From: Alistipes sp. ZOR0009
GTDB lineage: Bacteria > Bacteroidota > Bacteroidia > Bacteroidales > ZOR0009
Length of the DNA: 64,000 bases
Assembly: GCF_000798815.1 (NCBI RefSeq)
Contig: NZ_JTLD01000020.1
Coordinates: 1 to 64,000 of the forward strand
Direction: 5' to 3'
Shown here: one piece after another, positions 1 to 64,000 of the stretch
Position numbering within the stretch: the first letter of the stretch is position 1
Layout: each line of letters opens with the position of its first letter
Translations under genes and position numbers: made by a program
The notes under the pieces: generated by a model
The model's database searches: none
Told to the model about the DNA's origin: nothing
The model's input: only the letters and a program-made list of their open reading frames with translations

Positions 1-3000
1 CCGAATATGCTGCTGATATAGCTTGAGAGCTGGGGTTGGTTAGCGTTACATTAAATGTTAATGAACCACCCTCTACTATGGTTTGATTGTCGATAGAAAC
101 CTTTGGTTTCGCATCGTCGTTTAGAATAGTACCAACACCTGTAGAAGGAGCCCCAAGAGTAGCATTGCCAGATGGAGCCGATAGAACCAAAGAAACGGTT
201 TCATTAGGCTCGAACTTAGCATCTACCGTAGTGTAAACAGGCACATCAAGCGATGTTGTGCCAGCAGGGATTGTTACAACCGAGCTAGCAATGGCGGTAT
301 AGTCGCCATCAGCAGTAGCTGCTGTGCCATCTTGCGTTTTGCGTGTTACCGTTATAGCCGAAGAGCAAGGGTGACTAAGAAGTATCTTAAACGCGAGTTC
401 CTGTCCTTCGGTAGCTGAAATGCCCGTTGTTACGGTTATGGTTGGCTTAGCCTCGTTGTCGGTAATTGTGCCAACCCCCTTACTATCTGAGATGGTAAGC
501 TCTGTTGGACTAGAAAGGTTTAGATCAAACGTTTCTGTGCCTTCGTAAATATTATCGTCATTGGTCGCAATGGTAATTGTCTTTGATACTTCACCCGGTA
601 AGAAGGTTACAGTCCCAGCAGAGGCTGTGAAGTCGGAATTATCGGCATAACCAGCACCCGCATTAACAGCAGTTGTATATCCAACAGAAGTAGCAACTCC
701 ACTAGCATTGCTAAGTGTAATCGTAAAAGTAAGGTTGCTGCCTTCAGTGGCAGTAGCATCATTTACGGATACTGATGGAACAAGCGTATTGTAGATTTCA
801 ACATCATCCGAAGAGCTACATCCACCATTATCGATTGTCCAGCGAAGAACATAATCTCCAGGTTGTAGTCCTGTGATAGTAGCGTTAGGATTAGACAGAT
901 CGGAGAATGAAGGATCGGGGGCTCCGCTAGGTTTCGAAACAATGCTCCACATCCCAACACCGCTAGTTGGTGTATTTGCCGCCAAAACAGCAGCCGTTTT
1001 TTTGTAGAGCGATTGGGATACACCCGCATTTGCTGGAGTAACAGGCTGCTTAACCGTCATTTTTACCTGAGCCTCAGAAACAGGGCAGGAACCGTTTGAG
1101 ACAGTCCACTTGAATATATAATCGCCAGCAGTAGAGATACCCGCCAACGAAGTAGTATTGCTGTTAGGATTTAGAATAAGCACGTTACCACCGCTAACTT
1201 TAGACCAAGCACCATTCCCATCAACAGGGAGTGTTGCTGATAATGAAGGATTAGCACCGTATAGGCAGTAGCTAAAATCGGCAGGAACAACCGCAGTAGA
1301 AGGAGGATTGTACACATTGATTGTAACCTCATCAAAAGAGGTACAAGTACCAAGAGTTGTAGTCCAGCGTAACACGTATGTGCCCTGAGTTAAGCTAGAA
1401 ATAGTGGCAGTAGGGTTTGTTGGATCATCAAACGAGATAGAGGCTGGACCACTTTGCTTTGTCCACATGCCAGTAGTGCCACCTGAAAGCGTATTTGCCT
1501 GCAGCTGGGTAGTATATATATTGCATAGCGATTGATCAGCACCAGCGTTAGCTGTAGTAGGAAGATCTTTTATGGTAAGCTTTACATCATCGGTTTTAGC
1601 AGTACAGATAGCACCACTAGAAATAGTCCATCGCAGCGTATAATCGCCAGGAATCATGTTGCTTACCAACGCGTTGTTAAGCATCTGAGAGTCGAATGTA
1701 GGGGTAGAAGGACCAGAGATGACCGACCAAGTACCAACTCCAGCCGTAGGAGCATTCGCAGCAAGTAATGTCGAAGTTCCACAAACGTTTGTTTGATCTA
1801 AACCTGCATTAGCAATCGACGGTGCAGGATCATTTTGCACCGTAACATTCTGCTGGTTGGTACAGGTACCAGAAACAACCTTCCACGTGAATACGTAAGT
1901 TCCTGTTTTATTCAGAGAAATTGTAGCATTCGGAGCACTATTATTAGGAGTATAGTTAATTGTAGCTCCAGTCGGGAACGTAAGTGCACTCCATGTACCC
2001 GTTCCAGAGGCAGGAGTGTTAGCATTCATAACAACGCTATTTGCGGCACAAAACGACTTATCGAGCGTACCAGCATCAGCCAACGAAGGCATTTGGTCTA
2101 TCGTTACGGTCTTTGTTGCGGAGACACTACAGGTACCAGCATTAATTGCATACTGAAAAGTGTAAGTGCCAGGTATAAGACCTGTAGCCTTTGCAATATT
2201 TCCAGCCGCATTTTGGTTGGTAATAGTAGGAGTATTAGGACCCGAAACGTTTGTCCATGTATAGGTAACGCCCGAAGCTCCAATAACCATATTACCCACA
2301 AGGTTGGCATTATCGATAGAGCAGAAGCTCTCGGTAGGATTTGTAACAACTGCTGCAGGAAGCACCGTTACCACAACATCATCTGAGGTTGAAGGACAGG
2401 TTTCGCCAGCAGAAACTTTCCATCTCAAGGTATAGACTCCACTTGCCAATCCTGTAATCGATGAAGTAGGAGAAGCTACGTTTCCGAAAGTTGGCGTATT
2501 GGGACCAGACACAATCGACCAAACACCCGATCCAGTAGTAGGAACCGAAGCATCCAAAGTCGCATTGCTGGCATTACAAACCGAAAAGTCGGAGCCAGCG
2601 GCTGCGGCCGAAGGAGGAGTTGATGTAATTATTACAACGTCATCTGAAGACGAAGTACAGGCACCATTAGACACCGTCCACCTAAAGGTATACCTACCAG
2701 AAGAAAGACCAGAAGCGGTGGTATTATATACCATTGGATCGGCAAATGAAGCTTGCGTAACACCGGAAACCTGAGTCCACATACCCGACCCAAGAGCGGG
2801 GTTGTTACCAGCAAGCGTAACGCTTGTACCACAAAGCGAAAAGTTATCGGCACCAGCATTTGCAGCGGTTGGATTACCTACAGAAATAACAACGGTATCT
2901 TTGGTTGCTGTACATCCAGCCTTTGCAATCTTCCATTCAAACTTATATGTTCCAGATAGCAGGCCTGTTACACCCGAATTGTATAATGAGCTATTTGTAA

Positions 3001-5122
3001 TTGTAGCAGCATTAGGACCGCTAATCTGGCTCCATGTTCCTGTTCCTGAAGTTGGATTATTGCCCGCCAGCGTTGCCGATGTTGTACCTGCTGCTAAACA
3101 CTGATCGGAACCTGCACTAGCAATAGAAGCCCCAGCAGTTGATGATGTAGCAATAGCGTACGAGCTAGCACTAGTACCGCAAGCATTGCTGATTGTCCAA
3201 GTGAAAGTGTAGTTAGTATTATTAAGCAGGTTGGTTACTGCTGCAACCGGATTATGAATATCCGAAATTACCACCCCCGCACTAGGAGATACAGTCCATG
3301 TTCCCACTTCATTGCGAACAGGTGTATTACCCTCTAGGTAAACAACAGAGCCTGCACATGAGCTTGTGTTTGCACCAACCACTGAAGTAGTTGGTGAAGG
3401 AGCGCTGACAATTACATCAACCAAATCTTCGCTCGAAGGGCAAGTTGTTCCATTGGATACATACCATTTAAATGTGTATTTCCCAGCAACTAGATTGGTT
3501 ATGTTTGCATTGTAAGCCGAAGGATTGTCGATTGTAGCACTATTCGGGCCCGCAATCTGAGTCCAGCTACCCACTCCATTTGTAATAGAGTTACCTGCAA
3601 GCTGGGTGTTAAACACGTTACAGGCTAAGGTTTGATCTGTTCCGGCATTGGATAATGACGCATTACCCGATACTATAATAGTTATATCAGCAAAAGCAGT
3701 TGCACAAGCATTCCCAGATGGCACTGCTCTTAACCTTACCAAGTAGGTGCCTGGGCTCGTAAAGCCTGATAGCACGTTTGTAGTACCAGAAGTAATAGTT
3801 TTCCATGTGCTAGGGTAAGTTCCTGGAGCTGGTCCGCTTATTACGGAGTACTCGCGAGCACTAATACTTCCAGTAGCCGTAAATGCAACCACTGCCGATG
3901 AGGTACCACAGCTAACTCTGTAAGGAGAAGGAGTGGTGATTGTAATAGAAGGTGCAGTTGATGTAGATAAGGTTACTGTCGATGAGGTGCTAGAGCAGCC
4001 TGTAACAGTATTTCGAATCTGGTAAGTTACGCTTGTATTTGAGCTGGTTAAGCCAGATATAGTGTTGGTGGTAAGATTGTTTGGGGTAGAGAGAGTGGCT
4101 GAACCTGCAGTTCTATTCCACGCTACCACCTCGTTGGCATAAATCGGATTAGAACCTACCAGAAGCGTAGATGTTCTTCCATCGCAAAATGGAGCTCCAG
4201 TAGCGGTAATAGATGCTGGAGTTACAGCACCTTTTGCAGCAGCTACGGTAATCTGTGTCTCATCGCTACCGTTAACGCAAGCCCCAGCAACCGTCCATCT
4301 AAGGATATATGTTCCTGCAATCAGGTTCGATAACCCAGAATTGTTCTGATTCTTATTACTAAAAGTAGGAAGGTTTGGTCCACTCACAACAAGCCAAGTA
4401 CCTTGCTGATTTAAAGCAGCTCCACCACCTCCGAAAGAGCCTGATAGGTTGGCAATGTTACGTGATCCGCTGTAGCATCCATCGAGGTTTACATCTGCAC
4501 CCGCAGAAACAGCGCTAACGCCACCTCTGTTGGTTACCACAACATCGTCGAATGAGGAGCAGCCTTGCGCACTCGTAATGGTGTATCGAACAGTGGTCGC
4601 TCCGCTGTTGGCACCATTAAGCGATATCCCTGTGCTAGGGGCTGCACCATTTATTATGGTAACTCCATTATTGGTTCCCTGAACTGTCCAAGCTGGGGTT
4701 TCTCCTGCCGCAAGGGAAGTTCCTACAAGAGTTATAACATTTGTCCCCGGACAAGCAGTTACATCGGCACCCGCATTGGCTTTTGTTATTGCCCTTACGG
4801 TAATGGCAACTTCATCGCTGATTAGTGACCCATCGGAGCAGGTGGTTGCCAACCTAAACTTGTAGGTGTTACCTCCCACTAAGTTGGTAACCGTTGTGGT
4901 TAGGGTCGATGGACTCGTAATAGTTGCCGATGGTCCCTCAACCTGTGTCCATAGCGTTGGAGCTGTGCTAGACCCTCCTCTGGTTCCTACCAAAGTTAGC
5001 GTAGCATTCTCGCAAATAGTTTGAGGTGTACCGGCATTAATGGTGCAGTTTTGCGCATAAAGTTGTTCTCCCATTAGGACAATCAGCACAATCAGCAAAA
5101 ACCGAGCATAGTTCTTAAGCAT
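1..5122 (-). CDS. Giant secreted Ig/PKD-like and Calx-beta repeat protein (3' end beyond window)
   Basis: The minus-strand frame starting at ATG 5122 stays open to the left edge (1707 codons, no stop), so the C-terminus is missing. It begins with a signal peptide (MLKNYARFLLIVLIVLMGE, then LYAQ-NC). About 16 modules of 85-95 residues follow. They share NAGADQ..C near the start, GTW..VSGP in the middle and GTYTFRWTVSNG.C near the end, and most carry two cysteines. These look like PKD/Ig-like beta-sandwiches of large Bacteroidota surface proteins. From about nt 790 leftwards there are at least three Calx-beta modules (TEGSNLTFTITL, IYEGTETFDLNL, GVGTITDNE). Such proteins are usually exported, often by the type IX system, and act in adhesion or gliding. 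A sorting domain would lie beyond the window, so that part is inference. The next gene is divergent, with 428 bp between. Confidence 0.85.
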   Translation of the reverse strand, partial: MLKNYARFLLIVLIVLMGEQLYAQNCTINAGTPQTICENATLTLVGTRGGSSTAPTLWTQVEGPSATITSPSTLTTTVTNLVGGNTYKFRLATTCSDGSLISDEVAITVRAITKANAGADVTACPGTNVITLVGTSLAAGETPAWTVQGTNNGVTIINGAAPSTGISLNGANSGATTVRYTITSAQGCSSFDDVVVTNRGGVSAVSAGADVNLDGCYSGSRNIANLSGSFGGGGAALNQQGTWLVVSGPNLPTFSNKNQNNSGLSNLIAGTYILRWTVAGACVNGSDETQITVAAAKGAVTPASITATGAPFCDGRTSTLLVGSNPIYANEVVAWNRTAGSATLSTPNNLTTNTISGLTSSNTSVTYQIRNTVTGCSSTSSTVTLSTSTAPSITITTPSPYRVSCGTSSAVVAFTATGSISAREYSVISGPAPGTYPSTWKTITSGTTNVLSGFTSPGTYLVRLRAVPSGNACATAFADITIIVSGNASLSNAGTDQTLACNVFNTQLAGNSITNGVGSWTQIAGPNSATIDNPSAYNANITNLVAGKYTFKWYVSNGTTCPSSEDLVDVIVSAPSPTTSVVGANTSSCAGSVVYLEGNTPVRNEVGTWTVSPSAGVVISDIHNPVAAVTNLLNNTNYTFTWTISNACGTSASSYAIATSSTAGASIASAGSDQCLAAGTTSATLAGNNPTSGTGTWSQISGPNAATITNSSLYNSGVTGLLSGTYKFEWKIAKAGCTATKDTVVISVGNPTAANAGADNFSLCGTSVTLAGNNPALGSGMWTQVSGVTQASFADPMVYNTTASGLSSGRYTFRWTVSNGACTSSSDDVVIITSTPPSAAAAGSDFSVCNASNATLDASVPTTGSGVWSIVSGPNTPTFGNVASPTSSITGLASGVYTLRWKVSAGETCPSTSDDVVVTVLPAAVVTNPTESFCSIDNANLVGNMVIGASGVTYTWTNVSGPNTPTITNQNAAGNIAKATGLIPGTYTFQYAINAGTCSVSATKTVTIDQMPSLADAGTLDKSFCAANSVVMNANTPASGTGTWSALTFPTGATINYTPNNSAPNATISLNKTGTYVFTWKVVSGTCTNQQNVTVQNDPAPSIANAGLDQTNVCGTSTLLAANAPTAGVGTWSVISGPSTPTFDSQMLNNALVSNMIPGDYTLRWTISSGAICTAKTDDVKLTIKDLPTTANAGADQSLCNIYTTQLQANTLSGGTTGMWTKQSGPASISFDDPTNPTATISSLTQGTYVLRWTTTLGTCTSFDEVTINVYNPPSTAVVPADFSYCLYGANPSLSATLPVDGNGAWSKVSGGNVLILNPNSNTTSLAGISTAGDYIFKWTVSNGSCPVSEAQVKMTVKQPVTPANAGVSQSLYKKTAAVLAANTPTSGVGMWSIVSKPSGAPDPSFSDLSNPNATITGLQPGDYVLRWTIDNGGCSSSDDVEIYNTLVPSVSVNDATATEGSNLTFTITLSNASGVATSVGYTTAVNAGAGYADNSDFTASAGTVTFLPGEVSKTITIATNDDNIYEGTETFDLNLSSPTELTISDSKGVGTITDNEAKPTITVTTGISATEGQELAFKILLSHPCSSAITVTRKTQDGTAATADGDYTAIASSVVTIPAGTTSLDVPVYTTVDAKFEPNETVSLVLSAPSGNATLGAPSTGVGTILNDDAKPKVSIDNQTIVEGGSLTFNVTLTNPSSQAISAAYS

Positions 5123-5550
5123 AGTACGATAAAAGAGTCGATTATTAAAATATTTGTATGTCAATTAGCGAAATGACAACTAATTAAATCACCTGCCAAG
5201 ATGAATAAAGGTAAAATGGCAGGAAAGAGTGTATATGCCTATTGAAACTACAGGTATTCTTGTTCATATATTGGTAGGTATAAATGCCTATCGTCAAACT
5301 TATTTGAGGGGAAGAACCCTATTCTTGTAGTCAACGAAGATGTGCTCGGGTGTACTCTCTATTTCCAACTTCGATAGATTATTATTTCGGTAAGAAGCGG
5401 CCGTTTTTATGCCTTCAAAAAAAGGGTATGCGGTTTAGTTTATTTTTGGTTTTTTATGTAAATAAGTATACATTCACATCTTTTGATCGTAAAGAGTGTT
5501 AACCGGTGGCTAGCCTTGTTATTCAAGGTGGTGTCTTTTGGATTTCTAAA
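5123..5550. other. Intergenic region between divergent genes
   Basis: This 428-bp spacer separates the giant surface protein (minus) from the sensor-regulator (plus). I saw no convincing coding remnant and no clear TAnnTTTG element for either gene. Around 5274-5289 there is an imperfect palindrome, TAGGTATAAATGCCTA, which could be a protein binding site. The upstream GTG at 5506 is in frame with the regulator but is not preferred as its start. Confidence 0.4.
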
Positions 5551-8421
5551 ATGAAGAGGCGACAATTACTTATTTTTCTACTACTGGGATTGCTGTACAC
5601 CGTTGATGCGTATTCGCAACGGTCGATAGCTGGTATCCCGAAAATTGTAAACTACAACAAGTTTACGTATAAAGCCGGTCCTCAGAATTGGATGATTACC
5701 CACGCGCCCAATGGGTTTGTGTACGTTGCCAACAACGATGGGCTGCTGGAGTTTGATGGCAGCGACTGGAAGGTGTATAAGGATTTGGGGGTTGTGAATA
5801 GGGCCGCCTTGTACCACCAGGGGCGCATTTATGTTGGGGGATACAACGAATTTGGCTACTACTCGCCTAACGAGAATGGGGTTTTGGTTTACACCACCCT
5901 TTCGAAAGGGGTAAAAAGAGTCTTTCGGTTTGGGGAGATTTGGAAGATTCATGAGCTAGACGGTGTCGTTTACTTTCAGTCGAACGAGGCAATCTTTACC
6001 TATAGTAAGAATCATATAAAAATCATGAAGGCGCCCGCTCGCTTCGATTTTGCCTACATTGCTAATCGGACACTCTTTGTGAACGATGCGGTAAAGGGGC
6101 TTTTGATTTACAGGCGGGGGGCATTAGTATCTATCGACCCCGAGCGCAAGGTGGTAACCAAGCAGCTTTCGGGTGTATCGGAGCTGGATAAGGGGCGGGT
6201 ACTTATTTCGACCATCGATAAGGGGCTTTTTATTTATGATGGAGCTAGGATTACCAGCTGGGATATTCCGATCTCTTCGCTTCTAAAAAAGTATCAGATA
6301 AATACCGAGGCGAAGGTAAACGGGTACCATATTTTTGGAACCATCCTAAATGGCCTGTATATAATAGATGCCAAGGGGAAGATGGTGCTGGAGGTAAATC
6401 AGGATAAGGGATTAAACAACAACAACGTAATTTGTGTGGGTACCGATTTGGAGAACAACATCTGGTTGGGGCTGAATAACGGCTTGGCCAAGCTAGAGCT
6501 AAACACCTCGCTATCCTACATAGGAAACTCGTTTAAGATAGAATCGGTATATGCAACTGCGCTTTGGAATGGTAAGCTGTACATAGGTACCAACTCCGGG
6601 CTTTTTCAAATTGATTGGAGCAGATTCCTTGATCCCATGAAAAATGATAGCGATTTTAAGCTGATACCCGGATCGGAGGGGCAGGTTTGGAACCTAACAG
6701 TTATTGGCGGAACCCTATTTTGTGGGCATAATAATGGCGTGTATACGGTATCGGGCAGCAGCCTAACCAGTATCGGTGGAATTCGGGGAGGTTGGCTCTT
6801 TCTGCCGATAAAGGATAATCCCAACAAGGTTATTGTAGCCAACTATACAGGGCTGGCCTTGATTGAAAAAAGAGGCAGCAGCTGGGCTTTCGTTAATGCG
6901 CTAAAGGGCTTTAACGAGTCGTCGCGGTTTGTTGAGCAGGATAGTGATGGCGATTACTGGGTAAGCCACGGGTATAAGGGTATCTATAGGCTTAGGGTAA
7001 ATGGCGATTATACGGGGTATAAGTCGATCGAATTTTTTGGAAAGCATAGCGGGTTACCATCGGATAAGAATAATATGGTTGCGAAGATTGGCGGACGGCT
7101 TGTGTTTACTACCGAAAATGGGGTATACAGCTTTAATCCTCAGACCAAGACTTTTTATCGCAACCAGGAGTTGAACAAAACTATAAGAAGCAACCGTTGG
7201 ATTTCGTATTTGAAGCAGGACGAGAAGGGGAATATCTGGTGCGTGCAGGGCGATAAGACCTCCGTGCTGAGGTTGCAGGAAGATAGGAGCTACACAACAA
7301 TCGCAACGCCATTTTATCCGCTAACCCGGCGGAATATAATTACGTTCGAGCATTTCTACTCCTTACCTAACGGGATGACCCTTATAGGAAGCGAGGAGGG
7401 AATGGCTATTTACGATCCTGCTATTAGCAGGCCCGATAATTCGCCCTATAAGGTATTTATTAAGGATATTACAAAGGGGGATGCGCACTACTCGCTAAGT
7501 ATGGTTGATAGCGTAGACCCAGTGTTTAAGCAGGGCAAATCTCCCATTATGATATCGGCGTCGGCTCCCTTTAAGAATAGCGGTGCGAGCCTTTACTCCT
7601 TTAAGCTAGATGGGTTTGATAAGGATTGGTCGCCGTGGTCGGAGAATAACCATAAGGAGTATACCAACCTAAGCGAGGGAACCTACACGATATCCGTTAG
7701 GGCGAAGAGCTATGGTGGTGAGGTTAGCCCGATAGTCTCTAAGACAATAAAAATATCTCCTCCTTGGCATCGATCGGCCATTGCCTACCTTATTTACTTT
7801 GTAATCTTTATAGGATTGTCGGTAAGGTTAAAGCGGTTGTACGATAGGAATATTGAAAAATCGAGAAAGAAGGGTGAGTACCAGCAGCGCGAGCAGTTTA
7901 AGGCACGGGAAGCGCAGCTGGTAAAGGAGGCGCTGCAGGCCGAGAATGAGATGATTCGTATAAAGAACGAGAACCTGCAGGATGTAATGAGGCGTAAGGA
8001 GCGCGAGCTGACCCTATCGACCATGCACGTGATACAAAAGAATGAGCTGATAAGCAAGATGAAGGCTGAACTTCGCAAGCTGCAGGGGGCAACTTCGGAT
8101 AGGACGATAAAGGAAAAGGCAGCCGACATCATAAAGAAGATGGCTAAGGATGCCGATAATAAGTCGGAATGGAAAACCTTTGAGCTGCACTTTGAGCAGG
8201 TGCATGAGGAGTTTATTCGGCGACTAAAGGATCGTTTCCCCGATTTGACATCCCGAGAGCTGCGGTTGTGCGTGTACTTAAAGATGAACCTATCGAGCAA
8301 GGAGATTGCCAACCTGATGAATATCTCGCCACGTGGGGTGGAGATTAGCCGCTACCGAGTTCGGAAAAAGATGAATTTAGAGCGCAATGAAGGGCTGTCA
8401 GAAATTTTGATGGAGATTTAG
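5551..8421 (+). CDS. Membrane-anchored ligand sensor with Y_Y_Y domain and LuxR-type HTH
   Basis: Predicted one-piece signal-transducing regulator of 956 aa. I chose ATG 5551 because it gives a good signal peptide (MKRRQLLIFLLLGLLY..). The longer frame from GTG 5506 would put 15 residues in front of it. The N-terminal ~640 residues carry repeated propeller-like blades (NNIWLGLNNGLAKL, GNIWCVQGDKTSVL) as in periplasmic sensor domains of hybrid two-component systems. A Y_Y_Y domain follows (~660-730, SFKLDGFDKDWSPW), then one membrane segment (~741-758), a charged coiled coil (~765-870), and a C-terminal LuxR-like helix-turn-helix (~899-946, SSKEIANLMNISPRGVEISR). No histidine kinase or receiver is present. 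It sits just upstream of the glucan locus in the same direction, so it is a plausible regulator of that locus (inference). Confidence 0.85.
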   Translation: MKRRQLLIFLLLGLLYTVDAYSQRSIAGIPKIVNYNKFTYKAGPQNWMITHAPNGFVYVANNDGLLEFDGSDWKVYKDLGVVNRAALYHQGRIYVGGYNEFGYYSPNENGVLVYTTLSKGVKRVFRFGEIWKIHELDGVVYFQSNEAIFTYSKNHIKIMKAPARFDFAYIANRTLFVNDAVKGLLIYRRGALVSIDPERKVVTKQLSGVSELDKGRVLISTIDKGLFIYDGARITSWDIPISSLLKKYQINTEAKVNGYHIFGTILNGLYIIDAKGKMVLEVNQDKGLNNNNVICVGTDLENNIWLGLNNGLAKLELNTSLSYIGNSFKIESVYATALWNGKLYIGTNSGLFQIDWSRFLDPMKNDSDFKLIPGSEGQVWNLTVIGGTLFCGHNNGVYTVSGSSLTSIGGIRGGWLFLPIKDNPNKVIVANYTGLALIEKRGSSWAFVNALKGFNESSRFVEQDSDGDYWVSHGYKGIYRLRVNGDYTGYKSIEFFGKHSGLPSDKNNMVAKIGGRLVFTTENGVYSFNPQTKTFYRNQELNKTIRSNRWISYLKQDEKGNIWCVQGDKTSVLRLQEDRSYTTIATPFYPLTRRNIITFEHFYSLPNGMTLIGSEEGMAIYDPAISRPDNSPYKVFIKDITKGDAHYSLSMVDSVDPVFKQGKSPIMISASAPFKNSGASLYSFKLDGFDKDWSPWSENNHKEYTNLSEGTYTISVRAKSYGGEVSPIVSKTIKISPPWHRSAIAYLIYFVIFIGLSVRLKRLYDRNIEKSRKKGEYQQREQFKAREAQLVKEALQAENEMIRIKNENLQDVMRRKERELTLSTMHVIQKNELISKMKAELRKLQGATSDRTIKEKAADIIKKMAKDADNKSEWKTFELHFEQVHEEFIRRLKDRFPDLTSRELRLCVYLKMNLSSKEIANLMNISPRGVEISRYRVRKKMNLERNEGLSEILMEI

Positions 8422-9081
8422 CAGAAGGGTGTAGTATATGCTGCGCTAAGATTTTGCATGCCAAAGCGGAAATAAAAGGTATAGCTGTCGTTTACATAAG
8501 CGATGGCTATCTTTTTATCAAACGAGGTGGCTTTTGGTGTTCTTGGTTAGAATTGTAGCCTATATGGGCAATGGGCAGATTGGGATGGTGATGTGCCTCC
8601 TTTATTCTGGCTGGAATATTTCCCTTAGACTCCTTTTATAAGATTTATTTAATTGTGGAATGCAGGATTAATCTTTAGCGATAGCGCTTGTTTTGCTAGC
8701 GAAGTTTTTAATGGGCCAAAGGAAGAATGAAAGGCTACTCGTGTCCTTTTTATACCCTGTTTTTTATACAAACAGAGGATAAAAGTGGTGCTTTTTGGAA
8801 TTGGAAAAGTATTAATGTCCCCAAATGAGGCCAAAATGGAGCGGTTTTACTTCAAATAGGAGGGCCATTACGGCTTTCCTTGTTAACGATGTGTTGAGGT
8901 ATTTATTTTTGTTTTAATATACTTGTTAGTCAGATTTGTAGCAGCTGTGATGATGTATTTATGATGTAGCGAAATTGGGCGTATGATGTGTTTTTGAAGT
9001 AACATATTTTAACTCAATCAGCATTTGTTAACATACCTTCGTGCCGAGTCTTTAGACTAAACCAACTTAAAACTTTATCGA
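8422..9081. other. Long intergenic region upstream of susC
   Basis: This 660-bp spacer lies between the sensor-regulator and susC. A spacer this long suggests a regulated promoter and a long 5' leader. TACCTTCG at 9034-9041, 41 bp before the susC ATG, differs from the Bacteroidota -7 consensus TAnnTTTG at one base and is the best candidate, but no well-placed -33 element is visible. On the minus strand, 8418-8546 reads as an open stretch without a start codon; no family is recognisable. Nothing else can be supported. Confidence 0.4.
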
Positions 9082-12000
9082 ATGAAAAGAGCAGTAATCT
9101 TATCGATTTGGCTTGTTCTTGCTTTTTGCCTGCAATCGTTTTCGCAGGGGAAGGTAACGGGCAAGGTACTTTCGGCAACGGACGGGCAGCCCCTCCCCGG
9201 GGTGTCCATTTCCGTAATGGGCACAACACGAGGTGCGGCAACGAACATTGATGGAATGTTCGCTATAGAAGCAAAAAGGGGGGAGACATTGGTGTTTTCG
9301 TCAGTTGGGTACGACCAGCTGAAGGTTGTCGTATCGGAATCTGTAGTTAACGTACAGCTAAAGGAGACGTCGCAAAAGATAGACGAGGTAGTTGTTGTTG
9401 GTTACGGTGTTCAAAAGAAGAGCGTTGTAACGGCTGCTATAAGCAAGGTATCAGCCGAGCAGCTGAATACCACAAAGCCTTCTCGCGTGGAGGATGCGCT
9501 TAAAGGGAAAGTTTCGGGGGTGCAAATAACACAAAGTTCGGGACAACCTGGTGCAGACTCTAAGGTGCGTATTCGTGGAATTGGGACTATAAATAATAGT
9601 GAACCGCTATACATTGTTGATGGAATGGGGGTTGATGGAGGTATAAACTACCTTAATCCAACCGATATTCAGTCGGTAGAAGTGCTAAAGGATGCCGCTT
9701 CGTCGGCCATTTACGGGGCACGTGCTGCCAACGGGGTAATTCTTATTACCACCAAGAATGGGCAGAAGGGTAAATCGACCGTGAACTATGACGTAAGCTA
9801 CGGATGGCAAAATCCGTGGAAGAAGAAGTCGGTACTGAATGCAACGGAGTACATGACGATTATGAACGAGGCGCAAATTAATGACGGAGAGAAGCCTCGT
9901 TATACCCAAGCCGAGATAAAAGCAGCAGGCAAGGGTACCGATTGGCAGAAGGAGACCTTCAACTTTGATGCTCCAGTACAAAGCCATCAGGTAAGCTTGT
10001 CGGGTGGTACCGATAAGGGAACCTACTTCCTTTCGTTTGGCTACTTTGACCAGGAAGGTATCGTTGGTGGAAACCACAACAAGTCGAACTACGAGCGCTA
10101 CAGCATTCGCGTAAATGGTAACTACAACCTATTTGAGGATAACAGCCGCAGCTTTTTGAACAAGCTAAAAGCAGGTAGCAATATTGGCTACTCGCGTAGC
10201 AAATCGACGGGAGTTGAGACCAACTCGGAGTACGGGTCGATACTAGGTAGTGCGCTTACCTTCTCGCCCCTTGTACCTGTTTATGCCGATAAGGCAACAG
10301 CAGCTACGATTCTTAGCTCGTATCCTTATGCCGTAAAGGATAAGGATGGTAGGGTGTTCTCTATTCCGCCATCAGGATTCCAGGAGATTGCCAACCCAGT
10401 TGCCATGCTAAATCAGCCTAACAGCGGGTTGAATAACGATGATAAGATTGTTGCCAACTTTTGGGCAGAGCTTGATATTATGGACGGCTTAAAATTTAAG
10501 TCGAGCTACGGTGCCGATCTTGCTTTTTGGGGGTACGATAGCTACACGTTACCTTATTTCCTAGCAACTCAGGGTAAGAGCCAAGACTACAGCACTGTTC
10601 AAAGCGAAATGAACAGAGGCTACAAGTGGCAGGTGGAAAACGTATTGACCTACGCTAAGTCTTTCGATAAGCATAATCTTACAGTGGTATTAGGTCAGTC
10701 GGCACAGAAGTACACCTACAAGAATGTGGGAGGAAACTTCAGGGATCTACTCGAAAATGACCCTAATAAGGCTGTTATTAACTATGCAATTGCCGATCAG
10801 AAGCTCTCGAACTTATGGGGAGGAACCGGTGGATACGACAACACCTCGTTGGCATCGTACTTCGGTAGGGTTGACTACAACTATAGCGAGCGTTACATCT
10901 TCCAAGGAACGGTACGTAGGGATGGCTCCTCGAATTTTGGTCCTAGCCATAAGTGGGCCGTATTCCCCGCCTTCTCTTTGGGTTGGAATTTGACCAACGA
11001 AGAGTTTATGAAAAACAGGCCTTTGTGGTTTAACCAAATGAAGCTACGTGCTGGTTGGGGTAAGAACGGAAACGAGCGTATTGGAGGATTCCTCTATACA
11101 TCGTTAATGAATGGAGGTCAAAACTACTACTTCGGAGGTTCTTACCTGTTAGGTTCTGACTTGAAGAAGGTAGGAGAGAAGAGCGGGCAAATGCAGTATG
11201 GCAACTCGCCAGGTTACATTGCAAATCCAAATATTAAGTGGGAAGAGTCGGAGCAGATAGACTTAGGGTTCGATTCTAGATTTTTCAATAACTCCGTAAG
11301 CTTCGGTTTCGACTACTTTAAGAAGAAAACCAACGGGATGCTGATGAACCTTCCTATTCCTGATTACGTAGGTATTTCTGCACCAATGAGCAATGTTGGT
11401 GATATGGAAAACTGGGGTCTTGAGTTTGAGCTTGGCTATAAGAAAAAGGTGGGCGATGTTAACTTCTCTGTAAACGCTAATGCCACCTACCTAAAGAATA
11501 AGCTTATCAATTTAGGGAATGCATCTGGCGAAACGATCTACGAAAATGCAGGAGCATCGGGTGTCGGTTCGTACGTGAAGGGACAAAACGGAGAGGTTTT
11601 CCCCTTCTTCTACGGGTTTAAAACTGATGGAGTAGCACAAACCAAGGCACAGGCCGATGCCTACAACGCCAAGTATGGCGAAAAGGCGCAGCCAGGCGAT
11701 GTCCTTTTCCGCGATTTGAATAAGGATGGTAAGATTACCGATGCTGATAAGACAAAGATTGGAAAGGGAATGCCAGACTGGACTTACGGTATCTCTGTAA
11801 ATGCCGATTGGAAGGGCTTTGATGTTAGCCTATTTTTCCAAGGTACTCTAGGTAATGACATTTTCGACTTCTCGCAGCGTGGCGATATACCTGCTATGAA
11901 CCGTCCATCTTGGATTTTGGATCGCTGGATTGGAGAAGGAACCTCGAATTCACTTCCACGCATGACCAATAAGAACCCTAATGGAAACTGGCGCTCGTCT

Positions 12001-12258
12001 GATCTTTACATTAAAAACGGATCGTACCTACGCTTAAAATCGTCTCAGCTGGGGTATACGCTTCCATTGCATCTAACAAAGAAAGCATCCATACAACGTT
12101 TAAGACTATTTGTATCGGCAGAGAACCTAATAACCATTACTGGTTACGACGGCTTTGACCCAGAGGTAGCTTCGGGTGGATACACTACTATTGGTATAGA
12201 TCGCGGGATTTATCCACAATCGAGAACCGTCTCTGTTGGAGCAAACATCACTTTCTAA
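9082..12258 (+). CDS. SusC/RagA-family TonB-dependent outer-membrane glycan transporter
   Basis: Outer-membrane importer of 1058 aa that, with the SusD partner encoded next, moves oligosaccharides into the periplasm using TonB energy. A signal peptide (MKRAVILSIWLVLAFCLQSFSQ) is followed by a carboxypeptidase-regulatory-like domain (~23-100, GKVLSATDGQPLPGVSI). Then comes a TonB-box-like DEVVVVGYGVQKK, a plug domain (~115-230) with the SusC signature YGARAANGVILITTKNG, and a long beta-barrel ending in GANITF. Length is normal for SusC. SusD starts 19 bp downstream. Specificity cannot be read from this protein, but the downstream GH16/GH16/GH3 set points to beta-1,3- or mixed-linkage glucan. 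Confidence 0.95.
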   Translation: MKRAVILSIWLVLAFCLQSFSQGKVTGKVLSATDGQPLPGVSISVMGTTRGAATNIDGMFAIEAKRGETLVFSSVGYDQLKVVVSESVVNVQLKETSQKIDEVVVVGYGVQKKSVVTAAISKVSAEQLNTTKPSRVEDALKGKVSGVQITQSSGQPGADSKVRIRGIGTINNSEPLYIVDGMGVDGGINYLNPTDIQSVEVLKDAASSAIYGARAANGVILITTKNGQKGKSTVNYDVSYGWQNPWKKKSVLNATEYMTIMNEAQINDGEKPRYTQAEIKAAGKGTDWQKETFNFDAPVQSHQVSLSGGTDKGTYFLSFGYFDQEGIVGGNHNKSNYERYSIRVNGNYNLFEDNSRSFLNKLKAGSNIGYSRSKSTGVETNSEYGSILGSALTFSPLVPVYADKATAATILSSYPYAVKDKDGRVFSIPPSGFQEIANPVAMLNQPNSGLNNDDKIVANFWAELDIMDGLKFKSSYGADLAFWGYDSYTLPYFLATQGKSQDYSTVQSEMNRGYKWQVENVLTYAKSFDKHNLTVVLGQSAQKYTYKNVGGNFRDLLENDPNKAVINYAIADQKLSNLWGGTGGYDNTSLASYFGRVDYNYSERYIFQGTVRRDGSSNFGPSHKWAVFPAFSLGWNLTNEEFMKNRPLWFNQMKLRAGWGKNGNERIGGFLYTSLMNGGQNYYFGGSYLLGSDLKKVGEKSGQMQYGNSPGYIANPNIKWEESEQIDLGFDSRFFNNSVSFGFDYFKKKTNGMLMNLPIPDYVGISAPMSNVGDMENWGLEFELGYKKKVGDVNFSVNANATYLKNKLINLGNASGETIYENAGASGVGSYVKGQNGEVFPFFYGFKTDGVAQTKAQADAYNAKYGEKAQPGDVLFRDLNKDGKITDADKTKIGKGMPDWTYGISVNADWKGFDVSLFFQGTLGNDIFDFSQRGDIPAMNRPSWILDRWIGEGTSNSLPRMTNKNPNGNWRSSDLYIKNGSYLRLKSSQLGYTLPLHLTKKASIQRLRLFVSAENLITITGYDGFDPEVASGGYTTIGIDRGIYPQSRTVSVGANITF

Positions 12259-12277
12259 CTCGAAATCAGGAAAAATT

Positions 12278-13837
12278 ATGAAGAAATATAGTTTTATCGT
12301 ATTGCTCATGGTTGCAGCGGTATTCTCGTCTTGCAGCGATGACTTCTTAACCTCTCACCCAACGGATAGGCAGGAGGTTGGAAAGCCTGCCACAGAAGGT
12401 GCTATTCAGGCCAATTTGGCGTCGTGCTACCAGGTATTGCTACTAGATAGCTATGCCAACAACAACTATAACAGTATCGTACTGATGTCAGATCTTCAGT
12501 CTGACGATATATATAAGGGAGGTGGAGATGCCGGCGATCAGCATCAGCTGTATCTTCTATCTCAGTTTACGGCAACCCCACAAGAGCAGCCATCAGGACT
12601 TTGGAGCATTTACTTTACAGGATTGGCACGTTGTAACAATGCGCTTATTGCCTGCGATAAGGCTGTCGATGTTCCTGCTGCAAGGCTTGAAAGGTATAAG
12701 GCAGAAGCACATTTCCTTCGTGCCTACTATGTTAGCCTGCTTTGGAAGTTCTGGGGCTACATACCCTACTTTGAGGCGCCACTCGCTTTTCCATATCTAG
12801 CGAAGCAGAAAACAAATCCAGACGATATCTACAAGGAGATTATGGAGGATATTGATTTTGCAGCTCAAGGTGATAAACTACCTATGTCGGTGTCGGGTGC
12901 CGAGTTGGGCCGTGTAAATAAGGCCGCAGTATTGATGCTTAAGGCGCGTGTGGTGATGTACCAAAAGGATGTAAATCGCTATGCTGAGGTTACCAATGAT
13001 ATGGCCGAGATTATAACCAGCGGCAAGTATGCGCTAATTGATGCTACAAACGTAGTAAAAGACGAAATCGATTCTCCTTTTGCCGCGATGTGGAAAAACA
13101 ACTACGAGTTCTGTAAGGAGAATATTTTTGAGAGCAACCAGCTACCTGAAGGTAAAACTTGGTCGAGCGGATGGCAAGGTTACGGAACAAATCTGCCTGC
13201 GTTTATCTCTCCAAACGGATTGCCAGCAGCTAAGGATGATGAGGTTGGTAAATTTCAAGGAGGCTGGGGTTTTGGTCCAGTAAGAGAGGCTACTTGGAAT
13301 ATTTTTGAGGATGGCGATACCCGTCGTGAGGGATCTATCAACTTCTTCGAAAAGGGATACACCCCTCGTTTCCAAAATACCGGCTATTTTATGGCTAAGT
13401 ATGCTGCTCGTGCAGGCTACAATCCTATTGGCGATAAAGACCTAAACTTCTGCAACAACCTACGTATTTTCCGTTATGCAGAAACGCTGCTGAACTATGC
13501 AGAAATGGTTGCCATGAATGGGCAAACCGAGGTAGGAGGCATTAGCGCACAGTGGTGCTTAGACCAGATCAGAAAGCGCGCGTTTGGAGTTGAGAATTCA
13601 ATTCCTGCCACTTCTCAAAATATCAAGCTTGAGCGTCGACGCGAATTTATTGGTGAAGGTATTCGATACTGGGATCTTGTTCGCTGGGGCGACGCTGCTA
13701 CCGTTCTTACCGAATCGACACCGCTAAGTACCAGAGTTTGGACCGAAGGCAAAAAGTATTTGCCAATTCCTCAGTCTGAGATTGATAAAACAAAGGGTAC
13801 CGGCGAGTTTGAATTAAAGCAGTACAGCAAGTATTAG
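12278..13837 (+). CDS. SusD/RagB-family surface glycan-binding lipoprotein
   Basis: Cell-surface lid of the SusC transporter, 519 aa. I start at ATG 12278, which gives a lipoprotein signal peptide (MKKYSFIVLLMVAAVFSSC). The upstream in-frame start at 12236 lies inside susC and is rejected. The lipobox is FSSC, followed by SDD. This acidic run resembles the export signal that places Bacteroidota lipoproteins on the cell surface. TPR-type SusD features are visible: ARCNNALIACDKA, LRAYYVSLLWKFWG, and the conserved C-terminal GIRYWDLVRWGDA. It directly follows susC and is surely co-transcribed. The 57-bp gap before the next gene holds a weak AAGGC/GCCTT inverted repeat. Confidence 0.95.
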   Translation: MKKYSFIVLLMVAAVFSSCSDDFLTSHPTDRQEVGKPATEGAIQANLASCYQVLLLDSYANNNYNSIVLMSDLQSDDIYKGGGDAGDQHQLYLLSQFTATPQEQPSGLWSIYFTGLARCNNALIACDKAVDVPAARLERYKAEAHFLRAYYVSLLWKFWGYIPYFEAPLAFPYLAKQKTNPDDIYKEIMEDIDFAAQGDKLPMSVSGAELGRVNKAAVLMLKARVVMYQKDVNRYAEVTNDMAEIITSGKYALIDATNVVKDEIDSPFAAMWKNNYEFCKENIFESNQLPEGKTWSSGWQGYGTNLPAFISPNGLPAAKDDEVGKFQGGWGFGPVREATWNIFEDGDTRREGSINFFEKGYTPRFQNTGYFMAKYAARAGYNPIGDKDLNFCNNLRIFRYAETLLNYAEMVAMNGQTEVGGISAQWCLDQIRKRAFGVENSIPATSQNIKLERRREFIGEGIRYWDLVRWGDAATVLTESTPLSTRVWTEGKKYLPIPQSEIDKTKGTGEFELKQYSKY

Positions 13838-13894
13838 AAAGTGTAAAGGCTGTATTGTTGGTCTTTGCCTTAAATAATTTAAAACGAATTTCGA

Positions 13895-15343
13895 ATGAAA
13901 AACATTCTTAAGATAGGGATGCTCGCGCTACTGTCAATCGTGGCAATGGTGGCTTGTGACCCACAGGAAGACTCAGGATATTCTCTGGGGTCACTTCCAA
14001 ATTCAAGCGAGTTGTCATTCTCGGCAACTCCCAATGCGACAAAGCCTAATGTTGTAGAATTTAAGAATACCTCAAAAGCTCCAGGTGTTGCAGTTTGGAG
14101 CTTAGGCGATGGTTCTGCGCCCAAAGGTCAGGAGGTGACAGGTAGCTACCCCTATGCTGGTACTTATACGATTACAATGACATTGTATACCACGGGAGGT
14201 GCTGCTGCTACCATTACTAAGCAGGTGGTTATTGCTGCTGACGACTACTCGTTGCTAAATACGCCAAACTTTACGGCGTTAACAGGAGGCGCTACTAAGC
14301 CTGAAGGCAAAACGTGGGTTTTTGATCAGTATATATCAGGGCACTTTGGAATTGGACCTGCAGCCGAAATGAGTCCTACGTGGTGGTCGGCTGGCCCAGA
14401 TGTTAAGGCTGGCTCTAGCCTTTACTCGCAGGAGTTTACCTTTATTCAGGATGGTTTGAAGATGGTTTGGAAAAACAATGGTTATGTCTATACCAATGGT
14501 GCCGGAAAAAATGCGCTACCTCCTGCAGATTTTGTTGAAAACCCTGGTGGTGTTGGCGATTTTGACGTGGCATACACCCCTGGCAAAAATCTGACATTCT
14601 CGTTAAACGAGTCGACCATGACGCTAAAGCTGAGTGGAGGCGCTTTTATGGGCCATTATGCTGGTACTTCGGAGTATAAAATTTTGAAGCTTACCGAAAA
14701 TGAACTGTATATAAGATGTGTAAGCTCCGTAGAGCCTGGTAACGCATGGTACTACCGATTTATACCTATAGAGAAGAGAGTTAAGCCAATAATTCCATTA
14801 AGAGAAAAACCTTTGAAGGAAAATTTCGAGAAGGTGATACCTGCAGTAGCATTTGCTACAGAAAAAATGGGCCTTCTAACCAACGCCTTTTATGCAAACC
14901 CAGCGCCAATTGCAGGAAACCCCTCTTCGAAGGTTTACCTATATGAAAGGAGTTCCGATTTTTACGGGAATATATCCTATGCGGCTAGTGGCTATAAGTT
15001 CGATCTTACCAACCAAAATAAGATTAAGCTAAAGGTCTTTATTCCTTCATATAACGACTATGTTACGGACAACAAGGTGGATGGTACCTGGATTACGAAC
15101 AAGAAGCTTCGTGCACAGGTTGCCGTAAAGCTGCAGAATAGCGAGTTGGGTGGAAACGCTTGGCAAACACAAACTGAGATTGTAAAGGGCAATCTACCTA
15201 CCGACAAGTGGATTGAGTTGGAGTTTGACTTTAGCACTGTAAGTACAAATAAAACTTACGACAAGATTGTCATTCAATTTGGAGGTGAAGGACATTCCGG
15301 TGCGGGTATATTCTTCTTCGATGATTTCCAATTCAGCAAATAG
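13895..15343 (+). CDS. PKD-domain surface glycan-binding lipoprotein (SGBP-like)
   Basis: Lipoprotein of 482 aa in the SusE/F position of the locus. The signal peptide ends in VAMVAC-DPQED. A PKD-type fold covers about 37-115 (WSLGDGSAPKG, YAGTYTITMTLYT). The middle ~120-300 is rich in aromatic residues (PTWWSAGP, NAWYYRFIP), as in glycan-binding proteins encoded after susD. The C-terminal ~160 residues (KVYLYERSSDFYG through the end FFFDDFQFSK) look like a beta-sandwich of carbohydrate-binding type. No catalytic motif is seen. The likely role is to bind the glucan at the cell surface and feed the GH16 enzyme and SusCD (inference from position and composition). A strong stem-loop follows. Confidence 0.8.
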   Translation: MKNILKIGMLALLSIVAMVACDPQEDSGYSLGSLPNSSELSFSATPNATKPNVVEFKNTSKAPGVAVWSLGDGSAPKGQEVTGSYPYAGTYTITMTLYTTGGAAATITKQVVIAADDYSLLNTPNFTALTGGATKPEGKTWVFDQYISGHFGIGPAAEMSPTWWSAGPDVKAGSSLYSQEFTFIQDGLKMVWKNNGYVYTNGAGKNALPPADFVENPGGVGDFDVAYTPGKNLTFSLNESTMTLKLSGGAFMGHYAGTSEYKILKLTENELYIRCVSSVEPGNAWYYRFIPIEKRVKPIIPLREKPLKENFEKVIPAVAFATEKMGLLTNAFYANPAPIAGNPSSKVYLYERSSDFYGNISYAASGYKFDLTNQNKIKLKVFIPSYNDYVTDNKVDGTWITNKKLRAQVAVKLQNSELGGNAWQTQTEIVKGNLPTDKWIELEFDFSTVSTNKTYDKIVIQFGGEGHSGAGIFFFDDFQFSK

Positions 15344-15350
15344 ATTTAAG

Positions 15351-15382
15351 AGCAAATCCTAGCCTTTAGGCTGGGGTTTGCT
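15351..15382 (+). terminator. Intercistronic stem-loop between SGBP and GH16
   Basis: AGCAAATCCTAGCC (15351-15364) pairs with GGCTGGGGTTTGCT (15369-15382), 14 bp with two G-U pairs and a TTTA loop. Only a short, interrupted T run follows (TTTCC), so it is more likely an attenuator or an RNA-stability element than a full stop. Confidence 0.5.
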
Positions 15383-15403
15383 TTCCAACATGGGCAAAAA
15401 AAT

Positions 15404-16957
15404 ATGCGACATTCATTTATCATTGTGTGCTTGGTTGCTGCTGTGCTGGCTCTGATTCCATCTTGCAAAAAGAGTGCGGATGGAGTTGAGGCTGTTACGG
15501 TAGATTTTACATATGCTGCTGATAATGCAACTCCCAATAAAATTAGTTTTACCGCTAAGGTTGCTGGATCATACGATCTGATCAAGTGGACATTTGAGGG
15601 GGGAGAAAGCGTTACGGGCAATCAAACCGTAAGCCGATTATTTGCAAAGGCAGGTGCCTATAAGGTAATCCTGTCGGTATGGAAGGGGCTAGAGGAGGTT
15701 AAGTGCGAAAAGATTATCACCATTGAGAAGAACCTGCTCGATTTTGATTTTACCAGCTTAGCGAGCTCTCAAAGTGCAAATACTATCGATTTTAAGGCGT
15801 CTGTTGTAGGCAAGTATGATAGGCTTTTATGGGATTTTGGAAATGGAGTAACTGCGGCTGATGTACTGACGCCGTCTGCTTTCTATCCGCAGGCTGGTAC
15901 CTATAAGGTGAAACTTTCGGTATGGTCAAATAATATTCAATTCGATTTGGAGAAAAGCATTACAATCCAAAAAAATGTGATGGATCTTTCCATTATTGCA
16001 GAACCCGTACCTGGAGACCCCTATAAGTTTAAGTTTCGTTCTTCCATATCTGGAAGCTACACCGGAATAAAGTGGCTAATTAAAGGAAAAACGGTACCGG
16101 ATAAGCCAGAGGTTGAAGCTTATTTCCCCTTTAAAGGAACCTACAAGGTGGTGCTAACGGCTACAAGCGGAAGCTACTCCTTTTCGTCAGAAAAAAGCGT
16201 GACGATTTCGGATAGCGATCCCGACTATGCTGCGAAGCTGCCTTTGGCTTGGTCGGATGATTTTAATGGTACAACATTGAATACCTCGGACTGGAGTGTC
16301 GAGACCAATATCCATGTGAATAATGAGCTGCAAACCTACACCACCTCAGGTAACTACACTGTTGCCAACGGGGTGCTTTCGATTATCTGTAAAAAGATAA
16401 ATGACGATGGGGCGTACGGTAGCTATACATCTGCTCGTTTAAATACCTATGGGAAAAAGGGCTTTACCTACGGACGGTTGGAGGCTCGTCTTCGTCTTCC
16501 GAAAGGGAAGGGAACCTGGCCTGCATTCTGGATGTTGGGAGAAGGTATTGGCTCCGGAACATCTTGGCCTAAATGTGGAGAAATAGACATAATGGAATAT
16601 GTCGGTTATGATCCAACGTGGGTGCAAGGTTCTCTGCATGCTCAGGATTTCAGTGGTGGGAATGCGAAGAATGGTAGATTCCAGCTTGCAGCCAATAATG
16701 ATGAGGGTGAGTGGCATGTCTACGGCGTTATATGGCAGCCCGACAAGATCTCTTTTTATGTAGATGATTATACAAAACCCTACTATAGCCTTACGGCTCC
16801 CTCTCAAAAGTCTGAAAATAGCTGGCCATACGACAAGCCATTTTTTGTACTTCTAAATCTAGCATTTGGAGGAGACTGGGGCGGTGCTAAAGGAATTGAC
16901 AAGTCGCTTGATAACATGAGGTACGACATTGATTGGGTGAGGTATTATGGTGATTAG
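15404..16957 (+). CDS. GH16 endo-beta-glucanase lipoprotein with three PKD-like domains
   Basis: Endo-acting glucanase, 517 aa, predicted to cut beta-1,3 or mixed-linkage glucan at the cell surface. Lipobox LIPSC at the N-terminus is followed by KKSAD. Three PKD-like repeats of ~80 residues (~27-113, 114-200, 200-281) each end in a GTYKV..L motif. The GH16 catalytic domain (~285-517) starts WSDDFNGTTLNTSDW. The catalytic signature CGEIDIMEYVG supplies E393 (nucleophile), D395 and E398 (acid/base), all intact. The domain ends WVRYYGD. Subfamily and exact linkage cannot be settled by eye. The neighbouring second GH16 lacks the PKD repeats and lipobox, which suggests that the two enzymes act in different compartments. 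Confidence 0.92.
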   Translation: MRHSFIIVCLVAAVLALIPSCKKSADGVEAVTVDFTYAADNATPNKISFTAKVAGSYDLIKWTFEGGESVTGNQTVSRLFAKAGAYKVILSVWKGLEEVKCEKIITIEKNLLDFDFTSLASSQSANTIDFKASVVGKYDRLLWDFGNGVTAADVLTPSAFYPQAGTYKVKLSVWSNNIQFDLEKSITIQKNVMDLSIIAEPVPGDPYKFKFRSSISGSYTGIKWLIKGKTVPDKPEVEAYFPFKGTYKVVLTATSGSYSFSSEKSVTISDSDPDYAAKLPLAWSDDFNGTTLNTSDWSVETNIHVNNELQTYTTSGNYTVANGVLSIICKKINDDGAYGSYTSARLNTYGKKGFTYGRLEARLRLPKGKGTWPAFWMLGEGIGSGTSWPKCGEIDIMEYVGYDPTWVQGSLHAQDFSGGNAKNGRFQLAANNDEGEWHVYGVIWQPDKISFYVDDYTKPYYSLTAPSQKSENSWPYDKPFFVLLNLAFGGDWGGAKGIDKSLDNMRYDIDWVRYYGD

Positions 16958-16993
16958 CCAGAGGATAAGCTCACAGATTTTAAAATCTTAATT

Positions 16994-17809
16994 ATGAAAC
17001 GACTTGTTTGTATAGCAGCAACGATATTGCTTATAGGGGGAGTGTTGGATTCCGGAAGCCCCATATCTGCAAAAGAGAAGACTCCTGATAAAACGGGCTA
17101 CAAGCTACTTTGGGCCGATGAGTTTGATAAATCAGGGAGTCCCAACTCTGCAATTTGGACTGCAGAAGAGGGCGGTCATGGTTGGGGAAATAATGAGTTT
17201 CAGTTTTACACTAAGCGTAAAAAGAACGTAGAGGTGAAAAACGGGAAACTTTATATTACAGCCCTTAAGGAAGCCTATAAGAATAAAGATTACACCTCGG
17301 CAAGGTTGATTACCAAGGGCAAGAAAGACTTTACCTACGGAAGAGTTGAGGTTTATGCGAAGCTTCCTGCCGGTAAAGGGACTTGGCCTGCAATCTGGAT
17401 GCTCGGATCGAATATTGGTTCGGTACCTTGGCCAGCCTGCGGTGAGATAGATATTATGGAGCATGTTGGATTTGATATGAACGTGGTTCATGGTTCTATT
17501 CATACCAAGGCGTACAACCATCCTGCAGGCACTCAAAAAACGACCAAAACGGTGGTTGATAATGTTGCTGGTAAATTTCACCTCTATGCCGTAGAGTGGA
17601 CTCCTAAAAAGGTTGATTTTTTTATTGATGGCTCAAAATTTTTCAGCTATCAACCCGATGAATACAGTATTGATAAATGGCCTTTTAGTGCACCTTGCTT
17701 TGTTATTTTAAACTTGGCAATTGGTGGTAATTGGGGCGGTGAAGTAGATAATTCTTCGTTTCCGAAAGTTTTAGAAGTTGATTACGTAAGGGTTTATCAG
17801 CCCTTATAA
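16994..17809 (+). CDS. GH16 endo-beta-glucanase, single domain
   Basis: Second GH16 enzyme of the locus, 271 aa. It has a signal peptide (MKRLVCIAATILLIGGVL) without a clear lipobox, so it is probably periplasmic or secreted. The catalytic domain fills the rest: LLWADEFDKSG near the N-terminus, then CGEIDIMEHVG with E151, D153 and E156 intact, and NLAIGGNWGG and VDYVRVYQPL at the end, typical of laminarinase-like GH16 proteins. It lies 36 bp after the PKD-GH16 gene. A strong hairpin separates it from the GH3 gene. Substrate is inferred as short or long beta-1,3-type glucan from family and context. Confidence 0.93.
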   Translation: MKRLVCIAATILLIGGVLDSGSPISAKEKTPDKTGYKLLWADEFDKSGSPNSAIWTAEEGGHGWGNNEFQFYTKRKKNVEVKNGKLYITALKEAYKNKDYTSARLITKGKKDFTYGRVEVYAKLPAGKGTWPAIWMLGSNIGSVPWPACGEIDIMEHVGFDMNVVHGSIHTKAYNHPAGTQKTTKTVVDNVAGKFHLYAVEWTPKKVDFFIDGSKFFSYQPDEYSIDKWPFSAPCFVILNLAIGGNWGGEVDNSSFPKVLEVDYVRVYQPL

Positions 17810-17813
17810 AAGG

Positions 17814-17864
17814 AAGGAGTCTTCTTGGTTGGGCGATTTACTAAGAAGACTCCTTAAATTTTAC
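17814..17864 (+). terminator. Strong stem-loop between GH16 and GH3
   Basis: AAGGAGTCTTCTT (17814-17826) and AAGAAGACTCCTT (17843-17855) form a perfect 13-bp stem with a 16-nt loop, followed by AAATTTT. It lies inside the apparent operon, so it may be a partial terminator or may stabilise the upstream message. Confidence 0.65.
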
Positions 17865-17869
17865 ACGAA

Positions 17870-20170
17870 ATGAAAAAAGTAGCACTTGGTTTTACGCTAA
17901 TACTCTCTATGTTGGGAGTTAATGCACAAAATAGTACAGCAATAGATAAAAAGGTCAATGCCCTTTTGAAGCAGATGACCTTAGAAGAGAAAGTTGGGCA
18001 GATGTGCCAGCTTACTCTTAATTCTATTGGCGAAGGGCCTGATATTTTTACGTCGGTTGAACCCTATAGGGTGGATGATGGCCGCATAAAAAGGGCAATT
18101 GTAGACTACAAGGTTGGCTCCATCTTGAATACCTCTAATAATAGAGCACTTTCACTAGAGCAGTGGCATCAGGTAGCCGTTCGTATTCATGAAGAGGCAA
18201 TGAAAACCCGCATGAAAATTCCCGTAATTTTTGGGATAGATGCCATACATGGTGTTAACTACACGCAGGGATCTACGCTATTTCCACAGGAGCTGGCGAT
18301 GGCTGCAACATGGAATCGAGATCTTGTACAAAGAGGGGCGGCTATTACCTCCTACGAAATGAGGGCTTCGTCTATTCCTTGGAACTTTTCTCCAGTACTG
18401 GATTTAGGTTTAGATCCTCGTTGGCCTCGTTTTTGGGAAACTTTTGGGGAAGATCCCTACTTGACTTCAGAGATGGGTGTGCAGATGATAAAAGGTTATC
18501 AAGGAGCTCAGAACAACGTTGCTGCGTTCGATAAGGGGGCTGCCTGTTTGAAGCACTTCCTTGGCTACTCTGTTCCCGTAAGCGGAAAGGATAGGACGCC
18601 AGCGCTTATTCCAGAAAACTATTTGAGAGAGTACCATTTGCCATCATTTAAGGCTGCCATTGAGCAGGGTGCTAAAACATTGATGGTTAATTCGGGCATA
18701 ATAAATGGAGAGTCGGTGCATGCAAGCCGTCGTATCCTTACTGATTTGTTGAAGAAGGAGTTGAAGTTTAAGGGTGTTGTTGTGACGGATTGGGCTGATA
18801 TTGAGAATCTTTATAAGCGTGATAGAATTGCGGCAACGCCCAAAGAGGCGGTGAAACTCTCTGTTAATGCAGGCATAGATATGTCTATGGTTCCTTATTC
18901 TGTCGATTTTTGCGACTACCTGATACAGCTTGTAAAAGAAGGAGAGGTGAAGATGGAAAGGATTGATGATGCTGTAAGCCGTATTCTTAAGTTGAAGTAT
19001 GAGCTGGGCCTTTTTGAAAAGCCAATTACCGATTACAAAGAATATACTCAATTTGGATCTAAGGAGTTTGAGAAATCATCGTATAGTGCCGCCTGTGAGG
19101 CCATAACATTGCTTAAGAATGAAAATGTTTTACCACTTAGCAAAGGGGTGAAGGTTTTGGTGACAGGCCCTAATGCTAACTCTATGAGAACTCTTAATGG
19201 AGGTTGGAGCTACTCGTGGCAAGGCGAAAAAACCGAAGAGTTTGCCCAGAAGTACAATACAATACTGGAAGCAGTAACCAGCAAGTTTGGGAAAGAAAAC
19301 GTGCTGTACGAAGCCGGAGTAGAGTATAACATGAAGGGTGTTTATCATGACGAGATTATGGGTGATTTTAATGCCGTACAGCAAAAGGCTGCTCAGGCAG
19401 ATTATATAATTGCCTGTATTGGCGAAAACTCGTATACCGAGAAACCTGGTGATCTTCAGGATTTGTACTTATCGGAGAATCAGGAAAATTTGGTAAGAGA
19501 GTTGGCCAAGAGTGGTAAGCCCATTATTCTTATTTTGAATGAAGGACGTCCGCGTATAATAAGCCGAATAGAGCGTCTTGTAAAGGGTGTGGTAATGGCT
19601 TACCTTCCAGGTAACTTTGGCGGAGATGCGTTGGCAGATGTTTTGGCCGGAGATGTAAATCCTTCCGGAAAGCTCCCATTTACCTATCCTGCATATCCTA
19701 ACTCTTTAATCGCCTACCACCATAAGCCAGCCGAAGAGCAAAAAAAGTCGGAGGGAGCTTATGACTATAATGGCGAATTTACGCCTCAGTATCCCTTTGG
19801 TTTCGGACTTTCATACACCTCGTTTACTTATAGCCAGCTTGCCTTGTCTGGTAAAAATATGGGTAAGGATGGCTCTTTAGAGGTTACCGTAAAGGTGAAA
19901 AATAGCGGAAGCAGAGACGGAATGGAGGTTGTAAAGCTATTTGTTTCGGACGTTGTGGCTTCATTAACCCCCGATGTTAAAAGATTAAAAGGATTCCAGA
20001 AGATTGCTCTTAAGCCAGGGGAGGAGAAGTTGGTAACCTTCCGTTTAACGCCTAGCGATCTGAAGTTTGTAGATCTTAGCAACAGATCTGTAGCCGAAAA
20101 GGGTGAGTTTGTGGTTGAGGTGGCAAACCTTTCTAGCTCATTCAACCTGACAGAGAACATTCTATTTTAG
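17870..20170 (+). CDS. GH3 beta-glucosidase
   Basis: Exo-acting beta-glucosidase of 766 aa that would release glucose from the oligosaccharides made by the GH16 enzymes, in the periplasm (signal peptide MKKVALGFTLILSMLGVNAQ). The order is the standard GH3 one: N-terminal TIM barrel (~25-375) with KHFLGYS and the nucleophile motif GVVVTDWADI (D307), a C-terminal alpha/beta sandwich (~410-640) with GENSYTEKPGD and LNEGRP, and a fibronectin-like domain (~660-765) with GMEVVKLFVSD. The overall pattern resembles BglX-type enzymes. Last gene of the glucan locus, followed by a terminator. Confidence 0.94.
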   Translation: MKKVALGFTLILSMLGVNAQNSTAIDKKVNALLKQMTLEEKVGQMCQLTLNSIGEGPDIFTSVEPYRVDDGRIKRAIVDYKVGSILNTSNNRALSLEQWHQVAVRIHEEAMKTRMKIPVIFGIDAIHGVNYTQGSTLFPQELAMAATWNRDLVQRGAAITSYEMRASSIPWNFSPVLDLGLDPRWPRFWETFGEDPYLTSEMGVQMIKGYQGAQNNVAAFDKGAACLKHFLGYSVPVSGKDRTPALIPENYLREYHLPSFKAAIEQGAKTLMVNSGIINGESVHASRRILTDLLKKELKFKGVVVTDWADIENLYKRDRIAATPKEAVKLSVNAGIDMSMVPYSVDFCDYLIQLVKEGEVKMERIDDAVSRILKLKYELGLFEKPITDYKEYTQFGSKEFEKSSYSAACEAITLLKNENVLPLSKGVKVLVTGPNANSMRTLNGGWSYSWQGEKTEEFAQKYNTILEAVTSKFGKENVLYEAGVEYNMKGVYHDEIMGDFNAVQQKAAQADYIIACIGENSYTEKPGDLQDLYLSENQENLVRELAKSGKPIILILNEGRPRIISRIERLVKGVVMAYLPGNFGGDALADVLAGDVNPSGKLPFTYPAYPNSLIAYHHKPAEEQKKSEGAYDYNGEFTPQYPFGFGLSYTSFTYSQLALSGKNMGKDGSLEVTVKVKNSGSRDGMEVVKLFVSDVVASLTPDVKRLKGFQKIALKPGEEKLVTFRLTPSDLKFVDLSNRSVAEKGEFVVEVANLSSSFNLTENILF

Positions 20171-20182
20171 CAGTTTATTTTG

Positions 20183-20230
20183 CCTTAACCTGTTGCTTAT
20201 TTACAATTTGCTAGCAGGTTGAGGTTTTTT
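20183..20230 (+). terminator. Rho-independent terminator after GH3
   Basis: CCTTAACCTG (20183-20192) pairs with CAGGTTGAGG (20215-20224), with one G-U pair and a 22-nt loop, followed by TTTTTT. It closes the glucan locus before the regulator of the next operon. Confidence 0.75.
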
Positions 20231-20234
20231 AGTT

Positions 20235-20408
20235 CCTACCAGTACATACCAAACTGGAATGTTGGCAAAACTGCATCATTTGGTGTTATTTACGTTGTTT
20301 TAGTGGCTCGCATGGATTGATGATGGAAAAAAGGTTGGTATAATTCCGTGAAAATTTAGGCTTGTTTGCATTGTTTTTTATTTTTTTTGCCTACTATTGC
20401 CTACCAGT
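20235..20408. promoter_or_regulatory. Candidate operator repeats upstream of the GntR-type regulator
   Basis: CCTACCAGT occurs at 20235-20243 and again at 20400-20408, just before the regulator's start codon. At the first copy, CCAGT/ACTGG (20239-20243 and 20253-20257) is inverted. ATACCAA (20246-20252) has its inverse TTGGTAT at 20335-20341. Repeats like these beside a GntR/LacI-type regulator suggest autoregulation. The factor itself is inferred. Confidence 0.35.
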
Positions 20409-20422
20409 TAAGATGCGGTTTT

Positions 20423-21430
20423 ATGGATAAACTTGATTACATAAAAATAGACAGTAAGCTTTCTGTTTCGAAGTATAAGCAAATTGTAAACTCCATAGTG
20501 AGTTCGATAGGCGATGGCCTTTTGAAGAAGGGGGATCGGATGCCTTCTATAAATGCAATTTGTAGCAGATTTGAGCTATCGCGCGATACGGTTCTTGCAG
20601 CGTACAACGATCTTAAATCTCGAGGAATCTTATCCGCTCATCCGGGGAAGGCCTACTACATCGAATCTACCAATGTGGATGTCGAGCAGAATATCATGCT
20701 TCTGTACGACGAGCTAAATGCTTTTAAGGAGGAGATGTACAACTCCTTTATAAAAAGAATTAACGGGAAGGCAAACGTCGATCTATACTTCCACAACTTC
20801 AACCGTAAGATTTTCGACTATCTACTTCGCGAGAATAACTACAAGTATACTGCCTACGTAATCATGCCTACGCAGTTTACCGATATTGCGGAGATAATAC
20901 GCGAACTGAATGGGAAGGTGTATATCCTAGACCAACTGCCTATCGAGCTGAAGTATAGGTATCCTGCCGTTTATCAGAATTTTGATAAGCAGGTGTACGC
21001 TGGCCTTTCGGAGGCGAAGCATCTTATATTGAAGTATAGGAAAATCATATTTGTTTATCCAGGAGGGAAGGAGCCCGAATCGGAGCTAAGAGGATTTATC
21101 CGCTTTTGTAAGGAGATTGGCATGCCTTTCGAAATATCCAGCGATTTGGTGGAGCGCACACCCCGACAGGGTGAGGCCTACATGGTTGTTAACGACCAGC
21201 ATTTGGTTGAGATCGTTAAGTTGGCGCGGGCCAATCTGCTCGAAATAGGGAAGGATTTGGGTATTATATCGCTAAATGATACCCCTCTAAAGGAGGTGGT
21301 TGCCAACGGTATAACGACGATATCAACCAACTTTGGAATGATGGGCGAAATACTTGCAGAGCAAATCCTGCAGAAGAAATCGGAGCAGATAGAGAATCCT
21401 TTTTCATTAATTGTTAGAGAGTCACTTTAA
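20423..21430 (+). CDS. GntR-type HTH regulator with LacI-like sugar-binding domain
   Basis: Transcription factor of 335 aa. I start at ATG 20423 (MDKLDYIKID). The longer reading from 20366 adds a hydrophobic stretch unlike the family and is rejected. Residues ~15-80 form the winged helix of GntR proteins (YKQIVNSIVSSIGDGLLKKG, FELSRDTVLAAYNDLKSRGI). Residues ~95-330 resemble the periplasmic-binding-protein-like effector domain of LacI/GalR regulators, including the late GITTISTNFGMMGEILAEQIL. It is first in an apparent operon with sugar genes, 11 bp before the nucleotidyltransferase, so it probably senses galactose or a related sugar (inference). Confidence 0.88.
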   Translation: MDKLDYIKIDSKLSVSKYKQIVNSIVSSIGDGLLKKGDRMPSINAICSRFELSRDTVLAAYNDLKSRGILSAHPGKAYYIESTNVDVEQNIMLLYDELNAFKEEMYNSFIKRINGKANVDLYFHNFNRKIFDYLLRENNYKYTAYVIMPTQFTDIAEIIRELNGKVYILDQLPIELKYRYPAVYQNFDKQVYAGLSEAKHLILKYRKIIFVYPGGKEPESELRGFIRFCKEIGMPFEISSDLVERTPRQGEAYMVVNDQHLVEIVKLARANLLEIGKDLGIISLNDTPLKEVVANGITTISTNFGMMGEILAEQILQKKSEQIENPFSLIVRESL

Positions 21431-21441
21431 ATAACTTGTAA

Positions 21442-22350
21442 ATGAAACCTACATTGTTGATACTCGCAGCGGGTATGGGTAGCCGCTACGGTAGCTTAAA
21501 GCAGATGGACGGTCTTGGACCTAACGGGGAAACAATCATGGACTATTCGGTGTATGATGCCATCCGTGCTGGCTTTGGGAAGGTCGTTTTTGTTATCCGT
21601 GAAAACTTTGAGAAAGATTTTAGAGAAGTTTTTTCGAAGGAGCGATACGGAAATAAAATCGAGGTGGATTATGTTTTGCAGGAGCTGGATAAAATTCCAA
21701 GCCAGTTTGCCCTTAATCCAGAAAGAACCAAACCTTGGGGAACCAACCATGCTGTTATGATGGCGAAGGAGGTTATTAACGAGCCTTTTGCTGTTATCAA
21801 TGCCGACGACTTCTATGGCAAAAATGCTTTTGCGGTGCTTGGTAAGTATCTTTCGGAGTTAAACGGAAGTTCTAACCAGTACTGTATGGTGGGCTACTAT
21901 CTTGGGAATACCCTTTCTGAGATGGGGGCTGTTTCGAGAGGTGTTTGCTCGGCTGATACCGAAGGAAACTTGACAAGCGTTGTTGAGCGTACCCATATTG
22001 AAAAGCTGGACGGAGTGATCAGCTACAAGGATGAAGCGGGCAACCTCGTTGCTCTAGGCGATAAAACTATCGTCTCGATGAACATGTGGGGCTTTACTCC
22101 CGACTACTTCGAGCACTCAGATGCTATGTTTAGCGATTTCCTTGCAAACAACATGGAGAATATCAAATCTGAATTTTTTATTCCATTGGTGGTAAACAAT
22201 CTAATTAGTACTGGTACAGCGAAACTTCGTGTTTTGGATACCGATGCGCAATGGTTTGGAGTTACCTATCAAGGTGATCGTCCTGCGGTTATCGAGAAAT
22301 TGAATAGCCTTATTGCAAAAGGAGAGTATCCTAATAACTTGTGGGCATAA
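21442..22350 (+). CDS. Sugar-phosphate nucleotidyltransferase-like protein
   Basis: 302-aa protein with the Rossmann-type NTP-transferase fold: N-terminal LILAAGMGSRYGSLKQMD is the nucleotide-binding loop, and VINADDFYGKNA carries the acidic metal-binding pair. The family includes UTP:glucose-1-phosphate uridylyltransferases. The reaction here is not certain. It lies between a sugar regulator and galM/symporter/galK, and no galT or galE is nearby, so it may turn galactose-1-phosphate (or the product of the downstream kinase) into a UDP-sugar. That role is inference. A hairpin follows before galM. An alternative is an unrelated sugar-1-phosphate activation. Confidence 0.8.
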   Translation: MKPTLLILAAGMGSRYGSLKQMDGLGPNGETIMDYSVYDAIRAGFGKVVFVIRENFEKDFREVFSKERYGNKIEVDYVLQELDKIPSQFALNPERTKPWGTNHAVMMAKEVINEPFAVINADDFYGKNAFAVLGKYLSELNGSSNQYCMVGYYLGNTLSEMGAVSRGVCSADTEGNLTSVVERTHIEKLDGVISYKDEAGNLVALGDKTIVSMNMWGFTPDYFEHSDAMFSDFLANNMENIKSEFFIPLVVNNLISTGTAKLRVLDTDAQWFGVTYQGDRPAVIEKLNSLIAKGEYPNNLWA

Positions 22351-22358
22351 ATATGATG

Positions 22359-22390
22359 GGCCTCATTCGCGAAGAGCCGCGGGTGAGGCC
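22359..22390 (+). other. Intercistronic hairpin before galM
   Basis: GGCCTCA (22359-22365) pairs with TGAGGCC (22384-22390). The loop contains the palindrome TTCGCGAA. There is no T run (TTAATAAATAAC follows), so it is more likely an RNA processing or stability element than a terminator. Confidence 0.5.
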
Positions 22391-22407
22391 TTAATAAATA
22401 ACATTTG

Positions 22408-23460
22408 ATGAGAGTTTCAGTCGACAAATTTGGTGTTACCCCACAAAACGAGCAGGTTGACATAGTTACCATCGAGAGCGATAACGGCTCCTACATTAAG
22501 CTGACCAACTATGGAGCAAAGCTTGTCGCTTTGGTTGTTCCCGATAGCGAGGGGCGCTTAGACGATATCGTATTAGGGTACAACACGCTTGATGGCTACC
22601 TAGTTGGGAATCGTTTTTTTGGATCGAATCCTGGGCGTTATGCCAACCGTATAAAGGGGGCACAGCTTACCATCGATGGAGTAACCTACAAGCTGCCCGC
22701 CAATGAAGGTGAAAACCTGCTTCATGGCGGAGAAAAAGCTTTCGATGGCGTTATTTGGAGCTACGAAATTCAGGAGAACAGCGTATCGTTTCAGTACCTG
22801 AGCCCAGATGGGGAAAACGGATTCCCCGGTGCGCTGGATACAACGATTACCTACAGATGGACTAAGGACTTTAAGCTGATTATAGACTATAGGGCTACAA
22901 CGAGCAAGCCTACTCATGTCAACTTAACGCATCATTCGTACTTTAACTTAGATGGAGAGGGCGCAGGATCTATTGCAGATCATAAAATAGCTATTGATGC
23001 ATCTCATTATTTGGAGGTTGGCGAAGGGCTTATTCCAACAGGCAGATATCTTTCGGTAGATGGCACCCCGTTGGATTTGAGGCATGAGCAGCGAATAGGT
23101 GATGTTGCTGATAGCGACTTCCCAGCAATGAAAAGTGCGCTAGGTTTTGACCATTGCTACGTGCTAGACCATAAGAATGAGGCTATGAGTCATTGTGCTC
23201 GTGTATTTTCGCCTAAGTCTGGACGAACAATGGACGTGTTTACAACATTACCCGGACTCCAATTTTACTCCTGCAACCATGTTGCCAGCGAGGTGGCTGG
23301 TAAATCAGGCGTAGGATATCCAATTAGAAGTTCGCTATGCTTGGAACCGCAGTTTTTTCCCAACACTCCCAACATTGGAACTTTTCCAAGTACCTTACTT
23401 GTACCTAACCAGGAATACAATCAAACAATTATTTATCAGTTTAACTTTAAAACACAGTAA
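22408..23460 (+). CDS. galM: Aldose 1-epimerase (mutarotase)
   Basis: Interconverts alpha and beta anomers of galactose or glucose, so that the kinase receives the alpha form. 350 aa. I start at ATG 22408; a TTG one codon earlier is also in frame. Family features: NPGRYANRI, GGEKAFDGVIW, the catalytic-histidine region THVNLTHHSYFNL, then FDHCYVLDH and a C-terminal PQFFPNTPN. No signal peptide, so cytoplasmic. It lies 57 bp after the nucleotidyltransferase and 3 bp before the symporter, which indicates one operon. Confidence 0.93.
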   Translation: MRVSVDKFGVTPQNEQVDIVTIESDNGSYIKLTNYGAKLVALVVPDSEGRLDDIVLGYNTLDGYLVGNRFFGSNPGRYANRIKGAQLTIDGVTYKLPANEGENLLHGGEKAFDGVIWSYEIQENSVSFQYLSPDGENGFPGALDTTITYRWTKDFKLIIDYRATTSKPTHVNLTHHSYFNLDGEGAGSIADHKIAIDASHYLEVGEGLIPTGRYLSVDGTPLDLRHEQRIGDVADSDFPAMKSALGFDHCYVLDHKNEAMSHCARVFSPKSGRTMDVFTTLPGLQFYSCNHVASEVAGKSGVGYPIRSSLCLEPQFFPNTPNIGTFPSTLLVPNQEYNQTIIYQFNFKTQ

Positions 23461-23463
23461 CAC

Positions 23464-25095
23464 ATGTCATTTTCAACATTAGACTACTGCGTGCTGATGG
23501 CCTACATCCTAATTATAATTAGTGTAGGATTGTGGGTTTCTCGAAACAAAGGTGGCAAAAAGAAGAATGCCTCGGAATACTTTATTGCCGATAAAAGCCT
23601 TAAATGGTGGGTTATCGGAACTTCACTTATTGCAAGTAACATCTCTGCCGAACAATTTATTGCCATGTCAGGATCGGGATTTGCAATTGGTATGGGGATC
23701 GCTTCCTACGAGTTTATGGCCGCGCTTACGCTTATTATTGTTGCGGTTTTCTTCCTGCCTATCTTTCTGAAAAAGGGCATCTATACCATGCCTGAGTTCT
23801 TAGAGCAGCGTTACGATAAGCGCGTAAAAACCGTAATGGCCATCTTTTGGCTTGTTGTTTTTATCTTCGTAAACCTTGCATCTATTCTTTACCTAGGGGC
23901 GTTAACCATTAAGAATGTTCTTTTCGAGGGGCAAAGCCTGCTAATATCCGGGGTGGTGGTTGATCCGCTTTGGATTGGTATTATTGCACTAGGCCTTTTA
24001 GCGGCCTCTTTTGCCATCTTTGGTGGTCTTAAGGCGGTTGCTGTTACTGACGTGGTGCAGGTGGTATTTCTTATTGGTGGTGGATTGGTAACCACTTTTG
24101 TAGCCCTTAAGGCGCTTGGACAAGGTAATGCTTTTGATGGTTTTATCTCTCTTACTCGCGATCATAAGGATCACTTTGATATGATTTTAACCCAAGGTAA
24201 GACGATGATTGCCGATGGGAAGGGTGGGATGAAAGATGCCTACATCGACCTTCCTGGTATTAGCGTGCTTATTGGGGGAATGTGGATTGCTAACCTTTAC
24301 TACTGGGGATGTAACCAGTTTATTATTCAGCGTGCGCTTGCTGCCAAAAGTATTGGTGAAGCTCAGAAGGGTTTGGCCTTTGCTGGATTCCTTAAGCTGC
24401 TTTTGCCTCTTATTGTTGTTATTCCAGGTATCGTCGCTTTTGCTTTAAATGCAGATATCAGCAAGCCTGATGAGGCATACCCTTGGTTGTTGTCTAACAT
24501 TGTCCCTACAGGGATTAAAGGATTGGCTTTTGCGGCTCTTGTTGCGGCCATCATTGGTTCTGTTGCTGGTATGCTTAACAGTATTTCTACCATCTTTACC
24601 ATGGATATCTACAAGGGATTCATTAATAAGACCGCTTCGCAAAACAACCTGGTGCTTACAGGACGTATTTCGGCCGGGGTAGCGCTTATCATTGCCTTCC
24701 CAGTTGCAATTATGCTTCAAAATCTCGATCAAGCTTTCCAGTTCATTCAGGAATTTACGGGTTTTGTTAGTCCTGGAGCTTTGGCAATCTTCTTGCTTGG
24801 GTTCTTCTGGAAGAAGGCTTCTGCAAATGGTGCGCTACTTGCCGCACTTGGTACATTTATCTTCTCGGTCCTATTCAAGTTCTTAACCCCATCGCTTCCT
24901 TTTATGGATCGTATGGGCATCGTATTCCTTCTTTGCGTTCTTGTTATGGTGGTTACGGCTTATATCGAAGGTGCTAAACCTAGCGAGAAGGCTATTACTA
25001 TCACGCCCGATATGTTTAAGACTACGACTAAGTTTAAGATATCTGCGGCCTTAATTGTTATTATTCTTACTGTAATTTACACCATTTGGTGGTAA
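23464..25095 (+). CDS. Sodium:solute symporter (SSS family), probable sugar importer
   Basis: Inner-membrane transporter, 543 aa, with about 14 hydrophobic segments and the SSS-family hallmarks: WWVIGTSLIASNISAEQFI near the N-terminus, the SGLT-like GMWIANLYYWGCNQFIIQRA in the middle, and a core rich in Gly, Ala and Ser. Members couple sodium entry to uptake of sugars and other small solutes. Between galM and galK, the likely substrate is galactose or glucose (inference). Spacing of 3 bp to galM and 6 bp to galK supports co-transcription. Confidence 0.92.
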   Translation: MSFSTLDYCVLMAYILIIISVGLWVSRNKGGKKKNASEYFIADKSLKWWVIGTSLIASNISAEQFIAMSGSGFAIGMGIASYEFMAALTLIIVAVFFLPIFLKKGIYTMPEFLEQRYDKRVKTVMAIFWLVVFIFVNLASILYLGALTIKNVLFEGQSLLISGVVVDPLWIGIIALGLLAASFAIFGGLKAVAVTDVVQVVFLIGGGLVTTFVALKALGQGNAFDGFISLTRDHKDHFDMILTQGKTMIADGKGGMKDAYIDLPGISVLIGGMWIANLYYWGCNQFIIQRALAAKSIGEAQKGLAFAGFLKLLLPLIVVIPGIVAFALNADISKPDEAYPWLLSNIVPTGIKGLAFAALVAAIIGSVAGMLNSISTIFTMDIYKGFINKTASQNNLVLTGRISAGVALIIAFPVAIMLQNLDQAFQFIQEFTGFVSPGALAIFLLGFFWKKASANGALLAALGTFIFSVLFKFLTPSLPFMDRMGIVFLLCVLVMVVTAYIEGAKPSEKAITITPDMFKTTTKFKISAALIVIILTVIYTIWW

Positions 25096-25101
25096 TCAGA
25101 T

Positions 25102-26259
25102 ATGTCAATGCTTTTAGATAAGATAAGTAATCTTTTTAAGGAAAAATATAGCACCTCTGGAGCGGTTTTCGCTGCTCCAGGGCGTGTTAACCTAATAGGA
25201 GAGCACACAGATTACAATTTAGGTTTTGTTTTACCCGGCGCTATCGATAAGGCCATATTTTTAGAAATCAGGCTTAACGGTACCGATTCTTTTAACGTGG
25301 CATCGGTAGATTTTAATGAGGAAACCACCTTTAAGGCCGATGGTCAAAAATCTTCCTACTCTTGGGCCAACTACATTATTGGCGTTATTATGGAGATTAA
25401 GGAGATTTCTGGTAAGGTGTCGCAAGGTTTTGACTGCGTTTTTGGAGGTAATGTACCTTTAGGTGGCGGAATGTCTTCTTCTGCGGCGCTTGAAAGCGCT
25501 TTCGCTTTTGCTATTAACGAGCTAAACGGCTTTGGACTTTCTAAGATGGAGCTAGCAAAGGTTGGGCAGATGGCCGAGCATCACTATGCTGGCGTTCGTT
25601 GTGGTATAATGGACCAGTTTGCTTCGTTGCATGGCGAAGAGGGCAAGTTAATGAAGTTGGACTGCCGATCTTTAGAGTATGAACTGGTTCCTTTTAAGTT
25701 GCAAGATCATAAGGTGATTCTTCTCGATACCAACGTAAAGCATTCGCTTGCCTCTACCGAGTATAACGTACGCCGAGGTCAATGCGAAGAGGGTGTTGCT
25801 GCAATTGCCAAAAGGCATCCAGAGGTACACAGTTTACGTGATGTAACTCCCGAAATGTTAGAAGTGGTAAGATCTGAGGTTGACCCTGTTACCATGATGC
25901 GTTGCGAATATGTAGTTGAGGAAAACATTCGTTTGAGCAATGCATGTAAAGCACTTGCTGCTGGTGATATCCAAACGTTTGGCAAGGAGATGTTCGGGTC
26001 GCATGAAGGGCTATCTAAAAAGTATGCTGTTAGCTGCCAAGAGCTCGATTTTCTTGTAGATATTGCAAAGAGTACTCCAGGGGTTATTGGTTCGCGTATG
26101 ATGGGAGGTGGATTTGGTGGTTGTACCATTAGCGTGGTTGCCAACGAAGTTCACGACCAGTTTGTACAAAATGCAACTGTTGAATTTGAGAAGCAGTTTG
26201 GCCAAAAGCCGCTTGTATATGATGTGGTTATCAGCAGTGGTGCTCGTAGATTGTCATAG
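25102..26259 (+). CDS. galK: Galactokinase
   Basis: Phosphorylates galactose to galactose-1-phosphate with ATP, in the cytoplasm; 385 aa, normal for the family. The galactokinase signature GRVNLIGEHTDYN is at 27-39. The GHMP ATP-binding motif PLGGGMSSSAALE, the substrate region CGIMDQFAS and the C-terminal GGGFGGCTISVV are intact. ATG 25102 is used; the next ATG, two codons on, is also possible. It is last in the operon and is followed by a strong terminator. The usual partner enzymes GalT and GalE are not in this window. Confidence 0.96.
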   Translation: MSMLLDKISNLFKEKYSTSGAVFAAPGRVNLIGEHTDYNLGFVLPGAIDKAIFLEIRLNGTDSFNVASVDFNEETTFKADGQKSSYSWANYIIGVIMEIKEISGKVSQGFDCVFGGNVPLGGGMSSSAALESAFAFAINELNGFGLSKMELAKVGQMAEHHYAGVRCGIMDQFASLHGEEGKLMKLDCRSLEYELVPFKLQDHKVILLDTNVKHSLASTEYNVRRGQCEEGVAAIAKRHPEVHSLRDVTPEMLEVVRSEVDPVTMMRCEYVVEENIRLSNACKALAAGDIQTFGKEMFGSHEGLSKKYAVSCQELDFLVDIAKSTPGVIGSRMMGGGFGGCTISVVANEVHDQFVQNATVEFEKQFGQKPLVYDVVISSGARRLS

Positions 26260-26352
26260 CTAGTGTACGAATCTTAATAGATGAAGTAACTAATAGGTGA
26301 TACTCAATTTTCGATTATCCATACTAAAAATAGGAAATTGGTATTACAACAA

Positions 26353-26381
26353 AAAGGCTGCCTTGATAGAGGGCAGCCTTT
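26353..26381 (+). terminator. Terminator after galK
   Basis: AAAGGCTGCC (26353-26362) pairs perfectly with GGCAGCCTTT (26372-26381) around a 9-nt loop. A and T runs flank it, so it may serve both galK and the convergent flavin reductase gene. Confidence 0.8.
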
Positions 26382-26457
26382 CGTATTTTATACATGGTAA
26401 GTCAATATTGGTAGCAGTACTCAAATGGGTAACCTTACCGTTGCTTACCGCATTTGG

Positions 26458-26958
26458 CTATTTTGCGTAGGTGTTAACGATTTCAGCTACGTACACTCGG
26501 TGGTAATCCTTGTGCGGATAGTGCTTTTCAATGTTTTGATCCAAAAAGTTTTCTGGGTTAAGGTCTGCAAAGTAGAGTTTCTTACACTCTAGCACCAACT
26601 TTGCCTCCTGAAAGAACACGCTTCCGTTGTCGGAAGCAACGGGGGTTAGCCCCGATTCGGCTATTTTATCAGACTTCCGTCCCGAAATGGTTCCGCAAAG
26701 CTGTAGGGTCTTGCGATGTTTCTCTTCAAAAAATGAAAGGGTAAAAAAGTTTTCCCGTTCAATAAACTCGTAGGTATAACGTGTTGGTCTTACAAAGATA
26801 AAGGCAACAGGCCTATTCCATAGTTCGCCCAGTCCTCCCCACGATGCGGTCATCGTATTACAGCTTTCGGTGTTACCTGCGGTAACAAGCATCCAATCCT
26901 TGCCTATTAGCTTGGTGGCGCTTTGCTTTAGGTCGTTTATGTTTATCTTTTTAAGCAT
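26458..26958 (-). CDS. Flavin reductase-like FMN-binding protein
   Basis: 166-aa cytoplasmic protein with the FMN-binding split-barrel fold of flavin reductases: DWMLVTAGNTESCNTMTASW at the N-terminus is the flavin-contact region, followed by VFVRPTRYTYEFIE-type sequence and FFTLSFFEEKHRK. Such small Bacteroidota proteins are predicted to reduce flavins or related cofactors with NAD(P)H; the physiological substrate is unknown. It is a single gene transcribed divergently from the EamA transporter, with 294 bp between and no obvious TAnnTTTG element on its side. Confidence 0.85.
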   Translation of the reverse strand: MLKKININDLKQSATKLIGKDWMLVTAGNTESCNTMTASWGGLGELWNRPVAFIFVRPTRYTYEFIERENFFTLSFFEEKHRKTLQLCGTISGRKSDKIAESGLTPVASDNGSVFFQEAKLVLECKKLYFADLNPENFLDQNIEKHYPHKDYHRVYVAEIVNTYAK

Positions 26959-27225
26959 ATCTGGTCTGTTTTATAAGTAGCAATATTAAAATGTTTTTGG
27001 TTGATTGCAACTTTTTACAATCTTTTATTTCATCTTTTTTACGTGCTCTTTATATACCTCCGTTTGTGCATCGGCTAGCACGAATTGCTGCTTATTTGTG
27101 GTCTCCTTTCTCCTTGTGCTATCTATATGGGGTTGACATAGAGTGTTTAGTGTCTGGTTTTTACACTTTTGCCTTTTTTGAGGCAACCATTGTCATTTTT
27201 TTCGCTGTAATTTTGGTCATAATAC

Positions 27226-27233
27226 TAGCTTTG
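27226..27233 (+). promoter_or_regulatory. -7 promoter element for the EamA transporter
   Basis: TAGCTTTG matches the Bacteroidota -7 consensus TAnnTTTG exactly, 19 bp before the ATG at 27253. A T-rich TTTTTTCG lies about 21 bp upstream, near the -33 position. Confidence 0.6.
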
Positions 27234-27252
27234 CAACCAAACTTTGAATACT

Positions 27253-28158
27253 ATGCATCCTCACATTGGTCAAATTGCAGCGTTAGCTACAGCCTTCTGC
27301 TGGACTGTTACTGGTGTTACCTACCAAATTGCAGGTCGTAAGATAGGATCGGTTAATGTAAACATGATTCGGATGGTTATAGCGCTTGTGCTGCTCTCTT
27401 CCTATAGCTTTTTTGCCTACGGAAGTTTTCTCCCGACCAGTGCATCTTTGCATAACATTGTTTGGCTTTCATTGTCGGGGCTGGTGGGCTTCGTTATAGG
27501 GGATTTATGTCTTTTCCAGGCTTACGTGCTTATTGGAGCTCGCATTTCCATGCTTGTAATGACGCTTAGCTCTCCCATTGCAGCTATCTTTGGTTGGCTT
27601 ATTATGGGTGAAACGATGAGTCCGCTTAGCTTAGTTGGCATGGCGCTTACCTTAGGTGGTATTGCGCTGGTTATACTTGAGCGGCCTACTGCCGAGGAGG
27701 AGGGAACTTCGCGTATAGGGTTAAAGTATCCTACTAAAGGGTTGCTTCTTGCCCTTGGAGGTGCATTTGGGCAGGGATTTGGATTGGTGTTAAGTAAATA
27801 TGGGATTGGTAATTTTAATCCTATACAAGGAACTCAGATACGTGCTATTGCGGCACTGGTTGGGTTTACGATCTTTTTCTTTGCAATTAGGCAGTGGGGC
27901 ATATTTTTTAAGTCGCTCAATCGTCCTAAAGTCATAAGCGTGGTTGCCATTGGTTCCATATTTGGACCGTTCTTAGGCGTGTCGTTATCGCTATTTGCGG
28001 TGCAGCATGCTACTACTGGTGTTGCCTCAACCATTATGTCCATTATGCCTATTATCATCATTCCTGTGTCGGTAGTAATATTTAAGGAGAAGGTTACCGT
28101 AAAGGAAATTATCGGAGCGGTTATCGCCATTGCAGGTGTTGCACTTTTCTTCCTGTAG
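27253..28158 (+). CDS. EamA/DMT-family inner-membrane transporter
   Basis: 301-aa protein with about ten membrane helices in two EamA repeats (~5-145 and ~165-300). The second repeat ends IMPIIIIPVSVVIFKE, then the typical GAVIAIAGVALFFL. DMT transporters export metabolites or move nucleotide sugars and amines; the substrate here cannot be read. I start at ATG 27253; the in-frame TTG at 27244 lies too close to the promoter element. A 116-aa reading frame upstream (26991-27341) overlaps the start in another frame and is judged spurious. Confidence 0.9.
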   Translation: MHPHIGQIAALATAFCWTVTGVTYQIAGRKIGSVNVNMIRMVIALVLLSSYSFFAYGSFLPTSASLHNIVWLSLSGLVGFVIGDLCLFQAYVLIGARISMLVMTLSSPIAAIFGWLIMGETMSPLSLVGMALTLGGIALVILERPTAEEEGTSRIGLKYPTKGLLLALGGAFGQGFGLVLSKYGIGNFNPIQGTQIRAIAALVGFTIFFFAIRQWGIFFKSLNRPKVISVVAIGSIFGPFLGVSLSLFAVQHATTGVASTIMSIMPIIIIPVSVVIFKEKVTVKEIIGAVIAIAGVALFFL

Positions 28159-28185
28159 TATTGTAATTGTTTTTCCGATTCGCCT

Positions 28186-28193
28186 ATCTTTGT
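28186..28193 (+). promoter_or_regulatory. -7 promoter element for the DivIC/FtsB-like gene
   Basis: TATCTTTG fits TAnnTTTG exactly and lies 16 bp before ATG 28210, so the message would have a very short leader. Confidence 0.5.
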
Positions 28194-28209
28194 CGTAATC
28201 TTAGGTAAA

Positions 28210-28566
28210 ATGGAAGAACAGGAACAACAGCAAGCGAAACCACCCAAAGGATCTTCTTTAAAAGGTCATCCCATTGTGCGCTCGTTTAGGCAGGCGCTGG
28301 TGGTGTTAAGGAATAAGTATGCGCTTACTATCGTCGTATTTTTGGTTTGGTTAACCTTCTTTGATCGTTACAATTTGGTAGATATGCTCGAGAATACCTC
28401 TAAAATTGGTGATATGAAGGATGAAATGGATTACTACAGAACCAAAATCACCGAAGATAGTACCCGAATCCAAGAACTCACCTCTAACAATGAGAACTTG
28501 GAAAAGTACGCGCGCGAGCAGTACCTTATGAAGCAGGCTGATGAGGAAATATTTATTGTGAAGTAG
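28210..28566 (+). CDS. DivIC/FtsB-like septum formation protein
   Basis: 118-aa bitopic membrane protein. The basic N-terminal tail is cytoplasmic, one helix spans the membrane (~37-53, YALTIVVFLVWLTFFD), and a periplasmic coiled coil follows (~62-105). The C-terminal motif ENLEKYAREQYLMKQADEE is typical of FtsB/DivIC, where it contacts the FtsL/FtsQ partners of the division machinery. It has its own promoter element and terminator, so it is a single-gene unit. Confidence 0.88.
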   Translation: MEEQEQQQAKPPKGSSLKGHPIVRSFRQALVVLRNKYALTIVVFLVWLTFFDRYNLVDMLENTSKIGDMKDEMDYYRTKITEDSTRIQELTSNNENLEKYAREQYLMKQADEEIFIVK

Positions 28567-28587
28567 TTTTATATGCAGATAGTAGTC

Positions 28588-28615
28588 AGGCGTTAGAAAA
28601 CTAACGCCTTTTTTT
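28588..28615 (+). terminator. Terminator after the DivIC/FtsB-like gene
   Basis: AGGCGTTAG (28588-28596) and CTAACGCCT (28601-28609) form a perfect 9-bp stem with an AAAA loop, followed by a run of T. Confidence 0.9.
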
Positions 28616-28718
28616 GTACTGTGTTAAAAAGAAACTTATTAGTATTTGTTGCCATATTATCAATAACAAATCTTCTGCTTTTCTCTTTATAGATTATTGC
28701 CAAGTAATCTTCTGTTTT

Positions 28719-29399
28719 ATGAATTCAAAGTTTTGTCGATTTGTAGTAGTTGACGCGTATCCTCTTTTTCGGTTGGGATTGACAGAGCTGCTTAATAAAG
28801 TTTTTCATCCAGCTTCTATCGAAGAGGCTTCTGATAGCGCCTCCTTTCAGAATCTTGTTATGAGCAAAAGCGCGAGGTTGGATCTTGTTTTGTTAGATGT
28901 TAACCTTCCAGGTGCAGATGTGGTTGCGATGGTCGATCTGGCTCGTTCTTTTATCCCGAATTTAAAAATTATTGCGTTAGCAGATCGGTACAATGAGGCG
29001 ATAGCCGCTCGTTTGCTTGCTAAGCATATTAACGCCATCATCCTGAAAAGTTCGGATGTAAAGCAGGTGGAGGTCGTGCTTCGATCCGTTATGCAAAAGG
29101 GGTTTTGCTTTAGCGCCGGAATTCCTGATATCGATTACCGAATGGTGGTTAAGCAGAAAAGCCGAAAGGGGAGGAGGTACTCCGAACTTACCGATCGTGA
29201 AATTCAGATTATAAAGCTAATAGCCGAAGAAAAGACTACCGACGAGATTGGAGCGATTCTTTCTATCAGCCCTCGCACGGTTGAGGGGTACCGGAAAAAG
29301 ATTCTTATCAAAACATCCTCCAAGAATACGGCTGGCATTGTAATGTTTGGAGTACAGAACCATATTGTAACGGTTTCTTCTGTTGTCGCGTACCGTTGA
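28719..29399 (+). CDS. NarL/FixJ-type response regulator
   Basis: 226-aa transcription factor. I start at ATG 28719 (MNSKFCRFVVVDAYPLFRLG), since the earlier reading from 28614 overlaps the upstream terminator. The receiver domain (~5-125) has the acidic pocket VVVDAYP, the phosphoacceptor in LVLLDVNLPGA, and the conserved lysine in AIILKSSD. The LuxR-type HTH (~155-215) reads LTDREIQIIKLIAEEKTTDE then ISPRTVEGYRKKI. No sensor kinase is adjacent, so its partner must be elsewhere. Targets are unknown. Confidence 0.9.
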   Translation: MNSKFCRFVVVDAYPLFRLGLTELLNKVFHPASIEEASDSASFQNLVMSKSARLDLVLLDVNLPGADVVAMVDLARSFIPNLKIIALADRYNEAIAARLLAKHINAIILKSSDVKQVEVVLRSVMQKGFCFSAGIPDIDYRMVVKQKSRKGRRYSELTDREIQIIKLIAEEKTTDEIGAILSISPRTVEGYRKKILIKTSSKNTAGIVMFGVQNHIVTVSSVVAYR

Positions 29400-29723
29400 G
29401 TTTTTTTGATTTTTAGGCGTAACCATCTAGTTGTTCGGTAAAAGGACTTTGAGTACGAATTCTTCCTGTTTGTGCTGGCTTTGACGAGTTTTAAGAGTAT
29501 AAATCCTTTTAATATTGGTAAGCCATAGGTGGTAACCCTGTCTGGATTTTACCCAAAACTACGCTTGTTTTAGCCGTTCTGTCTGGCGTAACTTTCTTTT
29601 TTCTTAAGGTTAGGGATGTAGTATTAGCGGCAGTCTCTAGCTGAAGATGCTGTTTTGCTCAGCTTGCAGCAAGGGCGGAATTCCGAAAAGCCTACGAGTA
29701 GGAGTAATGTAATATTTTATATT
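29400..29723. other. Intergenic region before the unrecognised protein
   Basis: A 324-bp spacer with no supported gene. No exact TAnnTTTG was found near the downstream start. Several GGTAA/GGTGG-type short repeats lie near 29516-29536 (GGTAAGCC, GGTGGTAACC), but nothing decisive. Confidence 0.3.
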
Positions 29724-30407
29724 ATGGCAACAGATACTTTGGCAAGACCTCAACTGATGGTTCCAGATGTAATGTATTTAAGCGTTAATGAGACTTGGAG
29801 AACGGCTATTTCTAACGTTCTAATTACAGGAACAGGAAGCTGTGAGTTTATGTTGACTCGCCCCAACTCAGGTGATGCAAATGGCGGATATGTTTCCTTG
29901 TACAAGGATCAGATTAGTGAGCAAGATGCTCCTGTTGTTAGGCAGTTTCTGGATGGCAAGAGCAGCGGTAAGTTTACGATAAGTAGCGATAAGGTAGATT
30001 TTACCAAGAATACCTACGTTTTATGCTATGGTCCATTCTATAGCGATCCTGTTTACGAGGTGGTAACTTCCGTACTTATCATCAACGGACAAGCTTTCAT
30101 GGCTAACTCTTCTATGTGTCAGGGTATTTCTCACGAAATTGATAAGGTAACCAGCTACTTTAAGTTCGATTCAAATCCTCAAGGTTTTGGTCGTTGGGAT
30201 GGATACCTAATTGTTCGAGAGGGTGCTACATTTGGGGTTGGCGCTCAGGTTGGTCTCATTAACATACCTAAAAACGGGCCAACAGAAGGTGTTGCTACCG
30301 TTCCTATAAATGGTACCTTAAAACGGGGTACTACCTATAATGTAACTACTAGTATCTATTCTACTGTTCGCCCTGTAGCTGGTTATACGTTTACAACCGC
30401 AAAGTAA
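29724..30407 (+). CDS. Unrecognised 227-aa protein
   Basis: I do not recognise a family. ATG 29724 (MATDTLARPQLM) is chosen; the longer frame from 29655 has no better start. There is no signal peptide and no membrane segment. Composition suggests a mostly beta-strand protein with alternating hydrophobic residues (YEVVTSVLIINGQAFM, WDGYLIVREGATFGVG) and three widely spaced cysteines. It follows a response regulator gene after a 324-bp gap and has its own strong terminator, so it is probably expressed alone. Codon use resembles that of its neighbours. It could be a structural or secreted-by-other-means protein; no function is claimed. Confidence 0.75.
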   Translation: MATDTLARPQLMVPDVMYLSVNETWRTAISNVLITGTGSCEFMLTRPNSGDANGGYVSLYKDQISEQDAPVVRQFLDGKSSGKFTISSDKVDFTKNTYVLCYGPFYSDPVYEVVTSVLIINGQAFMANSSMCQGISHEIDKVTSYFKFDSNPQGFGRWDGYLIVREGATFGVGAQVGLINIPKNGPTEGVATVPINGTLKRGTTYNVTTSIYSTVRPVAGYTFTTAK

Positions 30408-30431
30408 GGCAAAAGCTATAGGTCGTATGCT

Positions 30432-30462
30432 AAGGAGAAATGGTAATGCCATTTCTCCTTTT
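30432..30462 (+). terminator. Terminator after the unrecognised protein
   Basis: AAGGAGAAATGG (30432-30443) pairs perfectly with CCATTTCTCCTT (30449-30460) around TAATG, followed by TT. Confidence 0.85.
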
Positions 30463-30465
30463 ATA

Positions 30466-30684
30466 TTAGTCTACAATTACTTTTTTCCCTTGCGGATATT
30501 TTACCGAATATCTCAGCTGTAGTATCTTTTTCTCTTTGGGTGCGAGTGGTAATTTCCACGTCAATTTACCTGAGTCCGTATCGGCTTTAGCCCCTGATTG
30601 CTCCAGCACCTCAACTTTTATTGTTTTAAGTGCCCAGACTTGAAATATAGCAATAATTGTAGCAACTCCATTTCTTTTGTTATT
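30466..30684 (-). pseudogene. C-terminal remnant of a DUF4139 (MuiA-like) gene
   Basis: On the minus strand, 73 codons are open between an in-frame TAG (30685-30687) and a TAA (30466-30468), with no start codon. The last ~50 codons read like the end of DUF4139 proteins: IKVEVLEQSG, then SGKLTWKLPLAPKEKK, then LQLRYSVKYPQGKKV and the stop. The part upstream (NNKRNGVATIIAIF) keeps only a trace of the expected sequence and is degraded. The N-terminal several hundred residues are absent. It lies between two terminators and is probably not expressed. The assignment rests on motif recognition by eye. Confidence 0.65.
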
Positions 30685-30701
30685 CTAATTCTTCTTCAGA
30701 C

Positions 30702-30732
30702 AAAAAGGGACGCATGTCCGTGCAGCCCTTTT
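30702..30732 (-). terminator. Terminator of the thiamin operon
   Basis: AAAAGGG (30703-30709) and CCCTTTT (30726-30732) pair around an inner GCA/TGC stem. Reading the minus strand, a run of T follows the stem, so it ends the operon just after tenA. Confidence 0.7.
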
Positions 30733-30744
30733 GTGGTATTTTTT

Positions 30745-31398
30745 CTAGAATTGAATTGCTTCTTCAAAAACTCGGAGTTCGTGTAGGGTTCCTTCTACAA
30801 AGGCATCTACTATTAACTGCTGCTCTTCCGTGGTAGCCTTGGCTCCATGCTTTTCTACAATGGCTATATACTGAGTTACGAAATCGTTATACTCGTCGCC
30901 AGCATACGTGTCAATAAACAGCTGGTAGGGATTGTTGGGGACGTTATGCTCAACCACATGCATGCCTACCGCTCCATATATCCAAAAGCAGGGTAGCAGT
31001 GCTGCCGCAGCCTCTCCAAATAGCGAGTTGCTGCTTTTCTGATGTAGAAAGTTGCAGTAGCGTTCAAAGGCAGGTGATAACGTTTTTGCTTCCTTCAGCC
31101 CATAATGATTAAGGTAGGTGGTGCGTATTACTTGCTCCATTTCAATACCGTCGGTAACAATCTGCTCAAAAAACGCTTGTTCGTCTTGTGTTTCTGCTCG
31201 CTGGGAAAGTCGCGCGAAGGCTTCATTGTCATGTTTAAGGTAAATAACGTCTTGTTGGAGGTAATGCCCAAAGCTGCTAGAAGCAAGCGTGCCGTTGGCC
31301 AGCCCAACAATAAAATCGGAGGCTATAAGCCGGCGGTAAATGGGCTCTGCTTGCTGCCAGCACCGCTTAGTGAAATTTCCTGCTGGAGGTATTTTCAT
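30745..31398 (-). CDS. tenA: TenA-family thiaminase II / aminopyrimidine hydrolase
   Basis: 217-aa cytoplasmic enzyme that hydrolyses aminopyrimidine breakdown products of thiamin to HMP, for salvage. ATG 31398 lies 2 bp after the thiD stop; a TTG start four codons earlier would overlap thiD. Features: SSSFGHYLQQDVIYL, the catalytic cysteine in AALLPCFWIYGAVG, and the C-terminal glutamate region FVEGTLHELRVFEEA. It is the last gene of the operon, consistent with the salvage-only gene set and with the TPP riboswitch upstream. Confidence 0.93.
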   Translation of the reverse strand: MKIPPAGNFTKRCWQQAEPIYRRLIASDFIVGLANGTLASSSFGHYLQQDVIYLKHDNEAFARLSQRAETQDEQAFFEQIVTDGIEMEQVIRTTYLNHYGLKEAKTLSPAFERYCNFLHQKSSNSLFGEAAAALLPCFWIYGAVGMHVVEHNVPNNPYQLFIDTYAGDEYNDFVTQYIAIVEKHGAKATTEEQQLIVDAFVEGTLHELRVFEEAIQF

Positions 31399-31400
31399 GG

Positions 31401-32207
31401 TTAATCCCAAAAACGGTGAAAATGATGTACAGGACCATGCCCTTTCCCTATTTCATACTTGGCGCCGCGGACTATGGCGGTGTTAATATACTCTTTAGCT
31501 CTGCTTACGGCCTCATTTAAGGATAGGTTGTGAGCCAAATACGCGGCCACTGCCGACGAAAAGGTGCAACCAGTCCCGTGCGTGTTGCGGGTGGCTACTC
31601 GCTCGGAGGTGAGTTCCAGCACTTCGTCGGTCTCTGCGTTGTACAGGATATCGGTTAGTGTGCTATCGGTAAGGTGTCCGGCCTTTAGCAGTACGGATAC
31701 TTTTCTCTCCTGCGAAAGGGCCCGAGCACACTCTGTAAGGTCCCCTTGTCCTTTTATTTTTTGCCCTAAAAGTATTTCTGCTTCAGGGATGTTTGGGGTG
31801 ATTATTCTTGTACGGGGAATCAGCTCGTTACGAAGCGTTTCAATAGCTTCGTCCTGTAGCAACTTATCTCCCGATGTTGCGACCATTACAGGGTCTAGCA
31901 CCACGTTGCAAAAACCATACGGCTCAACGCTATCTATCACCGCACGAATTAATTCTGAGGAGTGCAGCATGCCAATCTTAATGGCGTTGGTACCAATATC
32001 TTCGAGCACTGATTTTATCTGCCCTCTAACAAACTCAATTGGTATTGGGTGCACTCCATACACGCCTACCGTATTTTCGTCTACAATAGCGGTGATGGCC
32101 GTAGTGGCAAAGCACCCGCAGGCCGAAATTGTTTTAAGATCGGCTTGAATGCCGGCGCCTCCGCTTGGATCGCTACCAGCTATGGTAAGTACGCGCTTAT
32201 ATTCCAT
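31401..32207 (-). CDS. thiD: HMP / HMP-phosphate kinase
   Basis: Phosphorylates hydroxymethylpyrimidine and its monophosphate to HMP-PP, the pyrimidine half of thiamin; 268 aa. Ribokinase-type fold with GSDPSGGAGIQADLK at the N-terminus (substrate pocket), LDPVMVATSG, and the anion-hole motif NTHGTGCTFSSA near the C-terminus. 25 bp separate it from thiL upstream and 2 bp from tenA downstream. No fused ThiE domain is present; ThiE is encoded separately in the same operon. Confidence 0.95.
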   Translation of the reverse strand: MEYKRVLTIAGSDPSGGAGIQADLKTISACGCFATTAITAIVDENTVGVYGVHPIPIEFVRGQIKSVLEDIGTNAIKIGMLHSSELIRAVIDSVEPYGFCNVVLDPVMVATSGDKLLQDEAIETLRNELIPRTRIITPNIPEAEILLGQKIKGQGDLTECARALSQERKVSVLLKAGHLTDSTLTDILYNAETDEVLELTSERVATRNTHGTGCTFSSAVAAYLAHNLSLNEAVSRAKEYINTAIVRGAKYEIGKGHGPVHHFHRFWD

Positions 32208-32232
32208 TTTATAGTATCAGTTTCAGTTGTTT

Positions 32233-33231
32233 TTAAAAATGCTGAAAGCCTACATTGCCTAGGTTAAATTCTTCTCCATTGTCGAGCCATTTAATGCAAC
32301 TTGCTCCGCCAGTTATGAAGCCGATGGTGCTTAGCTCCTTGCTAAAGTTCGATTTAAAGGCTTCGTTTACAGCGTCAAAATCGCTAGGGGCTATGGTACA
32401 CAACAATTCGTAGTCTTCGCCACCTGCTGCTGCCATGCTAAGGCAGTCCCATCCGTACTCCTCTGCCGCACTTCGCAGCTCGTCGGATATGGGGAGATGG
32501 CTAACCTCTATAATGGCGCCGCACCCCGAGGCCTTTAGTATGTGGGGAAGATCGGAGGCAACACCGTCCGATAAATCCATCATGGCATGTACCCCGGCAT
32601 ACGATGATAGTAGCGCACCTTCCTCTATTCGGGGAGTGGGAGTGTGATGCTTGTCTATCAAAGCTGTAATTGCGGGCGTTTTTGGAAACTTATTTAGTAC
32701 GGCTTCTAATCCCGCTGCTGAGTCGCCAAGGTTTCCGCTGACGCAAATTAGATCACCCACCTTTGCCATTCCTCTACGTCTGGCTTTTCCCTTTTCGCAA
32801 TTGCCAATAATGCAGACGTTGATGGCCAAGTGCTGCAACGACTTTGTGGTGTCGCCTCCCATCAACGGTACGCTGTACCTTTCTGCAACGGAATGGATTC
32901 CCTTCATCAGCTCGTCGAGATACTCTACTTCGGTATCTTTGGGTATGGCAATGGATAGGAAGGCTCCTATAGGGGTACCTCCCATTGCAGCAATATCGCT
33001 AAGGTTAACGGCCATGGATTTTACGCCCAGCTGGTAAGGGCTAATGGCATCTTTCAGAAAGTGTACACCCTCTACCAGTAAATCGGTAGTAACCAGCCAC
33101 TCTTCCTTTTCATTTACGGGGATGATGGCACAATCGTCACCAATTCCAGTTTGCCCGCTATTTAGTAGGTGGCTGAACATTGGTTTGAACCTTTCAATGA
33201 AGCCAAACTCTCCTATACTATTTAGTAACAT
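32233..33231 (-). CDS. thiL: Thiamin-monophosphate kinase
   Basis: Makes thiamin diphosphate, the active cofactor and the riboswitch ligand, from thiamin monophosphate; 332 aa. PurM/AIR-synthase-like fold: GIGDDCAII and the metal-binding DLLVEGVHF, MGGDTTKS, VSGNLGDSAAGLE, MMDLSDGVASDLP, and GGEDYELL are all present. It lies between thiE and thiD; a 98-bp gap to thiE holds no clear promoter beyond a one-mismatch element, so co-transcription is assumed. Confidence 0.95.
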   Translation of the reverse strand: MLLNSIGEFGFIERFKPMFSHLLNSGQTGIGDDCAIIPVNEKEEWLVTTDLLVEGVHFLKDAISPYQLGVKSMAVNLSDIAAMGGTPIGAFLSIAIPKDTEVEYLDELMKGIHSVAERYSVPLMGGDTTKSLQHLAINVCIIGNCEKGKARRRGMAKVGDLICVSGNLGDSAAGLEAVLNKFPKTPAITALIDKHHTPTPRIEEGALLSSYAGVHAMMDLSDGVASDLPHILKASGCGAIIEVSHLPISDELRSAAEEYGWDCLSMAAAGGEDYELLCTIAPSDFDAVNEAFKSNFSKELSTIGFITGGASCIKWLDNGEEFNLGNVGFQHF

Positions 33232-33329
33232 CGTCTTACTTTATTGGTTTGCATATTGCTGTTTAGCGTAGCAAGTCTACCTTAAGTGGATTCTTTTAAT
33301 GCTGCGTTTTCATTGCAATACACCTATTT

Positions 33330-33962
33330 TCAGATTGTAATTTTCAACTTCATTTTTTCGATCAGCTCTTTGGCTGCATCTTTAGGCGATGTAGCCGAGC
33401 ATATTGCCGAGACTACCGCGATACCATTGGCTCCTGCGTTTACAATATCTGCAGCATTGCTACTATTTACGCCTCCAATGGCAACGGTAGGATGGTTGGT
33501 AAAGGAGGCAACTTCTTTTACTCCCTCCAAGCCAAATGGATGCGCGATATCCTTCTTCGTTTGCGTTCCAAACACGGGCGAAATTCCGATGTAGTCTACA
33601 TCTAACAGGTTTGACTGGCGCGCTTGCTCCATATTTTCGACAGATAGCCCGATAATCTTATCGTATCCGAGCAGCCTACGGGCAATCTCGTAGGGCATGT
33701 CGCTTTGTCCGATATGCAACCCATCTGCATCAGCGGCCAAAGCAACGTCTGCTCGGTCGTTAATAATTAGAGGTACGCGGTAGGGCTCTAACTTTTGTTT
33801 TAAACGTACTGCCAGCTTAATGAAGTCTCGCGTTGTGCAATCCTTTTCTCTTAGCTGTACCATTGTTACGCCCCCTTTTACGGCCTCTAGTACAATCCAT
33901 TCTAGGTCTCTTCCGTACGATAGAGAACGGTCGGTAACCAAGTATAGGCTTAAGTCAACCAT
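33330..33962 (-). CDS. thiE: Thiamin-phosphate synthase
   Basis: Couples HMP-PP with thiazole phosphate to give thiamin monophosphate; 210 aa, cytoplasmic. TIM-barrel motifs: LVTDRSLSYGR, VQLREKDCTTRDF, INDRADVALAADADGLHIGQ (pyrophosphate and metal site), IGISPVFGTQTKKD, and AIGGVNSSNAADI. It is separated from thiM by 83 bp with nothing recognisable, and from thiL by 98 bp. Confidence 0.95.
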   Translation of the reverse strand: MVDLSLYLVTDRSLSYGRDLEWIVLEAVKGGVTMVQLREKDCTTRDFIKLAVRLKQKLEPYRVPLIINDRADVALAADADGLHIGQSDMPYEIARRLLGYDKIIGLSVENMEQARQSNLLDVDYIGISPVFGTQTKKDIAHPFGLEGVKEVASFTNHPTVAIGGVNSSNAADIVNAGANGIAVVSAICSATSPKDAAKELIEKMKLKITI

Positions 33963-34045
33963 ATCTGCGTATATTCTGATTTAATCTTTTCTATTTCGAT
34001 GTTAGTTCTTCCAACTACGCATTAGAGTGAGTGGAGGCTACAGCC

Positions 34046-34855
34046 TTATGCATGTAGCATTTCCACTTTTGCTCGCTGTTCGGCCACTAATCCTACAATA
34101 TTATATAGCCCATCAATAAAGGCTACCTGCATTGAGGCTGGTCCTGCCGATTTTATTGCGGCCATTTCGCCGACAACCCCCATTATGGTCATGGCGTTGG
34201 TTGCTGCTAGCAGGGCATTGCTGTTTACTGCCGCAAAGGCCCCAACTATGGCTGTTGCGGTACAACCCATTCCAGTGACTTTTGGCATCAGTGGCGATCC
34301 GTTGCTTACCGTGTAAACGGTTTTACCGTTGGTAATATAGTCAATATCTCCGCTAATAGCGACAACCGAGTTGGTGGCAATGGCTAGCTTCTTGGCCGCC
34401 TCTAGCGCAGATGCCGAGGTATTGGTGCTATCAACCCCCTTGGTTGTTGCATTTTCGTTGGCAAGGCATAAAATTTCCGACGCATTTCCTCTTATGATGG
34501 TTGGCTTGCACTTTTCTACTATTTGCATGGCCACCACCGTTCTGTAGGGAGTTGCGCCAACTCCTACTGGATCGAATATAACAGGGATGCCTTTTTGGTG
34601 GGCCGCTTGGCCTGCTGCCACCATTGCTTCAACCCAAGGGTCGCTAAGTGTACCCATGTTGATAACGAGCGATGATGCAATGTTAACCATGTCGGCCACC
34701 TCGTTTGTGGCATGGGCCATTACAGGCGAGGCGCCAATGGCAAGCAGCGCATTGGCGGTGTTGTTCATCACCACGTAGTTGGTTATGTTGTGTACCAGCG
34801 GCGATTTCTCTCTGATAAGTGCCAAATCGTTGGCTAGGTTTCTGTTTTGGTTCAT
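34046..34855 (-). CDS. thiM: Hydroxyethylthiazole kinase
   Basis: Phosphorylates the thiazole moiety (HET) for salvage; 269 aa. Motifs: SPLVHNITNYVVMNNTANAL at the N-terminus, FDPVGVGATPYR, RGNASEI, ISGDIDYITNG, and the catalytic GMGCTATAIVGAF. It lies 5 bp after the methyltransferase, which makes it the second gene behind the riboswitch. With no thiC, thiG, thiH, thiS or thiF in the operon, its presence shows this unit is for salvage. Confidence 0.95.
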   Translation of the reverse strand: MNQNRNLANDLALIREKSPLVHNITNYVVMNNTANALLAIGASPVMAHATNEVADMVNIASSLVINMGTLSDPWVEAMVAAGQAAHQKGIPVIFDPVGVGATPYRTVVAMQIVEKCKPTIIRGNASEILCLANENATTKGVDSTNTSASALEAAKKLAIATNSVVAISGDIDYITNGKTVYTVSNGSPLMPKVTGMGCTATAIVGAFAAVNSNALLAATNAMTIMGVVGEMAAIKSAGPASMQVAFIDGLYNIVGLVAEQRAKVEMLHA

Positions 34856-34860
34856 ATCTT

Positions 34861-35574
34861 TTAGTTTTTGATGGCGCTTATGGCAACGTAGTCTCCGCAG
34901 TCAAATCCTTCACGAGGTTCTTCGGTAATGTTGTTCGAGTAGATTGGATGCTTGGTAAGCGTTTGGGCGAACTGCATCTCCCCAAAGCCCGCTTTTTCGA
35001 GCATCTCGACTTTTTCGGCGGTGGTGCGCCAGTTGGCTACCTTTACAAACTCTATTGGATATGGATCTTGCGGGTGTACTCCTTTTAACAGCGGGTGATC
35101 CCACGTTTCGACTGCTTTAGCGAGGTTGTAGAGTAGCGCATACGAGCTCTCCTTCGGAACATCGATTACCACAATTCTGCCGTTTGGCTTAAGAGCAGCA
35201 TAGGCTTTATCGAAGGCGGCTTGCAAATCGGTAATGTAGCTGGGAGTCCCGTTAAAGAGTATCGTATCGTAGCAGGCTATCCCAAATTGGGCATCTTCGG
35301 CGGTGGTTATGGCGACGTTCATTCCTCGTTTGCGGGCAATCTCCGCCATTCCTGTCGATGGCTCGATGCCATTTTTTACCACTATACCATATTCTTTTTC
35401 GAGGAGCATCTCAAAAAGACCACTCCCGCATCCAACCGATAGCACGTTGCCCGCATTCTTGCGGAGGAAGTGGGCAACCAGCTTTAGCTCGGAGTAGAGA
35501 ACATGCTCGTTGTTTAAAAACCAGGCATCGTACATGCTGGCATACTGGTCAAAGCTACTTTTATCCATAGTCAT
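34861..35574 (-). CDS. SAM-dependent methyltransferase, first gene of the thi operon
   Basis: 237 aa from ATG 35574 (MTMDKSSFDQY); ATG 35568 is equally possible, whereas the GTG at 35595 lies inside the terminator stem and is rejected. Class I Rossmann fold: the SAM loop is VLSVGCGSGLFEM, followed by NGIEPSTGMAEIARKRG and the LKPNGRIVVIDVPKE region. The substrate is unknown. It is the gene directly controlled by the TPP riboswitch terminator and is 5 bp from thiM, so a link to thiamin or thiazole metabolism is likely (inference). It is not a classical thi enzyme. Confidence 0.85.
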   Translation of the reverse strand: MTMDKSSFDQYASMYDAWFLNNEHVLYSELKLVAHFLRKNAGNVLSVGCGSGLFEMLLEKEYGIVVKNGIEPSTGMAEIARKRGMNVAITTAEDAQFGIACYDTILFNGTPSYITDLQAAFDKAYAALKPNGRIVVIDVPKESSYALLYNLAKAVETWDHPLLKGVHPQDPYPIEFVKVANWRTTAEKVEMLEKAGFGEMQFAQTLTKHPIYSNNITEEPREGFDCGDYVAISAIKN

Positions 35575-35577
35575 AAA

Positions 35578-35609
35578 ATAAAAAAGCCGCTCCACGTATG
35601 TGAAACGGC
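35578..35609 (-). terminator. Riboswitch-controlled intrinsic terminator
   Basis: On the minus strand, GCCGTTTCAC (35609-35600) pairs with GTGGAGCGGC (35595-35586), 10 bp with two G-U pairs and an ATAC loop, followed by TTTTTT and then TATTTT. It stands between the TPP aptamer and the ATG at 35574. Its 5' arm contains CCGTTTC, complementary to GAAACGG in the aptamer's 3' part. Confidence 0.85.
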
Positions 35610-35644
35610 GAAATAGATTGAATCTAACGAAAAAGTCTTCAAAA

Positions 35645-35725
35645 AATCCCGTTTCCCTACGCTGTTATGAAACAGATCAGGTTCATGGGGTATAATCTCA
35701 GCCCTAGTGGACACCCCCAACAGTC
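35645..35725 (-). ncRNA. TPP (thi-box) riboswitch
   Basis: The minus-strand RNA carries the conserved thi-box pieces in order: GGGGGTGTCC, GGGCTGAGATTATACCC, GAACCTGATCTG and GCGTAGGGAAACGG. The CTGAGA and CCTGATCTG elements form the pyrimidine and pyrophosphate sensor cores of TPP aptamers. Helix P1 is CTGTT (35723-35719) with AACGG, whose partner segment overlaps GAAACGG (35655-35649). That segment can instead pair with the 5' arm of the terminator at 35586-35609. Binding of TPP should stabilise P1, free the terminator and switch the operon off. Confidence 0.95.
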
Positions 35726-35729
35726 TCTA

Positions 35730-35737
35730 CAAAGATA
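35730..35737 (-). promoter_or_regulatory. -7 promoter element of the thiamin operon
   Basis: TATCTTTG on the minus strand (plus: CAAAGATA) fits TAnnTTTG. Transcription would start about 6 bp further, right at the 5' strand of riboswitch helix P1. Confidence 0.65.
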
Positions 35738-35939
35738 GCCGAAATGCGCAATCCTTGTCTCCTTTTCCGTTTTTTGATAGATGGAGGAATATGTTTAATA
35801 ACAATGTTATTTGCGGAGGATTACTATTGTGTTGATTTATAGAAGCAGGTGTTTGTCTTTGTTAGATTTTGTATGCTTTGGATTTGTATAATGCAATTTA
35901 AAGATGGTTAAATTGTAAATATTCCGAAGGCGAAGAAGA

Positions 35940-35947
35940 TATCTTTG
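35940..35947 (+). promoter_or_regulatory. -7 promoter element of the Cache-GAF-PAS sensor gene
   Basis: TATCTTTG fits TAnnTTTG, 36 bp before ATG 35984. Confidence 0.6.
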
Positions 35948-35983
35948 TCGCCTAAATTTCGGACTTAATCTAGGAAAAAAAAC

Positions 35984-38347
35984 ATGTTGGAATATAGGGA
36001 TTGGAAGTTCTTCAAAGACATGGAAACGTCGTTGAAGAAGCGGGTACTTTTTAAAGTCGGCTTTTGGCTCTCGCTGTTGCTGATGGGGTTATTTTTATTT
36101 TTTGCGATACTTTTTTGGGATTACGCGATTAGCAGTACTACCAACTCTGCGAGCGAATTCTCACAGTCGAGCTCTAACGCACTAAAAGTTCGTATCTATA
36201 GGGCTATCGGAGTTGCTCGTGCGCTGAGCATGTCTACCGACTACATGATGCATACCAACGCGGCGGCGGCTGACTCGAACTTATCGCGTAGCTTGTATAA
36301 CTACAATACAAGGCTTAATCATTACAAAGGAATTTTGCTTTACCAATCGGCCTACTACAGCTTTGATGCTGCTCAGCTAGGTAGGGTTGATGGTGGTCGC
36401 TTGTTTTATCAGTCGACTTATACTCGCCCAGCAGCTGTTTGCCAGAAAATGGCAGGCATTGGCGACGGAGAACTGCAGGCAAACTTGAGAAAAGCGGAGG
36501 AATTTAAGCAGGCTATTGTTTCTATTCCTCACGAAAGCAGCTACAACGATGGAGGTTCATCTGTTAAGGTGATTTCAGTGGCTGCTCCAGTAGAGCATGA
36601 TGGGAAAGTTATAGGAAGTGCTGGGGTCGATCTTCCATTGGAGGAAATAAACCAGCTGATAAAAAGTTTTAAGCTTCCTCCTCATGCAGTGGCGTACCTG
36701 TTGGCACCCAACGGAGAGGTGGCCTCTTACTCTTCAGAGATTTCGGATTCGAGGATGAAGTACATATCGGAAAATAAGCTCTTGTACAAGACTGTTAGCG
36801 ACATTATCGGTGAAAAAGGGGAGGTAGAAGGTCAAGGTGTCGAGATTAAGGATAATGGAATGCAGTCGTTTATTCTTCCTGTGATACTAGACGAGACAAA
36901 TGCCCGATGGGTATTTGTGGTATCGGTACCTACTTCTGTTTACTATGCATTAATATGGTTAAAGCTGGGACTATTACTGTTGGTTACTGTAATAATGCTG
37001 GTGGTAGTGCTAGTTGTTGTAAGGAAAATGGCGGTTCAGGTTGTAAAGCCAATTATTGAGATCAATGGGAGCATACAGCGGTTAGCTCGTGGCGAAATAT
37101 TTGGTTCTAACTATGTCGAATTGCATCATAAAGATGAACTAGGCGAGATTGCTAGCTCTATAAATACGCTGATAGATTCGCAAAAGGAGGCGGCTGAGTT
37201 TGCTGTTGCTATAGGACAGGAAAAATTTGATGTCGACTTGGCTGACAGAACTGGCGATGATATGGCAGCTGCTTTGGTGGCCATGAAGGAGAATCTACTA
37301 AAAAGCAAGAATCTGGAATTGGAACGTCAGGAGCAGGAGGCTATTACGCACTGGGCAGCAGAGGGGATGGCGCAATTTGCCGAACTTTTACGTGCGAGCG
37401 ATTCCAACATGAAGGAGTTCTCTGCCCGTTTGCTTTCGAGCCTAGTTCGTTATATCGATGTTAACCAAGGTGCCCTTTTCGTATTTAACGAGGAGAGCAA
37501 GGTGCTGGAAATGACAGCCTGCTTTGCCTACAATCGTCGTAAGATGGTGGATAAGGAGATGGCTGTTGGCGAAGGGCTGGTTGGTCGCTGCTATGCCGAG
37601 GCTGAGTCTATCTACTTGCTAGAAATTCCTACAGACTACATAGCCATTACGTCGGGGTTGGGAGATACGCCACCTCGCTCGTTGCTTTTAGTACCAATGA
37701 AGGTAGATGGTGAGGTTTTAGGGGTACTCGAACTTGCCTCTTTACAGGAAATTCCAGATTATAAGCTTCAGTTTGTTGAAAAGATAGGCGAAAGTATTGC
37801 TGCCACCATTCGTAGCGTGCGGGTTAACCATCATACGGCTCAGCTGCTCGAAAGAACGAAGGTGCAGGCTGAAGAGATGGCTGCAGCGGAGGAAGAAATG
37901 CGCCAGAATTTGGAGGAGCTGCAATCTACTCAGGAGGAGATGTCGCGTATTCAGGAGGAGCAACGTGCTGCCATTGAGCTTACGCAGATTGATAAGCAAA
38001 TGTTTGCTGCCTTGTTCCATTCTACATCAGAGAGCATCTACTTTAAGCATAGAGATGGCCGCTATGGAAGGGTGAGCGATGCCGCTTGTGCGCTGCTAAG
38101 GGTTAATAGCGTAGAGGAAGCAGAAGGAAAGACGGCGTTTGATCTCTTCTCTCACGAAACGGCATCGGCTATCGAGAAGGAGGACAATGAGGTGATGACT
38201 ACCCAAAGACCTATAGTTCGTCAGGAGGGATTCTTGACCAACCTAGATGGTTCTAAAATAAAGGTAGAAAAGAGCAAGCACCCAGTTCTTGATGCAAAAG
38301 GGGAATCGGTTGGACTTATTGCTATCTATAAGATGTTAGAAAATTAG
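35984..38347 (+). CDS. Cache-HAMP-GAF-PAS sensor protein without an output domain
   Basis: 787-aa inner-membrane sensor. Order: short cytoplasmic tail, TM1 (~26-47), periplasmic double-Cache-like domain (~50-310; SVAAPVEHDGKVIGSAGVDL is typical), TM2 (~323-347), HAMP (~348-400), a linker helix, GAF (~480-615; AVGEGLVGRCYAEAES), a glutamate-rich coiled coil (~625-665; EEEMRQNLEELQSTQEEM), and a PAS domain (~675-785; FHSTSESIYFKHRDGRY). It stops after PAS, with no histidine kinase, methyl-accepting, GGDEF or phosphatase domain. An internal ATG at 36020 is an alternative start. It may pass its signal by contact with another protein (inference). Own promoter and terminator. Confidence 0.88.
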   Translation: MLEYRDWKFFKDMETSLKKRVLFKVGFWLSLLLMGLFLFFAILFWDYAISSTTNSASEFSQSSSNALKVRIYRAIGVARALSMSTDYMMHTNAAAADSNLSRSLYNYNTRLNHYKGILLYQSAYYSFDAAQLGRVDGGRLFYQSTYTRPAAVCQKMAGIGDGELQANLRKAEEFKQAIVSIPHESSYNDGGSSVKVISVAAPVEHDGKVIGSAGVDLPLEEINQLIKSFKLPPHAVAYLLAPNGEVASYSSEISDSRMKYISENKLLYKTVSDIIGEKGEVEGQGVEIKDNGMQSFILPVILDETNARWVFVVSVPTSVYYALIWLKLGLLLLVTVIMLVVVLVVVRKMAVQVVKPIIEINGSIQRLARGEIFGSNYVELHHKDELGEIASSINTLIDSQKEAAEFAVAIGQEKFDVDLADRTGDDMAAALVAMKENLLKSKNLELERQEQEAITHWAAEGMAQFAELLRASDSNMKEFSARLLSSLVRYIDVNQGALFVFNEESKVLEMTACFAYNRRKMVDKEMAVGEGLVGRCYAEAESIYLLEIPTDYIAITSGLGDTPPRSLLLVPMKVDGEVLGVLELASLQEIPDYKLQFVEKIGESIAATIRSVRVNHHTAQLLERTKVQAEEMAAAEEEMRQNLEELQSTQEEMSRIQEEQRAAIELTQIDKQMFAALFHSTSESIYFKHRDGRYGRVSDAACALLRVNSVEEAEGKTAFDLFSHETASAIEKEDNEVMTTQRPIVRQEGFLTNLDGSKIKVEKSKHPVLDAKGESVGLIAIYKMLEN

Positions 38348-38368
38348 CGCGCTAATTTTTCTTCAATA

Positions 38369-38404
38369 AAATGAGGCCTATTCTATTTAGAATAGGCCTC
38401 ATTT
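38369..38404. terminator. Bidirectional terminator between sensor and sulfatase genes
   Basis: A perfect 16-bp stem (38369-38384 with 38389-38404, core ATGAGGCCTATTC) has a 4-nt loop and A/T tails on both sides. The palindrome AAATTAGCGCGCTAATTT (38341-38358) overlaps the preceding stop codon and adds a second hairpin. Confidence 0.85.
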
Positions 38405-38410
38405 GTTTAT

Positions 38411-39937
38411 TTATCTGCTTTTGTTATCTGCTTTTTGCTTTTCTAGCAAAGCCTTTAATCGCTTTGCTATTTTGGGATGCTGCAGTATAAGGTTGTTTTT
38501 TTCAAGAGGATCGGCTTCTATGTTGTATAACTGGGCTTCAGGGGCGTTGTCTACACCCTTAGAGGACCAGCCACCCGATCCTTTGCAGTCGATATACTTC
38601 CACTTGCCCTCCCTTATTCCAAAATCTCCATTTACGCCATGATGTATGATTGAGGTTCTGTGCGGCTCTTTCCTTTGGAATTTCGAACTTATAAGCGGAA
38701 GTATGGAGAAGCTATCCTCAGCCTCATTGTCGGATAGCTTGCTGCCAAGCAGCTGGGCACAGGTAGCAAAAAGGTCGGTTGTGCAGACGATTTTATCTAC
38801 GCTTGCTCCTTTTTTTGTACTATTGGGCCAGTAAACAATAAGGGGAATCCGGTGTCCTCCATCCCAAACATCGCCTTTCATTCCCGATGTTCCATGGTTG
38901 CTTTCGTGCTGATACTGCTGAATGTCGCTAGGAAGCCAATGGGAACCGTTGTCGGAGGCGAAAATAATCATAGTATTGTCATCAATTCCTTGCTTTTTGC
39001 AGGCCTCTGCTATTTCCTTTACCATAGCATCTGTCATCATCACAAAATCGCCGTAGGCGCCAGCGCCTGATTTCCCAAGAAATTTTTCGGAGGGAAGCCA
39101 TGGGGTATGTGGAGATGTTAGCGCAAGGTATAGAAAGAAGGCGGAGTCGGATTTTGCGTTGTTGTTGATAAACGATTTTGCATCGTTAACCAAGTTCTCA
39201 AGCACCTCCGAATGCTTAAAGTCTGAAGCTACATCACCGCCTCTGTACCAACGACCACGTGAGCTCTTATCGCTCCATGATGGTTGAGCGCTTACTTTTT
39301 CTCCTGTAATTTTCTCATCCCTGATGAATAGGTAGGGGGCTATATCTAACGAAGACGGAATAATGTAGCTGTAGTCAAAACCGCAAGCCTTTGGTCCTCC
39401 TGTTATAGGTTTGCTGTAGTCTACGTTGGAGGTGTTTAAGATTCCCCAAGGGTCGCCTTCGGTGAGGGGACGGTTGGAGTTCACTTTTTCGTAGTTTAGG
39501 CCAAGGTGCCATTTCCCAATACAAGCCGTATGGTATCCACGCCTTTTAAAAAGATTTGCAACGGTTGGTCTGTCTTCTTCAATAAGAGGCCGATCGTAAC
39601 CCACAAGCACCCCCGCTTTTAGGCGCGAACGGAAGCAGTACCTGCCAGTTAGGATACCGTAACGGGTTGGTGTACTTACCGCAGAATTGGAGTGGGCGTT
39701 GGTGAAAGACACTCCGTTGCGAACAAGGCTGTCTAGCGTGGGTGTTTTAATCTTACTTTGCGGATTTAGCGCTGAAATGTCGCCATAACCCATATCATCA
39801 GCAAGAATGTAAATGACATTAGGCTTACGTTCGTCTGGCTTTTTTTTATCAGGTGCTTTGCCCTCTGATGGTGCTGTTGTACAAAATGCCACCCCAGTTA
39901 AGCAAACGGAGATGAGCCTTTGGTGGATTAACTTCAT
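38411..39937 (-). CDS. Serine-type sulfatase
   Basis: 508-aa exported sulfate-ester hydrolase of the alkaline-phosphatase fold (signal peptide MKLIHQRLISVCLTGVAF). The calcium-binding motif NVIYILADDMGYGD is near the N-terminus. The maturation motif is S-T-P-T-R within NSAVSTPTRYGILTGR, so the residue turned into formylglycine is a serine. This requires an anaerobic sulfatase-maturating enzyme (anSME), not encoded in this window. IGKWHLG and SPHTPWLP give further active-site residues. It matches the S1 family, but subfamily and substrate cannot be assigned. No other carbohydrate enzyme or SusCD pair adjoins it. A possible lipobox (VAFC) is weak. Confidence 0.92.
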   Translation of the reverse strand: MKLIHQRLISVCLTGVAFCTTAPSEGKAPDKKKPDERKPNVIYILADDMGYGDISALNPQSKIKTPTLDSLVRNGVSFTNAHSNSAVSTPTRYGILTGRYCFRSRLKAGVLVGYDRPLIEEDRPTVANLFKRRGYHTACIGKWHLGLNYEKVNSNRPLTEGDPWGILNTSNVDYSKPITGGPKACGFDYSYIIPSSLDIAPYLFIRDEKITGEKVSAQPSWSDKSSRGRWYRGGDVASDFKHSEVLENLVNDAKSFINNNAKSDSAFFLYLALTSPHTPWLPSEKFLGKSGAGAYGDFVMMTDAMVKEIAEACKKQGIDDNTMIIFASDNGSHWLPSDIQQYQHESNHGTSGMKGDVWDGGHRIPLIVYWPNSTKKGASVDKIVCTTDLFATCAQLLGSKLSDNEAEDSFSILPLISSKFQRKEPHRTSIIHHGVNGDFGIREGKWKYIDCKGSGGWSSKGVDNAPEAQLYNIEADPLEKNNLILQHPKIAKRLKALLEKQKADNKSR

Positions 39938-39993
39938 GGTGTTTGGTTGTTGTAGGCGGCAAAATAAGGCAATTTATGGTAGATATCTATACA

Positions 39994-40024
39994 CAAAAGG
40001 CCATCTCGTCGAGACAGCCTTTTG
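39994..40024 (-). terminator. Terminator after the DUF6261 gene
   Basis: CAAAAGGC (39994-40001) and GCCTTTTG (40017-40024) pair, with an inner TCTC/GAGA stem across a CA/CA internal loop. It lies between the DUF6261 stop and the sulfatase start. Confidence 0.65.
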
Positions 40025-40057
40025 GATGTATTGTAATTGTGTAGATGTTGGTACTTC

Positions 40058-40750
40058 TTAAGCCATCATCTTTGCCTTGTAGGCCGCAATTAGGTCGTTT
40101 ATTTTGTGAGCCAAATTGTACAGCTCTGGGTTGGGCATAAACTCTAAGCGCATGTTGATGTACTGGAATAGCCTTTCGAGTGCAACACCTAGGTTTTTTA
40201 CGATTGGTTGAAGGTCTATCAGAACTACGTTTTCGTTCTGCTCCTTAAATTTTTCGTGCGCCTCCTTAAACTTAAGCTGTCCTTCCTCAATTTCTTCTAC
40301 CCAATGCTGGGCATGCATGGTGGCAATCGCCTTTTTGAGCTTGGGGTAGGTTTTAAGAATGATAAGCAGGTTGTCTACCCTGATGCTCTCGTCGGGGTTG
40401 CGCAGGCGGTGTATATCCCAGCTGATATCCTTGAACACCCCTAGTATGGTTTCGCCAGCTCGCACCCATTCTACGTTGTGGTGGCTTGCGCAGATGGCGG
40501 CATACTCCCGCAGGTTGATTAGCCCGTTATCCCTCATGTCGTCGGCCTCTACCATTTCAGCAGCGATAGGGTTATCGCTCATACGTTCGTAGGCCTTCTT
40601 TAGCGCTTCTGTGTGGCATTCTACAGCCTGAATGTGCGCACCTAAATCGGGGTTGGCCTTTTTGGCCTTGTTGGCGGCTGCTGCAATTTTGGTTGCGAAG
40701 ACCTGTTTCTCTGGAATTCGCATTTGTCGGTAGGGGTGGTTGCTAATCAT
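40058..40750 (-). CDS. DUF6261-family protein
   Basis: 230-aa, mostly helical cytoplasmic protein without signal peptide or membrane segment. It looks like the DUF6261 family, common in Bacteroidota and of unknown function, with long amphipathic helices (DDMRDNGLINLREYAAICAS, EEGQLKFKEAHEKFKEQN) that may form a bundle. ATG 40750 is used. An almost-consensus promoter element (TAGCTTTC, minus strand) lies about 24 bp upstream. No function is claimed. Confidence 0.7.
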   Translation of the reverse strand: MISNHPYRQMRIPEKQVFATKIAAAANKAKKANPDLGAHIQAVECHTEALKKAYERMSDNPIAAEMVEADDMRDNGLINLREYAAICASHHNVEWVRAGETILGVFKDISWDIHRLRNPDESIRVDNLLIILKTYPKLKKAIATMHAQHWVEEIEEGQLKFKEAHEKFKEQNENVVLIDLQPIVKNLGVALERLFQYINMRLEFMPNPELYNLAHKINDLIAAYKAKMMA

Positions 40751-40895
40751 TAGGTGTAGCTTTTAAGTTTACCGAAAGCTAGAAAAAAACGGCGAACAAA
40801 ACCAGTATGGCTCCATTAAAATTGCATTTTATCTTTTTAAAAGCTCAATACAATATCGGGTGATGTAATTCGTTTCTCTATCAGTACAGATTTTG

Positions 40896-40903
40896 TATAT
40901 TTG
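40896..40903 (+). promoter_or_regulatory. -7 promoter element upstream of the 41061 gene
   Basis: TATATTTG fits TAnnTTTG. If used, the message starts near 40910 and has a leader of about 150 nt. Confidence 0.55.
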
Positions 40904-40909
40904 GACAGC

Positions 40910-41060
40910 TTATTTTGAAAGTAGGTGCTTAGCCCCCGATTTTCGGGGAGAAGGTATCCGCCGCCAATAGAGACAAATCCCTAGTGCTAGCACTTGCAAG
41001 CGGGGGCGCGTACGGTGCGGCTATGCCGGTTGCAACCAACCTTAAAAACATTTTATTAGG
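40910..41060 (+). promoter_or_regulatory. GC-rich structured 5' leader
   Basis: The ~150-nt leader is clearly richer in G and C than its surroundings. CCCCGA (40934-40939) can pair with TCGGGG (40943-40948) locally. The overlapping GCCCCCG (40932-40938) can also pair with CGGGGGC (41001-41007), so two mutually exclusive folds are possible. GTGCTAGCAC in 40984-40993 is a perfect palindrome. It does not match any riboswitch class I know by eye. Confidence 0.45.
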
Positions 41061-41822
41061 ATGAAAAAAATAATCGCAATTTCAGTATTGGCTCTACTGG
41101 GTTTTACAGGAGCTTACAAGGCCAACGCGCAGCTGCATAACATGGGGCTTCAGATGTCGATGATTTGGCCTAAGGGTAACGACTATGGTAAGAACTTTAA
41201 TAGCCTTTATGGCGGTCTCTTTTACGAGTACCGATTCCAAGGTAAGGACGAGGATGTAAACGAGCTGATGGATCACTTCGGGTTGGAGTTTGGGATTAAC
41301 TACACCGAGTTCATCTTTAAAAATAACTGGGATTTGCAGAAGTTTGGAGAGAATAACAGCTCTATAACGGATTATGTCAACTTCTTTGGTACCAATAGAC
41401 CCTATACAAAGCACAGCAATAAGGGGGTAAACTTCTATGCGGCTCCTAAGGTGTACGTAACCATCTACCCAGAACTGGTAGAAATGTACCTAATGGGAAA
41501 GGTTGGTTACCAGTACCTGAATACATCGGGAACCATGACTGCTAATAACGCCCTTACACCTTGGAAGGCACAAGGCGGTACCAACAATAAGATATTTGTG
41601 GGGGCTGCTGTAGGTTTCGAGGTGAAGCTGGGTACCGTTTCTGTAGGAACTAACTTAGGTTTCGACAACAACTCTCCATCTTCGATAATGAAGAAGGAGG
41701 TTTATAAGCAGTCGGGGGTGAATACTCCTGTAGAAATTTATCCTTTCAAAAAGATGGATAAGATGTGGGGTAACCTTGTTTTGGAATTCAAGGTTAAGGC
41801 GCAGCTAAATGGTAAAGACTAA
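41061..41822 (+). CDS. Outer-membrane beta-barrel-like protein
   Basis: 253-aa exported protein (signal peptide MKKIIAISVLALLGFTGAYKANAQ). The mature part has alternating aromatic and hydrophobic strands (GGLFYEYRFQG, LMGKVGYQYLN, IFVGAAVGFEVKLG) as in small outer-membrane barrels of Bacteroidota. Function is unknown. It has its own promoter element, the long structured leader described above, and a terminator, so it is a single-gene unit. Confidence 0.8.
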   Translation: MKKIIAISVLALLGFTGAYKANAQLHNMGLQMSMIWPKGNDYGKNFNSLYGGLFYEYRFQGKDEDVNELMDHFGLEFGINYTEFIFKNNWDLQKFGENNSSITDYVNFFGTNRPYTKHSNKGVNFYAAPKVYVTIYPELVEMYLMGKVGYQYLNTSGTMTANNALTPWKAQGGTNNKIFVGAAVGFEVKLGTVSVGTNLGFDNNSPSSIMKKEVYKQSGVNTPVEIYPFKKMDKMWGNLVLEFKVKAQLNGKD

Positions 41823-41843
41823 TGTAACCTGTATACATACCGA

Positions 41844-41880
41844 AATAGGGGAAGGCCGTCGAGGTTTTCCCCTATTTTTT
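41844..41880 (+). terminator. Terminator after the outer-membrane protein gene
   Basis: AATAGGGGAA (41844-41853) pairs with TTCCCCTATT (41867-41876), followed by a T run that overlaps the stop codon of the convergent acetyltransferase gene. Confidence 0.85.
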
Positions 41881-42509
41881 TATTGCTCGTTAAGGTAGTC
41901 CTGAAACCAGTCGAGGTGGCGGCCTATATCGATGCCATCAACAAGGGCGTGGTGTACGTGGATGCTGGTAGGCATCAGCAGCTGGGGGCCCTGCTCGAAT
42001 ATTTTTCCGAAGGTTATTTTTGGGATGCTGCCTTTATGCTCAAAATGTCGGGCATGGCTTAAGCTGGTAAACGGAATCCAGGGGATGGAGGAGTAGTGTA
42101 TCGTGTTTGGCGCCTCCTTCGAGAAGTCTAGCCCGCTGCTGGCCTGCACCTGCGCTATCACCTTTTGAGCCTTCTCCGAAAACTCCTCAAAGCTGGCCTC
42201 GTAGGTAAAGTAGGCAAAGTTGAAGGTGTCGTCAGGGCGAATAATGGTGGTTGACGGGTGGACAATATCGTACTGTACCACGCTGCCATCCTCCTCGATG
42301 CGCAGCCTAAGGGCAGGTGTCTGGTTAACGGCACGGATAGACTGGTACAGGTGGTATAGAAAGAAGGAGTGCCCCGCCGACTTGCAGTACTGGTAGGCGT
42401 GGGTTACGTCTACGTTTACGCACATGCCGTAAAATGGCTCCTCGAAATTTTTGAAAAACTGGAAATGCGCCTTGCGCTTCCAGGTCTCTACGTCAATAAC
42501 CTTTTTCAT
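41880..42509 (-). CDS. CatA-like acetyltransferase
   Basis: 209-aa cytoplasmic protein of the chloramphenicol acetyltransferase family. The catalytic motif HHALVDGID is intact near the C-terminus, and PWIPFTSLSH matches the substrate-side segment of the family. The N-terminal WKRKAHFQFFKNFEEP is also typical. Many chromosomal Bacteroidota members are not known to confer resistance, so I call only the family, not the phenotype. It is 21 bp downstream of the HAD gene and is probably co-transcribed with it. Confidence 0.88.
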   Translation of the reverse strand: MKKVIDVETWKRKAHFQFFKNFEEPFYGMCVNVDVTHAYQYCKSAGHSFFLYHLYQSIRAVNQTPALRLRIEEDGSVVQYDIVHPSTTIIRPDDTFNFAYFTYEASFEEFSEKAQKVIAQVQASSGLDFSKEAPNTIHYSSIPWIPFTSLSHARHFEHKGSIPKITFGKIFEQGPQLLMPTSIHVHHALVDGIDIGRHLDWFQDYLNEQ

Positions 42510-42530
42510 CCTTTACCCTTTTTGGTGATC

Positions 42531-43223
42531 CTATATCGATGCCGCAATATCGCAAACGCGCAGTATGCTGTCGGCCTGAAAAAAGAGGGGCGAATCGAGC
42601 TTGATGTCTACCTTCTCGTGGCTCCAGGTGGTGTGGAAGGGGACGTGTACGCCGTAGCCGCCAATTTCGAGCACGGGGATGATGTCCGACTTGAGCGAGT
42701 TGCCTACCATTAGGAACTCGGCAGGTGCCACATCTAGGTGCTTTAGCAGCTTTTGGTAGTCGGAAGGCCCCTTCTCCGACATGATCTCTACGTGGTGGAA
42801 GTACTTTTCGAGCCCCGACTTGTGCAGCTTCCGCTCCTGATCGAGCAGATCGCCCTTGGTAGCCACCACCAGCCGGTAGCTTCCGTGCAGCTGCTCGAGC
42901 GTTTGCTCTACCCCGGCAAGCAGCTCTATCTCTTTTTCGAGCATCTCCTTCCCAAATCCGATAACCTGGTTAACGATGCCCGGCGATAGCGAGCCGTTGG
43001 AGATGCGAGCTGCCGTTTCGAGCATCGATAGGATGAAGGCTTTGATACCGTAACCGTAGAGCGGAATGTTGCCTATTTCGGTTTTAAGCAGCTCGCGCGA
43101 GATTTCGTGCGGCTCTAGGAACTCTTCGAGCAGGTGGCAAAAGCGGTGCTCCACCTCCTGAAAGTAGGGCTCGTTTACCCAAAGGGTATCGTCGGCATCG
43201 AAGGCAATGGTTTTTATGGGCAT
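42531..43223 (-). CDS. HAD-family hydrolase
   Basis: 230-aa cytoplasmic phosphatase-like enzyme. Motif I is FDADDTLW (D9 nucleophile, D11), motif II VVATKGD, the lysine of motif III lies in PSDYQKLLKH, and motif IV is FLMVGNSLKSDI. A helical cap lies between residues ~20 and 95. It resembles YjjG-like or phosphoglycolate-type members; the substrate is unknown. Its promoter element lies 16 bp upstream, directly beside the 42-bp repeat array. Confidence 0.9.
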   Translation of the reverse strand: MPIKTIAFDADDTLWVNEPYFQEVEHRFCHLLEEFLEPHEISRELLKTEIGNIPLYGYGIKAFILSMLETAARISNGSLSPGIVNQVIGFGKEMLEKEIELLAGVEQTLEQLHGSYRLVVATKGDLLDQERKLHKSGLEKYFHHVEIMSEKGPSDYQKLLKHLDVAPAEFLMVGNSLKSDIIPVLEIGGYGVHVPFHTTWSHEKVDIKLDSPLFFQADSILRVCDIAASI

Positions 43224-43238
43224 GGTGGTTGTTTTTTA

Positions 43239-43246
43239 CAAAAGTA
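43239..43246 (-). promoter_or_regulatory. -7 promoter element of the HAD gene
   Basis: TACTTTTG on the minus strand (plus: CAAAAGTA) fits TAnnTTTG, 16 bp before the HAD start. The repeat array starts immediately upstream of it. Confidence 0.6.
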
Positions 43247-43650
43247 GGGATTCCGATTTGTTTGACGTCGGGTATTTTAAGCTTTTCTATCAGCTGTCGC
43301 CTATTTTTAGGTGTTTGGAAGCCGAAACCCATCAGCTGTCGTGCACTTCGACGGTTGGAAAAATGGTAATCCATCAGCTGATGAGCATTTCGACGCTCGG
43401 GAAAATGGTAATCCATCAGCTGATGAGCATTTGAACGTTCGGAAAAATGCTAATCCATCAGCTGATGAGCACTTCGACGCTCGGAAAAATGGTAATCCAT
43501 CAGCTGATGAGCATTTGGACGCTCGGAAAAATGGTAATCCATCAGCTGATGAGCATTTGGACGCTCGGAAAAATGCTAATCCATCAGCTGATGAGCATTT
43601 GGACGCTCGGAAAAATACTAATCCATCAGCTGATGAGCATTCTCTGAGGA
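43242..43650. repeat. Tandem array of 42-bp units, each with a palindrome
   Basis: Near-identical units start at 43368, 43410, 43452, 43494, 43536 and 43578, with a truncated unit at 43620. Each contains the palindrome CATCAGCTGATG followed by GAGCA and a GACGCTCGGAAAAATG-type tail. Older copies keep the exact 42-bp phase to the left (ATCAGCTG at 43331 and 43289), and a still more degraded one lies near 43242-43283. Variation between units is confined to a few bases. Because 42 is divisible by 3 and the unit lacks stops, it is open in several frames (for example a 14-residue unit NPSADEHLDARKNG), but no supported gene covers it. Confidence 0.95.
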
Positions 43651-43690
43651 GTAGATCTAGCTATTGTAGCATGCTGGGCGAGCTTGTAGG

Positions 43691-46075
43691 CTAAAAGTCG
43701 ACTTGGAACCGGGCTTTTATTTCGAATCGGGGGGCGTGCTGCAGCTTGTGCGGCGATACGCGGTAAACCCCTTCTATCCTAAAGAAGTTGAGGATGTTTT
43801 CGAAGCCTCCGCCTACCTCCAGAAAGGGTTGCTTTAGGCCGTGGAGCATAACAGGAAAGTCCAGAACCTCCCTGTGCTTGCTGGATAGCGATCCGGTAAT
43901 CATCTTTGCCGAAACTACCTCGCGGAGGTTCAGCTCGCGCAGCAGCGGCAGCCGGTTGATGATGGCGCCATTTAGGTGGTATTCCATAAAAAGGCTGGCG
44001 TACCTGTCGCTGGCCAGCTGCAGGTTGTTGAGGGTGTTGAACCGGTAGCGGGAGTAGCCGTAGGTTTCGTTTCCACGGTGCACCTCCAGCAACGGAAAGG
44101 GTACCGAGCCGGCTATTACTCCAGCCTCCAGCGCGTACTGCAGCTTTCCTAGTCCCACATTTACGTAGTGCTTGTAGGCTAGATGCAGCTTTAGGTACTC
44201 GCCCTTGCTTTGTGGGGTGGAGTAGTGTCCACCTGTAACTACCATATTAATTATCGGATATCGGGTGCCGAGGTAGTAGCGGCGCAGAAACTTATCGGTT
44301 GTCTTTTCCTTAAACGAAAGCCTTGTTTGCAGGCTGATGCTGCTGTTGCTAATCTTGTCGACAGGCGTACCGTTATAGGAGAAGGGGATAAACTCGCCCG
44401 AAGAGATGGTTTGAAAGTCGACTTTTACGCGAGATGCTACGCCTTTTGCAACCTCGCGCTCGCCCCAAACCGATAGGGTTTTGGAGATGGAGAGCCGGTC
44501 GTTGCGGCGGCGGCTGGCAAGCGATGCAATGAGGTTGTCCTCGCCCGCATGGAGCGAGTTTTCGCGTAGCAGCATCAGGTTGTCGTTGCTTCCGATGATG
44601 GTCATATCCTTTTCGTAGTCGATGCCCAGCAATGTGCGGTGCTCGCAGGATGGCTTGTAGGCAAATCCTGCTCCATACTTCCACTCCTTGTCTCGAAATC
44701 CGTAGCCCAGCTTGCCCGATAGCGAGTAGCGGGGGTGGAAGCTTTCTCCGGTACGGGCAGCCAGCGTTAGGCGCAGCCCCTCCACCTTGTTGTGCTTTAC
44801 GTACTCGAGGTAGGGACCAAGGTCCAGCTTCCCAAGGGGGAAGTATCCGGTAATGGCCGTTGTGGTAATCTTGTCAATTCCGCGCATCCACCACAGGTTG
44901 TTTAGCGAGTCGAGCTCGTGGTTTACCCGCAGCTCCTCTATGGAGAGGGCCGGCTGCACCTCCTTGGGGGCGTTGCTGGCAATGGTGTCATTCCCTATGG
45001 CTACGCTGCTGTAGTGGGTTGTTTTGTTGATGAGGAGCTTGTGCTTGCCATCAACCTTACCGCCCTTATGGTAGTAGAGCTCGGCAGCCACGCTGTTCTT
45101 ACGGAAGAAGAGAAGCGTATCGTTTACCGGGGCAAACTCGTACTTTATTTCGAAATCGGTAAGGTAGTTGATGTTGGCCGATTTGGGCAGGGCTGTCTCT
45201 ATCTTTCTAAGCGCCCACGTTTGCTTGTCAACAAGCATGAAGCCCTTAAAGGCGAGGTCCTTTTTTACCTTAGGCTTAAATTCGATGGTGTAAACCATGT
45301 TGCCGTTGATTAGGGCGCTGTCTTTTAGGTAGTACTTGTAGTACGATAGGCCGTTGTCGCCGATGGGGCTGTAAAATGTTTTACCGAAGAGGTCTATCTT
45401 GTTTTGGTAGAAGTTTACCTCTGCGCTCATGGCCGATTCGTACCCATCTACGTGGAAGTCGGCAAGAATACCGAGCCCGTTTTGCTTTTGGTAGATTACC
45501 TCCTGCTTCTCTAGCCCGGTGGTATGGTCGATAATGTTGTTGGCCCTTTTTTCGGAGTAGTATATCGGAAGCCGCTTGTCGTTGGCCGAGGCGGTGGTGT
45601 CGTTTTGGAGGTCTCTTCGTTTGTCTACCTGTACGGCTATTTTGGTGTTGGTTTGGCACCGGTACTGGCTAATGCTGGTGGGGTCGTTCTTCTTTCGGGA
45701 GGCAATAATCCGTCGAAGTATGGGGTGCGCTGGGTTTTCTCCTGGGCGAACTACGATTTCGTTAAGCGCGTAGGTCTCCTCCTGTAGGTAGATGATGTAG
45801 GATGGATCGGTTAGGGCTGCCACGGGCACAACAACGGTCTTGTAGCCAATGGCCGAAACCGCTAGGGAGTCTTTTTTTACTTTGCTTTTAATGTAGAAAC
45901 GTCCCTTATCGTCGGTGCGCGTACCGATGGTGGTACCCCTAAAATGGATGTTGGCGTAAGGTATGGGCTGCTTTGTTGCCTCATGCTTTACTGTCCCTGC
46001 TATATCCCCCCCGTGTGTTTTGTCATCGAATGACATAAATGCCAATGCGGCAAGTGTAATTAATAGTAACCTCAT
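43691..46075 (-). CDS. DUF5686 outer-membrane protein with carboxypeptidase-regulatory-like domain
   Basis: 794-aa exported protein. The signal peptide (MRLLLITLAALAFMSF) is followed by a beta-sandwich of the carboxypeptidase regulatory-like type (~24-100; ATKQPIPYANIHFRGTTIGT). The remainder is the DUF5686 region, which ends in strands typical of an outer-membrane barrel and a terminal phenylalanine (RFQVDF). RIIASRKKNDP and FKGFMLVDKQTWALRKIE are characteristic of the family. Its function is not established; members lie in the outer membrane of Bacteroidota. No partner gene is adjacent. Confidence 0.85.
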   Translation of the reverse strand: MRLLLITLAALAFMSFDDKTHGGDIAGTVKHEATKQPIPYANIHFRGTTIGTRTDDKGRFYIKSKVKKDSLAVSAIGYKTVVVPVAALTDPSYIIYLQEETYALNEIVVRPGENPAHPILRRIIASRKKNDPTSISQYRCQTNTKIAVQVDKRRDLQNDTTASANDKRLPIYYSEKRANNIIDHTTGLEKQEVIYQKQNGLGILADFHVDGYESAMSAEVNFYQNKIDLFGKTFYSPIGDNGLSYYKYYLKDSALINGNMVYTIEFKPKVKKDLAFKGFMLVDKQTWALRKIETALPKSANINYLTDFEIKYEFAPVNDTLLFFRKNSVAAELYYHKGGKVDGKHKLLINKTTHYSSVAIGNDTIASNAPKEVQPALSIEELRVNHELDSLNNLWWMRGIDKITTTAITGYFPLGKLDLGPYLEYVKHNKVEGLRLTLAARTGESFHPRYSLSGKLGYGFRDKEWKYGAGFAYKPSCEHRTLLGIDYEKDMTIIGSNDNLMLLRENSLHAGEDNLIASLASRRRNDRLSISKTLSVWGEREVAKGVASRVKVDFQTISSGEFIPFSYNGTPVDKISNSSISLQTRLSFKEKTTDKFLRRYYLGTRYPIINMVVTGGHYSTPQSKGEYLKLHLAYKHYVNVGLGKLQYALEAGVIAGSVPFPLLEVHRGNETYGYSRYRFNTLNNLQLASDRYASLFMEYHLNGAIINRLPLLRELNLREVVSAKMITGSLSSKHREVLDFPVMLHGLKQPFLEVGGGFENILNFFRIEGVYRVSPHKLQHAPRFEIKARFQVDF

Positions 46076-46382
46076 CGTTTTTCCAATATATTCTCTAAGC
46101 CGCCTTTCGTGGATAGCTCAATAATGAGGCTATACCAATCTCTAATCCTACTATTGCACTTTTTTATCTGGTGGTGTAAAACTCGTGCCGAAAGTATTGT
46201 TTCTTCTTCAGATAAGAGCGGTTGAGGGGAGCTATGTACTACCTGTTATAATTAAAAAATGTTAACTATGCGTGGTGGTTTTTTGAAGCCCTTTGTAGTT
46301 GTGCCGGTTTTGGAGGGCAAGCCTAAGGCCGTGCTGCTGATTCTTATCGCATTATTCCTATATTTGCACAAAAATCAACAGT
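46076..46382. other. Intergenic region between divergent genes
   Basis: A 307-bp spacer between the DUF5686 gene and engB. Apart from the engB promoter element at its right end I see nothing supported. A short reading frame from 46259 overlaps the engB start in another frame and looks spurious. Confidence 0.4.
46359..46366 (+). promoter_or_regulatory. -7 promoter element of engB
   Basis: TATATTTG fits TAnnTTTG, 16 bp before ATG 46383. Confidence 0.6.
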
Positions 46383-46994
46383 ATGCAGGTAAAGAGCGCA
46401 GTATTTGTGAAGAGCGCCCAAAAAGCGTCGCAGTGTCCTCCGCAAACGCTACCCGAGTTTGCCTTTATTGGGCGATCGAATGTGGGGAAATCGTCGCTGA
46501 TCAACTATCTTACTCGCCAGAAGGGGTTGGCAAAGGTGTCGGGGACTCCCGGCAAGACAAGGCTTATCAACTATTTCTTGGTAAATGATAGCTGGCATTT
46601 GGTCGATTTGCCCGGATACGGCTACGCGAAGGTGTCTAAAACCGACCGTCAGGGGTTTTCGGCCATCATTACGCAGTACCTAGAGGCTCGCGATAAGCTT
46701 ACCTGCCTGTTTGTGCTGGTGGATTCGCGCTTGGCACCACAGAAGATGGACGTCGAGTTTATGACGCTGCTGGGCCAGCATGGAATTCCGTTTGCCATTG
46801 TCTTTACCAAAACTGATAAAATAGGTATTCAGGTGTTAAAAGATAATGTTGATGTTTACACCAAGAAGCTGCTCGAATACTGGGAGGAGCTGCCGCCGAT
46901 GTTTTATACGTCGAGTTCGAAAAAGAGCGGGGCGGACGAGGTGCTTGGCTACATCGAGGAATGTATTGCAATCGTTAACACAAATATGGAGTAG
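46383..46994 (+). CDS. engB: Ribosome-biogenesis GTPase EngB (YihA/YsxC)
   Basis: 203-aa GTPase needed for assembly of the large ribosomal subunit. G motifs are complete: G1 GRSNVGKSS, G2 region GTPGKT, G3 DLPGYGYAKV, G4 TKTDK and G5 SSSKKSG. ATG 46383 fits the promoter position. It is a single gene, followed 73 bp later by prs, which has its own promoter element. Confidence 0.96.
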   Translation: MQVKSAVFVKSAQKASQCPPQTLPEFAFIGRSNVGKSSLINYLTRQKGLAKVSGTPGKTRLINYFLVNDSWHLVDLPGYGYAKVSKTDRQGFSAIITQYLEARDKLTCLFVLVDSRLAPQKMDVEFMTLLGQHGIPFAIVFTKTDKIGIQVLKDNVDVYTKKLLEYWEELPPMFYTSSSKKSGADEVLGYIEECIAIVNTNME

Positions 46995-47020
46995 CATTCG
47001 TTATTTAAGGCTCTATTTTA

Positions 47021-47028
47021 TACTTTTG
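47021..47028 (+). promoter_or_regulatory. -7 promoter element of prs
   Basis: TACTTTTG fits TAnnTTTG, 39 bp before ATG 47068. Confidence 0.6.
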
Positions 47029-47067
47029 CCAAGTCAACTTTAAAACACGACATAATTTACCGAATCA

Positions 47068-48012
47068 ATGGCTCAAAAGCATTCGATCAAGTTCTTCGCT
47101 GGAAGGAACTCTCGTTATCTTGCTGAGAAAATCGCCAACAGCTTTGGCATAGAACTGGGAAAATCATCGGTTACAGAATTTAGCGATGGCGAATTCCAAC
47201 CCTCATTCGACGAAAGCGTCAGAGGATGTACCGTCTTCATTATCCAATCTACCTTCCCACCCACCGACAATCTCTTCGAACTTTTCTTAATGGTTGATGC
47301 TGCTCACCGTGCTTCGGCTCACAAGGTGGTAGCGGTAATGCCATACTTTGGATGGGCTCGTCAGGATCGTAAGGATAAGCCTCGCGTGTCGATTGGTGCC
47401 AAGCTGGTTGCCAACCTGCTTAGCGCGTCGGGGGTCGATCGTATTATGACCATGGATTTGCATGCCGATCAGATTCAGGGATTTTTTGATGTTCCTGTCG
47501 ATCATCTTTACGCAAGCTCCATTTTTGTTCCCTACATTAAGTCGCTCAACCTCGAAGATTTGGCGGTTGCAGCACCCGATATGGGCGGAGCAAAGCGTGC
47601 GCATGCCTACTCTCGCTTCCTCGATGCGTCGATGATTATTTGCCACAAGCAGCGCGAAAAGGCGAATGTGGTTGGCCATATGACTGCAATTGGAGATGTT
47701 AAGGGTAAAAATGTTATCATTTTTGACGACATGATTGATACCGCTGGTACAATCGCTATGGCGGCTGATATGATGATGAGCATGGGAGCCAAGAGCGTTC
47801 GCGCGGTGGTAACACACCCAGTTCTTTCGGGACCTGCCTACGAGCGCATTGCCAATTCGGCCTTAACCGAGGTTTGCGTAACGGATACAATACCTTTGCG
47901 TACCGATGTGGATACTTCAAAAATAAAGGTGCTAACCGTAGCCGATCACTTTGCCGATGTAATTGACAAAGTTTACAACTACAAGTCAATTAGCTCAACC
48001 TTTATTCAATAA
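47068..48012 (+). CDS. prs: Ribose-phosphate pyrophosphokinase
   Basis: Makes PRPP from ribose-5-phosphate and ATP for nucleotide, NAD and amino-acid synthesis; 314 aa, usual length. N-terminal FFAGRNSRYLAEKIANSFG, the ATP-binding YFGWARQDRKDKPRVSIGA, the metal-binding TMDLHADQIQGFFD, and the PRPP loop NVIIFDDMIDTAGTI are all intact. No signal peptide. rplY follows 104 bp later with its own promoter and leader. Confidence 0.97.
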   Translation: MAQKHSIKFFAGRNSRYLAEKIANSFGIELGKSSVTEFSDGEFQPSFDESVRGCTVFIIQSTFPPTDNLFELFLMVDAAHRASAHKVVAVMPYFGWARQDRKDKPRVSIGAKLVANLLSASGVDRIMTMDLHADQIQGFFDVPVDHLYASSIFVPYIKSLNLEDLAVAAPDMGGAKRAHAYSRFLDASMIICHKQREKANVVGHMTAIGDVKGKNVIIFDDMIDTAGTIAMAADMMMSMGAKSVRAVVTHPVLSGPAYERIANSALTEVCVTDTIPLRTDVDTSKIKVLTVADHFADVIDKVYNYKSISSTFIQ

Positions 48013-48022
48013 GAATAATTGC

Positions 48023-48030
48023 TATATTTG
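48023..48030 (+). promoter_or_regulatory. -7 promoter element of rplY
   Basis: TATATTTG fits TAnnTTTG, 86 bp before ATG 48117, giving a leader of about 80 nt. Confidence 0.6.
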
Positions 48031-48036
48031 CAATCT

Positions 48037-48116
48037 CAAAAATCAGCCTTCTCGTTGATTGAAGGTGTGATGGGGAGCCGGGTAGGCTCTGAGTAACACA
48101 ATAATATTATTTTAAG
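48037..48116 (+). promoter_or_regulatory. Folded 5' leader of rplY
   Basis: Two stems can be drawn. GAGCC (48075-48079) with GGCTC (48085-48089) forms one. CCTTC (48047-48051) with GAAGG (48061-48065), or alternatively AATCA (48041-48045) with TGATT (48056-48060), forms the other; these last two exclude each other. Ribosomal-protein leaders are often autoregulatory; that use here is inference. Confidence 0.4.
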
Positions 48117-48722
48117 ATGAAAAGCATTGAAATTAACGGTACTCTTCGTACTGACCTTGGAAAAAAAGGTGCTAAAGACATCCGTCGTAGCGAGCTAACT
48201 CCTTGCAACATTTACGGAAATGGTGAAAACATCAACTTTACCGTAGTTACAAAGGAGCTTAAAGGGCTACTTTACACTCCAAGCGCTTATATCGTTGATC
48301 TTAACATCGGCGGAAACAAGGAGAAGGCAGTACTTCGCGAAGTACAATTTCACCCAGTAACTGATGAGGTTCTTCACATCGACTTCTACCGTATCACCGA
48401 CGACAAGCCTGTAACCATCGAGGTTCCTGTTGTTCTTAACGGTAACTCTGAAGGTGTAAAGCAAGGGGGTAAGCTTCAGCTAGCAACTCGTAAGTTGAAG
48501 GTTTCTGCTTTTGCTAAGGATCTTCCTGATACATTCGAAATCGACATCACCAACTTAGGTCTTGGTAAGACTATTATGGTTGGCGAGCTAGAATTCCCTA
48601 ACGTAACTATTCTTAACCCAAAGAGCACTGTAGTTTGCGCAGTTAAGATGACTCGTGCTGCTCGTGGTGCTGCTGCTGCTGCTGCACTTGCTGCTCAAAA
48701 CGCAGGAAAGAAGAAGAAATAG
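48117..48722 (+). CDS. rplY: 50S ribosomal protein L25/Ctc, long form
   Basis: 201-aa 5S-rRNA-binding ribosomal protein with both domains of the TL5/Ctc type: the N-terminal L25 domain (~3-92; RSELTPCNIYGNGENINF, VDLNIGGNKEKAVLRE) and the C-terminal beta domain (~93-180; EVPVVLNGNSEGVKQGGKLQ). It ends in an alanine- and lysine-rich tail. A strong terminator follows, then pth, the same neighbour that L25/Ctc has in many bacteria. Confidence 0.96.
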   Translation: MKSIEINGTLRTDLGKKGAKDIRRSELTPCNIYGNGENINFTVVTKELKGLLYTPSAYIVDLNIGGNKEKAVLREVQFHPVTDEVLHIDFYRITDDKPVTIEVPVVLNGNSEGVKQGGKLQLATRKLKVSAFAKDLPDTFEIDITNLGLGKTIMVGELEFPNVTILNPKSTVVCAVKMTRAARGAAAAAALAAQNAGKKKK

Positions 48723-48742
48723 TAGTAAACACTATTCGATAC

Positions 48743-48776
48743 AAGGCGTTAGGAATATTATATCCTAACGCCTTTC
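48743..48776 (+). terminator. Terminator after rplY
   Basis: AAGGCGTTAGGA (48743-48754) and TCCTAACGCCTT (48763-48774) form a perfect 12-bp stem with an 8-nt loop, followed by T. Confidence 0.85.
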
Positions 48777-48800
48777 GTCTATAATGTAAACTGTATTGTT

Positions 48801-49364
48801 TTGAAATATTTGATAGTAGGATTGGGTAATATTGGCGACGAGTACGTTAATACCCGACACAACATCGGTTTCAAGGTGGTTGATGCCTTTGCAAAGGCTG
48901 CAGAGGTGCCTTTTGCCACCAAGCGCTACGGCGATGTGGCTGAGGTAAAGCATAAGGGACGAAACTTTATCCTGCTCAAACCGTCAACCTACATGAACCT
49001 GAGCGGTAAGGCCGTTAGCTACTGGATGCAGGCCGAAAAGATTCCGATCGAGAATGTATTTGTGATTGTTGACGATATTGCGCTGCCCATGGGCTCTATC
49101 CGCATACGCGAAAAGGGTAGCGATGGTGGACATAACGGGTTGAAGCATATTACCGAGATTCTGGGTACGCCAAACTATGCGCGATTACGCTTTGGTATTG
49201 GCGATAAGTTTGCCAAAGGCAAGCAGGTAGATTACGTGCTTGGTCGTTGGACGGAAGAGGAGGAGAAGGTGCTTCCTGCGCTTATCGATCACAGCGTTGA
49301 GGCAATAAAGGGTTTTGGAACGATTGGCATCGAGCGTACCATGAACTTTTACAATAAAAAGTAG
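48801..49364 (+). CDS. pth: Peptidyl-tRNA hydrolase, TTG start
   Basis: Recycles peptidyl-tRNA released from stalled ribosomes; 187 aa. The family N-terminus is [12 protein letters not shown]; here the first codon is TTG at 48801 and no in-frame ATG lies upstream before the rplY terminator, so a TTG start is the simplest reading. Key residues are visible: NTRHNIGF (catalytic histidine), [10 protein letters not shown], and [12 protein letters not shown]. The S4 gene follows 6 bp later, and DUF4924 overlaps that one, so the three form an operon. Confidence 0.95.
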
Positions 49365-49370
49365 ATTAAT

Positions 49371-49787
49371 ATGGCTGCAGAAGTAACAACAGTTCGCATC
49401 GACAAGTATTTGTGGGCTATTCGTGCTTTTAAAACGCGTACGGATGCTGCAGATGCTTGTAAGTTGGGACGTATAACTATCAACGGAGGAGAGGCAAAGG
49501 CTTCAAGAGATGTTAAAATTGGCGATTTGATTGGCGTGAAAAAAATGCCGGTTATCTACACGTTTAAGGTGCTTGCGCTCATCGCAAACCGACAACCTGC
49601 CAAGAATGTGTACCTGTATGCCGAAAATATGACTCCTGAGGAGGAGTTGGAAAAGCTAAAGATGGCTCGAACCACACTCTTTGCCTATAGAGACAAGGGT
49701 GCTGGTCGTCCAACAAAAAAAGAGCGTCGAGATATTGACGATTTGATGGAGAACTACTACTGGGGTGGGGAGGACCTTGATGAATGA
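49371..49787 (+). CDS. S4-domain RNA-binding protein (Hsp15-like)
   Basis: 138-aa protein with an N-terminal S4 RNA-binding domain (~7-70; IDKYLWAIRAFKTRTDAADA, then GRITINGGEAKASRDVKIGD). It resembles Hsp15/HslR, which binds free 50S subunits carrying nascent chains. The basic C-terminal tail (GAGRPTKKERRDIDDL) is typical. Encoded between pth and the DUF4924 gene, with an ATGA overlap to the latter, so it is translationally coupled to its neighbour. Confidence 0.92.
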   Translation: MAAEVTTVRIDKYLWAIRAFKTRTDAADACKLGRITINGGEAKASRDVKIGDLIGVKKMPVIYTFKVLALIANRQPAKNVYLYAENMTPEEELEKLKMARTTLFAYRDKGAGRPTKKERRDIDDLMENYYWGGEDLDE

Positions 49788-50335
49788 ATTTAGCGTCTCA
49801 AAAACGGAAAGAGAATGTTGCCGAATATATCCTGCTTATGTGGCAGATAACGGACTTGCTTCGTACACTTCAGTTTGACGAGCGGAAGATACAGCAGGTG
49901 CTAGTTGCCCCTTTAAATTTGCCCGAAGATCAGGCAAAGGTGGAGTTGTCGTGGTACATGGATCTTTGTGATGTTATAAAGCAGGAAGGAAAGACCGCAG
50001 CTGGTTTTATTTCAATTACCGAATACCTTATTGGAGAGCTCGCTGATTTTCATACGCGATTGCTTAATGAACCCAACGATGAGGCATATAAGATGATTGT
50101 GTTTAATGCCACACCTGCAATTGTTGCATTTAAGGAAAAGGTGGCAACACCTCAGCCAACCGATGTTGCATATGCTTTTTACGCCCTGTATTCGAAGCTG
50201 CTAATGAAGTTGCGCAATACGGAGATTAGCAGGCAAACCGAGGAGTCGTTCGACGAGATTACCCGAATGGTGGCCTACCTTTCAAAAAGATTTGGGCAGT
50301 TTGAGAGGGGGCAATTTTCTTTTACAGAGGATTAA
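49784..50335 (+). CDS. DUF4924-family protein
   Basis: 183-aa helical cytoplasmic protein, apparently DUF4924 (EYILLMWQITDLLRTLQFDE, ELSWYMDLCDVIKQEG). No enzymatic motif and no signal peptide. Function unknown. Its start overlaps the end of the S4 gene by 4 bp, and a terminator follows, so it is the last gene of the pth operon. Confidence 0.8.
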   Translation: MNLASQKRKENVAEYILLMWQITDLLRTLQFDERKIQQVLVAPLNLPEDQAKVELSWYMDLCDVIKQEGKTAAGFISITEYLIGELADFHTRLLNEPNDEAYKMIVFNATPAIVAFKEKVATPQPTDVAYAFYALYSKLLMKLRNTEISRQTEESFDEITRMVAYLSKRFGQFERGQFSFTED

Positions 50336-50349
50336 TGTCCTGATGTAAA

Positions 50350-50384
50350 CGACAAAAGGCTTCCTTATGGGAAGCCTTTTGTCG
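50350..50384. terminator. Bidirectional terminator
   Basis: A perfect 15-bp stem (50350-50364 with 50370-50384, core AAAAGGCTTCC) with a 5-nt loop lies between the convergent DUF4924 and ferritin-VIT1 genes. Confidence 0.85.
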
Positions 50385-50399
50385 TTATATATTGTAAAA

Positions 50400-51257
50400 C
50401 TAAGCGTCTACGCCAAGAAATTGCTTGAGGACAAAACCGAGAAGGAATGAGAATCCTGCTACGGAAATACTAATAGTTGCCATTTCGAGGAATCGCTTTT
50501 TAAAGTTCAAATCCTTCGCAATGGAAATGTAGTAGTTAAATATGAAGATAATGAAAATGGCAATGGCAATCATGCAGCCTAGAGCCATATACCCGTTGTC
50601 GAGTAGGAGATAGGGGGCTACCAGCATTGCTACCGTTATAAGGTAGGCAATACCTGTGTAGGTGGCCGATTTAAGGGCGTCCTCCTCCCCTTCTGATTTT
50701 GACGAGAGGTATTCTGAAGCAGCCATGGAAAAGGTTGCCGCAATACCTGTAACTAAACCAGCAAGAGCCGTAAGCCTGCTATTTTGAAGCGCAAATGTTA
50801 GACCTGCAAGCGCTCCCGTTAGCTCGACCAATGCGTCGTTTAGTCCAAGAACAATAGAGCCAACATATTTCAACTTCTCCTCGTTGATCATCTCGATAAG
50901 CTGATGCTCGTGCTTTTCTTCGTCTTCGCGAATTTGGGTGATAAATGGGTAGTGCGATTCTAACTCAGCATATGCTTTTTGCGCCTTTTGCTCGTTTTTT
51001 TCCATGAGCTTTACCCCGAATGTTAGCCCAAAAGCTTTGGTTATTAGGTAGCTCTTTAGCGTATTAAATCTGCTGGGTTCAACATCTTTGCCCGAAATGT
51101 TTTTTAGCATTTTATAATGCATCATCTCCTGCTTTGCAATATCCCTGAATAGTTGGGCATTGTGAGGATCTTTTTCCGATTCGGCCAGCTTGTTGTAGAT
51201 GGTGTAACCTGTAATTTCTTCTTTTTGGGCGATTAAAACGCTTTTTTCTAAACTCAT
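50400..51257 (-). CDS. Ferritin-like/VIT1 fusion, probable iron or manganese transporter
   Basis: 285-aa inner-membrane protein. The N-terminal ~120 residues are a ferritin-like helical bundle with carboxylate and histidine ligands (KQEMMHYKMLKN, REDEEKHEHQLIEMINEE). The C-terminal part is a VIT1/CCC1 domain with about five helices (GLNDALVELTGALAGLTFAL, MAASEYLSSKSEGEEDA). Related fusions (MbfA type) export iron; direction and metal here are inferred. It starts 4 bp after the YD-like gene's stop, but the two are not obviously linked in function. Confidence 0.88.
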   Translation of the reverse strand: MSLEKSVLIAQKEEITGYTIYNKLAESEKDPHNAQLFRDIAKQEMMHYKMLKNISGKDVEPSRFNTLKSYLITKAFGLTFGVKLMEKNEQKAQKAYAELESHYPFITQIREDEEKHEHQLIEMINEEKLKYVGSIVLGLNDALVELTGALAGLTFALQNSRLTALAGLVTGIAATFSMAASEYLSSKSEGEEDALKSATYTGIAYLITVAMLVAPYLLLDNGYMALGCMIAIAIFIIFIFNYYISIAKDLNFKKRFLEMATISISVAGFSFLLGFVLKQFLGVDA

Positions 51258-51261
51258 TTTA

Positions 51262-52239
51262 CTAGTTGTTGTAGAATTCGTAGGTATACTTGTATAATAC
51301 CTGGTATTCGTAAGGCGCGTAGTAGGTATCTACTTCCGTTAGTATATCCTTCGGGTTGTAGGACGAATCCTTCTTGGAGTATTCTATTCCTTTGTTCTCA
51401 CTCCATTGCTCCTGAAGCAGGTTGCCTTTCGAGTCGTACTTATACGTGCTGTATGGAAATTGCTTTCCACTAGCTTCAATTTGAACTACCTGTATCAGCT
51501 TATTTTCGCTGTCGTACAGGTACTGGTGGGTGTATCGTTTAATACCGCCAACAAACTCATCCCTTTTTTCTATTTGGCCCATAGGGTTGTAGTAGTAGCT
51601 GGTTTTGCGAAGCTCCTTGTTGTTGGCATCCATCTTCACCTCCTCAACTTTTTGCTTTCTCGAGTTGGTTACGATGCGTTGCTTGTTGGTTAACTTCCCC
51701 TTTTTGGTGATGGATATGGCAATCACCGTATCGCTATACTGGTAATCCCACTGCTCCTCGACGTTTTTGTTTACATCAATTTTGGTAATCTTGATCACCT
51801 TGTCGTTGCTGTCGTAGGTGTGAATTACGTTGTACGGGAATAGCCCATCATAGCCATCCTCTCTAACTAAAAGCCCTCTATCGTTGTAGGTAAATGTCTG
51901 GGAGTAGATTTTTTTATTTTGATCGGCATCAAAGTTCGTATACTCCGACTTATTACCCTTTAAATCGTAGGCGTATTTTTGGATAGTAGAAAGCTTACCC
52001 GAATTGTAGTTGGCAACTTCTACAGGATACCCATCCTTGTTGTAGGTTGTTACAACACTGATAGTCCCATCTTTAGAAGGTTTCCCATTTTCGTACTTAT
52101 AGCTCCATTGAATAGACTTCTGAATTCTATTCGATAGAGTTTTTTCGCGTGTTTTAACTTCATCCAGAGGATCAATCATTTGCCCAAAGCAAGGGACTGC
52201 ACCTGCAAGCGTTAATGCGAAAAGAAGTAGGTTTTTCAT
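51262..52239 (-). CDS. Secreted YD-repeat-like protein
   Basis: 325-aa exported protein. ATG 52239 gives a signal peptide (MKNLLLFALTLAGAVPCFGQ); the reading from 52293 adds 18 residues in front of it and is rejected. The mature part has about a dozen short repeats of the YD/RHS type with a Y-x-Y-[DN]-x-x-G-x-L pattern (YAYDLKGNKSEY, FTYNDRGLLVRED, YLYDSENKLIQV, YKYDSKGNLLQEQ). No toxin or enzyme domain is attached, unlike RHS toxins. Function unknown. Confidence 0.75.
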   Translation of the reverse strand: MKNLLLFALTLAGAVPCFGQMIDPLDEVKTREKTLSNRIQKSIQWSYKYENGKPSKDGTISVVTTYNKDGYPVEVANYNSGKLSTIQKYAYDLKGNKSEYTNFDADQNKKIYSQTFTYNDRGLLVREDGYDGLFPYNVIHTYDSNDKVIKITKIDVNKNVEEQWDYQYSDTVIAISITKKGKLTNKQRIVTNSRKQKVEEVKMDANNKELRKTSYYYNPMGQIEKRDEFVGGIKRYTHQYLYDSENKLIQVVQIEASGKQFPYSTYKYDSKGNLLQEQWSENKGIEYSKKDSSYNPKDILTEVDTYYAPYEYQVLYKYTYEFYNN

Positions 52240-52309
52240 AGTTTGAATTCCCCTTATATCGTCTATTTGCCTAATATGTAAAATCAGTAGCAATGATAGT
52301 AAAAAATAA

Positions 52310-52338
52310 GAAAAAACAAGCCCCGCGTTGGGCTTGTT
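52310..52338 (-). terminator. Terminator after manA
   Basis: AACAAGCCC (52315-52323) pairs with GGGCTTGTT (52330-52338) across CGCGTT. On the minus strand the stem is followed by TTTTTTCTTATTTTTT. Confidence 0.8.
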
Positions 52339-52405
52339 CTTTTTATTTGTGTGAAAAAAGAAGCAGAATAAACCTCTTTTGTCTATTTTTTTGGTGACAA
52401 AATGG

Positions 52406-53392
52406 CTACTTTATGTACACTTCTAGTATCTCTGCATTTTTATGGCATTCGAGGGTAATTTGCTCGAGCGATGCTGGTATTAGAACTGTATCTCCTGCCG
52501 ATGCTTTTTCTTTTCCATCTGGATATGCTATGTTAATTTCACCTTCGAGCACCATGTATATGACGAAGGAGTCGAGCATTGCATAGTCGGTTTCTAAACC
52601 TTTACCTGCATTCAACTTTATCAGGTTGGTGGTGAAGTAGGGGCTGTCTACTAGCTGGTTCGACTGGTTGTCTTTAGCCTCGTAGCTTGATTTGTATGAA
52701 GGGTAAACGTTGTAATCAATGGCATCTACTGCAAGTTCCGTGTGGAGTTCTCTTGGGTTTCCCTTATCGTCAACGCGTCCCCAGTCATACATACGGTAGG
52801 TGATGTCGGAGGTTTGTTGGATTTCAGCGATAAGGTTGCCTTTTCCAATGGCATGTATTCTTCCTGCAGGAATGAAGTAGGTGTCTCCCTTTTGTGATAT
52901 TTCTGTATTTAAAATTTCGGCAAGCTTGTTTTTTTCGAGGTAGCTGACGTACTTATTTTTATCAACTTCCTGGTTAAAACCTACGTATATTTTAGCGTCT
53001 GAGTCGCAGCCAACCACGTACCACATCTCTGTTTTTCCAAAAGAATTGTGGCGCTCCTTGGCTAGCTTGTCGTTGGGATGAACTTGGATAGAAAGATCGT
53101 CAGATGCGTCAATCAGCTTGATTAGAAGCGGAAAATCCTCTCCAAACTTTTCGTAAACTTTCTCACCCACCAAATCGCCCATATAAACTTCGATGAGTTC
53201 TTTTAGGTCGTTGCCTTTCAGAAAGCCATTTGAAACTACCGAAATGTCGCCATTTACGGCAGATAGCTCCCAACTTTCTCCGATTTTTGTGTTGGCGGGT
53301 AATTCTTTCGCTAATAGATTTTTAAGTTTTTCGCCTCCCCATATTCTTTCCTTAAAAATGGGGTTAAATTTTAGAGGGTAAAGACTAGACAT
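52406..53392 (-). CDS. manA: Mannose-6-phosphate isomerase, class I
   Basis: Interconverts mannose-6-phosphate and fructose-6-phosphate; 328 aa, cytoplasmic. I start at ATG 53392 (MSSLYPLKFNPIF); the upstream reading adds residues unlike the family. Zinc ligands are visible: IQVHPND, GKTEMWYV, and GRIHAIG. The C-terminal cupin continues to EVYIK. It is divergent from udk. An element with one mismatch to the promoter consensus (TATCTTAG) lies upstream. Confidence 0.92.
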   Translation of the reverse strand: MSSLYPLKFNPIFKERIWGGEKLKNLLAKELPANTKIGESWELSAVNGDISVVSNGFLKGNDLKELIEVYMGDLVGEKVYEKFGEDFPLLIKLIDASDDLSIQVHPNDKLAKERHNSFGKTEMWYVVGCDSDAKIYVGFNQEVDKNKYVSYLEKNKLAEILNTEISQKGDTYFIPAGRIHAIGKGNLIAEIQQTSDITYRMYDWGRVDDKGNPRELHTELAVDAIDYNVYPSYKSSYEAKDNQSNQLVDSPYFTTNLIKLNAGKGLETDYAMLDSFVIYMVLEGEINIAYPDGKEKASAGDTVLIPASLEQITLECHKNAEILEVYIK

Positions 53393-53513
53393 TGCAATTG
53401 TGTGTATTTTTGCGCTAAGATAACTCATCGCATCGAACTTTAATAGGCATTTCTTTTAATATTCTGATAGATGATGAAGTTATATTTATATTTTCGTAAA
53501 AAAAAGAAAAGGC

Positions 53514-54137
53514 ATGCTTATAGTTGGAATAGCAGGAGGTACAGGCTCAGGAAAAACGACCGTTGTTCGTCGAATAGTTGATTTATTGCCTGAAGGAGAG
53601 GTGATTGTTGTTCCTCAGGATTCGTATTATAGAGATAGTAGCCATGTGCCAGCAGAGCGTAGGCAGGAGATAAACTTTGACCATCCAGACTCAATTGAGT
53701 TTGAGCTGCTGGTGGAGCATATAAAGCAGCTTAAAAGAGGAATATCCGTAGAGCAGCCTATTTATTCTTATCTTACTTGCACAAGAGCAAAGGAAACGGT
53801 TACCATCGAGCCTCGTCATATTGTTATTGTAGAGGGGATTTTGATATTTACCTGTAAGGAACTTCGTGATTTGATGGATATCAAAATTTTTGTAGACGCC
53901 GATGCTGATGACCGGTTGAGCCGGGTTATTGCTCGCGATATAGCAGAGAGAGGTCGTTCTGTAGATAAGGTTCTGGATAGATACGAGGGGGTGGTAAAGC
54001 CTATGCACCTGCAGTTCATAGAGCCGACAAAACGTTATGCCGATATTATTATACCACAAGGAGGAAATAACCAGGTGGCAATTAATATTATGAAGATATT
54101 TATTGAGAAGAGTTTACACGATTATAGAGTAAAATAG
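53514..54137 (+). CDS. udk: Uridine kinase
   Basis: Phosphorylates uridine and cytidine for pyrimidine salvage; 207 aa, cytoplasmic. P-loop GIAGGTGSGKTTVV is at the N-terminus, followed by VPQDSYYRDSS, NFDHPDSIEF (substrate pocket), and IVIVEGILIF. The arginine-rich lid ADDRLSRVIARDIAERGR is intact. It is followed 2 bp later by the exonuclease gene, so the two are co-transcribed. Confidence 0.95.
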   Translation: MLIVGIAGGTGSGKTTVVRRIVDLLPEGEVIVVPQDSYYRDSSHVPAERRQEINFDHPDSIEFELLVEHIKQLKRGISVEQPIYSYLTCTRAKETVTIEPRHIVIVEGILIFTCKELRDLMDIKIFVDADADDRLSRVIARDIAERGRSVDKVLDRYEGVVKPMHLQFIEPTKRYADIIIPQGGNNQVAINIMKIFIEKSLHDYRVK

Positions 54138-54139
54138 CG

Positions 54140-54862
54140 ATGATTAAAAGCCTTAATTTGAAGGATATCATGTTTGTTGATATCGAAACAGTCCCACAGA
54201 GTGAAAGCTATAAGGATGTTCCTCCTGTAATTCGCGATCTGTGGGATAAAAAGGCTTTTTACCTAGCAAAAAACGAGGAAACGCCTGAAGAAATTTACAG
54301 CCGAGCAGGTATTTATGCTGAGTTTGGTCGCGTGATATGTATATCTGTAGGTGTTTTTAATGACAGAAAAGAGGGGAAAACATTTCTTGTAAAGTCATTT
54401 TATGGTGATGACGAGGTTGATGTACTTACTCGCTTTACCAAGTCTGTAGAAAAATTTTTAGCTAAACGGAAAGGCTTTGTTTGTGCGCATAATGGAAAAG
54501 AGTTTGACTTTCCATTCCTTTCACGGCGAATGATTATTAATGGGTTACCGTTGCCTGAAATTCTAGATGTTGCTGGACGCAAGCCATGGGAAGTCCCTTT
54601 TTTGGATACAATGGAACTTTGGAAATTTGGCGACTATAAGCATTACACCTCGCTACATTTGTTAACTACCATCTTAAATATCCCTACCCCAAAGGATGAT
54701 ATTGATGGCAGTATGGTTGCTGATACTTACTATAAGCAAAAGGATTTGCTCCGTATTGTGCGGTACTGCGAAAAGGATGTTGTTGCTGTGGCGCAAATAT
54801 TGCAACGATTCAGAGGTGATGATATACTCGTTGTTGAAGATGTCGATTTTGTTGATGCCTAA
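54140..54862 (+). CDS. 3'-5' exonuclease (DnaQ-like, PolB-type)
   Basis: 240-aa RNase H-fold nuclease. ExoI motif MFVDIETVP supplies the DIE acidic pair, ExoII lies in VCAHNGKEFDFPFL, and ExoIII in VRYCEKDVVAVAQ. It matches the small PolB-exonuclease-like family (PF10108 type) found in Bacteroidota, as a free-standing protein without polymerase. The biological substrate is unknown. The 3' end overlaps the convergent hydrolase gene by 4 bp. Confidence 0.88.
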   Translation: MIKSLNLKDIMFVDIETVPQSESYKDVPPVIRDLWDKKAFYLAKNEETPEEIYSRAGIYAEFGRVICISVGVFNDRKEGKTFLVKSFYGDDEVDVLTRFTKSVEKFLAKRKGFVCAHNGKEFDFPFLSRRMIINGLPLPEILDVAGRKPWEVPFLDTMELWKFGDYKHYTSLHLLTTILNIPTPKDDIDGSMVADTYYKQKDLLRIVRYCEKDVVAVAQILQRFRGDDILVVEDVDFVDA

Positions 54863-55671
54863 AAAGAGGCTTCCTGATTACAAAAATTCATAACCGTTTC
54901 AATAAATAAATCGAGCTGCTCTGCGTGTACCCAATGGCCAGCCTCAGGAATGTTTTCGAGCTTCGATTCGGGATAAAAAAGTTTTATTGCAGATTCATCT
55001 TCTTTACCAATATAGTCCGATTTTTCGCCTTTTATAAATAGAATGGGGAAATCTTTTTGACTTAAATGATCGGGGTTCGAAAGATCAAATCCATCCATAA
55101 CATGCTCTATTTGCGTTGCAAGTATGTCTAGGTTTAGTTTCCATTGGAATTGATGTCCAACTCTCGTTAAATTTTTTAGGAGAAAACTTCTGACCCTTTC
55201 CGAAGGAACTCGTTCACTAAGAATTGTATCTGCTTCTTTTCTGCTTTCAATAATTTTAATAGGGAGATTTCTTAAAGACGAAATGATGTTTTTATGATCC
55301 AGCATATGCTGCTTATGGGGGGCATTGATATTTCCCAAAGGGGATATGTCCACAACGATCATACGCTGGATGAGTTCTGGGTTGCTAAGTCCGAGATGCA
55401 TTACAACTTTGCCTCCCATAGAATGCCCCATTAGGATTGGGCTCTTTATATTATTCTCAAGAATGAAATCCTTTAAATCCTGAGACATCGCTTGGTAGCT
55501 GTGCTCCTCCGAGTGTGGCGAGTTGCCATGGTTGCGTAAGTCAACTAGGTAAAGGCTGAAGTGGTTTTCGAGTTTTTTGGCAACAGATAGCCAGTTGTCT
55601 GAAGAACCATAAAGGCCGTGTACGATAACAAGCGGCCATCCCTTGCCAAAATGTCGAAAAAATAGCTTCAT
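54859..55671 (-). CDS. Alpha/beta-hydrolase fold esterase (YbfF-like)
   Basis: 270-aa cytoplasmic esterase-like protein. VIVHGLYGSSDNW is the oxyanion-hole region, VDLRNHGNSPHS follows, the nucleophile serine sits in MGHSMGGKVVMH, and the histidine is near the C-terminus in EAGHWVHAEQ. Substrate unknown. It starts directly after the pdxJ stop codon with no intervening base, so the two are one transcription unit. Confidence 0.9.
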   Translation of the reverse strand: MKLFFRHFGKGWPLVIVHGLYGSSDNWLSVAKKLENHFSLYLVDLRNHGNSPHSEEHSYQAMSQDLKDFILENNIKSPILMGHSMGGKVVMHLGLSNPELIQRMIVVDISPLGNINAPHKQHMLDHKNIISSLRNLPIKIIESRKEADTILSERVPSERVRSFLLKNLTRVGHQFQWKLNLDILATQIEHVMDGFDLSNPDHLSQKDFPILFIKGEKSDYIGKEDESAIKLFYPESKLENIPEAGHWVHAEQLDLFIETVMNFCNQEASF

Positions 55672-56385
55672 TTACTTAAGTTGGTTGAGGTATTGTTTTA
55701 CCGTTTCTTCCAAACCGAGATAAAGAGCGTCAGAAATTAGCGCGTGCCCTATCGAAACTTCAAGCAAACCGGGTATGTTTTTGTAGAAGTAGTTCAGGTT
55801 AAGAAGGCTCAAGTCGTGCCCCGCGTTAACTCCTAATCCTAACTTTTGCGCTTCAGCTGCGGCTTCTATGAAGGGTTTTATCGCTTTTTCTTTATCCAAC
55901 GGGTAACTTGTTGCATATGGCTCGGTATATAGTTCGATGCGGTCTGTCCCCGTTTCGAGGGCATGCTGCACCATGCTAACCATTGGGTCTACAAATAGCG
56001 ACACGCGGATACCTTTATCCTTAAAGGTTTTTACAACATCGATAAGGAATGATTTGTTGGCTTGGGTATCCCATCCTGCGTTCGAGGTTAGTGCTGTAGG
56101 GGGATCGGGAACTAGAGTTACCTGTGTTGGTATTACTTCAAGTACCAAATCGATAAACTCTTTACAAGGGTATCCTTCGATATTAAATTCTGTTGTTACA
56201 ATTTTCTTCAAATCTCTGACGTCTTGGTATCTGATGTGCCTCTCGTCAGGACGAGGATGAACTGTAATACCTTGAGATCCATATTTCTCGCAGTTAACAG
56301 CTGCGTCAACAACATTTGGTGTATTGCCACCTCTCGCATTTCGGATTGTAGCAATTTTATTTATATTTACACTAAGCTTTGTCAT
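55672..56385 (-). CDS. pdxJ: Pyridoxine 5'-phosphate synthase
   Basis: Final condensation of the DXP-dependent vitamin B6 pathway; 237 aa, TIM barrel. N-terminal [20 protein letters not shown], the catalytic and phosphate-binding [30 protein letters not shown], and [12 protein letters not shown] are conserved. It reads away from the CBS gene. A good minus-strand promoter element (TACATTTG, 56413-56420) lies 28 bp before its start. Confidence 0.96.
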
Positions 56386-56412
56386 TGCTAAAATGTTCTG
56401 TGATTAGTGATG

Positions 56413-56420
56413 CAAATGTA
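56413..56420 (-). promoter_or_regulatory. -7 promoter element of pdxJ
   Basis: TACATTTG on the minus strand (plus: CAAATGTA) fits TAnnTTTG, 28 bp before the pdxJ start. It lies in the narrow divergent region shared with the CBS gene. Confidence 0.6.
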
Positions 56421-56432
56421 GGAGAATTATTG

Positions 56433-57101
56433 ATGAAGTATTCTATCGACCTTATATCAGACATGGTTCCTGCGTTAAAACTTTCCGATACGGGCGGTAA
56501 GGCTCTGACTCTTATGGAAGTTTTTAAGGTTTCGCATTTGCCTGTTGTTGATCGCCAGCAATTTTTGGGTCTAGTTTCTGAAAATAACGTTTTGGATATG
56601 AACGATCCTGATGTTCTCATCTCTGATTATAAGTTGGATGCGGATGGGACTTTTATAGGGAAAGATGTTCCTGCTTTTGAAGTGCTTTCGTTGGCTTCAG
56701 ATAAAAACTTGTCGGTAATAACCGTGGTTGATCTGAATAGGCGGTATCTTGGTGCAATTCCTGTTTCGGATCTGCTGCTTTCGTTTGTAAAAGATTCTTC
56801 GCTGCATATGCAGGGTGGTATAATAGTATTGGAGGTCAATATTAAAGATTACTCGCTGTCCCATATTGCTCAAATAGTAGAGTCCAATGACGCGAAGGTG
56901 CTAAATTCCTACGTTTTGCCGATTCCTGACTCTTCTCAGGTCGAAGTTGTCGTTAAGGTTAATACGGATGATCTGACCTCTATTTTGCAAACATTCAATC
57001 GCTATAGCTATTTGGTTACTAATGTGTATAATGCCACAAATCAGATGGATGATATCCTAGATGATCGCTACGATCAGCTAATGAAATTCCTCGATTTATA
57101 A
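56433..57101 (+). CDS. CBS-pair protein with C-terminal ACT-like domain
   Basis: 222-aa cytoplasmic protein. I start at ATG 56433 (MKYSIDLISDMV); the longer reading from 56379 overlaps pdxJ. Two CBS motifs cover ~1-125 (FKVSHLPVVDRQQFLGLVSE, NLSVITVVDLNRRYLGAIPV). The C-terminal ~80 residues (GGIIVLEVNIKDYSLSHIA) look ACT-like, as in AcuB-type sensors. Such domains bind adenine nucleotides or amino acids. Eight bases separate it from nadK, so the two are probably co-transcribed; ligand unknown. Confidence 0.85.
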   Translation: MKYSIDLISDMVPALKLSDTGGKALTLMEVFKVSHLPVVDRQQFLGLVSENNVLDMNDPDVLISDYKLDADGTFIGKDVPAFEVLSLASDKNLSVITVVDLNRRYLGAIPVSDLLLSFVKDSSLHMQGGIIVLEVNIKDYSLSHIAQIVESNDAKVLNSYVLPIPDSSQVEVVVKVNTDDLTSILQTFNRYSYLVTNVYNATNQMDDILDDRYDQLMKFLDL

Positions 57102-57109
57102 CTTTTACA

Positions 57110-57982
57110 ATGCAGGAAAAACTCCAAATTGCCGTGTACGGCAGAACGTTAGATAGTGCTAGAATTCCGGATGTTCTTCGCTTTATCACACGGCTAAGTA
57201 GAGATTCCAATCTTTACATTCATAGCCAGTTTTTAGATTCACTAAATGGTCTTGATTTCAATTTTTTTAAGGAGTTTAATGGCGTTGCAGATTTTCCACA
57301 GGTCGATTTGCTAATAAGTATTGGAGGTGATGGCACATTGTTGGATTGTGTTTCTTTCGTTCGCGACTCAGATATCCCTATCTGGGGTGTTAATATTGGG
57401 CGCTTGGGCTTTCTTACATTTACCTCTTTGGATGATGCAGAGGTCACATTTGATGCTATTCTTAAGGGTGATTACACCATTGAGTCGCGTTCTATGATCG
57501 AAGTTTCGGTTGATGGAATGCCTCCAGTTTTTTCGGCTGCGTTGAATGAGGTTACGGTACAGAAGCAAGATTCTTCGATGGTAACCGTGCATGCGTATAT
57601 TGATAATGAATTTTTGGGAACATATTGGGCTGATGGGGTTATTGTTGCAACGCCTACTGGCTCTACTGCTTATTCTTTGAGTATTGGAGGCCCAATTGTG
57701 ACGCCAGATTCGAACGTTTTTACGTTATCTCCAATAGCTCCACATAACCTAAATATGCGTCCCTTAGTATTACCCGATACGTCAATTCTTCGTCTCGAAG
57801 TAGAGTCTCGTTTTGGCAATATTGTGTGGTCTATGGATAATAGCAGATTTGTGGCTCCAAGTGGAACTTCCTTGACGCTTCACAAGTCGAAGTCTCAAAT
57901 TCGATTCATGAAGTTCAAGGGAAATAATTTTTGTATAAATCTGAGGAATAAGTTATTGTGGGGGTTTGATAAGCGAAACTAA
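57110..57982 (+). CDS. nadK: NAD kinase
   Basis: Phosphorylates NAD to NADP; 290 aa, cytoplasmic. The diagnostic GGDGT lies in ISIGGDGTLLDC, followed by GVNIGRLGFLT, AALNEVTVQK, and the conserved YWADGVIVATPTGSTAYSLS near the C-terminal domain, which contains the NAD-binding residues. ATG 57110 is chosen. It follows the CBS gene by 8 bp, and the next gene by 80 bp. Confidence 0.96.
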   Translation: MQEKLQIAVYGRTLDSARIPDVLRFITRLSRDSNLYIHSQFLDSLNGLDFNFFKEFNGVADFPQVDLLISIGGDGTLLDCVSFVRDSDIPIWGVNIGRLGFLTFTSLDDAEVTFDAILKGDYTIESRSMIEVSVDGMPPVFSAALNEVTVQKQDSSMVTVHAYIDNEFLGTYWADGVIVATPTGSTAYSLSIGGPIVTPDSNVFTLSPIAPHNLNMRPLVLPDTSILRLEVESRFGNIVWSMDNSRFVAPSGTSLTLHKSKSQIRFMKFKGNNFCINLRNKLLWGFDKRN

Positions 57983-58062
57983 TTGTTGTTGAGTTGATCT
58001 GGATGGAATTATCGTTTTTTATGATAGTTTTGTCATTTATGAGTGCATGGTGGAAGGAATAG

Positions 58063-58824
58063 ATGAGGAAGATACTTTTAGTAGTCACGCTGTTAGGGAT
58101 TGTCTTCGTAGGGAAGGGGCAGTTGAACCGTAAATCGCTCGAAGAGTTCGGTTTGGGAGTTGCTGTCATTTCTGCCTATACTGACGTGGGAGGAACTAGC
58201 GGCTCGGGAGAAGGATTTGTCGATTTTTCAATATCGGCTCAGCGTCCAGGTGTTTTCTTCTATTATAAGAAAAATTTGGGGCGTAATTTTTCAGCAAAGG
58301 CTAATCTTCTGGTTGGCGTATTGGCTCGAAAAGACGATGGTTCGCGAAATGATAATAGAAAATTTGGGTTTACAACCCCATTTGCTGAAATAGCAGGGAT
58401 TGGCGTTTATTACATTGTTCCAGAAGAGGAACCATTTTTTTATCCATCTAAGATTCGAGGTGGTAAAAGTTGGAGTCGGAATGTGTACCCCTCTTTATAC
58501 GTACAGGTTGGTCTTGGGGCACTATTTTACAAACCAATTCCGAATGAGAGTATGAAGGCTGCAATAAATGCGGGGTATGAAGGAGGCAGGGGTGTTACAC
58601 CTTCGATACCGGTTGGACTTGGCTCAACTATTCCGGTTGCAAGGGATGTGCGCTTTTTGCTGGAGGCAAACTATGTATTTACGCTTACTGATTATTTAGA
58701 AGGTTATAGTAACTCCAAGTATTCTAAGAATAAGGACATGTATTTTTCTTTTAATGTAGGCCTATCCTACCAAATTGGGAGTAAAAATGTAGGTTGGGGA
58801 CGCTCTAAATATCGAAGACGTTAG
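58063..58824 (+). CDS. Outer-membrane beta-barrel-like protein
   Basis: 253-aa exported protein (signal peptide MRKILLVVTLLGIVFVGKGQ). Strands of alternating aromatic and small residues (RPGVFFYYKKNLG, LYVQVGLGALFY, FLLEANYVFTLTDYL) suggest an eight-stranded-type outer-membrane barrel. No close family is named with confidence; it resembles the DUF6089 gene that follows by 9 bp. Together with that gene, uppS and bamA it forms a tight run of plus-strand genes. Confidence 0.8.
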   Translation: MRKILLVVTLLGIVFVGKGQLNRKSLEEFGLGVAVISAYTDVGGTSGSGEGFVDFSISAQRPGVFFYYKKNLGRNFSAKANLLVGVLARKDDGSRNDNRKFGFTTPFAEIAGIGVYYIVPEEEPFFYPSKIRGGKSWSRNVYPSLYVQVGLGALFYKPIPNESMKAAINAGYEGGRGVTPSIPVGLGSTIPVARDVRFLLEANYVFTLTDYLEGYSNSKYSKNKDMYFSFNVGLSYQIGSKNVGWGRSKYRRR

Positions 58825-58833
58825 CAATAACAA

Positions 58834-59511
58834 TTGATAAAATTGAAAAGATCGCAATTTAGAAATATCACTACAATTGGCTGCTTTTTGCTGTTTTTAC
58901 TAACTGCTTCTACTTCCTATGCTCAGGAGGTTCATGATATTGGTGTTCAAGGAGGTATAAGTACTTATCTTGGGGATTTTAACAATGTTAATGTTTTTAA
59001 GTCTCCATCACCCTACCTTGGTGCTCATTATAGATATAACTTTGATGATTACAATGGGGTAAGAGTCTCTGCAAATGTCGGGCAGATTAGAGGTATTTCT
59101 GACAGCTATGAGCACTTTTTGCCTGGAATTCCTCCTGTAAAAGAATTTAGTGAACTATTTTTTGATCTAGACGTAAAATATGAGGTAAACTTCCGTCCTT
59201 TTAATCCGCTAACCTCTCGACATGAGTTTTTTTCACCATATTTGTTGGTCGGAATTGCCGCCTACTACTATAACGGGAATATGCTACCTGCGATCCCTTT
59301 CGGAGCGGGTGTAAAAGTCGCCGCAACGCGAAGAATAACGTTAGGTTTAGAAATGCAGCTGTCGAAAACATTTAACGATGAGTTGGATTTCTATAAAAAT
59401 GTAGGTAATAAAAGTTCATTTATTAGCAATAACGACTGGTTTTTTACATGCGGATTCGTATTTTCGTACCGCCTGAATTTAGGACAGAAAATATGTCCTG
59501 TTTACTTATAA
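58834..59511 (+). CDS. DUF6089-family outer-membrane protein, TTG start
   Basis: 225 aa from TTG 58834, or 222 from TTG 58843 (reading L-K-R-S-Q as M-K-R-S-Q); no in-frame ATG precedes the signal peptide (LLFLLTASTSYAQ). The mature part opens with HDIGVQGGISTYLGDFN, the DUF6089 hallmark, and continues with beta strands of an outer-membrane barrel ending SYRLNLG. Encoded next to uppS and bamA in many Bacteroidales. Function unknown; a role in envelope maintenance is a guess from position. Confidence 0.85.
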   Translation: MIKLKRSQFRNITTIGCFLLFLLTASTSYAQEVHDIGVQGGISTYLGDFNNVNVFKSPSPYLGAHYRYNFDDYNGVRVSANVGQIRGISDSYEHFLPGIPPVKEFSELFFDLDVKYEVNFRPFNPLTSRHEFFSPYLLVGIAAYYYNGNMLPAIPFGAGVKVAATRRITLGLEMQLSKTFNDELDFYKNVGNKSSFISNNDWFFTCGFVFSYRLNLGQKICPVYL

Positions 59512-59517
59512 TATAGA

Positions 59518-60267
59518 ATGGATAATATGTTAATTTCGTCTGTCGATAAATGTAGGTTGCCTCAGCACGTCGCAATTATCATGGACGGTAATGGAAGATG
59601 GGCCAAAAAACTTGGTAATCAGCGCCTATTTGGCCATAGAAAAGGGGTTAACTCTGTAAATGCTGCAGTTGAAATATCAACAGAACTGGGTATTAAGCAC
59701 CTTACTTTATATGCATTTTCCACAGAAAATTGGTCTCGACCCAAAGATGAGGTGGATGGGCTAATGTCTTTATTGGTCTCCACAATTCAAGATCAAACCC
59801 CCAAACTAAATAAGAATAACATCAGGCTTAACGCTATCGGCGATCTTGATTCTTTACCGGCAGCTGTTAATAAAAAGCTGATGAATGCGATCGAAAAAAC
59901 ATCTCAGAATACAGGACTTGTTCTTACCTTGGCGTTGAGCTATAGCGCAAGGTGGGAAATAATTAATGCTGTAAAAGAAATTTGTAAGGAGGTGCAGCAA
60001 GGGAAACTCGACGTTGAAGCAATAAACGAGCAATCCTTCCCGTTATACCTTACAACACGAGAAATGCCCGACCCTGAGCTTATTATTAGAACTAGTGGGG
60101 AACAGCGTATTAGCAACTTTTTGCTTTGGCAATGCGCTTATTCGGAATTTTACTTCTCGCCTGTTTTGTGGCCCGACTTCACGAAAGAGGAATTTATTAA
60201 AGCCATTGTTGACTACCAAGGTAGAGAACGTAGATTTGGCAAAACAAGTGATCAGGTAAAGGTATAA
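59518..60267 (+). CDS. uppS: Isoprenyl (undecaprenyl) diphosphate synthase
   Basis: Makes the C55 lipid carrier for peptidoglycan and surface glycans; 249 aa, cis-prenyltransferase. The catalytic IIMDGNGRWAKK, RKGVNSVN region, LYAFSTENWSRP, and the C-terminal PDPELIIRTSGEQRISNFLL are all intact. It starts 6 bp after the DUF6089 gene. bamA follows 22 bp later. This order is standard in Bacteroidota. Confidence 0.97.
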   Translation: MDNMLISSVDKCRLPQHVAIIMDGNGRWAKKLGNQRLFGHRKGVNSVNAAVEISTELGIKHLTLYAFSTENWSRPKDEVDGLMSLLVSTIQDQTPKLNKNNIRLNAIGDLDSLPAAVNKKLMNAIEKTSQNTGLVLTLALSYSARWEIINAVKEICKEVQQGKLDVEAINEQSFPLYLTTREMPDPELIIRTSGEQRISNFLLWQCAYSEFYFSPVLWPDFTKEEFIKAIVDYQGRERRFGKTSDQVKV

Positions 60268-60289
60268 GTTTAACTTCATTATCATCGTA

Positions 60290-62818
60290 ATGCACAAAAG
60301 AGTATTTTTTCTCTTGCTATCGCTGCTGGTTTTTGGCAAGGTATTCGCTCAGGATCAGGCTGTACATAATTTAACTGTAAATTATGAAAAACCTCAGAAA
60401 TATGTGGTTCAGGATATTACCATCGAAGGTATAAAGTATCTTGATCCAGATCTCTATTTAGGGGTGACTGGAATTTCTAAAGGTGACACAATTACCATTC
60501 CTGGTGAAGAATTTGCTCGTGCCATAAAAAAGCTATGGGAGCAGGACTTGTTTGGTGATGTTAAAATTAATGCCTCTAAAATAGACGGAGATAAAATTTG
60601 GTTAACCATTAGCCTAACAGAAAAACCTCGATTGTACAATTGGGATATCAAAGGTGCTAAAAAATCGGAAGTTACCGATCTTAATGAGAAGCTGAAACTT
60701 AAAAGAGGGACAACCATTACCGATTTTATGCTAACCACCACTACTGATATAATTAAGAAGTACTACATAAATAAGGGTTTTTTAAATGTTGATGTTAATG
60801 TTACTCAAACTGCGGATACGGTTGTTAAAAATACAGAGCACTTGGTGTTTAATGTAACAAAGAACAAGAAAGTTAAAATTAAGGATATTGATTTTGAAGG
60901 AAATAAGCATTACACCGACGAACGTTTGCGTAGAGCGCTAAAGAAAACCCACCGACGCGATTGGAATATCTTCAATGTGTCGAAATTCATAAAGAGCGAC
61001 TACGAAAATGATAAGAAGGAACTTATAGATTTTTATACTCAAAAGGGATACCGTGATGCTAAGATTGTAGAGGATTCTATTTATAAGGTTAGCAACGAGA
61101 GAATCGGGATCAAAATTAAGATTGATGAAGGGAACCGCTACTATTTCCGAAATGTAGTTTGGATTGGTAACACAAAGAATACGGCAGAGGAGTTGATGAC
61201 TCTGCTAAAGATTAAAAAGGGTGATCCATACGACAGGGTTGCCTTAGATAAGCGTCTGAATACCGACGAAGAATCTGTAGCAAGCATTTATCAGAATCAA
61301 GGTTACCTATTCTTTAATGCGACACCTGTAGAGGTTCGGGTGGATAACGATTCTGTTGATGTTGAAATAAGAATGACAGAGGGTAAGCCTGCTACAATTT
61401 CTTACATTAGCATCGCTGGTAATGATAGAACTAATGAGCATGTTATTCGTCGTGAAATTTTAACAAAACCAGGCGATCTCTATAGGAAGGATAATGTGAT
61501 TAATACCATCCGCTATTTAGGCCAGTTAGGTCACTTTGATGCAGAAAAGTTAGGGGAAGGAATTCAAATGGATCCCAACCAACAGGAAAGCACCGTAGGA
61601 ATAAAGTATACCGTTAACGAGAAATCTAACGACCAGTTAGAACTTTCTGGAGGATGGGGTGGAAATATGTTTGTAGGATCTGTAGGGCTCCGTTTTAACA
61701 ACTTTTCTGCGCGACGAATTTTTGAAAAAGGAGCTTGGAGACCAATTCCAACAGGGGATAGCCAGTCGTTGTCTCTTCGCGCTCAAACGAATGGATCTTA
61801 CTATAAAGCATTTTCTGCAAGTTTTACAGAACCTTGGTTAGGAGGGAAAAAGCCGCAGTCACTTTCTGTGTCGCTATACTATCAGGTGCAAAATAATAGC
61901 TATTCATACTTTGTAAAAAGCGATCAATTCTTTAAGGTAATCGGAGGTTCTGTTGGTTTAGGACGACGTCTTACATGGCCCGACAACTTCTTTACTTTTT
62001 CAAATTCGGTGAATGTGGAAATTTATAAGTTAAAGCAATGGCAGTCATTTATTATAGAGGATGGAACCGCTGCAAATATCAGCTTATCTACAGCTTTGTC
62101 TCGAAATTCAACAAACAATCCTATTTATCCTCGTGGTGGTTCGGATGTGTCGCTTTCATTAAAAATGACCTTGCCTTACTCTCTACTTAATGGAAAAGAT
62201 TATGGAGATAATAGCCAAATGACGAATAAGGAACGTTACCGTTGGATTGAGTATTATAAGGTTGGATTTAAGGGCGTTTTCTACCATAATGTATGGAAGG
62301 ATATGGTTTTAGCCTTACGTGCCCAGTTTGGCTACCTCGGAATGTATAACTCTAAGTATGGATATTCTCCTTTTGAAGGCTTTATTGTAGGTGGTGATGG
62401 ACTTAGCGGATATGCTCTTTATGGAACAGAAACCGTTGGTCTTAGAGGATATGAGAACGAATCGGTGACTCCAAAGTATTACTACAAGACAACAGATCCA
62501 GATCCGCAAAAAAATAGACGCTGGCTAAATAATGCTAACGTATACGATAAATTTAGCGCAGAACTTCGTTACCCAATTACGTTAACGCCTCAGTCTTCTA
62601 TTTATGTATTAGGATTTTTTGAGGCTGGAAATGCTTGGCAGGATATGAAGTATTTTAACCCATATCAGATGGTAAGATCTGCAGGTGTTGGTGCTCGTAT
62701 TTTCCTTCCAATGATTGGAATGCTAGGTATAGACTGGGCTTATGGCTTTGATAAGCCTGCTGCAAACCCAAGTGCAGGAGGAAGCAACTTCCACTTTGTA
62801 ATTGGAATGCCAATGTAA
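60290..62818 (+). CDS. bamA: Outer-membrane protein assembly factor BamA
   Basis: 842-aa core of the beta-barrel assembly machine (signal peptide MHKRVFFLLLSLLVFGKVFAQ). Five POTRA repeats cover ~40-440 (IEGIKYLDPDLYLGVTGISK, IKDIDFEGNKHYTDERLRRA, ISIAGNDRTNEHVIRREILT, IRYLGQLGHFDAEKL). The barrel fills ~460-842, ending FHFVIGMPM. The chaperone genes skp/ompH follow directly, as expected for this pathway. Confidence 0.97.
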   Translation: MHKRVFFLLLSLLVFGKVFAQDQAVHNLTVNYEKPQKYVVQDITIEGIKYLDPDLYLGVTGISKGDTITIPGEEFARAIKKLWEQDLFGDVKINASKIDGDKIWLTISLTEKPRLYNWDIKGAKKSEVTDLNEKLKLKRGTTITDFMLTTTTDIIKKYYINKGFLNVDVNVTQTADTVVKNTEHLVFNVTKNKKVKIKDIDFEGNKHYTDERLRRALKKTHRRDWNIFNVSKFIKSDYENDKKELIDFYTQKGYRDAKIVEDSIYKVSNERIGIKIKIDEGNRYYFRNVVWIGNTKNTAEELMTLLKIKKGDPYDRVALDKRLNTDEESVASIYQNQGYLFFNATPVEVRVDNDSVDVEIRMTEGKPATISYISIAGNDRTNEHVIRREILTKPGDLYRKDNVINTIRYLGQLGHFDAEKLGEGIQMDPNQQESTVGIKYTVNEKSNDQLELSGGWGGNMFVGSVGLRFNNFSARRIFEKGAWRPIPTGDSQSLSLRAQTNGSYYKAFSASFTEPWLGGKKPQSLSVSLYYQVQNNSYSYFVKSDQFFKVIGGSVGLGRRLTWPDNFFTFSNSVNVEIYKLKQWQSFIIEDGTAANISLSTALSRNSTNNPIYPRGGSDVSLSLKMTLPYSLLNGKDYGDNSQMTNKERYRWIEYYKVGFKGVFYHNVWKDMVLALRAQFGYLGMYNSKYGYSPFEGFIVGGDGLSGYALYGTETVGLRGYENESVTPKYYYKTTDPDPQKNRRWLNNANVYDKFSAELRYPITLTPQSSIYVLGFFEAGNAWQDMKYFNPYQMVRSAGVGARIFLPMIGMLGIDWAYGFDKPAANPSAGGSNFHFVIGMPM

Positions 62819-62829
62819 TTCTTTGTACG

Positions 62830-63339
62830 ATGAAAAAAATACTACTTTTAGCCTGTTTGTTTGCTATTTGTTCTGTTGCTTTTTCGCAGAAATATGCTGT
62901 GGTGGATTCTGATTATATCCTTAAAAAGATTCCAAACTACAAGGCAGCATTAGAGCAGTTGGATAAATTATCTCAGCAGTACCAGAAGGATGTAGAGAGG
63001 CGATTTGACGAGGTAGATCAGGCGTATAAAGCATTTCAGGCTGAGAAAGTATTGCTGACAGAAGCCATGAAGAAGACTCGGGAAATGGAGCTTCAAGCAA
63101 AAGAGGCTTCAGCGAGTGAATTGCAACGAAAATATTTTGGTCCAGAAGGACTTATGTTTAAAAAACGAGAGGAATTACTTAAACCCTTTTATGATCAAAT
63201 ATTCAACGCGGTTAAGGAAGTTGCAAACGAAGGTTCTTTCTCCCTTATTTTAGATAAGGCAAATAATCCTTCGGTGCTTTTTGTAAGTCCTAAAAGCGAT
63301 AAAAGTGATGAGGTCTTACAGAAATTAGGGTATAAGTAA
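62830..63339 (+). CDS. Skp/OmpH-family periplasmic chaperone (copy 1)
   Basis: 169 aa with a signal peptide (MKKILLLACLFAICSVAFSQ) and then KYAVVDSDYILKKIP, the beta-strand opener of OmpH/Skp. A long coiled-coil arm (~45-110, EQLDKLSQQYQKDVERRFDE) should form the tentacle of a trimeric chaperone that ferries outer-membrane proteins to BamA. Starts 11 bp after bamA. A second, related gene follows. Confidence 0.92.
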   Translation: MKKILLLACLFAICSVAFSQKYAVVDSDYILKKIPNYKAALEQLDKLSQQYQKDVERRFDEVDQAYKAFQAEKVLLTEAMKKTREMELQAKEASASELQRKYFGPEGLMFKKREELLKPFYDQIFNAVKEVANEGSFSLILDKANNPSVLFVSPKSDKSDEVLQKLGYK

Positions 63340-63351
63340 ATTTTGAAAATG

Positions 63352-63359
63352 TATATTTG
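63352..63359 (+). promoter_or_regulatory. -7 promoter element of the second skp gene
   Basis: TATATTTG fits TAnnTTTG, 25 bp before ATG 63385, just after the first skp stop. Confidence 0.5.
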
Positions 63360-63384
63360 CGTAAAACGAAAACGAATTTTAAAG

Positions 63385-63933
63385 ATGAAAAACGGAATTA
63401 AAGCGCTTCTACTAGTATGTTGCGTGCTATTCGGAAGCGTAGCTTTCGGGCAAAACCTAAAATTTGGTGTTATTAATTCTCAGGAAATTATTTCTAAGAT
63501 GCCAGAAAGAGATTCTGCAGAAGCCAAATTAATGAAATTGAGAACAGAACTTGGAAATCAAATTGAATCATTGCAAGTTGAGTTTAACCAAAAGTATCAA
63601 GCATACGCTCAAGGACGCGAAAAGATGGCAGACCTAGTTCGCCAGACTAAAGAAAAGGAGTTGTCCGATCTTCAAAATCGCATTCAAGAGTACGGTCAAA
63701 ACGCAGAGCAAGAGTTGTCTAAGCAGCAAGCCGCTCTTCTTAAACCTATTGTAGATAAGATAAATGAGGCTATTAAAGCTGTTGGCAAAGCTAATGGGTT
63801 TGCTTACATTTTTGATACAGCAATTCCAAGCCTTGCTTACTATGATGCAGCACAGGCTGTAGATGTATTGCCTTTGGTTGTTAAGCAATTAGGCATTAAG
63901 GAAAAACCAGCAGCGGCAACTCCTAAGAAATAA
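63385..63933 (+). CDS. Skp/OmpH-family periplasmic chaperone (copy 2)
   Basis: 182 aa from ATG 63385 (MKNGIKALLLVCCVLFGSVA); an earlier in-frame ATG would put 14 residues in front of the signal peptide, so it is rejected. The body has the OmpH opener LKFGVINSQEIISKMP and a long coiled coil (~50-120), ending with a proline- and alanine-rich tail. It is a diverged duplicate of the upstream gene. An own promoter element and a terminator suggest it can be expressed separately from bamA. Confidence 0.92.
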   Translation: MKNGIKALLLVCCVLFGSVAFGQNLKFGVINSQEIISKMPERDSAEAKLMKLRTELGNQIESLQVEFNQKYQAYAQGREKMADLVRQTKEKELSDLQNRIQEYGQNAEQELSKQQAALLKPIVDKINEAIKAVGKANGFAYIFDTAIPSLAYYDAAQAVDVLPLVVKQLGIKEKPAAATPKK

Positions 63934-63954
63934 GGAAGAATATTTATACCTTTG

Positions 63955-63981
63955 AGCCATCCTGAAAAGGATGGCTTTTTT
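63955..63981 (+). terminator. Terminator after the second skp gene
   Basis: AGCCATCC (63955-63962) and GGATGGCT (63969-63976) form an 8-bp perfect stem with loop TGAAAA, followed by a T run. Confidence 0.9.
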
Positions 63982-64000
63982 GTTTCTATGAGTAATATAA

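Follow-up and report, generated by a model that had tools for sequence, protein, structure and literature searches.

Background

The nearest precedents for the tandem array described here are the BrickBuilt and MITE464/PgRS repeats of Porphyromonas gingivalis. Both are MITEs that bear minisatellites: BrickBuilt has a leader, 23-nt repeats and a tail, and MITE464/PgRS has 41-nt repeats; both are intergenic and multicopy, and the copy number of BrickBuilt/MITE464 differs between strains (PMC4596501). Two further systems resemble the array in part. REP/BIME sequences of Escherichia coli and other bacteria are extragenic palindromic units that form regular clusters (PMC3733652, PMC2817692), and heptanucleotide repeats, including TAACTGA of the Beggiatoaceae (PMC4679880) and the cyanobacterial STRR, are intergenic and keep one fixed unit length. 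Minisatellites in bacterial intergenes are commonly regarded as noise or as typing markers.

We analyzed a 64,000-nucleotide stretch of DNA (the window), which comes from contig C20 of a Bacteroidales-like draft genome (G000; 4.45 Mb). An earlier note, made from this stretch, had described a palindromic tandem array of 42-bp units directly upstream of the promoter of a HAD-family hydrolase gene. Like BrickBuilt and MITE464, this array consists of intergenic direct repeats without spacers in a member of the Bacteroidales, with many copies per genome. Leader- and tail-type flanks, as in BrickBuilt, are found at several sister loci but not at the window copy. The period is 42 rather than 23 or 41 nt, the unit is unrelated as far as compared, and the genus carries a class of many mostly unrelated unit families with few loci each. 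Units of the array are extragenic and palindromic like those of REP/BIME, and by analogy with them could bind a protein or gyrase; unlike REP/BIME, they are 42 bp long, run head to tail and fall into many unrelated families. REP/BIME repeat a single palindromic stem-loop of 20-40 bp many times per genome, whereas the family of the window unit comprises about 50 units, many of them with imperfect palindromes. With heptanucleotide repeats the class shares weak 7- and 14-bp lags in its 42-bp units and the presence of separate 7-bp arrays in the same genome, but its main period is 42 and not 7, and its long units have dyad symmetry. A CRISPR array is excluded, since here the 42-bp unit recurs as a whole, with no unique spacers between the repeats. 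A search of the open literature found no description of a 42-bp lock across a genus; subscription papers fell mostly outside this scope, and the result is weak evidence of novelty.

Methods

Tandem arrays were called with TRF; for the genus comparison, those with a score of at least 100 and a period of 30-60 bp were counted. The genus sample came to 1.4 Mb from three species, with 0.8 Mb from the genome of the window (G000), 0.4 Mb from G001 and 0.2 Mb from G002, and one genome per species underlies the comparisons. Controls were 0.53 Mb (526 kb without N) from other genomes of the same order.

Results

TRF places the window array at 43329-43641, with a period of 42, 7.5 copies, 92% matches and no indels. 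Within it CATCAGCTGATG recurs seven times in steps of exactly 42 bp, where shuffles would give 0.10 occurrences. Identity at lag 42 reaches 0.92 over 270 bp here and at most 0.38 elsewhere in the window. The 42-bp palindromic tandem array is therefore real, and its described make-up of six near-identical units and a truncated seventh holds as well. Six canonical type-A units (43372..43623, plus strand; consensus CATCAGCTGATGAGCATTTGGACGCTCGGAAAAATGGTAATC) match the consensus at 39-42 of 42 positions, and the truncated last unit, CATCAGCTGATGAGCATT, occupies 43624..43641 on the same strand in both the TRF call and the unit table. The other arrays likewise terminate inside a palindrome-bearing unit.

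Two further units lie to the left on the plus strand. The unit at 43330..43371, which begins CATCAGCTGTCGTGCACTT, agrees with the consensus at 35 of 42 positions and carries the motif GTCGT.CACTT, a variant with which the repeats at C77, C61:172, C2, C52 and C80 also begin. Because this motif is common to the first units at five other loci, unit 43330 is a conserved leader variant and not a decayed copy. The unit at 43288..43329, which begins TATCAGCTGTCGCCTATTTTTAGG, is a single degenerate unit left of the TRF-called array; it has 21/42 consensus matches, scores 78% to type-B units (E 2.6e-5) and was classed as a terminal, type-B-like unit. These two units had been taken for degraded older copies, followed by a barely visible third, with decay running from right to left. 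The supposed third copy, at 43246, agrees with the consensus in 8/42 positions, fewer than expected by chance. There is no gradient of decay, and the conservation of leader units between loci contradicts one.

The window unit is a member of a 42-bp unit family dispersed in its own genome, with about 50 type-A and type-B units at about nine loci. Arrays are found on C61 (nine type-A units and one type-B unit), C77 (five type-A and one type-B), C57 (one type-A and two type-B) and C2 (13 type-B), and at C24:55353-55503, and single units are found at C61:173, C52, C80 and C2:69158. Nearly identical type-A units also stand at the start of C24 and the end of C47, and judging from this likeness the two contig ends are probably one array split by the assembly. 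In general, 42-bp arrays seem to break the G000 assembly and would account for several of its contig ends.

The palindrome that had been noted is present in the window array, but the full 12-bp form does not characterize the family throughout. It occurs in 15 of about 50 units, and only approximately ATCAGCTG is constant across all of them; many units read CATCAGCTGATC or CATCAGCTGTTT, and many have imperfect palindrome arms (TGATC, TGTTT, TGTCG). No covariation was found at the within-unit hairpin pairs 14-25 of own-genome type-A units. The dyad of the window unit itself amounts to 22/42 self-reverse-complement matches, which makes it an average class member and is not significant alone (p = 0.125), and the 21-bp subperiod described below for the class is absent from it (0.19 identity).

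Sister loci of the family have conserved flanks. A conserved multi-hairpin element of about 130 bp lies immediately before the array on C61, C77 and C47, and it precedes a leader unit on C2, C52 and C80. On C61, C52 and C57 the units are followed by a tail of about 290 bp that ends in a group II intron-like domain 5/6; the corresponding Intron_gpII match in the C80 copy is 31.1 bits, below the 40-bit gathering score. Neither a leader nor a tail nor a terminal inverted repeat was found at the window copy, and no group II maturase (GIIM) domain was found in the genome. A group II intron origin of the array was rejected, given that the domain 5/6-like sequences are 3' fragments only, are sub-threshold, lie beside sister arrays and not in the window array, and have no maturase. 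Rfam matches of the array were at chance level only, with no known RNA family among them. No plasmid or phage relatives of the array were found, and exact 16-mer matches in IMG/VR were single chance matches and not arrays.

Several other observations were made on repeats of this genome. The palindrome of the 130-bp element is TAATCGCAGCTAGCTGCGATTA, and the element, one or more 42-bp units where present, and the 290-bp tail make up a composite, copies of which lie at 1-560 and 1255-1389 of L181 (C61), 8700-9101 and 9975-10254 of L174 (C80), 7079-7545 of L183 (C52) and 13117-13490 of L173 (C57). Orphan genes, for example those for a DUF2971 protein and an SMR transporter, stand singly between composite copies on the opposite strand in a cassette-like manner. 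An integron was considered and rejected: no integron integrase scored above the family cut-off, and the attC R'/R'' pattern was not apparent when the sites were inspected. Contig C71 (L264) encodes at 1996-3366 a 456-aa tyrosine recombinase with an N-terminal extension and the best, although sub-threshold, match to the integron integrase TIGR02249; a 42-bp array that begins GGCTTAATACTCCATTAAGCC is located about 1.2 kb away, at C71 4614-4808. The genome also has arrays of about 22 and 43-44 bp. A second array family of 22-bp period (TAACCCCATCGTTGGGGTTGGG), its unit equal to two helical turns, reaches up to about 31 copies at 7371-8734 of L175 (C46) and 4835-5385 of L184 (C2), near the 130-bp hairpin element. 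Intergenic arrays of the heptamers GATATGA / ATCTCAC, with periods of 7, 14, 21 and 28 bp, occur at 12763-12951 of L182 (C47), 14864-15149 of L183 (C52) and 8294-8391 of L188 (C80). Finally, the same stretch of about 76 bp, which begins GCTTCGCCACGGGTGTTGGCGGATGG, opens contigs C61 (L181 1-80) and C77 (L180 1-76) and is another dispersed repeat end.

The window array lies between the HAD-family hydrolase gene (42531..43223, minus strand; Pfam PF00702) and a gene for a CarboxypepD_reg_2 + DUF5686 protein (43691..46075, minus strand). A YsxC/EngB-like GTPase gene, identified from sequence (46383..46994, plus strand), forms the right border of the interval. The HAD promoter element claimed at 43239-43246 was confirmed as a Bacteroidetes -7-type motif, TAnnTTTG, on the minus strand upstream of HAD. 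The gene order OMP-HAD-YsxC-PRPP synthase is kept in both same-genus relatives (G001 and G002), where HAD adjoins YsxC at a spacing of 190 or 226 bp without a 42-bp array; both are too diverged from the window here for an insertion boundary at base level. The DUF5686 gene is at this site only in the species of the window, together with the array; its best homologue in G001 (56%) is about 1.02 Mb away. A chloramphenicol acetyltransferase-family gene (PF00302; 41880-42509), located between the OMP gene and HAD, is likewise extra with respect to both same-genus genomes.

The HAD-YsxC intergene of both relatives contains a similar promoter-like block, TACCTTTA, on the minus strand. Since this block is retained where the array is missing, the array is dispensable as a component of the HAD promoter. 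The earlier note held that its link to the promoter would fail if the unit proved to be a common dispersed repeat unconnected with promoters, and this is largely what the genome search found, with arrays in intergenes of all orientations. A HAD-specific role of the window array is thus unsupported. In G002 the HAD-YsxC intergene holds short 7- and 14-bp repeats (L186 2978-3121). Both relatives also have an orthologous 42-bp array, of sequence unrelated to the window family, directly 3' of HAD (L187 3429-3750 in G001; L186 3915-4185 in G002); the two are 69% identical over 134 bp without a gap, and the 42-bp register is kept. This array is absent from the window, where the acetyltransferase gene occupies the interval.

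Across the genus sample, 34 arrays with a period of 30-60 bp were found, 28 of them with period 42, five with period 41 and one with period 44, and none with any other. The 526 kb of control sequence gave no array of period 42 and scattered periods of 39, 41, 46 and 59. A TRF-independent lag scan of the genus, the control row of which was spoiled by masked N runs, gave the same peaks at 42, 84 and 126. Period-42 arrays of unrelated sequence also occur on C52 and C71 and at C57:1-120. Arrays with a period of 41-43 bp number about 11 per Mb in G000, 38 in G001 and 45 in G002, which on extrapolation suggests roughly 50 to 180 of them per genome. By heuristic ORF calls, 42 of 46 arrays lie outside ORFs. 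These intergenic arrays are flanked by convergent (14), co-directional (16) or divergent (9) genes, or have one neighbor that is unknown (3), and so show no promoter preference.

Most pairs of units from different arrays are no more alike than shuffles, and a minority are clearly homologous within or between species. Dyad symmetry is strongly enriched: on average a unit matches its own reverse complement at 22.97 positions and a shuffle does so at 19.24 (sd of mean 0.38; z about 10), and inverted repeats are significant in 12 of 36 units. A 21-bp subperiod is present in the units (z = 8.4), with a weak rise at lags 7 (z 2.8) and 14 (z 2.7). One G002 array is related to the window family, scoring 70% against the window array (opposite strand) and 68% against the type-B array. 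It has nine palindromes at 42-43 bp steps, with arms CATCA/TGATG in five and CGACA/TGTCG in four, none being mixed. This compensated change (two pairs, both sides) is supportive only and may reflect one event copied by duplication.

Discussion

The window array is a minisatellite of a dispersed 42-bp unit family; it and the adjacent DUF5686 gene occupy an interval that stands empty in the two relatives. The class with which it is compared consists of intergenic, mostly sequence-unrelated, dyad-symmetric arrays that are locked to 42 bp (or 21, 41 or 84) in three species. The window array agrees with this class in its intergenic position and its period, its own symmetry being nominal only, and we consider its identity as a minisatellite and its membership of the class to be very probable.

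A length of 42 bp corresponds to four turns of B-DNA at 10.5 bp per turn, and each palindrome would therefore lie on the same face of the helix. We propose that this face would offer a palindromic site at every fourth turn, one per dyad-symmetric unit, and that the arrays may act in intergenic DNA as a platform for a putative dimeric DNA-binding, nucleoid or topoisomerase-type protein, a logic that resembles that of BIME arrays. Copies would be added or removed by slippage or unequal recombination, and the helical spacing would be held by selection or by an array-building process while the sequence drifts. Such a phased palindromic platform is the most likely explanation, with neutral minisatellites of inherited period nearly as likely. 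The identity of the array and this mechanism, taken together, fall a little short of even confidence, and the mechanism alone is put forward more tentatively still. In its favor are the period lock among mostly unrelated units, their dyad symmetry and 21-bp subperiod, and the gap-free orthologous array of the relatives. Against the platform, a 42-bp lock would also result if the period had been inherited from a single ancestral minisatellite. The imperfect palindromes of the own-genome units, their lack of within-unit covariation, the non-significant dyad of the window unit and its lack of a 21-bp subperiod, the arrays of about 22 and 43-44 bp in this genome and the detectable homology of some arrays also speak against it, and the binding protein is hypothetical.

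The alternative of neutral minisatellites, selfish or slippage-driven, supposes that a 21/42-bp ancestor spread to many intergenes, that its sequence drifted until no likeness was left and that unequal exchange kept the period. The 21-bp subperiod is what such a history would leave, as are the homology of some arrays within and between species, the shared register of orthologous arrays that are about 30% diverged, and the occurrence of arrays in every gene orientation. Harder to reconcile with it are the shuffle-level likeness of most unit pairs, an enrichment of dyad symmetry that is not expected from drift alone, and the occurrence of 41-bp arrays but hardly any other lengths. We regard this history as a serious possibility that is nonetheless doubtful.

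Alternatively, the array could be a minisatellite carried inside a non-autonomous mobile element of the form leader-repeats-tail, the window copy having lost leader and tail. This has a precedent in BrickBuilt, and in the 41-nt repeats of MITE464/PgRS (PMC4596501), and the 130-bp element and the domain 5/6-bearing tail at the sister loci fit it. The window copy, however, has no leader, tail or terminal inverted repeat, no such flanks were seen at the unrelated 42-bp arrays elsewhere in the genus, and the genome yielded no group II maturase domain. We consider the element rather unlikely as the explanation of the array, and note that element-borne spread is compatible with both the platform and the neutral readings.

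It is improbable that the array is transcribed as a REP-like series of hairpins that stabilizes or terminates the DUF5686 mRNA at its 3' end. The array does lie 3' of DUF5686, and each of its strands folds better than shuffled sequence (z -3.0 and -3.9), but pairing between units makes long palindromic arrays fold well trivially. Moreover, the array contains no terminator-like site, and the own-genome family shows no within-unit covariation.

The model implied by the earlier note, in which the repeats form an operator or UP-type array that binds a regulator of HAD/acetyltransferase, has very little probability left. Its appeal is the position of the array, 42-65 bp upstream of the HAD promoter motif. 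In the relatives that intergene carries a similar promoter-like block without an array, the unit family occurs at unrelated loci, and 42-bp arrays are also found in convergent intergenes; the array is not a dedicated HAD operator. A coding function as a 14-residue peptide repeat is close to negligible and was rejected, because the frames that do run open across the array (four, for example 43311-43694), as had been remarked, are unexceptional against 2.6 in shuffled units (P = 0.21) and the variable columns fall on all codon positions without bias, and sister arrays of 41 bp and 42/43 bp moreover break the frame.

Returning to the phased platform, a far-reaching version would have dozens to well over 100 arrays per genome, of independent sequence, with a period held at four (or two) turns by an architectural protein that reads palindromes on one face of the DNA or by an array-building activity that measures 42 bp; we think this possible but, on balance, unlikely. 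The reading of the window array as a regulatory array linked to HAD is ordinary and largely refuted, and the worth of the locus is as an entry to the fixed-period repeats of the genus. It also serves as a warning that single arrays should not be read as operators of the next gene. The real puzzle is the repeat length that is fixed across the genus, and not a switch for a neighboring gene. A genus-wide period of four turns lets us ask, by comparing orthologous intergenes, whether such a length is selected, inherited or manufactured, and the answer could bring to light a duplication mechanism that measures length or a new nucleoid or topology system.
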